DNA of 32,953 nucleotides from Chloroflexota bacterium (GTDB lineage: Bacteria; Chloroflexota; Anaerolineae; J102), in the NCBI GenBank assembly GCA_013152585.1, contig JAADGC010000114.1, positions 1 through 32,953 of the forward strand, read 5' to 3'. A program made the position numbers and the translations under genes. The notes beneath the pieces were generated by a model. The model made no database searches. It saw only the letters and a program-made list of their open reading frames with translations, and had not been told where the DNA came from. Within the stretch, counting starts at the first letter, position 1. Every line of letters begins with the position of its first letter. Positions 1 to 32,953 of the stretch are shown here, one piece after another.

Positions 1-217
1 CTATTTTAGCGACCTGTCCCCGCAGGGGGACAGACGGCGGAACGCCCCCGAGCCCCGAATTGATTCGGCGGGTGCGTACGCGGCAGAAGCGCCGCGGGTG
101 CCGCGCCCGGCGTCGCCAAATTCCCGCCGGGACTTCGCTCCGTCCTGCCGTCCCAGACCCTCCCTCACACCTCCCAATCGACCCTTTCCCAATTACCCGA
201 CCCGGCAATTGCTCCCA
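1..217. other. Intergenic left edge with a palindrome
   Basis: No convincing gene is seen here. The minus-strand reading frame that crosses this stretch is low-complexity Gly/Arg and has no recognisable domain. Positions 14-33 hold a near-perfect hairpin, CTGTCCCC-gcag-GGGGACAG, whose core resembles a second palindrome at 15031-15057. The rest is very GC-rich. Confidence 0.5.
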
Positions 218-231
218 TTGAACCGGTTCCA
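218..231. promoter_or_regulatory. Upstream LacI-family operator (O1)
   Basis: TTGAACCGGTTCCA is a palindrome with a central CG, as is usual for LacI/GalR-family operators. It matches the second site at 273-286 at 12 of 14 positions. It lies just upstream of the -35 hexamer, with its centre 55 bp from the centre of the second site. The most likely ligand is the LacI regulator encoded immediately downstream. Confidence 0.65.
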
Positions 232-239
232 AAAATAAA

Positions 240-268
240 TTGACACCGCTCAAACGCTGTGATATGAT
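240..268 (+). promoter_or_regulatory. Sigma70-type promoter of the lacI/agl-like operon
   Basis: A perfect -35 TTGACA (240-245), a 17-bp spacer and a -10 TATGAT (263-268) predict a transcription start near 275. This is one of the best promoter matches in the window. Operator-like palindromes lie on both sides of it, so repression by the adjacent LacI regulator is the simplest reading. Confidence 0.8.
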
Positions 269-272
269 TGTT

Positions 273-286
273 TGGAACCGTTTCCA
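273..286. promoter_or_regulatory. LacI-family operator over the transcription start (O2)
   Basis: TGGAACCGTTTCCA is a 14-bp palindrome with one mismatched pair. It resembles the TGGAA-n-CG-n-TTCCA pattern of LacI-family sites and covers the predicted transcription start. A repressor bound here would block initiation. With the site at 218-231 it could also support a short DNA loop. Confidence 0.7.
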
Positions 287-315
287 CCAAAATTTGTACG
301 CTCCAGTGGAAGATC

Positions 316-1389
316 ATGTCACCTGTTACCATTCGCGATGTCGCGAAAGCTGCCGGTGTCGGCGTTGGCACCGTTTCCAGGGTCATCAATCAGCATCCCT
401 CTGTGCGCGCGTCCACGCGGCAAAAGGTTGAGGATGCCATTGCTACCCTCGACTACTCGCCCAATCCCATAGCCCGGCAACTATCGTTGGGGAAAACCTT
501 AAGTATTGCCGTGGTGGCACCTTTCTTCATCCGGCCATCATCGGTTGAACGGCTGCAGGGAGTGGAGACGGTCTTATCAGAGGCTAATTATGATCTGGTG
601 CTTTTTAATGTGGAAACACAGGCACGACGGGATACCTTGTTTCGCATATTACCACGGGGAGATTCTTTTGATGGCATCCTCATAGTGACTTTATCGCCAC
701 AAGATGTCGAAGCCGATCTGCTTTTACAGGTGCAGGTGCCCGTTGTTCTCGTAGATGCCCATCATCCCCGACTCAATCGGGTGGTCATCGATGATGTTGC
801 TGGTGGCCACATGGCCACACAACACCTCATCGATTTGGGGCACAGCCGCATTGCTTACATCAGTGACATTCTCGAAAGCCCTTTTCGGCACGAAGGGGCA
901 TCGGCGCGGCGTTTTCAGGGCTATCGGCAGGCGCTGGCCGCAGCCAGTATCCCCTATCGCCACGAGTACTACCGCCAAGATCGGCATGGCGTGCTACAGG
1001 CCGAACGTTTAGCACACCAATTGCTAGAACTTCCCGCCCCCCCCACGGCCATTTTTACAGCCAGCGATACGCAGGCGATTGGGGTGCTGCGTGCCGCCGA
1101 ACAACGCGGCATTGCGATTCCCAAACAACTCTCGGTGATCGGCTTCGATGATATTGAAATTGCCGAATACATGCACCTGACCACCATCCACCAGCCGCTG
1201 TTTACATCTGGGGTCGAAGGCGCCCAACGCCTGCTGGAACTCATCCGCCAGCCCTCCGTCCCCCCCGGCCGGATTGAAGAGTTCCACTTGCCTTTACGAC
1301 TGGTACAACGCCAAACAACTGCTCCTCCGCCAGCGTCAGCTATCGACATCGTAGATGACGGTTTGGATGCAGACCTGATAAACTATTAA
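316..1389 (+). CDS. LacI/GalR-family transcriptional regulator
   Basis: This 357-residue protein has the standard family layout. The N-terminal helix-turn-helix begins VTIRDVAKAAGVGVGTVSRVIN, followed by the hinge-helix region (YSPNPIARQLSLGKT). The rest is a periplasmic-binding-protein-like effector domain with the motifs GFDDIEIAEY and TTIHQP near the end. I chose the ATG at 316 because the helix-turn-helix starts right after it; an in-frame ATG at 268 would lie upstream of the predicted transcription start. The gene precedes a sugar ABC importer, so it probably senses the imported sugar or a derivative and represses its own operon through the two palindromes at 218-231 and 273-286. The effector cannot be read from sequence. 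Confidence 0.92.
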   Translation: MSPVTIRDVAKAAGVGVGTVSRVINQHPSVRASTRQKVEDAIATLDYSPNPIARQLSLGKTLSIAVVAPFFIRPSSVERLQGVETVLSEANYDLVLFNVETQARRDTLFRILPRGDSFDGILIVTLSPQDVEADLLLQVQVPVVLVDAHHPRLNRVVIDDVAGGHMATQHLIDLGHSRIAYISDILESPFRHEGASARRFQGYRQALAAASIPYRHEYYRQDRHGVLQAERLAHQLLELPAPPTAIFTASDTQAIGVLRAAEQRGIAIPKQLSVIGFDDIEIAEYMHLTTIHQPLFTSGVEGAQRLLELIRQPSVPPGRIEEFHLPLRLVQRQTTAPPPASAIDIVDDGLDADLINY

Positions 1390-1490
1390 CCTTATTCACT
1401 ATTAACATGGAGGTGCCAAAAGACAATTAAACGAAGCACGACCCTAAATCCGTCTAGACGTACATTCAAAACTTTTCTCATGAGGAGAAG
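1382..1490 (+). other. Intergenic: direct repeat and palindrome before the binding-protein gene
   Basis: ACTATTAAC occurs twice (1382-1390 and 1398-1406); the first copy overlaps the lacI stop codon. A perfect 10-bp palindrome CGTCTAGACG lies at 1451-1460. No clear -35/-10 pair or LacI-type operator is visible, so the transporter genes may depend on read-through from the promoter at 240-268. GAGGAG at about 1482-1487 is the ribosome binding site of the next gene. Confidence 0.4.
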
Positions 1491-2939
1491 ATGCAAGTGA
1501 AACGCACCCTTTGGTTTCTACCCGCTGTATTACTGATCCTGGCGATGGCACTGGCCGCCTGTGGCGGTAGTGCTACCCCAGCCCCCACTCAGGCCCCTGC
1601 CGAACAACCGACCCAGGCGCCTGAACCTACCAAAGCTCCCGAACCCACCAAAGCCCCCGAACCCACGATGGTTCCGGCCGTCGAAGTTTCGGGTACAGGC
1701 CAGCCCGAGCTGGATAAGGCGCTGGCCGGCGACTACGCCGGTACTGTCGTCACCATGTTTGGCCCCTTCACGGGTCCCGACGAGGTCAAATTCAACGAAT
1801 CCGTAGCCGAATTCGAGAAGCAGACCGGAATCGACATTCAGTACACCGGCTCCAAAGAATTCGAGACCACGATCTCCGTGCGTGTAGATGCCGGCGATCC
1901 CCCCGATATCGCCGACTTCCCGCAGCCGGGCCTGCTGGGCAACCTGGCCAAAGCCGGCAAAGTAATCGATGTCAGCACCTACATGAACATGGACTGGCTG
2001 CACAAGAATTACAAACAAGCCTGGCTGGATATGGCGACCATGTCTGGCAGCAGTGGCGACATCATGGCCGGTGTGTGGGCTCGTTTCAATGGCAAGAGCC
2101 AGGTCTGGTATCCCAAGAAAGCCTGGGACGAAGCAGGCTATCCCATTCCCAAAACCTGGGATGAAATGATGGCCCTCACGCAACAGATCGCCGATGATGG
2201 CGACACCGCCTGGTGCATCGGCATCGAGTCGGGCACGGCCACCGGATGGCCCGCCACCGACTGGATGGAAGAGATCATGCTGCGTACCACCTCCCTCGAC
2301 AACTACGACAAGTGGACTCGCGGAGAGCTGCCCTTCACTTCCCCCGAAGTCAAGCATGCGGCCGAAGTCATGACCGACATCTGGTTCAACCCGGACTACG
2401 TCTTCGGCGGACGCGAAGGCATCGTCAGCACCTTCTTTGGCGATTCTCCGGCGCCCATGTTCGAAGATCCGCCAAAGTGCTGGATGCACAAGCAAGGGAA
2501 CTTCATCACCAGCTTCTTCCCCGAAGGCCTGCAAGCTGGCGTAGACTACGACTTCTTCTACCTACCGCCCATCGATCCGCAGTACGGCAAGCCCTATCTG
2601 GTGGCAGGCGACATCTACGCCCAGTTCACCGACCGACCGGAAGTGCGTGCGGTCATGGAATACTTCACCACGGGTGCATCGCTGAAGACCTGGTTGGCCA
2701 GTGGTGGGGCCCTGTCGCCGCACAACGACGCCTCGCTCGACTGGTATGGCGACGACGTGGAACGCAAGGTGGCGGAGATGGTGCAACAAGCCGACAGCGT
2801 CCGCTTTGATGGTTCCGACCTCATGCCCAGCGAAGTGGGTGCCGGTTCCTTCTGGAAAGGCATGACCGACTACGTGGCGGGCACGGTGGATCTCGACACA
2901 GCCCTCGCCGAAATCGATGCTGCCTGGCCTCACAAATAA
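1491..2939 (+). CDS. Sugar ABC transporter substrate-binding lipoprotein, AglE-like
   Basis: This 482-residue secreted lipoprotein has a basic start, a hydrophobic signal and a lipobox ending LAAC at about residue 24. A Pro/Thr-rich linker with repeated APEPTK units follows, to about residue 60. The rest is a family 1 extracellular solute-binding fold. The stretches WPATDWMEEIMLRTT, MFEDPPKCWMHKQ and FITSFFPEG recall the alpha-glucoside-binding protein AglE, as far as I remember that family. The protein should sit on the outer face of the membrane and deliver an oligosaccharide, possibly an alpha-glucoside, to the two permeases downstream. Its own ribosome binding site (GAGGAG) is good. Substrate specificity is inferred. 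Confidence 0.85.
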   Translation: MQVKRTLWFLPAVLLILAMALAACGGSATPAPTQAPAEQPTQAPEPTKAPEPTKAPEPTMVPAVEVSGTGQPELDKALAGDYAGTVVTMFGPFTGPDEVKFNESVAEFEKQTGIDIQYTGSKEFETTISVRVDAGDPPDIADFPQPGLLGNLAKAGKVIDVSTYMNMDWLHKNYKQAWLDMATMSGSSGDIMAGVWARFNGKSQVWYPKKAWDEAGYPIPKTWDEMMALTQQIADDGDTAWCIGIESGTATGWPATDWMEEIMLRTTSLDNYDKWTRGELPFTSPEVKHAAEVMTDIWFNPDYVFGGREGIVSTFFGDSPAPMFEDPPKCWMHKQGNFITSFFPEGLQAGVDYDFFYLPPIDPQYGKPYLVAGDIYAQFTDRPEVRAVMEYFTTGASLKTWLASGGALSPHNDASLDWYGDDVERKVAEMVQQADSVRFDGSDLMPSEVGAGSFWKGMTDYVAGTVDLDTALAEIDAAWPHK

Positions 2940-2957
2940 TCTATCCCTCCCAGACAA

Positions 2958-2986
2958 GATGGCCTCGGATTTTTTCCGGGGCCATC
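2958..2986 (+). promoter_or_regulatory. Intercistronic stem-loop after the binding-protein gene
   Basis: GATGGCCTCGG (2958-2968) pairs with CCGGGGCCATC (2976-2986) in an 11-bp stem with one G-T pair and a loop of about 7 nt. No T-run follows, so it is not a classical terminator. In binding-protein operons such a hairpin usually protects the upstream message from 3' exonucleases, giving more binding protein than permease. That role is inferred here. Confidence 0.65.
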
Positions 2987-3010
2987 TGCTTACTCGCCCG
3001 GAGGCCGACC

Positions 3011-4138
3011 ATGACCACTTCCCCACTGTCCCAGCCCGAGGTTGACCAGCCGCCCCCTTCGCGATCACGCCTCAGGGAAACCTCGCTGGGGCTCCTCACT
3101 TCGCTTGCCATCCTTGCCTTCACCGCGGTCATCCTATACGCTGGATTCATATTCCTGCGTGACAGCAAGGCTCCCAAACTCGTCGTTGCCGGTGTGGCCA
3201 TTGTGTGGGGCGTCGCGGGTGTCGCTTTGCTGTATTTCGGCGCCAACCACCTGGTGGAACAACTCCCGGATCGCTGGACCGCACTCCTGCAACCCTACAT
3301 TTTTGTGGGCCCGGCCGTGGCCATCCTTTCCTGGTATCTGTTGATCCCCAGTTTTCGTACCTTGTACATCAGTCTTCTCGACCGCACCAGCGAAAATTTT
3401 GTGGGCCTGCAGAACTACATTGACATTTTCACCCAGCGGAGCCTGATATCCACGTTTCGCAACAACCTGATGTGGATAGTCTTCGGTGCTACGTTTGCGG
3501 TGATATTTGGTCTCCTTATTGCCGTGCTGGCGGATCGCAGCAAGTTTGAACGCACCGCCAAAGCCCTCATCTTCCTGCCCATGGCGATTTCCTTTGTGGG
3601 TGCGGGCATCATTTGGAACTTCATCTACGAGGTGAAAGACATTTCGGTGCCGCAGATCGGCCTTCTCAATGCCATTGTGGTGGCTCTCGGTGGCACGCCC
3701 AAAGCCTGGACAGCATCCTTTCAGCCCTGGAATAATCTCTTTTTGATCGTGATTGTGGTCTGGCTGCAGACAGGCTTTGCCATGGTGCTGTTTTCAGCAG
3801 CCATCAAAGGCATTCCCAGCGAATTGACGGAGGCTGCCCGTGTGGACGGGGCCAATGAGGTGCAGATATTCTTCCGCATTACTATTCCTTATATCATGGG
3901 CACCATCATCACCGTATCGACCACCATTGTCATCTTTACGCTCAAGATTTTCGATGTCGTCATTGTGATGACCGGGGGCCAGTTCGGGACGGAAGTCATC
4001 GCAACGCAATTTTACCGTCAATACTTTACCAACCGCAACTTCGGTTTGGGCTCGGCTTTTGCCATCATATTGCTCATAGCTGTCATACCGATCATGATTT
4101 ACAATTTGCGGCAATTCCGCGAGCAGGAGGGATTCTGA
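3011..4138 (+). CDS. Sugar ABC transporter permease, AglF/MalF-like
   Basis: This 375-residue polytopic membrane protein has an N-terminal extension with two extra hydrophobic segments (about residues 25-80) and then the MalF-type core. The binding-protein-dependent transport signature appears as EAARVDGANEVQIFFRITIPYI at about residues 275-296; this loop contacts the ATPase. It pairs with the next gene's product to form the membrane channel of the importer. The stop codon overlaps the next start (TGATG at 4136-4140), implying translational coupling. Start at 3011 follows a GGAGG-like site in the spacer. No ATP-binding subunit is encoded nearby, so a shared MsmK/UgpC-type ATPase elsewhere is likely. 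Confidence 0.9.
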   Translation: MTTSPLSQPEVDQPPPSRSRLRETSLGLLTSLAILAFTAVILYAGFIFLRDSKAPKLVVAGVAIVWGVAGVALLYFGANHLVEQLPDRWTALLQPYIFVGPAVAILSWYLLIPSFRTLYISLLDRTSENFVGLQNYIDIFTQRSLISTFRNNLMWIVFGATFAVIFGLLIAVLADRSKFERTAKALIFLPMAISFVGAGIIWNFIYEVKDISVPQIGLLNAIVVALGGTPKAWTASFQPWNNLFLIVIVVWLQTGFAMVLFSAAIKGIPSELTEAARVDGANEVQIFFRITIPYIMGTIITVSTTIVIFTLKIFDVVIVMTGGQFGTEVIATQFYRQYFTNRNFGLGSAFAIILLIAVIPIMIYNLRQFREQEGF

Positions 4139-5247
4139 TGAGTGTCAAAATCGGTAGTACCCGGCGCCAACGGCGCACCTCCAGTTTATTGGTCAATAGT
4201 GTCCTGATTCTGCTCGTTTTAATATGGTCGATTCCCACGTTTGGCCTGCTGGTCTCCTCCTTCCGCACCAAGGAAGACATCCAGTCATCCGGGTGGTGGA
4301 AGATGTTGCCCCATCGCGAATGGGTACAGGTCGAGGAATTCAAAACCAAGGATCTGGATCCCAACAGCGTCATGACCATCGAAGGCGTGTCGGGGACATT
4401 TAAGGAGTTTCGTGCCGGCGTGGAATCCCCCGACGGCACCCGTGTGCGCTGGGTCGGCAATAAGCGCCGGGGACGCATTCAGGTGGAGAAACGCCAGTGG
4501 ACCATGCGCGACGATTTCACCCTGGAAAACTACAACGAAGTGCTCCTGGGGGGAAGCGTGAACATCAAACGTGCCGATGGCACCGTAAAAGCTGTTCATG
4601 GTGAAGATTTGTCCGACGCTTTCCTCAACAGCCTCGCAGTTTCAGTCCCGGCGACGATTATCCCCATCCTCATTGCCGCTTTTGCCGCGTATGGTTTCGC
4701 CTGGATGAAATTTCCGGGACGCCGGGCGCTGTTTATCCTGGTGATCGCCATGTTGGTGGTCCCCCTGCAAATTGCTCTGGTACCGATCTTGCGTGACTAC
4801 GTCAAGCTCGATCTCAACGGCACCTTTTTAGCGGTGTGGTTGGCGCATACCGGCTTCGGCCTGGCTTTGGCGACCTATCTGCTCTTCAACTACATCTCCT
4901 CTTTACCGCGCGACATTCTGGAATCGGCATTTATCGACGGCGCTTCGCATTTCACCATCTTCATCCGTCTGATTTTGCCGCTCTCGGTGCCGGCGTTGGC
5001 TTCTTTTGCCATCTTCCAGTTTTTGTGGGTTTGGAACGATTACCTGGTGGCATTGATCTTCATTGGTGAAAAGAAGGAGGTGAAAGTGCTGACCATGCGT
5101 CTGGCCGATCTCGTTGGTTCGCGCGGCAGTGACTGGCATTTGCTCACTGCCGGCGCCTTTGTGTCCATGATCTTGCCGCTGGCGGTTTTCTTCGGTTTGC
5201 AACGTTACTTTGTACGCGGCCTGCTGGCCGGCTCGGTCAAGGGCTGA
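4138..5247 (+). CDS. Sugar ABC transporter permease, AglG/MalG-like with a large external loop
   Basis: This 369-residue permease starts with one membrane segment followed by SFRTKEDIQSSGWW. An unusually long hydrophilic insertion follows (about residues 55-160) before the remaining five membrane segments. Ordinary MalG-type permeases are about 280 residues, whereas AglG-type ones are longer for this reason. The ATPase-contact motif reads ESAFIDGASHFTIFIRLILPLSVPAL in the C-terminal half. Together with the AglE-like binding protein this favours an alpha-glucoside importer, with substrate identity unproven. It overlaps the preceding permease by one base and is the last gene of the operon. Confidence 0.88.
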   Translation: MSVKIGSTRRQRRTSSLLVNSVLILLVLIWSIPTFGLLVSSFRTKEDIQSSGWWKMLPHREWVQVEEFKTKDLDPNSVMTIEGVSGTFKEFRAGVESPDGTRVRWVGNKRRGRIQVEKRQWTMRDDFTLENYNEVLLGGSVNIKRADGTVKAVHGEDLSDAFLNSLAVSVPATIIPILIAAFAAYGFAWMKFPGRRALFILVIAMLVVPLQIALVPILRDYVKLDLNGTFLAVWLAHTGFGLALATYLLFNYISSLPRDILESAFIDGASHFTIFIRLILPLSVPALASFAIFQFLWVWNDYLVALIFIGEKKEVKVLTMRLADLVGSRGSDWHLLTAGAFVSMILPLAVFFGLQRYFVRGLLAGSVKG

Positions 5248-5273
5248 TAGGCGTATCTCCGATTCACATCCTC

Positions 5274-5298
5274 CCCCTCCCTGAATTTCGGGGAGGGG
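5274..5298. terminator. GC-rich hairpin between convergent operons
   Basis: CCCCTCCC (5274-5281) pairs with GGGAGGGG (5291-5298) around a short loop. It lies about 25 bp after the importer operon and about 90 bp past the end of the opposing minus-strand operon. There is no T-run on either strand, so termination would be Rho-dependent or weak. It could act in both directions. Confidence 0.45.
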
Positions 5299-5388
5299 AA
5301 GATCCAGGTGCAGCAAGGTGGGGGTCAGAGCAATCTACCCATCTCCCAAACACGCTGTTTTCCCCCCCTTGCCCATATCCTTCGGCGT

Positions 5389-7704
5389 TTATTTGTGAAA
5401 AACGATGCGGCGCAGGCCGGCGGGCAGCCGGATATGGCGCTGCAGCCAGTTCCGCCACAGGTGCGAGCGCAGTTCTAGCCACGAGTGCTGGGCATTGCCG
5501 GCATCTTCGGGCGTGATCTCGTGGGGGCTGTACTGATCGCGCACATAGAGTTCGACAATGGTGCGGATAGACTCGCGGGCCAGGGGCACAGTGCGGGTCA
5601 GGCGCTGGGCGTGTTCGTAAGGGGTGAGACTGGGGTGGGGCGGGATGCCAAGGCGCCTTCCCCAATGCAGGGTCTTTGTCCACATACGGCTGATAAAGCC
5701 CGGCGGCACGGTGCGGAACACGGGTCGGGAGCGGTGGGGGTTGGGGCGCAGGCTGCGGGCGCTCCAGATGGCGATGAGGAGGATGCCAAGTAGCGAGCCG
5801 ATGAGTAGGAGCATCCCCCCATGCCGATTGAGCCAGAAAGAGGGGGTGGTTCGTTGCAGATCGATGGGCTCGTCGGGCAAAGGCAGACGGCTTTCTTTAT
5901 CGGGATTGCCGCGGCTGCCCGAGAAGCCCCCGTTGGCAGTGCTGTCGTTGGCGCCGCTGGGGCGTTGCAGGGCGGGTTCGGACGCTGTGGGTTCAAATTC
6001 GATCCAACCATATGCCGGGAAATAGACTTCGACCCAGGTGTGCGAGTCTTTATCGCGGATGCGGTAGAGTCCGGTTGCTTCCTGATACTCGCCCGTGGCA
6101 TAGCCGGCGGCCAGGCGGGCGGGGATGCCCAGGTGTCGTAGCATGATGGCCATGGCGCTGGCGTAATAGTTGCAGTAGCCCTGACGTTCCTGGAACAGGA
6201 AGTAGTCGACGGCGTCCTGACCCGGTGCCGGGCCGGGGATTTGATCGTTGTAAGGGATACGGCGCAAATGGGTCTCGATGGCCTTGGCTTTGTCGTAAGG
6301 CGTGTCCAGCCCGGCCACGATTTTTTCGCTGAGGTCGAAGACGCGCTGCGGGACGCTGTCGGGCAATTGCAGATAGCGCTCGCGGATGCTTTGGGGATAA
6401 GCGTCACCAGCAGCGCGCAGGTCGGCTATGGTGGCCGTGGCAATGGCGCTGCGGACGACATAACTGTCGCCCGGACGCAGGGGGGTGCGGGCGATGAGCA
6501 TGGCGTATTCGCCCTGCGGAGATGTGGGGGGAGCATCTTGGGCGGGGGTCAGTAATAAGGCGCGGGCATCGGCTGCCAGGGCCACACTTTGGGGTTGGGG
6601 CGCGGCAAAGAGGACGCTGCCCGGCAGGTAGGTGGTGATGGTCTGAGTGATGACGCGACGGGCCTTGTAAGTGGGCAGGATGAAGGGGGGATCGTCGAGA
6701 GAGATGCCCAGGGATTGATGCAGCACCCAGCCGCCGGGCAAGTAGGTGTCGTAGATGACGGCCCGGTAATAGCGGTCGAAGGGGGTGTCGATCTCCATGA
6801 CCAAGGCATCGCTGACGGTGCGCGGCCCCTCCAGTGCCAGGCTGACCCCAAAGCTGGGGACTCCGACGGCGCGGTTGTAGTTGAAGGTGCTGAAAAGCTG
6901 ATCCCATTCCTTCTGAAACTGGTGCCAGGGCTTTTGCAGGGGATCGAGCAGCGGGGAGATCTTGCCCTGGCTGGCCGCCGAGGGCAGGGCCCAGGCTGTG
7001 ATGATCACGAACAGGGCAAAGAGCACGCCGTCCCGCATAAAGTCGAAGCTGATATCATAGGGGAAGAACACATGGCTTTGCCGCCATTCGCCTTCGCGTT
7101 CGTTGAGAGTGGCCCGCACGACCAGGAGGATGGCGCAGAACAGATAGAGCACAAAGTAGGTGTTGAGGCGGGCCGGGGCGTAGTACAGATTCACGAGCAT
7201 GGCCAGCCCTGTGGGCAAAATGGCCTGCCATTTGTGTTGTTCGCGAAAATACGACCAGGCAGCGCTGAATGCCAGCACCCATAGTAACACGGCCAGTATC
7301 AGTACAAAGGCCAGGTTGTCGGCCAGGGGTTGGGGACTGAATGCCGCCTGGAACCATGTCCATGTGCGCCGCAGGATGTGATAGATGCGTTCCTGCCCCG
7401 TGAGGCCGGCGGGCGCCAGCCGGGCCAGGCTGAAGAGAATGGCGGCACTCCCCACGATCACGCTGTAGAGGACGCCAAAAAGCTCTCCAAAATTCGACCG
7501 GGCCACGACGGTGCCGGCGATAACCGCCAGGATCACCACCGGGAAAAGCTGTTCCAGGCCCGGACTCCACTGCGCCGAGGCCAGCGACCAGGCAAGATTG
7601 GTGAGCATGAATGCCAGCAGCGCAAAGTCAATCCAGGCGGCCATCCCCGCCGGCGATGGGGATGCCGGTCGGGCGGCAGGGGGTGTGGCAGTGGTGGCGG
7701 TCAT
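5389..7704 (-). CDS. Membrane transglutaminase-like protein (TgpA/DUF3488 type)
   Basis: This 771-residue protein has about six membrane segments in the first 250 residues, then a large external region containing a transglutaminase-like domain. The putative catalytic cysteine is C511 in GYCNYYASAMA and the histidine is H555 in DSHTWVEVYF. The acidic residue lies in WIEFEPT, where Glu replaces the more common Asp. A further membrane segment near residue 640 precedes a cytoplasmic tail resembling DUF4129. This is the TgpA architecture; family members are thought to act on cell-surface peptides or proteins, but the substrate here is unknown. The start overlaps the stop of the glycosyltransferase gene by four bases. 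It is the last gene of the minus-strand operon. Confidence 0.85.
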   Translation of the reverse strand: MTATTATPPAARPASPSPAGMAAWIDFALLAFMLTNLAWSLASAQWSPGLEQLFPVVILAVIAGTVVARSNFGELFGVLYSVIVGSAAILFSLARLAPAGLTGQERIYHILRRTWTWFQAAFSPQPLADNLAFVLILAVLLWVLAFSAAWSYFREQHKWQAILPTGLAMLVNLYYAPARLNTYFVLYLFCAILLVVRATLNEREGEWRQSHVFFPYDISFDFMRDGVLFALFVIITAWALPSAASQGKISPLLDPLQKPWHQFQKEWDQLFSTFNYNRAVGVPSFGVSLALEGPRTVSDALVMEIDTPFDRYYRAVIYDTYLPGGWVLHQSLGISLDDPPFILPTYKARRVITQTITTYLPGSVLFAAPQPQSVALAADARALLLTPAQDAPPTSPQGEYAMLIARTPLRPGDSYVVRSAIATATIADLRAAGDAYPQSIRERYLQLPDSVPQRVFDLSEKIVAGLDTPYDKAKAIETHLRRIPYNDQIPGPAPGQDAVDYFLFQERQGYCNYYASAMAIMLRHLGIPARLAAGYATGEYQEATGLYRIRDKDSHTWVEVYFPAYGWIEFEPTASEPALQRPSGANDSTANGGFSGSRGNPDKESRLPLPDEPIDLQRTTPSFWLNRHGGMLLLIGSLLGILLIAIWSARSLRPNPHRSRPVFRTVPPGFISRMWTKTLHWGRRLGIPPHPSLTPYEHAQRLTRTVPLARESIRTIVELYVRDQYSPHEITPEDAGNAQHSWLELRSHLWRNWLQRHIRLPAGLRRIVFHK

Positions 7705-8843
7705 GAGGATGGGGGTGGGTTTTCAGCCTGAGAGTGAGCGGCTGTTTCCAGCACGTGCAGCGTGGCAGCAGCGGTTTGCGGCCACGAGAAGCGTTGCACG
7801 TTCGCCCGGCCTTTGGCAACTAAGTCCGCGCACAGGTCTGGCTCGAGCAGCACGCGTTTGAGCGCGGCGGCAATGTCATCCACGCTGAAGGGATCGAAAT
7901 AGAGGGCGCCATCCCCGGCGACTTCGGGCAGGGAGGAGCTGCGGGCGCAGATGAGCGGGGTGCCGCAGGCCTGGGCTTCGAGGGCGGGGAAGCCGAAGCC
8001 TTCGTTGAGTGAGGGCAGGGCATAACAGGCAGCGCCGGTGTAAAGTGCCGAAATGTCGTGGACGCGGGCATAGCCGGTGAAGCGTACACATGCTTCGAGT
8101 CCCATTGCCTGCACCTGGCGGCGCAGCGTTGGGCCTTCGTAGCCCATGCCGCCCGCCAAAACCAGATGCAGTTGGCGCCGGGGCAGTTGGCTGCACACGC
8201 GAGCAAAGGCCTCGACCAGCCGGGCCAGGTTTTTGCGAGGATGAATGGTGCCTATGTGCAAGACATAATCGGCAGCATCGGGGATGCCGTAGCTGTGACG
8301 CACAGCCTGCACGCGGGCGGAGTTGGTTTCGCGGTGCAGGCTGGGGTCGGGTGCCAGGGGAACGACGGTGATGCGGCTGGGCTCGGCGCCATAAAAGTGC
8401 ACCAGATCGTCACGGGTGGCCTGCGAGTCGGCAATGATGTGTGTGGCCACACGCGTATGGCGCCGGGTACTCCAGCGCAGATAGGCTCGCTGCCGCCAGG
8501 GGTGCGCCTGCGGAAAGTGCTCGTAGCCGAGGTCGTGTACGGTGACAACGCTGCGCGGGGGGCCGAACAGGGGCAGGACATGGGAGGGGACGAAGAGGAC
8601 GTCGGGGGGATGACGGCGGGTGTGGGGGCCCAGTCGGGCATGTGTCCACAAGCGGCTGCCCGGCAGGACTACGATTTCGGCCCGGGGATGAAAGATGTCG
8701 GCCGCGGGCAGGGACGGCGTGTAAAGCCGAAAACGGTGTTCGCTGTCCAGCGCCAGCAGGGCGTTGATGAGTTCCAGGCTATAGCGTTCGGTGCCTGTGC
8801 GCCGGGCGCGCAGGGCGCGGGAGGCGTCGATGCCGATGATCAT
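7701..8843 (-). CDS. GT4-family glycosyltransferase
   Basis: This 380-residue protein starts MIIGIDASRALRARRTGTERY, typical of GT4 enzymes related to mannosyltransferases. The C-terminal nucleotide-sugar domain contains LHIGTIHPRKNLARLVEAF and the E-x7-E element NEGFGFPALEAQACGTPLI. It should transfer a sugar from a nucleotide donor to a lipid or polysaccharide acceptor at the inner face of the membrane. I placed the start at 8843 because the open frame further upstream (to 9284) is an Arg/Pro/His-rich shadow of the MFS gene. The ATG overlaps the MFS stop by four bases, as does its own stop with the next gene, so the operon is translationally coupled throughout. Confidence 0.9.
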   Translation of the reverse strand: MIIGIDASRALRARRTGTERYSLELINALLALDSEHRFRLYTPSLPAADIFHPRAEIVVLPGSRLWTHARLGPHTRRHPPDVLFVPSHVLPLFGPPRSVVTVHDLGYEHFPQAHPWRQRAYLRWSTRRHTRVATHIIADSQATRDDLVHFYGAEPSRITVVPLAPDPSLHRETNSARVQAVRHSYGIPDAADYVLHIGTIHPRKNLARLVEAFARVCSQLPRRQLHLVLAGGMGYEGPTLRRQVQAMGLEACVRFTGYARVHDISALYTGAACYALPSLNEGFGFPALEAQACGTPLICARSSSLPEVAGDGALYFDPFSVDDIAAALKRVLLEPDLCADLVAKGRANVQRFSWPQTAAATLHVLETAAHSQAENPPPSS

Positions 8844-10048
8844 GAGGGGGTGTTCTGGGGGAGTACGGAGGCGGCTTGACGTCGGCTGACAAGGTTGAAC
8901 AAGCCAAGTGTGAGTGCTGCCGCCAGCACCGCTCCTGTCAATACCCACACCAGGCCCTGGGGGCCGACTTGTTCGAAGAGCTGACCGATGACCCAGGGCA
9001 TGGTCATCACTCCCAGGCTGGCTGAGACCAGGAACCAGCTCGTGGTGCGGCCACTGATGGGCATGTTGCGTTCGGCCAGCGACATGAGTGTGGGGAAGAT
9101 GCTGGCCATGGTAAAGCCGAATCCGAAGCTGACAACCCACACGATGCCGCCGCGTGGGCCGGCGCTGAGCATGAGCAAGAGGATGATGATCTGACCGCTG
9201 ATGTCGAGCAAGAGCAGCCGCTGGGGAGAGATGCGATTGGCCAGGGGGATGCTGAGCAAGCGGCCCAGGGTGAGGGCGCCCCAAAAGAGGGATGTGAGAT
9301 AGCCGGCGGTGACGGCGTTAGCCAAATGTAGTTCGATGGCGTAGGTGTAAATCCATCCGGCGAAGCTGAGTTCGGCACCCACGAACAGAAAGAACATGAT
9401 GCTGATGAGCAGCGCCAGGTGGTTTTGTGGCGATGTCCGCCCGGATGCCTGGGTGGGGGCGGGGCTGCTGGGGCTGGGCAGCCGCCGCAAGAGGAGGAGG
9501 GCCGGGAGGACGAGGATGGAGAGGCTGATGTAGGCCCAGGCCATGCCATCGGCCAGATTGATCAGGGCGACAACCAGGATGGGGGAGAGGAGGGCGCCTA
9601 CGCCAAAGAAGAAGTGCAGGGCGTTCATGTAGGGGCCGACGCCGTGGCCATGCACCCACACCAGCAGGGCGTTGCCCCCCACGTCCACCGTACTTTGGGC
9701 GATGCCCATGATGAAGAAGACGAGGGCCAGCACCAGTAGGAGGTTGGCAAATGGGGCGGCGATCAACGCCCCGGCCAGAACAATCAGCATCCCCAACAGC
9801 AGGGGGTGAGCCGGCCAGCGGTCGAGCCAGTGCCCGCTTCCGGCTGAGCCCAGCAGATAGCCGATGGATTGGGCCGTGAAGATGATGCTGATCTGACCCA
9901 ATGTGGCGTGGGTGTGTGCGGCCAGGGTGGGTAAGGTGGGGCCCACGATGCCAGATGTCAGGCCCAGGATGATGAAGACGAAAAAGTAGGCGGCGCTTAG
10001 CCGGCGTTTGCTGGGGAGGCTGCCGAGGGCAGGGCTGGTGGATGTCAT
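8840..10048 (-). CDS. MFS transporter
   Basis: This 402-residue protein has about twelve hydrophobic segments. A pattern such as GSAGSGHWLDRWPAHPLLLG lies between segments 2 and 3, where the major facilitator loop motif is expected, with a long polar loop in the middle (about residues 190-210). The start at 10048 gives a short polar N-terminus before the first membrane segment and lies 10 bp after the upstream gene's stop; the longer frame upstream is a Pro/Ser-rich shadow. The substrate cannot be inferred. Context with a glycosyltransferase suggests envelope sugar or metabolite export, but this is weak. Confidence 0.87.
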   Translation of the reverse strand: MTSTSPALGSLPSKRRLSAAYFFVFIILGLTSGIVGPTLPTLAAHTHATLGQISIIFTAQSIGYLLGSAGSGHWLDRWPAHPLLLGMLIVLAGALIAAPFANLLLVLALVFFIMGIAQSTVDVGGNALLVWVHGHGVGPYMNALHFFFGVGALLSPILVVALINLADGMAWAYISLSILVLPALLLLRRLPSPSSPAPTQASGRTSPQNHLALLISIMFFLFVGAELSFAGWIYTYAIELHLANAVTAGYLTSLFWGALTLGRLLSIPLANRISPQRLLLLDISGQIIILLLMLSAGPRGGIVWVVSFGFGFTMASIFPTLMSLAERNMPISGRTTSWFLVSASLGVMTMPWVIGQLFEQVGPQGLVWVLTGAVLAAALTLGLFNLVSRRQAASVLPQNTPS

Positions 10049-10058
10049 GAAAGAGGGT

Positions 10059-11357
10059 TCAGGATGTGGCGTCGAGTTTGCGAAAGAGATCGGACAGGAG
10101 GTCGGGTTTGGCGATGGTACGGCGACAGATGTAGCACAGGGGGGCGTCGGCGTGGGGTTGGATGCGGGTGAGGGTGCCACATTGCTGGCAGGGGGTCAGT
10201 TCGCCGCTCACGAGGGGGCTGGCCGTGGGGTGTTGCAGGGCTTCGGCCGGCACGGTGTCGAGCATGGTGATGGCATCTTCGGGGCAGGTGGCGGTGCAGA
10301 TATTGCAGTCGAGGCAAAGGGTGGGGGCGAATTCCAGCACGAAATGGGTGGGTCCGTCATCGGTTTTGGTGCTACTGACAAAGCGGAGGGCGCTGCTGGG
10401 GCAAAAGCGGGCGCAGAGTTCACAAGCGCAGCAGCGATCGTCGGCGATGGTGAGATTGCCGTAGGGCACGATGGCGGTGGGAAGCAGGGCGGCGCTGGCA
10501 GCGGACGCGGCAGCCAGGCGCTGCACCTGCTGGTTGAAGTGCTGGCGAGAGGCGGGCACGCGGGCCGGCAGGCGCTCGGCAACCGGTACGGGGCCGGTAG
10601 GCACAGGTGGCGGCAGATTTTCCACGATCTCAGTGGTGCGCTGTTGGACGATCTGGCCCACGGCTTTGAACAGGCCCCGGCGGGTGTAAGCGGGCTGTGT
10701 GGCTTCGGAGAGTTGGACAGGATGGGAGGCTGATGCGAGATGGTCGGCATCGAGGGTGTGGCTGTGGAGGGCGGCCGGGCGAGCGAAGGCGGCCAGCAGG
10801 TGTCGGCCAGCTTGCAGGGAGCGCAGGAGGGAGGCATGGGCCGAGCCGATGGGGCAGTCGGCGCAATAGCTGTCATCCAGCCAGAGCTGGCGCTGGCCGT
10901 CGACACTCAGTTCCAGGAGTTGGAAGGTGCTAAACGCAGCCAGGCAGCGCTGGTGGCGAATGACCTCGGTGGGTGGGGCCTGATTATGCTGGGGTAGGGG
11001 ATGTAAGGGGCAGATAAGGGTCAGAGATTGTGCAGATGGGACTTGGCGGTGGGTGCGGAGCAGGGAGGTTTCGGGCGCCAGCGGTTGGCTGAATACATCG
11101 GTGGGACACGCTGTCAGGCAGATGCCGCAATGAATGCAGGTTTGGGGATCGATGGTGGGGGTGATGGAGGCGCTGCCCGACAGGGCAATGGCGTCGACAG
11201 GACAGGCGTCGAGACAAAGATGGCAGGCGGCGTCTTTGTGCCGGGTGTTGAGGCAGCGTGGGGGCTGGCTGTCGGGCGGACGGCGGCCAAAGGTGTTTTG
11301 TAAGGCGAGGTGAATGGAGGGGTCGAGCATGGAGGGGTGTGAGCTGTATGCAGTCAT
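10059..11357 (-). CDS. Multi-cluster 4Fe-4S ferredoxin-type protein
   Basis: This 432-residue soluble protein has four predicted 4Fe-4S sites. Near the N-terminus an atypical set (C35, C45, C48, C52-Pro) is followed by a canonical CxxCxxCxxxCP (C74 to C84). The C-terminal part has two canonical sets, in CCACELCARFCP and CLDCNICTATCP. A zinc-ribbon-like pair (CQQC and CYIC) ends the protein. The middle region has more cysteines (CADCPIG). It is probably an electron-transfer protein, but its partner is not evident because the genes behind it are envelope or transport genes. It is the first gene of the minus-strand operon. An internal ATG at 11330 is an alternative start. Confidence 0.82.
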   Translation of the reverse strand: MTAYSSHPSMLDPSIHLALQNTFGRRPPDSQPPRCLNTRHKDAACHLCLDACPVDAIALSGSASITPTIDPQTCIHCGICLTACPTDVFSQPLAPETSLLRTHRQVPSAQSLTLICPLHPLPQHNQAPPTEVIRHQRCLAAFSTFQLLELSVDGQRQLWLDDSYCADCPIGSAHASLLRSLQAGRHLLAAFARPAALHSHTLDADHLASASHPVQLSEATQPAYTRRGLFKAVGQIVQQRTTEIVENLPPPVPTGPVPVAERLPARVPASRQHFNQQVQRLAAASAASAALLPTAIVPYGNLTIADDRCCACELCARFCPSSALRFVSSTKTDDGPTHFVLEFAPTLCLDCNICTATCPEDAITMLDTVPAEALQHPTASPLVSGELTPCQQCGTLTRIQPHADAPLCYICRRTIAKPDLLSDLFRKLDATS

Positions 11358-11600
11358 TCGTCATCAGGGATGGGAAAATGGGTAGAGTGGGATGCGCTGA
11401 ATCTAGCCTGGTAAAGATAGATCGTCAGCGGAGATCCTGCGGGATTTTTGCGGGTCGAGCAGGGCTAGCTGCGGCTATTATATGTCACGCGGGCGGGGAA
11501 AAGATAGTCAAGGCTGGCGCTGGCGAAGTCGCATTCGTGATGCGGCGGGTTTGAACACAATGTCCCATTTTTGAAACGCCCCCCCGGAACCCGATCAATT
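11358..11600. other. Divergent intergenic region upstream of the minus-strand operon
   Basis: This spacer separates the minus-strand ferredoxin operon from rpsF. On the minus strand a perfect -10 TATAAT reads from 11482 to 11477. The nearest -35-like TTGACT (11511-11506) is 23 bp away, which is too far for a standard sigma70 promoter. The ferredoxin operon promoter is therefore only tentatively placed here. No gene is seen. Confidence 0.4.
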
Positions 11601-11629
11601 TTGAGTAATGTGGGCATGTGTGGCATAAT
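11601..11629 (+). promoter_or_regulatory. Promoter of the rpsF-ssb-rpsR operon
   Basis: TTGAGT (11601-11606), a 17-bp spacer and CATAAT (11624-11629) form a reasonable sigma70-type promoter, with a predicted start near 11636. It leaves a leader of about 115 nt before rpsF. Confidence 0.55.
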
Positions 11630-11640
11630 CATACGTTGTG

Positions 11641-11675
11641 ACGAGGGAAAATCCCATACATCCCTCGTTCTTTTC
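11641..11675 (+). promoter_or_regulatory. 5'-terminal hairpin in the rpsF leader
   Basis: ACGAGGGA (11641-11648) pairs perfectly with TCCCTCGT (11661-11668) around a 12-nt loop, and TCTTTTCT follows. It begins almost at the predicted transcription start. It could be an intrinsic attenuator of the ribosomal-protein operon or a 5' stabilising hairpin. It does not look like the S6:S18 leader motif, having no CCG bulge. Confidence 0.5.
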
Positions 11676-11756
11676 TGTCAGTAGCCCTGTCCTACCATTG
11701 GTTGTGACTGTGGGGGAGTTGGCTAGTGACAAATCCATAGAAAAGGAGAAATGAAC

Positions 11757-12047
11757 ATGAATAACGAGTACGAAATGGTAACCTTGCTGCATTCGCGGTT
11801 GGATGAAGACGGTGTTGGTGCCGTGTCTGAATGGGTGCAACAAAAAATCGTTTCCCTGGGAGGCGAAGTCACGGCAGTGGTTCCTTGGGGCCGCAAAGCG
11901 CTGGCTTATCCTATCCAAAAGCAAATGGAAGCTGTCTACGTGCAATATGATTTTCGGCTGGAAGGAAGCCTGGTGGCTGAACTGAATCGCAGTATGCGTA
12001 TCCACGAAGATGTTTTACGACAGTTGCCCATCCGTAAAGAGAGTTAA
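11757..12047 (+). CDS. rpsF: 30S ribosomal protein S6
   Basis: This 96-residue protein begins MNNEYEMVTLLH and contains VPWGRKALAYPIQKQMEAVYVQYDF, the conserved S6 core, and LRQLPIRKE near the end. S6 binds the central domain of 16S rRNA as a dimer with S18, whose gene follows two places downstream. Two ATGs are possible: 11751 and 11757. AAGGAG at 11743-11748 is only 2 nt from the first but 8 nt from the second, so I prefer 11757. Gene order rpsF-ssb-rpsR is widely conserved; rplI, often next, is absent here. Confidence 0.93.
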   Translation: MNNEYEMVTLLHSRLDEDGVGAVSEWVQQKIVSLGGEVTAVVPWGRKALAYPIQKQMEAVYVQYDFRLEGSLVAELNRSMRIHEDVLRQLPIRKES

Positions 12048-12115
12048 TCTCGAACCGCACTTATCGAGCACGGCTTTTGTGTGAGAAGTCGTCTTGAGCG
12101 TTAAGGATAAGGATT

Positions 12116-12514
12116 ATGTCGCGCGGACTTAATAAAGTTATGATCATCGGGAACCTGGGACGTGACCCGGAATTGCGGTACACTTCCAGTGGAAAGCCCT
12201 ATGTCACGTTTAGTGTTGCGACCAGTCGATCATGGGTCACCTCGGCTGGGGATCATCGCGAGGCCACGGAATGGTTTAATGTGGTCGCCTGGGGCAACCT
12301 GGCGGAAATCTGCAATCGTTTTCTGCGCAAAGCGTCGCGGGTGTACATCGAAGGGTATTTGCAAACCCGGAATTGGGAAGATAACGATGGCCGACGCCAT
12401 TACCGCACGGAAGTGGTTACCAACGAAATGTTGATTCTTGATTCCCGGACGCATGATGAGTATAGCGATGTCGCCACAGAAAACCTTGACGAAGAGCCGG
12501 ATCTCCCCTTCTAG
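12116..12514 (+). CDS. ssb: Single-stranded DNA-binding protein
   Basis: This 132-residue protein has a single OB fold (residues 1-105) with the familiar start GLNKVMIIGNLGRDPELRYT and the motif TEWFNVVAWG. The C-terminus ends in the acidic tip DEEPDLPF, which in this family docks repair and replication partners. The linker before the tip is very short compared with E. coli SSB. AAGGATAAGGA just upstream is the ribosome binding site. It sits in its usual place between the S6 and S18 genes and should be cotranscribed with them. Confidence 0.94.
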   Translation: MSRGLNKVMIIGNLGRDPELRYTSSGKPYVTFSVATSRSWVTSAGDHREATEWFNVVAWGNLAEICNRFLRKASRVYIEGYLQTRNWEDNDGRRHYRTEVVTNEMLILDSRTHDEYSDVATENLDEEPDLPF

Positions 12515-12600
12515 CGCTTGCCCGTGCGGCCTATTGCACATTATCCGTGACTACTTAGGACTCGTCCCCAAATGAGTTCTCGTTTTTGACCTCCGTGAGG

Positions 12601-12633
12601 TGGTCAGAAGTGCTGCCAGCACCGAAATGACTG
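12601..12633 (+). promoter_or_regulatory. Candidate S6:S18-binding RNA structure upstream of rpsR
   Basis: An outer stem GTCA/TGAC (12603-12606 with 12628-12631) and an inner stem GTGCT/AGCAC (12610-12614 with 12618-12622) are separated by an asymmetric internal loop (GAA against CGAAA). The CCG at 12622-12624 lies at the base of that loop. A CCG in a bulge next to a hairpin is the hallmark of the known S6:S18-binding leader, which is normally upstream of rpsF. Here it lies between ssb and rpsR. The stems are short, so this is a candidate only. Confidence 0.4.
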
Positions 12634-12674
12634 AAAACACATGACATTACTTAAGCATGACAATGGAGGACATT

Positions 12675-13106
12675 GTGGCTGAAGATACCATTCAAACCCC
12701 TGAACCCCTGAAAGAAAATATCACCGAGCAAAGCGCTCCCGAAGTTGAGACCACCGAAGCGCCGAAGGTCGAGAAAGTCGCCGCTCCGGCTGTCCGTCCC
12801 CCCCGCCCGTCCCCTCGCCCGGCCTACCGCCCACAGTCAAATCAACGACGATCGGCCGCTAACTCTCGTAGACGCCGGCGAGTGTGCTCGTTTTGCGTCG
12901 ATAAAATCGATTACATCGACTATAAAAAGCCGGAACTGCTGGTACCCTATATCTCCGGCAACGGCAAGATTGTGAGCCGTCGGCGCAGCGGCACCTGCGC
13001 CAGACATCAGCGGCGGTTGGCGATTGCCATCAAACGGGCGCGTTTCCTGGCGCTGCTTCCCTACACGGCTGATCAAATCCGCCTGCATGGTCATGGCCGC
13101 AGTTAA
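12675..13106 (+). CDS. rpsR: 30S ribosomal protein S18 with N-terminal extension
   Basis: The C-terminal 75 residues are typical S18: [23 protein letters not shown], then a conserved [30 protein letters not shown]. Before this lies an extension of about 65 residues that is first acidic (many Glu) and then Pro/Arg-rich; most bacterial S18 proteins are about 75-90 residues in total. I prefer the GTG start at 12675 because TGGAGGA at 12664-12670 is well spaced for it, and that sequence would be internal if translation began at the ATG at 12657. S18 forms the S6:S18 pair in the small subunit. The extension is probably disordered, and its function is unknown. Confidence 0.9.
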
Positions 13107-13129
13107 GTGTATCGGTCTGTAAATGAACG

Positions 13130-13159
13130 AGCATAGGAAATTCGTTTCCTATGCTTTTT
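13130..13159 (+). terminator. Rho-independent terminator after rpsR
   Basis: AGCATAGGAAA (13130-13140) pairs perfectly with TTTCCTATGCT (13145-13155) around a TTCG tetraloop, and a T-run follows. It ends the rpsF-ssb-rpsR transcript and is the clearest terminator in the window. Confidence 0.93.
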
Positions 13160-13203
13160 CTGCTTCCATACTTTCACCTCTCTACTGGACACTGGCGTTT
13201 TTG

Positions 13204-13266
13204 TTTTTGCCACGGATTTTCACGAAAAAGAGGAAAACACCTTCAGAATCTGTGGAAATTTGTGGT
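13204..13266. repeat. Degenerate inverted repeat of the CCACGGATTTTCACG type
   Basis: CCACGGATTTTCACG near 13210 and the reverse-oriented AATCTGTGGAAATTTGTGG near 13248-13266 form an imperfect inverted repeat in an AT-rich patch. Sequences of this kind are common as dispersed intergenic repeats in environmental bacteria. No transposase is present. It lies between a terminator and the prolyl isomerase gene. Confidence 0.35.
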
Positions 13267-13339
13267 TAAAAATGCTTTGCTAAGCTCGCAGGTGTAATTT
13301 TCGCCAGACTCCACCTCTCACTTGATTCGAGAAGGCATT

Positions 13340-14920
13340 ATGACAAAAAAGAAACGTGACCTTAGCCCCGAAGTCAATAAAGCCGCAGAACCTCGCCGCC
13401 ACCGCGGCTTACGCCAAAAAGAAGCTCAGATTCGGCGTCGCGTGGTTCTGGTCACAAGCATTACCATGGGGCTGGTTGTCCTGCTCATTTTGACCGGGGT
13501 TCTGAATCAGTACGCACTCAAGCCGCGTAGAGCCATTGCGAAGGTCAACCAGGATAAAATTACTATCACCGAGTTCCAGCGGCGGCTGCGTTTTGAACAA
13601 GACAATCTGGTCAATCAGATCCAGCAATACATTCAGTTTGGCAAACAATTTGCCGACCAGACTGGCTCCAATCCCTTCCAATCGATCATCAGCCAATTAT
13701 CCAGCAATCTCAGCACGCCCGATAGCTATTCGTTGACCGTGCTGGATAAAATGATCGAAGGAAAGATGATTCAGCAATTGGCTGAGAAGTACAAGGTAGT
13801 TGTGAGTCCGGAAGATGTGCAGCTTTCCCTCGAAAAGCAATTTGGGTATGATCGCAGCGCCACACCGACGCCGACCCCCGAAGCCGGCACTGTTGTGACG
13901 GATACAAACCCTGCGGCCAATGCCCTCACGGCTGACGAGTTCCAGCAGCGCTACAATCAATTCATCGCTGATCTGGGTTCGCGTAACAGCCTTACGGAAG
14001 ATGAATTCCGCCAGCAAATCGCCCTCAACCTCCTACGCGAACGCCTCCAGGAGGCGGCACCCCTCGAATTTGATAGCACGGCCGAAATGGTGAAGGTGCG
14101 TGCCATCCTGGCAAAAGTGAATCCTGATCCCTTGGATCCGGTAAGAGCCGAAGCAGACGCCCTGGCCAAAGCTTTTGCCGCCCGCAAACGTATCGTCGAT
14201 GGAGAGGATTTTGCGGTCGTGGCTAAGGAGCTTTCCGAAGACCCGGGTTCAGCACCCAATGGGGGTGAGTTGGGCTGGTTTGGTCGGGGACAGATGGTGC
14301 CCGCGTTTGAGGATGCGGCTTTCTCGCTGGCAGTGAATGAGATCAGCCAGCCAGTCAAAACAGATTTTGGTTTCCACATTATACAGGTCGAAGAAAAGGA
14401 TGAGGCCAAAGATCAGGTGCGGGCTCGCCATATACTCTTCCGTATTGACACTTCGCCCGCTGCGGACGCGGTGGCGGCGGCAGAGAAAAAGGCTCTGAGC
14501 AAGCTCGACGATGCCAAAACCCGCATCGAAGCCGGGGAGAGTTTCGCAGACGTGGCCAAGGAGCTTTCAGATGATCCTGTCTCGGCTGAAAAGGGCGGCG
14601 ATCTGGGATGGTTTGCCGCTGACAACACCCGCCTCCCCGCCGAAGTAGTGACCGCTGCCTTTAGCCTGGAGCCGGGCCAACTCAGCGATCCCATCAAAAC
14701 CAATGCCGGGTATTATCTCATTCAGGTAGAAGAAAAAGATCCCCAGCATCCGGTAGACGAGAACGAACTCAAGAGCCGCCGCCAGCAGGCGTTTGACGAC
14801 TGGCTGAAAGCTCAAACCGAAGCGGCGGACATTCAGCGCAACTGGTCATTGGACCTGGTGCCACCGCTACCGAATGACTTGCAGAGCATCGTCAACAACT
14901 TGCAGCAGCCTGCGGGCTAG
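13340..14920 (+). CDS. Membrane-anchored parvulin-type peptidyl-prolyl isomerase (SurA/PrsA-like)
   Basis: This 526-residue protein has a basic N-terminus, one membrane segment (about residues 31-52) and a SurA-type N-terminal domain starting RAIAKVNQDKITITEFQ. Two tandem PpiC rotamase domains follow: the first around ELSEDPGSAPNGGELGWFG, the second around ARHILFRID and ELSDDPVSAEKGGDLGWF. It should assist folding of exported proteins on the outer face of the membrane. The ATG at 13340 has GAGAAGG at a good distance; a TTG at 13322 is less likely. It is a single-gene unit with its own terminator. Its position about 300 bp upstream of the electron-transfer locus may or may not be meaningful. 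Confidence 0.9.
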   Translation: MTKKKRDLSPEVNKAAEPRRHRGLRQKEAQIRRRVVLVTSITMGLVVLLILTGVLNQYALKPRRAIAKVNQDKITITEFQRRLRFEQDNLVNQIQQYIQFGKQFADQTGSNPFQSIISQLSSNLSTPDSYSLTVLDKMIEGKMIQQLAEKYKVVVSPEDVQLSLEKQFGYDRSATPTPTPEAGTVVTDTNPAANALTADEFQQRYNQFIADLGSRNSLTEDEFRQQIALNLLRERLQEAAPLEFDSTAEMVKVRAILAKVNPDPLDPVRAEADALAKAFAARKRIVDGEDFAVVAKELSEDPGSAPNGGELGWFGRGQMVPAFEDAAFSLAVNEISQPVKTDFGFHIIQVEEKDEAKDQVRARHILFRIDTSPAADAVAAAEKKALSKLDDAKTRIEAGESFADVAKELSDDPVSAEKGGDLGWFAADNTRLPAEVVTAAFSLEPGQLSDPIKTNAGYYLIQVEEKDPQHPVDENELKSRRQQAFDDWLKAQTEAADIQRNWSLDLVPPLPNDLQSIVNNLQQPAG

Positions 14921-14943
14921 CGAGCCAATCGTCGCAGAGCATG

Positions 14944-14974
14944 AAAGGCGTCCCGCTGGGGGCGCCTTTTTTTT
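14944..14974 (+). terminator. Rho-independent terminator after the prolyl isomerase gene
   Basis: AAAGGCG-tCCC (14944-14954) pairs with GGG-gGCGCCTTT in the following bases, and a run of eight T ends the element at 14974. Confidence 0.88.
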
Positions 14975-15030
14975 GGTAGACGGGTTTGGGGGTGCATCCG
15001 TGCGGCGAAGCGAATTCACCGTCTGACGGG

Positions 15031-15057
15031 GGCCAAGTCCCCGCAGGGACTTTGGCC
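15031..15057. repeat. Palindromic repeat related to the one at 14-33
   Basis: GGCCAAGTCCC and GGGACTTTGGCC flank a CGCA loop, with one unpaired base. The core TCCCCGCAGGGA is shared with the hairpin at 14-33. It is intergenic, has no T-run and lies downstream of a proper terminator, so it looks like a dispersed palindrome rather than a terminator. Confidence 0.55.
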
Positions 15058-15136
15058 AGCGGCATGTGCCATTTTCGCCAGACGCCAGAAACACATACAA
15101 TTCTGTAAGAGTTCCTCCTATAACGGGCATCAATAC

Positions 15137-15166
15137 TTGGAAACCGGCCCCGTTATTTGGTACACT
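15137..15166 (+). promoter_or_regulatory. Possible promoter of the sensor kinase operon
   Basis: TTGGAA (15137-15142), an 18-bp spacer and TACACT (15161-15166) each match the sigma70 consensus at four of six positions. It lies about 55 bp before the GTG start of the kinase gene. Confidence 0.35.
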
Positions 15167-15221
15167 ATATTTTCTGCTATACACCTAAAAGATAGTGATG
15201 AATCCCTGAGGAATCAAAACC

Positions 15222-17036
15222 GTGCCGCTTTCTTCTCTCTGGAGGCGTTTGAACACGCCCGTCCAACAACTGATCAGCTTGCTGCTTTTTGCGCTGCTGC
15301 TGTTTGTTTTCATAATCTCCCTTAGCGTGGTGGTTATGCAGCGCGTTCAGACCTGCATGGACAGTGATCTTTATAACGAGGGGTTATCATTGCGTAGTTG
15401 GTTTGCAGACGAAGTTTATTATATGAGGGGGGAAGCGCGTCTGCTTGCAGAGTCTGAATCCTTACATGACTTGCTGGCCTTGCATGATGAGACGAAGCTT
15501 CGGTACTTGATGTCTCTCTATCAGACTACACACCACGCCGATGGCATCTATCTGATTACCGATACTCCCGATATATTTACCTCATCATCCACGCCTTCAC
15601 TCGATAAAGAGACTATTCTGGGACTCGAATTGGTCAGGATGGGATTTAACGGCCAGATTTTCGCTGAGATGATCACGGTTAATGAGCGAATCTGGCTCAT
15701 GTCTGTGGCCCCGCACATGACACCGGAAGGCGTCATAGACGCGGTGTTTCTCATCACCCGTGAAGTCGATGCCGAATTTTTGGAGACATTGGCTGGTCGC
15801 TTGCATAAGGCGATCGTCTTAACGGACGGAACGGTGAAAGTCCAATCGCAGTTGGGTGAGATGCCCGATGGGGTTATTGATTCACCTGCTCAGATATTGG
15901 AGAACCAAAGCAATGATCTGATGCAACCTTACACGGTTCGCTTCAATGGCATGACTTATCGCATGTTGGCGATGCCATTAATGACCACCCATTCCAGCTC
16001 CTATGCCTTCGTCCTGGTCAAAAACGCGGAGATCATGGTCGACACGCAGCGGACGATCATACGATGGGGAGCGCTGTTCAGTCTTATCATCATCATTCTC
16101 CTTTTGGCCCTGGTTCAATTCCATGTCGTCGAGATATTTCGCCCCTTGCGCGAGTTGGTGCGATCCACCCAACGGATTGCCGCGGGCGAGTTGGATGTGC
16201 CGCTGGAGCCGTCAGGCGTAGCGGAAGTCTACGAATTGGCGACACATTTCGAGGAGATGCGCTCGCGGCTGCTGGAGCAGATGGAGCAGGAGCGTTCTGT
16301 GAGCGAGCTTCTCGAAGCGGAGGTTCAGGAAAAATCATTGACCCTGGATGATATGTGTCGAATCCGTGAACGGCATCTGACCCAACTCATTTCTTCACAA
16401 GAAGAAGAACGTCGCCGGGTCTCACGTGAATTGCATGATGAGACCAGTCAGGAACTGGCCAACATTATCGTCCGCCTGGGCACCCTGGCTCGGATAGTGG
16501 ATGATGAAGGCACCCTGGAACAGATACAGCAACTGCGTTCGGAGGCCGCGAAGGCGTTGGAAGGCGTGAATCGCATTGTCATGGATTTACGGCCCGGGCT
16601 GCTGGATGAATACGGCCTGGTGCCCGCGGTACAGTGGTACTCGAACGCCCGCCTGGAAGCACAGGGCATTCGCGTAAAAATGAAGGTGAAGGAAACGCCC
16701 AGGGAGTTTTCCCCTCATGCGCAGGCCAGCATCTATCGCATGGTGCAGGAGGCGATCAACAACATCACCCAACACGCCCAGGCCAGCGAGGTTCTTATCC
16801 GCTTCGATTGGCTGGATGAGCAGTTGCGAATCGAGATCCAGGATGATGGTCGCGGTTTCGAAGCGCAAAATGCCGGCAAAGACATAAGCGGACATTATGG
16901 CCTGCTCGGGATCCGAGAGCGCGCCTCTCTTTTGAATGGCTCTTTGGAGATTCATTCATCGCCGGGGAACGGCACACATCTGATTATTCAGATACCTTAC
17001 GCCCTGAACATTGCGAGGGAAAATGGCCAGGATTAA
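15222..17036 (+). CDS. NarX-type sensor histidine kinase
   Basis: This 604-residue membrane kinase has two membrane segments (about residues 14-38 and 283-305) that bracket an extracytoplasmic sensor region of about 245 residues, which may be Cache-like. A HAMP linker (PLRELVRSTQRIAAGELDVPLEP) and a coiled coil follow. The HisKA_3 box EERRRVSRELHDETSQ contains the phosphoacceptor H405. The ATPase domain shows QEAINNITQHAQA and DDGRGFE, with GLLGIRERA. The gene begins with GTG at 15222, preceded by GAGGA at about 9 nt. It overlaps the response regulator gene by 14 bp, and the two form a cognate pair. The signal is unknown; location suggests redox state or an electron acceptor. Confidence 0.92.
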   Translation: MPLSSLWRRLNTPVQQLISLLLFALLLFVFIISLSVVVMQRVQTCMDSDLYNEGLSLRSWFADEVYYMRGEARLLAESESLHDLLALHDETKLRYLMSLYQTTHHADGIYLITDTPDIFTSSSTPSLDKETILGLELVRMGFNGQIFAEMITVNERIWLMSVAPHMTPEGVIDAVFLITREVDAEFLETLAGRLHKAIVLTDGTVKVQSQLGEMPDGVIDSPAQILENQSNDLMQPYTVRFNGMTYRMLAMPLMTTHSSSYAFVLVKNAEIMVDTQRTIIRWGALFSLIIIILLLALVQFHVVEIFRPLRELVRSTQRIAAGELDVPLEPSGVAEVYELATHFEEMRSRLLEQMEQERSVSELLEAEVQEKSLTLDDMCRIRERHLTQLISSQEEERRRVSRELHDETSQELANIIVRLGTLARIVDDEGTLEQIQQLRSEAAKALEGVNRIVMDLRPGLLDEYGLVPAVQWYSNARLEAQGIRVKMKVKETPREFSPHAQASIYRMVQEAINNITQHAQASEVLIRFDWLDEQLRIEIQDDGRGFEAQNAGKDISGHYGLLGIRERASLLNGSLEIHSSPGNGTHLIIQIPYALNIARENGQD

Positions 17037-17676
17037 AGTGTTGCTCGTTGATGACCACGCCATCCTCCGGGCTGGACTTCGATCCCTCCTGGCCACGTAT
17101 GATGACATCGAAGTGGTGGGTGAGGCGTCAAATGGCGAGGAGGCCATACAAAAAGCGCGCGAGCTGAAGCCCGACGTCATCGTCATGGATGTGATGATGC
17201 CCGGGAAAAACGGCCTTATCGCCACACGATACATTTTGGAAGAAAACCCCGATATGCGTATTCTCATGCTGACCCAATATGGCAATAAGGAATATGTTTT
17301 GCCCCTGCTGGAGGCAGGCGTTGGCGGATATGTGCTCAAACAAGCGGCAGACACCGATTTCGTCAAGGGCATCCGCGCAGTCTATGAAGGAAACTCCTAT
17401 CTCTACCCGCCCATCGCCAAGTTGGTGCTCGATGGCTTGATGGCAGGAGAGGATGCCGCTGATCCCGAGCGGCATCTTTCACCCCGCGAGCGTCAGGTGC
17501 TGATCCTGGTGGCTCAGGGCTACACCAACAACGAGATCGCCGAGATTTTGCATATCAGTCCCAAGACGGTGGATGTGCACCGCACCCGCATGATGAACAA
17601 GCTTGATCTGCACAATGTGGCGAAGATCGTCTGCTATGCCGTACGGCGCCACCTGATCGATCCATATGGGGATTGA
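17023..17676 (+). CDS. NarL/LuxR-family response regulator
   Basis: This 217-residue protein has a receiver domain with an intact acidic pair (D10, D11), phosphoacceptor D56 in VIVMDVMMPG, Thr in MLTQ and Lys in GGYVLKQA. The C-terminal helix-turn-helix reads LSPRERQVLILVAQGYTNNEIAEILHIS and KTVDVHRTRMMNKL. The ATG at 17023 has GAGGG at 17015-17019; a TTG at 17011 is less likely. It is translationally coupled to the kinase. A 7-2-7 inverted repeat at 17873-17888 is a plausible binding site, which would place the cytochrome genes under its control. Confidence 0.93.
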   Translation: MARIKVLLVDDHAILRAGLRSLLATYDDIEVVGEASNGEEAIQKARELKPDVIVMDVMMPGKNGLIATRYILEENPDMRILMLTQYGNKEYVLPLLEAGVGGYVLKQAADTDFVKGIRAVYEGNSYLYPPIAKLVLDGLMAGEDAADPERHLSPRERQVLILVAQGYTNNEIAEILHISPKTVDVHRTRMMNKLDLHNVAKIVCYAVRRHLIDPYGD

Positions 17677-17872
17677 TGGGATTGGGGTCTTCATGATGAT
17701 GTGAGGAGTTATACAAAACAGAGGAATCTAACTTTCAAAGTATTTCGACTCATTTCTTTATCCTTCTGGCGTTAGTGGTTCGCTGTTTTTCGAAAGAACT
17801 GCGATGGAAAAAAGCCCTGGGTTTGGCGCCAAGGCCTGACCCCTTGTGGATAGGGGATTAAAGACGCACAGG

Positions 17873-17888
17873 TAGGGTATATACCTTA
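17873..17888. promoter_or_regulatory. NarL-like 7-2-7 operator
   Basis: TAGGGTA and TACCTTA are inverted heptamers separated by TA, with seven of eight base pairs symmetric. NarL-type regulators bind head-to-head heptamers with a 2-bp gap, and the inner GTA/TAC triplets here fit that pattern. The outer bases do not match the E. coli consensus. The centre lies about 44 bp before the start predicted from the -10 at 17912-17917, a usual position for an activator. Confidence 0.5.
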
Positions 17889-17911
17889 TTTAATTGGACG
17901 CAGGGTTGTGT

Positions 17912-17917
17912 TACAAT
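17912..17917 (+). promoter_or_regulatory. Probable -10 element of the cytochrome operon promoter
   Basis: TACAAT at 17912-17917 matches five of six -10 positions. No good -35 lies 16-18 bp upstream (the bases there are TTTAAT), and TTGGAC at 17894-17899 is only 12 bp away. A poor -35 with an adjacent operator suggests activator-dependent transcription. The rest of the 17677-18006 spacer shows no gene. Confidence 0.45.
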
Positions 17918-18006
17918 ATTCACAGACTGAAAGCACACAACTCAGAATGCGTCATTGCACCTTGAGTTAGATGGCGGCCCACAAGCCCCACAACGCCTGT
18001 CGAAAT

Positions 18007-18474
18007 ATGAAGGATACCACCGTGCTGATCGCCAGCAAGTCCCCCACCATTAGCGCCGAAATCGAAAATCGGCTCGCTGCCAACGACGCTATACGCGTGA
18101 TAGGAACTGCCAAGGCGAACGAGGATATCCCCGTGATGACGAGACATTTGCTACCCGATATATTAGTGATCCACGCCCCCAGTTGTGGCGAACCGCACCA
18201 GGAACTACTTTCCCGACTCATGCGAATTCAACCAGACTTGAAGATTCTGGCTCTGGAATGTTCACCGGAACATATCCGTTCATGTTTCATAAAACTGGCC
18301 GCCTGGGGACTCCGGGGATGTATTTGCAAATGGCAGGACTCGACCGAACTCATCGACGCTATTTACACAGTGGGCAACGGCGATTTCTATTTTTGTCCGG
18401 TGGCCAGCCATGCGTTGCTGGATGCGTACCGCCACATGATCCATCATCCTGTTGGAGAGGAGGCACGAGCGTAA
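18007..18474 (+). CDS. Degenerate receiver-domain protein without DNA-binding domain
   Basis: This 155-residue protein aligns along its length with the receiver of the NarL-type regulator at 17023. The pair begins VLLVDDHA against TVLIASKS, and PDVIVMDV against PDILVIHA. The acidic pair is replaced by Ala-Ser, the phosphoacceptor Asp by H56, and the conserved Thr by Glu; only the switch Lys (ICK) remains. It cannot be phosphorylated in the normal way and has no helix-turn-helix. It has several cysteines (SC, EC, SC, GCIC, FC). It probably binds another signalling protein. An in-frame ATG at 17971 would add 12 residues. Neither start has a good ribosome binding site. Confidence 0.75.
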   Translation: MKDTTVLIASKSPTISAEIENRLAANDAIRVIGTAKANEDIPVMTRHLLPDILVIHAPSCGEPHQELLSRLMRIQPDLKILALECSPEHIRSCFIKLAAWGLRGCICKWQDSTELIDAIYTVGNGDFYFCPVASHALLDAYRHMIHHPVGEEARA

Positions 18475-18630
18475 GTGGGATGTTTTTTTCAATCGAGCCA
18501 GGTGGCGCTTTTGAACAGCATCTCCGGATGGAGAAGAACAGCAGCAGGTGCTCCCAGCCTTCAACGCCGAAGATAGCAGGTAGAAAATTTCGCCGACCAC
18601 ACCGCTGATCGTATCCAGATAGCTGATGCA
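18475..18630. other. Short intergenic stretch before the decahaem gene
   Basis: No promoter, terminator or convincing small gene is evident. A TTTTTTT run at about 18484-18490 is not preceded by a stem. The decahaem gene lacks a strong ribosome binding site. Confidence 0.35.
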
Positions 18631-20202
18631 ATGACACGATTTTCATTCCGAAAGAAGCGCTCAACGACCGAAACCCCGCCCGAGCAAACGCCTGAATCCC
18701 CTCACCAGCGGCGGCGTCTGCCCACGGTGCAGATCGACCTCAACCGCTCCTCCCATCGCCGCATGGTTGCCCTGAGCTTCGTGGCCTTGATCCTCGTCGG
18801 CGTCGTCATCGTAGTCAGCGGCGTCAAGACCTACGAATACACCGAGAGCGCCGAATTCTGCGGCCAGAACTGCCACGTGATGAAGCCCGAATTCGTCCGT
18901 TACGAAGAATCGCCGCACGCCAATGTCGATTGCGCCATGTGCCATATTGGCCCCGGTGCCTCCTTCTTCATCAAATCCAAGATCGACGGGCTTAAACAAG
19001 TCTACTCAGTGATGACCGACTCTTACAGCCGCCCCATCAAAAGCCCAGTGCACGATCTACGCCCCGCCCGTGAGACCTGCGAACAATGTCATGCCCCCAC
19101 GATGTTCAAGGATAACATCATCAAAATTATCAAGCATTACGACAACGATGAAGCCAATACTCCGGTACAGTCCACCCTCATCCTGAAAATGGGTGGCTGG
19201 CAGAATGAAGGCGGCGTCAGTGAGGGCATCCATTGGCACACCTCTAATCCCGTGTATTACATTGCCGCCGACGATCAACGCCAGGTCATCCTCTGGGTGG
19301 GAATGGAGCAGGAGGATGGTTCGCTTAAGGAATTCTACGCCCGCGACATGCTCAACATGGCCTGGGGTTCGTTCGTAGAGGAAGCCCGTGCCGAGGGCAA
19401 GATACGGGAAGTGGACTGCATCGACTGCCACAACCGTACCGCACACTTCATTCCCCCGCCCGAAACTGTCGTTGATAAGAGCATCGGAGCAGGCCGCATC
19501 GCTTCCGACCTTCCTTTCATTCGCACCAAAGCCATAGAAGTACTGAGTAACAACTACACTTCGGACACCGAAGCCGACGCCGCCATTGACGCACTGTCTG
19601 ATTATTATCTACGCAATGGAAAAGACCGTTCCTCCACCTCCACCCATCTTACTTATACAGCCGAGTTCGAGGCAAAGGTCAATGCCAGTCTCATCGAGAT
19701 CAAACGTCTGTATTCAGAGACGCACTTCCCACAGATGCGTCTGAACTGGAAGACCAACCCCAACAACGCCCGGCATAATCCTTTCCCCGGTTGCTTCCGC
19801 TGCCATGACGGCAAGCACGTTTCTCTCGACAAGAGCGGAAATGAGATCGAGACCATCAGCGTCAAATGCAACCTCTGCCATACGGTACCCATCGTTGGCT
19901 GGGGTACAGATATGCTGGTCGAAGCACCAGTAATTGTCGGGAAGATACCCGATTCCCACGCCGACTTCCGTTGGACCATCGAGCATCGTTTTGTGCAGGA
20001 CGCCCAAAAAGAGGGTTGTTACGATTGCCACGGCCAACGTTTTTGCAGTAACAGCGCCTGCCATAACCTCTCTCATCCTCCCGACATGCTTTATTCCCAT
20101 GCTGAAGAATATCGAAAGCGGGGAGGACAAGTATGCTATACGTGCCATCAGGATGTTCTCTGCAGTCGCTGCCATCCTGGCGGCATTATCACTAACCCCT
20201 GA
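18631..20202 (+). CDS. NapC/NirT-type membrane multihaem cytochrome c (ten haem motifs)
   Basis: This 523-residue protein has a cytoplasmic basic start, one membrane anchor (about residues 44-66) and a large external domain. Ten haem-binding motifs are visible. The first is CX3CH with a following Met (CGQNCHVM, 77-82), as in NapC/NirT relatives. Eight are CX2CH, at 101, 150, 263, 388, 413, 463, 502 and 511. One is CX4CH (CSNSACH, 472-478). The N-terminal region (residues 40-160) resembles the quinol-oxidising NapC/NrfH module; the C-terminal extension adds the remaining haems. It most likely takes electrons from menaquinol and passes them outward to the secreted cytochromes encoded downstream. 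Haem ligation and quinol oxidation are inferred. Confidence 0.88.
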   Translation: MTRFSFRKKRSTTETPPEQTPESPHQRRRLPTVQIDLNRSSHRRMVALSFVALILVGVVIVVSGVKTYEYTESAEFCGQNCHVMKPEFVRYEESPHANVDCAMCHIGPGASFFIKSKIDGLKQVYSVMTDSYSRPIKSPVHDLRPARETCEQCHAPTMFKDNIIKIIKHYDNDEANTPVQSTLILKMGGWQNEGGVSEGIHWHTSNPVYYIAADDQRQVILWVGMEQEDGSLKEFYARDMLNMAWGSFVEEARAEGKIREVDCIDCHNRTAHFIPPPETVVDKSIGAGRIASDLPFIRTKAIEVLSNNYTSDTEADAAIDALSDYYLRNGKDRSSTSTHLTYTAEFEAKVNASLIEIKRLYSETHFPQMRLNWKTNPNNARHNPFPGCFRCHDGKHVSLDKSGNEIETISVKCNLCHTVPIVGWGTDMLVEAPVIVGKIPDSHADFRWTIEHRFVQDAQKEGCYDCHGQRFCSNSACHNLSHPPDMLYSHAEEYRKRGGQVCYTCHQDVLCSRCHPGGIITNP

Positions 20203-20224
20203 GCAAGGAGGGGGAGTTCTCATT

Positions 20225-21205
20225 ATGTCCACTACAAACCATTCTCTGCCAGAAAAAGACCTTCTGAGCACACGTAATATTCGTCGAGCGATCATCACTG
20301 TTGGGGTGCTGGTGATCGTCGTTATTGGTGCCTTCAGCGCCTACTACTATTGGGATCGCTTTCATCCCCGCGGCGATGTCTCTCCCGCCGAAATGACCGT
20401 TCAGGCGGCAGAGCAGGCAGTCAAGGAGAATCCGCAAGACCCAGAAATGCACCTCAATCTGGCTCAGGTTTACTATGAAAGCCGCATGTTCCCAAAAGCG
20501 CTCGATCAAGCGAATCAAGTACTTAACGTTTCTCCTGAGGACGCAGGTGCACTTTTGATTGCCGGTCTGTCGCAAGTCCACTTGGAGCAACTGACTGAAG
20601 CCATCCCTTTGCTCGAAAAATTTATCGATTTACGCAAGGATGAGCCTACAGCCAAAGCAGATATGATCCTACAGACGGCCTACTACTTTGTCGGCGAAAG
20701 CTATATGGAGCTGGGACAAGGCGCAAACGCGATCCCGCCCCTGGAGTCGGCGTTGGAGATCACGCCTACCGATGCCGATGCGCTCTACCAACTGGCCTTG
20801 GCGCAACAATCACTCGGCCAGTTTGAAACCGCGTTGACCTACTATCACAAAGCCGTTCGTCTGGTTCCGGACTTCACCGAAGCCTATCAGGGAATGGTCG
20901 AAAGCTACACTGCCTTGGATAAGCCGGGATACGTCGAGTACGCCCAAGGGATGCAAGCCTTTGGGATGAAGGACTTCGAGTCAGCGAAGTCCCATCTCCT
21001 GAATGCTGTTCAATCCTTGCCTGAGTTCTCCCCGGCCCTTCTTGGATTGGGCTTGACCTACGAAAAGCTGGGTGATCTCAACGCCGCCATGGATGTTCTC
21101 CAGCAAGCAGTCGCTCTCGATCCCCATGATTTCGCTGCCCAGCAAACGCTCGGGCGAGTTCAGGCCGGCCTGTCTGCTTTGGAATCACAGGAAACATCAC
21201 AATGA
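20225..21205 (+). CDS. Membrane-anchored TPR protein
   Basis: This 326-residue protein has one N-terminal membrane segment (about residues 21-42), then about seven tetratricopeptide repeats facing outward, for example PEMHLNLAQVYYESRMFPKALDQANQVL and ADALYQLALAQQSLGQFETALTYYHKAVRL. The ATG at 20225 follows AAGGAGGGGG; the open frame reaching upstream to 19934 is a shadow of the cytochrome gene. It lies between a multihaem cytochrome and an NHL propeller gene and overlaps the latter by four bases (ATGA). TPR proteins often scaffold c-type cytochrome maturation or assembly, which is the most likely role here. It is not a recognised CcmI or NrfG. Confidence 0.82.
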   Translation: MSTTNHSLPEKDLLSTRNIRRAIITVGVLVIVVIGAFSAYYYWDRFHPRGDVSPAEMTVQAAEQAVKENPQDPEMHLNLAQVYYESRMFPKALDQANQVLNVSPEDAGALLIAGLSQVHLEQLTEAIPLLEKFIDLRKDEPTAKADMILQTAYYFVGESYMELGQGANAIPPLESALEITPTDADALYQLALAQQSLGQFETALTYYHKAVRLVPDFTEAYQGMVESYTALDKPGYVEYAQGMQAFGMKDFESAKSHLLNAVQSLPEFSPALLGLGLTYEKLGDLNAAMDVLQQAVALDPHDFAAQQTLGRVQAGLSALESQETSQ

Positions 21206-22392
21206 GTGCCCCCTTGAACCCTACACCGCAGCCCAAACCCAGAAAAGAAGAAAAGCGTAGACGAAAACTCATGTTAGCCGTGCTGTCCGGACTATTACTA
21301 GTTCTCATTTCTGTTAGCGCCATTTTCGCCTCTTACCTGAATCAACCGGAGCCATTGCCCGAACTCCTACCGTTACAGGTAGCAGTCAACTATCCGCCTC
21401 ACTACCTCTTTTCCATTTACGGGGTGGACGGCCCCATCGGCGTGGCCTTGTCTCCCAATGGGGACCGAATCTACGTCACGGAGACACAGGGAGATCGGAT
21501 GATCAAGATGTTCGCTTCCGACGGCAATCTCCTGGGCTCCTTTTCCATTCCTGGCGTTGCGCCGGGCGAACGTTCCCCCGTCTATATTGCTACCGACTCG
21601 AGCGGTCGCGTGTATGTGACAGATCGATTGCAACACGCCATCATTGTCTTCGATAAAGATGGCGGCTATCTCGATACCATTCTCAGTCCCACTCTGACAC
21701 TCAGCGAATACGTCTCCAAGCATACGGGCACGGTCCCTAAACCCGGCTCGTTTGCTTACAACATCTTCGGCGAAGATGTCTCTTATCAAGATGCCGCAGG
21801 TAACGAGCAGACGTTACCCAGACCCGATTATGCCGGTTGGGCTCCGCTTGGCATCCGTTTCGACACAAAGGATCAGATGATACTGACCGACGTGACCGAA
21901 GGTCACAACTCGGTGCGAGTGGTTCCGGCCAGCGTCACGATGAGTTCCGACTGGCTGAATTTCGATCTCTCTGCCCTCCAATTCGGTATCTCCGGCCAAG
22001 GCAACGGGCAACTCCTGTTTCCCAACGCCGCCGTGGCAGATTCTCAGGGCAGAATCATTATTTCTGATGGCAACAATGGGCGCCTCTCGGTCTGGAATGA
22101 CCAAGGTGGCTTTCTTTTTCACTTTGGTTCCGGAAACGGTGATGGCGCGCTAAGCTTACCGCGCGGCATGGCCATCGACGGCCGGGATCGCCTGCACGTT
22201 GTGGATGCAGTGGGTCAGGATGTCAAAGTTTACGACTTCTCTGGCCCCGAACCTAGTTTCCTTTTTTCTTTCGGCGCCATGGGCGACCTAAATAGTCAGT
22301 TTAATTACCCGAATGACATCGCTGTAGATGTCAGCGGACGCCTGTACATCGCTGATCGAGAGAATAACCGCATCCAAGTCTGGTCTTATTAG
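21202..22392 (+). CDS. Membrane-anchored NHL-repeat beta-propeller protein
   Basis: This 396-residue protein has a highly basic N-terminus (about residues 10-22), one membrane segment (about 23-44) and then NHL repeats. Examples are PIGVALSPNGDRIYVTETQGDRMIKMFASDG, LPRGMAIDGRDRLHVVDAVGQDVKVYD and YPNDIAVDVSGRLYIADRENNRIQVW; about six blades are expected. An insertion of about 60 residues lies between the second and third clear blades. The start codon overlaps the TPR gene stop, so the two are coupled. NHL proteins accompany multihaem cytochrome genes in several metal-reducing bacteria, so a role in folding, docking or assembly of secreted cytochromes is plausible but unproven. Confidence 0.85.
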   Translation: MSAPLNPTPQPKPRKEEKRRRKLMLAVLSGLLLVLISVSAIFASYLNQPEPLPELLPLQVAVNYPPHYLFSIYGVDGPIGVALSPNGDRIYVTETQGDRMIKMFASDGNLLGSFSIPGVAPGERSPVYIATDSSGRVYVTDRLQHAIIVFDKDGGYLDTILSPTLTLSEYVSKHTGTVPKPGSFAYNIFGEDVSYQDAAGNEQTLPRPDYAGWAPLGIRFDTKDQMILTDVTEGHNSVRVVPASVTMSSDWLNFDLSALQFGISGQGNGQLLFPNAAVADSQGRIIISDGNNGRLSVWNDQGGFLFHFGSGNGDGALSLPRGMAIDGRDRLHVVDAVGQDVKVYDFSGPEPSFLFSFGAMGDLNSQFNYPNDIAVDVSGRLYIADRENNRIQVWSY

Positions 22393-22395
22393 TGC

Positions 22396-22407
22396 ATCCT
22401 GCAGGAT
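22396..22407. promoter_or_regulatory. Perfect 12-bp palindrome
   Basis: ATCCTGCAGGAT lies four bases after the NHL gene stop codon. It is too short to be a terminator, but could be a small operator. Confidence 0.3.
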
Positions 22408-22459
22408 ATTCATGGGCGCTACTGGCGCTCGAAACCCTTGACGGATGTTCCATTCAATG

Positions 22460-22478
22460 AAGGAGGTAGGCAATGTAG
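22460..22478 (+). promoter_or_regulatory. Start-stop mini-ORF with a perfect Shine-Dalgarno
   Basis: AAGGAGG (22460-22466) is followed after 6 nt by ATG (22473-22475) and at once by TAG (22476-22478). Ribosomes could load and terminate without making a peptide. It lies about 112 bp before the first hexahaem cytochrome gene, which has its own AAGGAG site. It may be a translational or decay-protecting leader element, or a chance sequence. Confidence 0.35.
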
Positions 22479-22589
22479 GAAGATTTATTACCAGTTGCTT
22501 ATGACATGATTTCATCAGCTATGTCGTTAATCTTATCTCACCTCTGGCGTTCCCCACCAGGACGGAAAAAAGGAAAGGAGAGAAATCTC

Positions 22590-23468
22590 ATGAAAAAACT
22601 ACTCTTAGTATCACTGCTGATTGTCGCTCTGCTGCTTGTTGCAAACATAGCCTCAGCCAATGGTGGTCCCCACGGTGACTATACAGCTACTACCGATGCT
22701 TGCGCCGGCTGTCACCGTGCTCACACGGCGCAAGGCGGAAAGCTGCTCGTGGCTAGCAGTTCATACAACCTCTGTGTTTCTTGCCACGGTTCCACTGCTA
22801 CTGGCGCAAACACCAACGTCGAAGACGGTAAATTTGTTTCCGGTAGAGGCGGGAATGAAGGTACACTCACGACTAATAACGTTGACCTTCTCGGTGGCGG
22901 TTTCGCCACTTACAAGGGCGTAGCAGTCACGTCTACCCACAATCCCACCGGCACCGAAACCGGCGCCTGGGGCGCCGGCGGCCTGCGTGGTGTGACTGGC
23001 ACCATCGATGCCCTCGACTGCGCCTCCTGCCACGATCCTCATGGCTCCGGCAACTACCGCCTCCTCAAGACAACGATCAACGGGAAAGGCGTAGCCGTGA
23101 CACAGAGTGATGAGGGCGCGGCCAAGGATTACGGTACGGAAAACTGGGCCAGCGACCAGAGCAACGTCTGCGGCGCTTGCCACGATCCTTATCAGCATGC
23201 GTCCAACTACCCTGGCGATCCCACTTTCACTCACCCTGTGGATCAGACGACCGGTTACACGCCCAGCTTCACCGATGGCGCTGGAACCACCGTGACGGTG
23301 CCACTGGCGGGCGCCAACGACAACTTCCTTGTCTGCCAGACCTGCCATCTGCCCCACGGTACGTCAGTGTCAATGTCTGGGTACGCTGCTAGCGCAGGCC
23401 CCGCAGGCGACAGCGCCCTGCTGCGCGAGAACAATCGCGGCGTGTGTCAAGCTTGCCACAAGAAGTAG
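22590..23468 (+). CDS. Secreted hexahaem cytochrome c, OmcS-like
   Basis: This 292-residue protein has a signal peptide (residues 1-23, cleavage near ASA-NGG) and six CXXCH motifs at 38, 62, 144, 194, 249 and 286. Motif order and context parallel Geobacter OmcS: CAGCHRAH first, CASCHDPHG third, CGACH fourth with a following His-Pro, CQTCHLPH fifth and CQACHKK at the very C-terminus. Seven further histidines (28, 45, 117, 151, 203, 215, 256) can serve as distal ligands. H45, in CHRAH, corresponds to OmcS H16, which ligates a haem of the next subunit in the filament. The start at 22590 has AAGGAG at 22575-22580; the frame upstream to 22506 is not needed. It may polymerise into an extracellular wire. 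Confidence 0.85.
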   Translation: MKKLLLVSLLIVALLLVANIASANGGPHGDYTATTDACAGCHRAHTAQGGKLLVASSSYNLCVSCHGSTATGANTNVEDGKFVSGRGGNEGTLTTNNVDLLGGGFATYKGVAVTSTHNPTGTETGAWGAGGLRGVTGTIDALDCASCHDPHGSGNYRLLKTTINGKGVAVTQSDEGAAKDYGTENWASDQSNVCGACHDPYQHASNYPGDPTFTHPVDQTTGYTPSFTDGAGTTVTVPLAGANDNFLVCQTCHLPHGTSVSMSGYAASAGPAGDSALLRENNRGVCQACHKK

Positions 23469-23511
23469 TCTATGAACGCGATTGACTCGCGTCACTGTAC
23501 ACTCCAAGAGA

Positions 23512-23543
23512 CTCCTCTCTCGATCCTTTGATCGGGGGAGGAG
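23512..23543 (+). promoter_or_regulatory. 14-bp hairpin between the two hexahaem genes
   Basis: CTCCTCTCTCGATC (23512-23525) pairs with GATCGGGGGAGGAG (23530-23543) around a CTTT loop, with two G-T pairs. There is no T-run, and it ends just before the ribosome binding site of the next gene (GAGAGGGGG at 23547-23555). It may stabilise the first cytochrome message, allow partial termination or limit translation of the second cytochrome. Confidence 0.65.
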
Positions 23544-23561
23544 CTGGAGAGGGGGATAACT

Positions 23562-24569
23562 ATGAAAGTTAGGTATCTTTTCATCATTGCCGCCGCCATT
23601 CTTGTCTTAATGACTTCTGCACCCATTTACGCAGACAATGGCCCTCACGGCAATTACACCGCCACAACCGACGCTTGCGCCGGTTGTCATCGCGCCCACA
23701 CCGCACAGGGGGAGGAGTTGCTCGTGGCCAACACGAGCTATGACCTGTGCCTCACCTGCCACGGAGCCGCCGGCAGCGGTGCAGACACCAATGTTGCCGA
23801 CGGTGTTTACATGCAACGGGACAACGTCGTGGAGTCTCCTGACGAGGGCGTCGTCAATCGTGGGTTGAGGGGAGGCGGTTTCCTCAATGCCCGCATGGAC
23901 ACGAGCTGGAGCTTCACAGTCACTTCCGCCTCCGTCACATCTTCTCATCTCTGGAATGATAGCAGCGGTGTAGTCTGGGGTAGCGGCAGCATCGGCTCTG
24001 GCCCGGGCAGCAGCATCAAACTTTCCTGCGTCTCATGCCACGATCCCCATGGAGGCGTCGGAGCGAACAACAGCGCCACCTACCGCATCCTTCGCTCTAC
24101 ACCCGCTGGCTCGGGCAACGGTACGACGGTTGTATCGGACGAAAACAACAAGAATTACACGATCGATGACGGTTCTGGTAAATACTTCGGTCAGACCTAT
24201 GACACGACACTCTTCAGTGATATGGCATACTGGTGCACCGAATGTCACGACCGTTATCTCGCACCCGCTGACAGCGGCCACACCGACTCTGGCGACTCGG
24301 TTTTCGCGTATCGCCACATCTCTGTAGGGAGTGGCTGTGGCTGTCATAACCTGCATGGCGGCCCTCCGCCCACCGGCAATCCCACCTATGCTCACAAACC
24401 TGTCTCCTGCCTGACCTGCCACGTCGCTCACGGTACATCAGCCACCATGTATGGCAATGCCGGAAGCGTGCCCTGGCCCGATGGCTCCACCCTTCCCAGT
24501 GGCGATGATCGAAGCGCCCTCCTGCGCGTGGATAACCGGGGGACATGCCAATTGTGCCATAATAAATGA
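23562..24569 (+). CDS. Secreted hexahaem cytochrome c, OmcS-like, with an extra CXCH motif
   Basis: This 335-residue paralogue of the preceding cytochrome shares its N-terminus (GPHGNYTATTDACAGCHRAHTAQ) and its C-terminus (SALLRVDNRGTCQLCHNK). It has a signal peptide (cleavage near IYA-DNG) and CXXCH motifs at 39, 63, 156, 225, 283 and 329. Between the fourth and fifth lies C259-G-C261-H262, a CXCH sequence followed by NLHGG, which is absent from the paralogue. It has nine further histidines, more than six haems need. The CHRAH histidine (H46) is conserved. A longer insertion with Ser/Trp-rich sequence lies between the second and third motifs. It overlaps the next gene by four bases. Confidence 0.85.
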   Translation: MKVRYLFIIAAAILVLMTSAPIYADNGPHGNYTATTDACAGCHRAHTAQGEELLVANTSYDLCLTCHGAAGSGADTNVADGVYMQRDNVVESPDEGVVNRGLRGGGFLNARMDTSWSFTVTSASVTSSHLWNDSSGVVWGSGSIGSGPGSSIKLSCVSCHDPHGGVGANNSATYRILRSTPAGSGNGTTVVSDENNKNYTIDDGSGKYFGQTYDTTLFSDMAYWCTECHDRYLAPADSGHTDSGDSVFAYRHISVGSGCGCHNLHGGPPPTGNPTYAHKPVSCLTCHVAHGTSATMYGNAGSVPWPDGSTLPSGDDRSALLRVDNRGTCQLCHNK

Positions 24570-27500
24570 TAACGCGTTCGTACAGACCGATTAGAATATC
24601 GCGATTAACCCTTGCGGTCAGGATAGCGCTGGCCGTTTTTATCGGTTGTTTAGGGGTTGTTCTGTTGATCGTGCCCGGCATCTGGGCGGCTCCCCTCCAA
24701 CAAGGGGGGGGAGGTCCCCACCACGGCAACTTCAGCGCCACCACCGACGCCTGCGCCAAATGTCACCGCGCCCACACCGCCGACAAAAAGTATTTACTTA
24801 TCCGTGGTGGGGGGGGGGGAATGAAGCTTGGTACAACGCAACGCGTTCTCGATGTCAATCGGTTCTGTAATTCCTGCCATAACGGCACAGGGGCGTCCAT
24901 CACCACGCCCATCTCCACGCATAGCAATTCGGATTTCGGCAACCGCTCCGGCTCCGACTTCCAACTGAAATGCACCAGTTGCCATGACTCCCACGATTCG
25001 TCCAATCTGTTCATCATCAGAAGCAATGTTTTGCTAAGCAATGGCATTACTGTCGGCCCCATCAGCTTTACCGCCCGCACCGGCGCCAATTCCTTCGACG
25101 ATGGCAAAAGCCCCGTCAGCACGCGGATTTGCGTGGCCTGCCATGAGGCCAACGGAGGGATGAGGCACACGGGTGGGGCAGAGCATGAGGGAAATTTCGA
25201 CTTCACGGGGGAAGATTGCTCGACGTGCCATCCCCACAGTGCAGATAGCTTAGCGGAGAGCAGGGACGGTTTTATGATCGTCCCCAATGTGCGGGAATTG
25301 CTCATCGCCCGGGCTCAGGTGGATTTGCAGGTATCGCAGATCCCTTCAACCCACCAGCTCGTCGCCGGCGAGCCCTTCACTTATACCATCACTATCCTCA
25401 ACAACGGCCCACAGGACGCCTGGGGTGTAGTCATCTCCGATACATTGCCCGCAAGCATGGAGGTGTTATCCATCACGCCCCCAGAGGGTGGCAATTGCAC
25501 CATCGCGGCGGTCATCCGCTGCGAGCTGGGCGATATCCAGCATGACAAGAGCGTCGCCCTGTTCCTTTCGGTTTTTCCCGCATCCGATCTCTACGGGCTT
25601 GTCCCCAATCGGGTGGAAGTCAGCGCCTTGCAGGCCGATCCGGCGTCCGGGAACAACGTTTCGATCTCCAATGACGCCATCATTCACCATGCCGATCTCA
25701 GCGTCGATCAGATCGCCACGCCCTCCTCGGTGCTGGCCGGAGAGCCATTGTCCTACACCCTCACCATCGCCAATCATGGTCCCTCGGTGGCCACGCGCCT
25801 GATAGTGCAGGACACACTGCCCGATGGCGTCGATTTCCTCTCGGCCACGGCCTCCCAGGGCCAGTGCACCGAAGCGCAGGGCATCGTCACCTGCGATCTC
25901 GGCGTCCTGAGGATTTACGGAGAGGCCACCGTCGTTATCAACGTAACGGCCGGTACGGTCAATGGCACCGCAGCCAATGTCGCCACCGTCACGGGGGACG
26001 ACTATGATCCCTACACGTCGAATAATGTAACCAACGCCAGCAGCGTTATCGCCTGGACCGTAGATCTGTCGGTGACACAGAGCGCCCAGTCCTTGTCTGT
26101 AGAGACAGGCCGGGCCGTGACTTATACCCTCACCGCCCGCAATGCCGGGCCGCTGGACGCGGCCAATGCTGTGCTCACAGACAGCTACCCCGCAGGCGTC
26201 ACCCTGATCAGCGTCACTGCCAGTCAGGGCACTTGCGCGGATGAAGGCGATCAGGTGACTTGTCGCCTGGGAGAACTTGCCGCTGGTGCCGAAGCGGTCG
26301 TATCGTTGGCTATTCGGGTGCCGGAGGTATCGGGCGACATCATCAACGAAGCCAGCATCGCGGCCGATCCGATGGACTCTGATCCGGGCAATAATACTTC
26401 GGCGCTGACAGTCTCGGTGTACGACGGGCCCGATCTGTCCGTTGAGATAGTGACCGAGCCCGCAATCATTGCACCGGACGAGGAGCTAAAATACACTATC
26501 CCGATCACCAACAATGGCCCCAGCCCCGCCACCGGCGTCATCCTGGTGGACACCATGCCCGAGGGGACGACCCTCGTCACGGCCACTTCCACCAAAGGCC
26601 CTTGCTATGTAAATCAGGGCAAGATCAGTTGTGAGATCGGCGACATAGGCGGGCAGCAAGGCGAAACCGTCACCATCGTCGTCGCTGTCCCCGTGGATGG
26701 CAGCGCCACCCTGGTGAATACCGCCACAGTCAGCGTCAATGAAATCGATCCTGATCTGGAGAATAACACCGCCATCGCTACGACGCAGGTCGTAGCCCAG
26801 GCCGATCTGACCATTAGCACAGAAGGGTGGTCCGAGATCACGTCATTGAAACGGATGGTTGCCTACACGATCACTGTCAGCAACCTCGGACCTTCGCCTG
26901 CCACCAATGTGACCATGACCGACATCCTGTCCCCCGAGTCCCTCTTCGATTCGGTGCAGGCGAGCCAGGGCGTTTGTGAAGAGAAAGAGGGCGAGATTAT
27001 CTGCGCCCTGGGCGAGATGGCGAAGGACGCCCGCGCCGTGGTAGTCATCTACACCGAGGTGCAGCAAGAGACGGCATCGTTGGTCAACACCGCCTTCGTG
27101 GTGTCCGATGTTTCTGATCCCAATGACCACAACAATACCGCCATGGTGATCATCCCCACCTTGCCGTTGACTCCGACGTCCACCATCACACCCACGGTCA
27201 CTGCCACCATCACACCCACGGTCACTGCCACCATCACACCCACGGTCACTGCCACCATCACACCCACGGCCACCATCACGCCCACGGCCACCGCCACCAT
27301 CACGCCCACGGCCACTGCCACCATTACCCCCACACCAACGCCTCTTTCTACTGCGACGCCCACGCCTACCCCCGTGCCGACGCCCTCGTCCACGCCTACC
27401 ACCGGCCCCGCGCCCGTCAGCACCCCAACACCAACACCAACACCCACACCCACGCCCACCTCTACCGTAACGCCATCTCCCACCGCCACACCCACGCCTT

Positions 27501-27637
27501 TGCCAACGCCCACCCTCATACCCATCGCCACGTCAACGCCCACGCCCAGGGGACCCCACTCCGACCGCCACGCCAACCCCCGCGCCCGCGGCCGCCAATC
27601 GAAACTTTCATGGGGTATTATCGCCACTATAATGTGA
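24566..27637 (+). CDS. Pentahaem cytochrome-DUF11 fusion surface protein
   Basis: This 1,023-residue protein begins with a signal peptide (to about residue 42) and a cytochrome domain homologous to the two upstream proteins (GNFSATTDACAKCHRAHTA). It has five CXXCH motifs: CAKCH, CNSCH, CTSCH, CVACH and CSTCH, within about residues 63-225. Five DUF11 repeats follow (about residues 252-860), each starting like ADLSVDQIATPS and containing YTLTIANHGPS. A Thr/Pro-rich stalk encoded by a 24-bp minisatellite comes next. No LPXTG signal or C-terminal membrane segment is seen. The last 30 residues turn abruptly basic, probably because of a frameshift near 27549-27552. A G11 tract (24809-24819) lies in the cytochrome domain. 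It is probably an outermost cap or anchor of the electron conduit. Confidence 0.82.
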   Translation: MITRSYRPIRISRLTLAVRIALAVFIGCLGVVLLIVPGIWAAPLQQGGGGPHHGNFSATTDACAKCHRAHTADKKYLLIRGGGGGMKLGTTQRVLDVNRFCNSCHNGTGASITTPISTHSNSDFGNRSGSDFQLKCTSCHDSHDSSNLFIIRSNVLLSNGITVGPISFTARTGANSFDDGKSPVSTRICVACHEANGGMRHTGGAEHEGNFDFTGEDCSTCHPHSADSLAESRDGFMIVPNVRELLIARAQVDLQVSQIPSTHQLVAGEPFTYTITILNNGPQDAWGVVISDTLPASMEVLSITPPEGGNCTIAAVIRCELGDIQHDKSVALFLSVFPASDLYGLVPNRVEVSALQADPASGNNVSISNDAIIHHADLSVDQIATPSSVLAGEPLSYTLTIANHGPSVATRLIVQDTLPDGVDFLSATASQGQCTEAQGIVTCDLGVLRIYGEATVVINVTAGTVNGTAANVATVTGDDYDPYTSNNVTNASSVIAWTVDLSVTQSAQSLSVETGRAVTYTLTARNAGPLDAANAVLTDSYPAGVTLISVTASQGTCADEGDQVTCRLGELAAGAEAVVSLAIRVPEVSGDIINEASIAADPMDSDPGNNTSALTVSVYDGPDLSVEIVTEPAIIAPDEELKYTIPITNNGPSPATGVILVDTMPEGTTLVTATSTKGPCYVNQGKISCEIGDIGGQQGETVTIVVAVPVDGSATLVNTATVSVNEIDPDLENNTAIATTQVVAQADLTISTEGWSEITSLKRMVAYTITVSNLGPSPATNVTMTDILSPESLFDSVQASQGVCEEKEGEIICALGEMAKDARAVVVIYTEVQQETASLVNTAFVVSDVSDPNDHNNTAMVIIPTLPLTPTSTITPTVTATITPTVTATITPTVTATITPTATITPTATATITPTATATITPTPTPLSTATPTPTPVPTPSSTPTTGPAPVSTPTPTPTPTPTPTSTVTPSPTATPTPLPTPTLIPIATSTPTPRGPHSDRHANPRARGRQSKLSWGIIATIM
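24704..24711 (+). repeat. G8 homopolymer in the cytochrome-DUF11 gene
   Basis: Eight consecutive G encode part of a Gly-rich stretch just after the signal peptide. It is the first of two G-runs in this gene and would shift the frame early if it slipped. Confidence 0.8.
24809..24819 (+). repeat. G11 homopolymer in the cytochrome-DUF11 gene
   Basis: Eleven consecutive G encode glycines in the first cytochrome segment, between the first and second haem motifs. The frame is intact on both sides at this length, since haem motif context continues. Tracts of this length are prone to slipped-strand mispairing, so the gene could be switched on and off; assembly error must also be considered. Confidence 0.8.
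27188..27325 (+). repeat. 24-bp coding minisatellite (Thr/Pro stalk)
   Basis: Three identical 24-bp copies start at 27188, 27212 and 27236. An 18-bp shortened copy (27260-27277) and two variant copies (27278-27301, 27302-27325) follow. Each 24-bp unit encodes the eight residues of a TPTVTATI-type repeat, so copy-number change keeps the frame and alters stalk length. Less regular Thr/Pro coding continues to about 27545. Confidence 0.9.
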
Positions 27638-28094
27638 TGGGGATCGCCGGGTGTATTGCAGAATAACCTGACCGCCGCCATGAGTCAGCGCTGGCCACGC
27701 TCGTTTTCAGGGACGGGCAGGGCTGTGTGCGCCATTTTGTCGGAGCTGCACCTTAGCAAGCGTCCAGGAATAACTTTCCTTTTTGGGGCTGACGCAAGTA
27801 TAATCATCCATAATCGGCGAGGCTGGCCGCTAGTCCCCGTGCTTGTTCCCCGCCAACGCCGTCAAAACGAGAATGCCTATGTCGTTTCGGTGCCATCGGG
27901 CCATCAAAATCTGGTTGTATGTCGTGAGCGCCTGATTGTTTTCATGCTCCCGTGTGGCTGGCACTATTGCATCAGTTGACAGCCCTGTGCTTGTTGCTCG
28001 TCAGCCTCTTCATCATCCACGGCATTGTCTACGCCCCTCCACGGCGGCAATAACCGCCGGCGCTTCACCCTCATTCACCCCACAGGACCGTACC
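27638..28094. other. Intergenic region between the cytochrome locus and the DUF166 gene
   Basis: No credible gene is present; the open frame at 27656-27979 has no recognisable domain or ribosome binding site. A perfect TATAAT lies at 27799-27804, but no fitting -35 is seen 16-18 bp upstream. No terminator hairpin is evident after the cytochrome operon. Confidence 0.45.
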
Positions 28095-28856
28095 ATGCGC
28101 CTACTCGGCATCGCCCATGGCGATTACGGCGACCGTCATCTCGCAAACATCCGTCGCTCCATGCCCGCAGACTGGGTGTTACACGAATGGCGACCGCCGC
28201 GTTTTTTGCCGCCTGTCATCGACTATCCCGAAGAATATCTGCCCACTTCATTACCCGCAGCCGATCTGATTTTAGCTGTGGCCGAGCATCGGGGCGTGGC
28301 CGAACTGTTGCCCGATGTGGCTGGCATGTGTGGCGCCAGCGCTGTGATCGCCGCCATCGATAACGAAGCCTGGCTGCCGCGGGGCCTGGCCCGGCAATTG
28401 CGCGGCTGGCTGCAAGAAATGGGTGTCGCCTGCGTCACGCCCAAACCCCTGTGTTCGCTCACCGAAAGCGACTATTTGCAAGGACGTCGGCGACGAGTGG
28501 CCTATCAAAATGAGTTGATTGCCGAATTCGCCCGCCATTGGGGCCAGCCCGCGTTCGATATCACGGTCGATCCGCAAACCCACTGCATTACGCAGGTGGT
28601 GGTGCGGCGCGATGCCGTGTGCGGATGCGCCCACTTTGTCGCCAGTCAACTGGTGGGGGTTTCGGCCGATGATGCCGAGGGTGAGGCCGGCCTGCATCAC
28701 CATCATTATCCGTGTTGGGCCAGCATGGGCATCGATAGCGACTTCAACGACACCCTCATGCACGCATCCGGCAATCTGCTCAAAGACGCCGTCGCCGAAC
28801 AAGTCAAACCCTTCAAGCAAATCCGCCAAATTACACCCGGCCATCGCTCCGATTGA
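28095..28856 (+). CDS. DUF166-family protein
   Basis: This 253-residue protein starts MRLLGIAHGDYGDRHLANIRR. It has conserved stretches characteristic of DUF166 as I recall the family: YPEEYLP, ITPxP-like VTPKPLCSL, VCGCAHFVASQLVG, HHHHYPCWASM and DSDFNDTLMHASGNLLKDAV. The cluster of His and Cys residues near 195-215 suggests metal binding. The family is best known from methanogenic archaea and some anaerobic bacteria, and its biochemical role is unknown. The ATG at 28095 fits the family start; the frame upstream to 27936 looks non-coding. Confidence 0.75.
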   Translation: MRLLGIAHGDYGDRHLANIRRSMPADWVLHEWRPPRFLPPVIDYPEEYLPTSLPAADLILAVAEHRGVAELLPDVAGMCGASAVIAAIDNEAWLPRGLARQLRGWLQEMGVACVTPKPLCSLTESDYLQGRRRRVAYQNELIAEFARHWGQPAFDITVDPQTHCITQVVVRRDAVCGCAHFVASQLVGVSADDAEGEAGLHHHHYPCWASMGIDSDFNDTLMHASGNLLKDAVAEQVKPFKQIRQITPGHRSD

Positions 28857-29005
28857 TAATGGGTGATCTCGGTCTGCCGTGCTTAGCGGGCGCTTTTTTG
28901 CCTCTCCGGCCAAAGGCATCTGCGGACAACTTGTGCCTTCTACAGGCAAAGGGGTATCATTAGCCATTCCCGCACCCGGCACTCAGTCCAGGCTCCCCCC
29001 TCTTT

Positions 29006-29914
29006 ATGCTCCTTTTCATCTTTCTGGATGGCATCGGCATTGGTCCGGCCACGGCCGCCAATCCCTTTGCCGCCTATCGTTTTCCCACCTTGCAAGCGTT
29101 GTATGGAGGACGCTGGCTGCGCGGGGAAGGTGGGCGCCGGGGATCACATCATCTGACCCGTGCGATTGACGCCGGCTTGGGCATAGATGGCCTGCCGCAG
29201 AGCGCCACCGGCCAAACCACCTTGTTTACGGGTATCAACGGCTCGGCCCTCGAAGGTATGCACATCAGTGCTTTTCCCACCAGCACCCTGCGGGAAACCA
29301 TTGCCCATCACAGCTTCCTCAAACGCGCCCGCTGCGCCGGCCATCGGGTGACATTTGCCAACGCCTACAGCGAACAATACTGGAACTCAACCACCAGCCG
29401 CCGCAATCGCCATTCGGCCACCACGCTGGCGGCCATGGCCGCCGATCTGCCCTTACGTGACTTTGCGGCCCTGATGCGCGGCGAAGCCGTCTACTGGGAC
29501 ATCACACACGAACTGGCCCGCGGTTCCTATGCGCCCGAGCTACCCTTTGTGCCCTCATTCGAGGCCGGACGCCGTCTGGCCCGGCTCTGCGACCGCCACG
29601 ACCTGGTGCTCTACGAGACATTCTTGCCTGATCTGGCCGGACATCGTAGAATTCCCTGGACAGCATTGGATGTTCTGCGCCGCATCGATGATATGCTGGC
29701 CGGCGTCCTCAGCGCCCTCCCTGCCGGCGCCACACTGCTCATCACCTCCGATCATGGCAATCTCGAAGACCCCAACACCAAAGGACACACGTATCATCCG
29801 GTACCTTTGATTGTCAAAGGGCCCGGTGTTGCTTTTTTTCAGGGCGTACACGATCTGACCGGGATCACACCCGCCATTCTCAAATCTCTCGCCTCTTCTG
29901 TTCCCTTGTCTTGA
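29006..29914 (+). CDS. Alkaline phosphatase-superfamily metalloenzyme
   Basis: This 302-residue protein begins LLFIFLDGIGIGPATAANPFA, with the first metal-binding Asp. PQSATGQTTLFTG holds the likely nucleophile position (Ser or Thr), LYETFLPDLAGH contributes Asp and His ligands, LLITSDHGNLED the second Asp-His pair and KGHTYHPVPLIVKG the last His. This is the ligand pattern of the phosphopentomutase, iPGM and phosphatase group. It is shorter than true iPGM (about 510 residues) or phosphopentomutase (about 390), so the substrate is unknown. A 149-bp spacer separates it from the DUF166 gene, with no clear promoter; a short T-run near 28892 is not preceded by a strong stem. Confidence 0.8.
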   Translation: MLLFIFLDGIGIGPATAANPFAAYRFPTLQALYGGRWLRGEGGRRGSHHLTRAIDAGLGIDGLPQSATGQTTLFTGINGSALEGMHISAFPTSTLRETIAHHSFLKRARCAGHRVTFANAYSEQYWNSTTSRRNRHSATTLAAMAADLPLRDFAALMRGEAVYWDITHELARGSYAPELPFVPSFEAGRRLARLCDRHDLVLYETFLPDLAGHRRIPWTALDVLRRIDDMLAGVLSALPAGATLLITSDHGNLEDPNTKGHTYHPVPLIVKGPGVAFFQGVHDLTGITPAILKSLASSVPLS

Positions 29915-29959
29915 CTTCATTTCGCTTCGTCTTCCCCCTCCATCCCCCCCAAAGACACC

Positions 29960-31282
29960 ATGCGAAACATTTATCGAATCCCCCTCTTTCTCCTGGCACT
30001 GCTGTGGCTGGCCGCGTGTACTTTCTCTCCATCGCAATTATTTATGCCGGAGCTAAGTGTCACGCCCGCTACAGCGCCACTGCTGCTGCCGACTGCTACG
30101 CCACTGCCCCTGGTTGAGGCTGCGGCAGACAGCGAACACGACCCGGCACCGCTGCCCACACCCAGCCCCAGCGCCGTCCCTACCCCCACCCTTCCCTCCA
30201 CCACGGCTCCGCAGCGCACGCCCATCCGCATCAAGGTACCGGCTTCGGCCCTGATCCAACCCACCGTCATCGTCGTGGATGCCGTGCCCACTGAGACCCC
30301 CGACGAGCCACCCCCCACGTCATCTCCCACGGTGGTGCGGGAGACCGAGCAGGCACCCAATCCCACACCCGTTGTCGGCCCGACAACGACCGCCACTCCC
30401 GCTACCCGGGGCGACGGCCAGCGCACCTTCGAGAACACGCTCAATGTACTGGTGGTAGGATCCGATGAGCGCAGCTCTGGTACTCCCTGGCGCTCCGACG
30501 TGATCATGGTGTTGGCAGTAGACTTCTCGTCTCACGAAGTGGGCGTCATTTCCTTCCCGCGCGATCTTTACATCGATATCCCCACCGTGGGCCAGAATCG
30601 CATCAACACCGCCACCTTCTTTGGCGAACTGAACGGCTACAAAGACGGGGGAGGCATTGGTCTGCTGCAAAAGACCATCGAAAAGAATTTTGGCATCCGC
30701 ATCGACCACTACGTCAAAATCAATTTCAGTGCTTTCAAGGATTTGGTCAACGCTTTGGGGGGGATTGATGTGACCGTCGATTGCCCGATCTATGGAAATT
30801 TTCCACGAGAGGAGGGCAGCCAGAAACTCGTGTATCAGACCCTGCAGCCCGGGAAATATCATATGGATGGCCTATTCGCCCTGCGCTATGCTCGCGAGCG
30901 TAAATCCACCAGTGATGTGGATCGTACGCGTCGCCAGCAACGGGTGCTGATCTCCATCCGTAATCGAGCGCGCGAAGTCAACATCATTTCGCGGCTCCTG
31001 CCCTTGTACGATGCCCTCAGTAAATCCATCGAAACGGATTTGGGCCTTTCTGATGTCATCGCCTTGGCGCGGTTGGGGATTCAGATTGAGCCTGACAAGG
31101 CGCATGGTTTTATCATTGGATTCAGAGAAACAGATAGCTGGACAACGCCCAGCGGCGCTTATGTGCTCTTGCCCAAAATGGCCGTAATCAACGAGCGTAT
31201 CCAGCATCTGTTCAGCGAACCCAGCATTCTCAAAAATCCGCAAAAGCCGCGTAACTGCAAGAATGTGGATACTGGAAACTAA
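29960..31282 (+). CDS. LytR-CpsA-Psr (LCP) family lipoprotein
   Basis: This 440-residue protein has a signal peptide ending in the lipobox LAAC (Cys about residue 20). A Pro/Thr-rich linker of about 125 residues follows, then the LCP domain. The domain shows VLVVGSDERSSGTPWRSDVIM, GVISFPRDLYIDIP, HYVKINFSAFKDLVNALGGIDV and DVDRTRRQQRVL, which carry the conserved Arg and Asp residues used for pyrophosphate-linked lipid binding. LCP enzymes attach glycopolymers from lipid carriers to the cell wall or other acceptors. In place of the usual single membrane anchor, this one appears to be lipid-anchored. It lies 45 bp after the metalloenzyme gene and is probably cotranscribed with it. Confidence 0.9.
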   Translation: MRNIYRIPLFLLALLWLAACTFSPSQLFMPELSVTPATAPLLLPTATPLPLVEAAADSEHDPAPLPTPSPSAVPTPTLPSTTAPQRTPIRIKVPASALIQPTVIVVDAVPTETPDEPPPTSSPTVVRETEQAPNPTPVVGPTTTATPATRGDGQRTFENTLNVLVVGSDERSSGTPWRSDVIMVLAVDFSSHEVGVISFPRDLYIDIPTVGQNRINTATFFGELNGYKDGGGIGLLQKTIEKNFGIRIDHYVKINFSAFKDLVNALGGIDVTVDCPIYGNFPREEGSQKLVYQTLQPGKYHMDGLFALRYARERKSTSDVDRTRRQQRVLISIRNRAREVNIISRLLPLYDALSKSIETDLGLSDVIALARLGIQIEPDKAHGFIIGFRETDSWTTPSGAYVLLPKMAVINERIQHLFSEPSILKNPQKPRNCKNVDTGN

Positions 31283-31651
31283 CGAAGCTCCGCCTCAAAC
31301 CGACAAGAAGCAAACGCTGATAACACGGTCAGATTTTAACGCAGTGACGCCGAGAAAGAAAAGAGCCATTGATCATCTGCATCGGTCGTCCGCAGCGCAG
31401 ACTCTGCATGGTCTTGGCGCCATGAGACGGAGAATTCGATTCGCCGCACGGATGTGGCTCATTCGTGCAGATTTCGAGCTATGAAAGTACCTCAATGCCT
31501 TGAAGAGCGAACGTCGATGCACATGAGTCAAGCACCAGGGATACGGACAGACGCAGACGGTTGCGGACAAGAATCATCCGCTCCGTATGCGTCCGTGACC
31601 ATCAGCGGCCACCCTCCTGTTGGCCTCAGGCGCAGCTTGGTTTGGATTGCC
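31283..31651. other. Intergenic region between the LCP genes
   Basis: No convincing gene is seen. The stretch contains remnant repeat-like sequence (AACGCAGTGACGCCGAGAAAG near 31339) and loosely inverted copies of CGGACAGACGCAGACGG and TCCGTATGCGTCCGTG around 31544-31598. Both look like decayed dispersed repeats. The in-frame extension of the second LCP gene into this region lacks similarity to LCP proteins. Confidence 0.4.
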
Positions 31652-32926
31652 ATGCGATACCGCTTGTTGGCGCTGTTGGCGGTGCCACTGATCCTGGCCG
31701 CATGTACGTGGGGATCGTTGCAGTCCATCTCGGCCACGCCAGCGCTGGTTGCAGGTCAGGGCTCGTCCACACCCCACCCGGCCCCGACCGCGGTGTCGCT
31801 GGTCGCCGCCCAGTCCTCCGCCGCCTCATGGTGCGGCCCGGCATCCCTCTGCACGTCTACGCCCACGCCCACAGCGATTTCGACGCCCACTGCCAGCCCC
31901 ACCGCCACACCTTCCCCCACACCTACGGTCACGCCCACGCCGCCGCCTACGGTCACACCTTGCCCGCCCGATGTTCTCTGTCCCCCCACGCCGGTTCCTA
32001 CCCCGGCCGCATTGAGCCAGACCGAAAACATCCTTTTTCTGGGCACCGATTTACGGGAATCGGCGGATCAATCGTGGCGAACCGACACGATGTTCCTGGT
32101 CGCTATCGACTGGCAACAGAGCCGCATGGGGGTGTTATCGCTGCCGCGGGATTTGTGGGTAGAGGTGCCACGGTTTGACCACAAGCGCCTGAACCAGGTT
32201 GATTTTCTGGGGGAATACTTCGCCTATCCAGGGGGGGGATTTGCCTTGCTGCGGGATACATTCGCCCGTAATTTCGGCATACGAGTCGATCATTTTGTGC
32301 GCCTGCATCGGTCTGGCTTTGTGGATATCGTTGATGCTCTGGGTGGGGTCAACGTCAATCTGGACTGCGACCTGTGGGAATTGACCACCTTCCAGAGCGC
32401 CACCGGCGAGGAGCAGTACGATGTCCTCTATCTGCCGGCCGGGGAGCACCATTTCGATGGTGAACAGGCCCTGCGTTTTACCACGTTTCGTTATGTGACC
32501 GGCGATTGGGATCGGGCGCGACGCCAGCAGGTCTTTCTGCTGGCCCTACGTGACCAGATGGTCAGCACCGGCACCGTCCGCCGCATCCCTCAATTGTGGC
32601 AGGCCTTGCATGATTACTTCACAACCGATTTGAACGTACTCGACATCATCAAATTGGGGCGCCTGGCCGCCACCATCCAAATGGATGATGTGCGTGCGCA
32701 TGTCATTGGCAAGTATGAAACCGAGCCCTTGGTGCTCACCAGCGGTGCCGAGGTGTTGGTCTCGGAGGGAGATCGGCTGCACGAGGCTATTCGCCAACTC
32801 TTCGACGCCGATCCCATTCGCGATCTGGCGCAGCGTCCATCCGGCTGCCCGTCGCCGCCTGCCTGGACGCAAAATTATCTCACGCCTACGCCAACACCCA
32901 CCGTGCCCCCTGATACCGGCGGCTAG
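31652..32926 (+). CDS. Second LytR-CpsA-Psr family lipoprotein
   Basis: This 424-residue paralogue of the preceding LCP gene starts MRYRLLALLAVPLILAACTW, with a lipobox Cys near residue 18, a Thr/Pro-rich linker and an LCP domain. Motifs are ILFLGTDLRESADQSWRTDTMF, GVLSLPRDLWVEVP, HFVRLHRSGFVDIVDALGGVNV and DWDRARRQQVFLL. The catalytic Arg and Asp pattern is kept. The start at 31652 was chosen because the signal peptide begins there; the 66 residues upstream in the same frame are atypical. A G8 run (32231-32238) lies in the coding sequence. The two LCP genes probably act on different glycopolymer acceptors or have overlapping roles. The stop lies 27 bases before the window end. Confidence 0.9.
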   Translation: MRYRLLALLAVPLILAACTWGSLQSISATPALVAGQGSSTPHPAPTAVSLVAAQSSAASWCGPASLCTSTPTPTAISTPTASPTATPSPTPTVTPTPPPTVTPCPPDVLCPPTPVPTPAALSQTENILFLGTDLRESADQSWRTDTMFLVAIDWQQSRMGVLSLPRDLWVEVPRFDHKRLNQVDFLGEYFAYPGGGFALLRDTFARNFGIRVDHFVRLHRSGFVDIVDALGGVNVNLDCDLWELTTFQSATGEEQYDVLYLPAGEHHFDGEQALRFTTFRYVTGDWDRARRQQVFLLALRDQMVSTGTVRRIPQLWQALHDYFTTDLNVLDIIKLGRLAATIQMDDVRAHVIGKYETEPLVLTSGAEVLVSEGDRLHEAIRQLFDADPIRDLAQRPSGCPSPPAWTQNYLTPTPTPTVPPDTGG

Positions 32927-32953
32927 CGGACGGCCATCAATGACCTTTCGTTT

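Follow-up and report, generated by a model that had tools for sequence, protein, structure and literature searches.

A stand-alone NarL-like pseudo-receiver encoded between a two-component pair and a multihaem cytochrome cluster in Anaerolineae

Bacterial pseudo-receiver or aspartate-less receiver (ALR) domains, in which the phosphoacceptor Asp is replaced, are the closest described counterparts of the protein reported here, which shares with them the receiver fold and, presumably, a phosphorylation-independent mode of action (PMC12632262, PMC4395418). Arg, Lys and His together occupy the Asp position in 4% of ALRs (PMC4395418), and the switching of bacterial pseudo-receivers has been described as a mystery (PMC12632262). 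In Clostridioides difficile, the CmrRST operon encodes an atypical regulator in addition to a kinase and a regulator, and pseudo-receiver action inside an otherwise normal two-component system has been proposed for it; a heterodimer of the regulators WhiI and BldM has also been reported (PMC12632262). RitR of Streptococcus pneumoniae is a redox-sensing aspartate-less regulator (PMC5965902).

As in CmrRST, the locus described here encodes a third receiver-like protein together with an otherwise normal kinase-regulator pair. It was identified in the window, i.e. the whole stretch of 32,953 nucleotides that was analysed, which is contig C78 of a 3.8-Mb genome that is 96% complete; its features are collected in Table 1. 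In contrast with CmrT, which is an OmpR-family regulator, the protein has no DNA-binding domain and its gene has its own promoter-like sequence. It differs from other pseudo-receivers and ALRs in having lost all five catalytic positions, in lacking an output domain and in falling, in the window copy, below Pfam detection. A conserved Cys at the end of α-5/linker is shared with RitR, the segment that contains Cys130 being comparable to that of RitR Cys128, although RitR carries a DNA-binding domain and the present protein is stand-alone and sits beside a kinase-regulator pair; RitR-type redox dimerisation may occur here. The receivers of RcsB, VraR, DesR and NarL provide the closest folds and sequences, NarL-type linker helix included, but unlike them the pseudo-receiver has neither phosphorylation residues nor a helix-turn-helix (HTH), and the combination of phosphorylatable receiver and LuxR/GerE HTH that characterises NarL/FixJ regulators is absent from it.

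Table 1. Positions in the window of the kinase-regulator pair, the promoter-like elements, the pseudo-receiver and the downstream electron-transfer genes
Feature	Position	Strand	Evidence and remarks
Sensor histidine kinase, 604 aa	15222..17036	+	Pfam: large N-terminal sensor region, HAMP, HisKA_3, HATPase_c
NarL-type response regulator	17023..17676	+	Pfam, alignment: canonical receiver (DD, D, T, K) and GerE HTH
Upstream box ATAGGGG	17850..17856	+	17 nt before dyad in 6/6 loci; TTAGTGG in the most distant (G003)
Operator-like dyad AGGGTATATACCTTAT (degenerate window copy)	17874..17889	+	Constant spacing in 6/6 loci
-10-like promoter element GTGTTACAATATTCACA	17908..17924	+	Constant distance from dyad in 6/6 loci
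Pseudo-receiver, stand-alone	18007..18474	+	155 aa; lacks phosphorylation site and HTH; His56, Cys107, Cys130 invariant
Multihaem cytochrome, NapC/NirT (NrfH-like) N-terminus, 523 aa	18631..20202	+	Pfam, NCBIfam; syntenic in G004, G009, G011
TPR protein	20225..21205	+	Pfam, synteny
NHL-repeat beta-propeller protein	21202..22392	+	Pfam, synteny
Paired-CXXCH multihaem cytochrome	22506..23468	+	Pfam, NCBIfam
Second paired-CXXCH multihaem cytochrome	23562..24569	+	NCBIfam
CXXCH and DUF11-repeat large protein	24566..27637	+	

An initial annotation had described the protein as a receiver in which the phosphoacceptor Asp is replaced by His. Homology to the receiver of the adjacent regulator (26% identity, E 1.5e-7 in a whole-genome search) and to NarL (orthologue profile matching 1a04 with E 1.4e-9 over residues 4-142) bears this out, and His56 occupies the Asp position in 6/6 orthologues. 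The alignment also upholds the replacement of the switch Thr by Glu84, while the acidic pair, previously read as Ala-Ser, was one residue off: regulator ‘LLVDDH’ aligns with pseudo-receiver ‘LIASKS’ in alignments with both the adjacent receiver and NarL, which places Ser10-Lys11 at the pair. The statement that only the catalytic Lys remains is correct for the window genome and fails for the family, where the residue aligned with Lys108 is K, R, E, Q, N and E across the six orthologues. Judged from this alignment, Lys108 is an accident of the window genome and all five catalytic positions are lost family-wide. With no Asp and no metal-binding pair, the sequence indicates that conventional phosphorylation by the kinase is ruled out. 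The absence of an output domain and the presence of several Cys (residues 60, 85, 93, 105, 107 and 130) had been recognised correctly. Domain software would miss this protein, since the window copy had zero Pfam family matches even at E 1; PF00072 matches two of the six family members, with a best E of 7e-4, below the gathering score. A weak match of one member to the B12-binding domain (PF02310, E 0.008) was rejected, the DxHxxG motif being absent; the invariant His of the family comes after β-3 in the model and HxxG is absent from the alignment.

The AlphaFold2 model of the pseudo-receiver (pLDDT 89.1, pTM 0.84) comprises the five strands and the helices of a receiver, followed by a NarL-type linker helix extending from residue 131 to 145, where the architecture ends. 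A helix-turn-helix/GerE output domain was sought in the protein and none was found, the chain terminating after α-6. Foldseek searches with the model retrieved receivers with TM scores of up to 0.87 (normalised by target), and the closest structures are the receivers of RcsB, VraR, DesR, LiaR and EvgA, with NarL-family members the best in the PDB. The alignment of the six orthologues contains 27 invariant columns. His56, Cys107 and Cys130 are retained down to 32% identity, while the remaining Cys vary. Cys130 directly follows α-5 in 6/6 orthologues and, from receiver topology, should lie at the opposite end of the sheet from His56, such that His56, Cys107 and Cys130 would not constitute one site. 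No haem motif was identified in the pseudo-receiver.

The pseudo-receiver is carried by 6 of the 20 genomes of the GTDB family, comprising the window genome and 5 of its 19 relatives, with identities of 32-72% and all frames intact. The family profile scores the six orthologues at 225-273 bits and the next receiver at 74. No further carrier was found among the 396 genomes searched in the class, and a sample of 400 genomes from the phylum recovered just two of the same six. The gene order kinase-regulator-pseudo-receiver is maintained in 6/6 loci, with the cytochrome, TPR and NHL genes next wherever the contig continues; in G013 the contig ends right after the pseudo-receiver, and in G010 it is cut before the pseudo-receiver position with the cytochrome cluster kept, making absence there uncertain. 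The orthologue search proposed in the initial annotation, with decay as the adverse outcome, thus returned undamaged copies beside the same kinase-regulator pair in six genomes.

Because synonymous sites are saturated for most pairs, codon-position counts, combined with a random-substitution null, were used in place of dN/dS. Nucleotide differences in the closest pair are 0.28/0.10/0.50 by codon position, and its amino-acid identity is 0.72, whereas 300 random-substitution trials reached at most 0.53; all other tested pairs likewise exceeded the null, the lowest with 0.32 against 0.27. None of the six copies contains an internal stop codon. The pseudo-receiver is a real third component, conserved and under protein-level selection. 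Pairwise identity reaches 0.70 in β-1, 0.70 in the linker and 0.64 in α-6, with β-3 and β-5 also among the best-conserved segments, and falls to 0.27 in α-2 and 0.34 in α-4. Conservation of the linker and α-6 with no HTH behind them argues for a partner-binding role. The orthologues form one well-supported clade in the tree (100/99), which is not joined, at weak support, with the adjacent regulator. Recent tandem duplication of that regulator was considered as an origin and set aside on the same, weakly supported, separation.

The neighbouring kinase was detected, at E<1e-60, in exactly the six pseudo-receiver genomes among the 20 of the family. As the kinase co-occurs with the pseudo-receiver and the cytochrome cluster is also found without it, the pseudo-receiver belongs to this type of kinase-regulator pair. 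The window regulator is 69-88% identical to the other five, against 32-72% for the pseudo-receiver, which evolves faster than the regulator. The α-1 helices of the regulators display an invariant Gly (LRAGLRSLL in the window), replaced by Glu or Lys in five of the six pseudo-receivers.

The downstream genes constitute an electron-transfer cluster that is perhaps extracellular. The last product listed, of 1023 residues, combines a paired-CXXCH haem region with five DUF11 repeats and is a possible surface-attached cytochrome. In G009 and G003 the end of the pseudo-receiver gene and the start of the gene after it share 4 nt, the second gene encoding cytochrome c7 (then cytochrome b561) in G009 and the TPR protein in G003, an arrangement that places the pseudo-receiver among the first cistrons of the cytochrome operon. 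At the G009 locus (L034 6870-9078) two further genes, for a cytochrome c7-type protein and for a cytochrome b561, separate the pseudo-receiver from the 523-aa cytochrome; the window has neither, and G003 has no 523-aa cytochrome at this locus. The cytochrome cluster is distributed more widely in the class, at times behind other NarL-type pairs and without the pseudo-receiver. In another family of the class (L125 10443-12102), two similar NarL-type regulators are arranged in tandem before the same cytochrome/TPR/NHL cluster.

The gap separating regulator and pseudo-receiver, of about 210-720 nt, contains the same arrangement of elements in a fixed register in 6/6 loci: the box ATAGGGG, 17 nt, the dyad AAGGTNNNNACCTTAT, 18 nt and GTGTTACRATATTCACA. 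The dyad reads AAGGTGATCACCTTAT in three relatives and is perfect in G003, G004 and G013 (TAAGGTG-AT-CACCTTA, with 7-2-7 symmetry), the window and G009 copies presenting one deviation each; the GTGTTACRATATTCACA element varies in G003 and G013. The stretch from the dyad to the -10-like element is hardly conserved in sequence and is conserved in length. With up to three mismatches, the 20-bp form of the dyad occurs twice in the window against 0.03 occurrences expected. In a 1-mismatch scan of seven genomes, the sole exact dyad outside this locus lies within a coding region (G003 C41), and a regulon-wide operator in the carrier genomes was rejected on this distribution. A generic promoter scan at this spot gave nothing above chance, and the promoter assignment derives from the comparison between genomes. 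A 7-2-7 symmetry is of the kind used by NarL-family dimers, and, with TACRAT taken as the -10 hexamer, the dyad would be centred at about -42, where a class II activator would sit. Symmetry, position and co-occurrence suggest that the adjacent regulator binds the dyad, and the pseudo-receiver is most likely the first gene of a separate transcript controlled by that regulator. The conserved dyad and -10-like element upstream indicate that it probably heads the multihaem cytochrome operon.

A pseudo-receiver without an output domain must act by contact or as a sensor. An inducible, phosphorylation-independent third component that modulates its own kinase-regulator pair, possibly thiol-gated, is favoured by the strict co-occurrence with the pair, by the operator-like dyad and by the conservation of the linker tail; we adopt this reading tentatively and at somewhat less than an even chance. 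The phosphorylated NarL-type regulator would bind the predicted operator dyad as a dimer and activate the promoter, so that pseudo-receiver and cytochrome cluster would be made together. The pseudo-receiver would then contact its partners via the receiver surface and the conserved linker/α-6 tail, not by phosphotransfer. The most likely partner would be the regulator, the dimer of which may be spoiled by an HTH-less subunit, or the kinase, and binding would tune or shut down the response as feedback, possibly gated by the redox state of Cys130 and/or Cys107. Most simply, the protein would be an HTH-less partner of the regulator that gives negative feedback. The early proposal that it acts on kinase or regulator gains support from co-occurrence and from the operator-like dyad, except in its form as a canonical α-1 decoy, which the α-1 residues weaken. 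Against modulation of the pair, the faster evolution of the pseudo-receiver relative to the regulator means less constraint than expected of a tight interface, the protein is missing from class relatives with the same cytochrome cluster, some of which have other NarL-type pairs, and the tree places it, with weak support, apart from the adjacent regulator.

Ligand or redox sensing by the pseudo-receiver, also raised initially, is possible from its sequence. As a direct sensor, which we consider an unlikely though serious alternative, it would use Cys130 as a thiol redox switch or have a ligand site for quinone, metal or haem near His56/Cys107, and a change in oligomeric state would report the condition of the respiratory chain to its partners. 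The respiratory gene context and the invariance of His56, Cys107 and Cys130, not shared by the other Cys, are consistent with this, as are the dimerisation of RitR via its linker Cys at the end of α-5 (PMC5965902) and the binding of quinones by the CikA and KaiA pseudo-receivers (PMC12632262). However, among 27 invariant columns two Cys and one His are unremarkable alone, the presumed distance of Cys130 from His56 argues against a single site, the haem motif is absent and the model contains no ligand.

The locus also houses the kinase, and the structures closest to the model include the DesR receiver from DesK-DesR complexes; a protein with the receiver fold might occupy the kinase via the canonical docking surface (α-1 and the β-5/α-5 loop) and block phosphotransfer. 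This kinase decoy is made less likely, and in our estimate improbable, by an α-1 that does not mimic the regulator, its invariant Gly being Glu or Lys in 5/6 pseudo-receivers; mimicry of the docking face was not seen. Service to the cytochrome operon, e.g. in the assembly or regulation of quinol-oxidising cytochromes from the cytoplasm, would agree with the position of the gene before that operon and with the start overlaps in G009 and G003, but it is quite improbable given that the pseudo-receiver tracks the kinase (6/6) and not the cytochrome cluster, which class genomes outside the family have alone, and that the 523-aa cytochrome is missing from the G003 locus. Finally, the missing output domain, lost catalytic residues and faster evolution might suggest a duplicated regulator that has shed its HTH and is now decaying, but this reading is refuted, and retains hardly any probability, in view of six intact frames over deep divergence, protein-level selection, the gene's own conserved promoter architecture and the single well-supported clade.

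A second family of degenerate receivers, linked to cytochrome oxidase subunit II (COX2), was identified in 22 of 298 class genomes, with the order regulator-degenerate receiver-COX2 at many loci. In G001 (L019 2197-2583) a 128-aa degenerate receiver lies between a NarL-type regulator and COX2, and in four genomes (L141, L146, L148, L155) the frame continues into COX2 without a stop. The copies of genus g7 share a box upstream and have TATAAT immediately in front of the ATG, apparently a leaderless promoter. Most members keep the Asp, while the acidic pair and the Lys are lost; the model is of moderate quality (pLDDT 71). In some copies the matched stretch is interrupted by stops, as at L152 827-1195 with one TGA and one TAA, which may reflect a true C-terminus or local decay. 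The tree puts the two families in separate places, and the recurrence of degenerate receivers beside respiratory genes suggests a recurring theme without implying that the two families have homologous functions.

A search for papers treating response regulators, multihaem electron transfer and Anaerolineae together found none, and the literature retrieved with both ‘pseudo-receiver’ and ‘cytochrome c oxidase’ was, by title and abstract, unrelated. Pseudo-receivers themselves are known; what is new here is a stand-alone NarL-like pseudo-receiver that has lost all catalytic positions, escapes Pfam detection, displays His in place of Asp and probably leads a respiratory operon, preceded by a conserved operator-like dyad. 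Pseudo-receivers can escape standard domain searches, and their number may be underestimated. Here the pseudo-receiver is small and conserved, its neighbours are constant, an operator is predicted in front of it and the respiratory target is defined, which makes the feedback, heterodimer and redox models directly testable. As a speculation that we rate as rather unlikely, HTH-less degenerate receivers in Anaerolineae may be a recurrent third component that ties NarL-type systems to respiratory chains, one family leading a multihaem electron-transfer operon and the other preceding COX2 or, in some genomes, sharing its frame, and reading the state of electron transfer back onto the regulator without phosphate.
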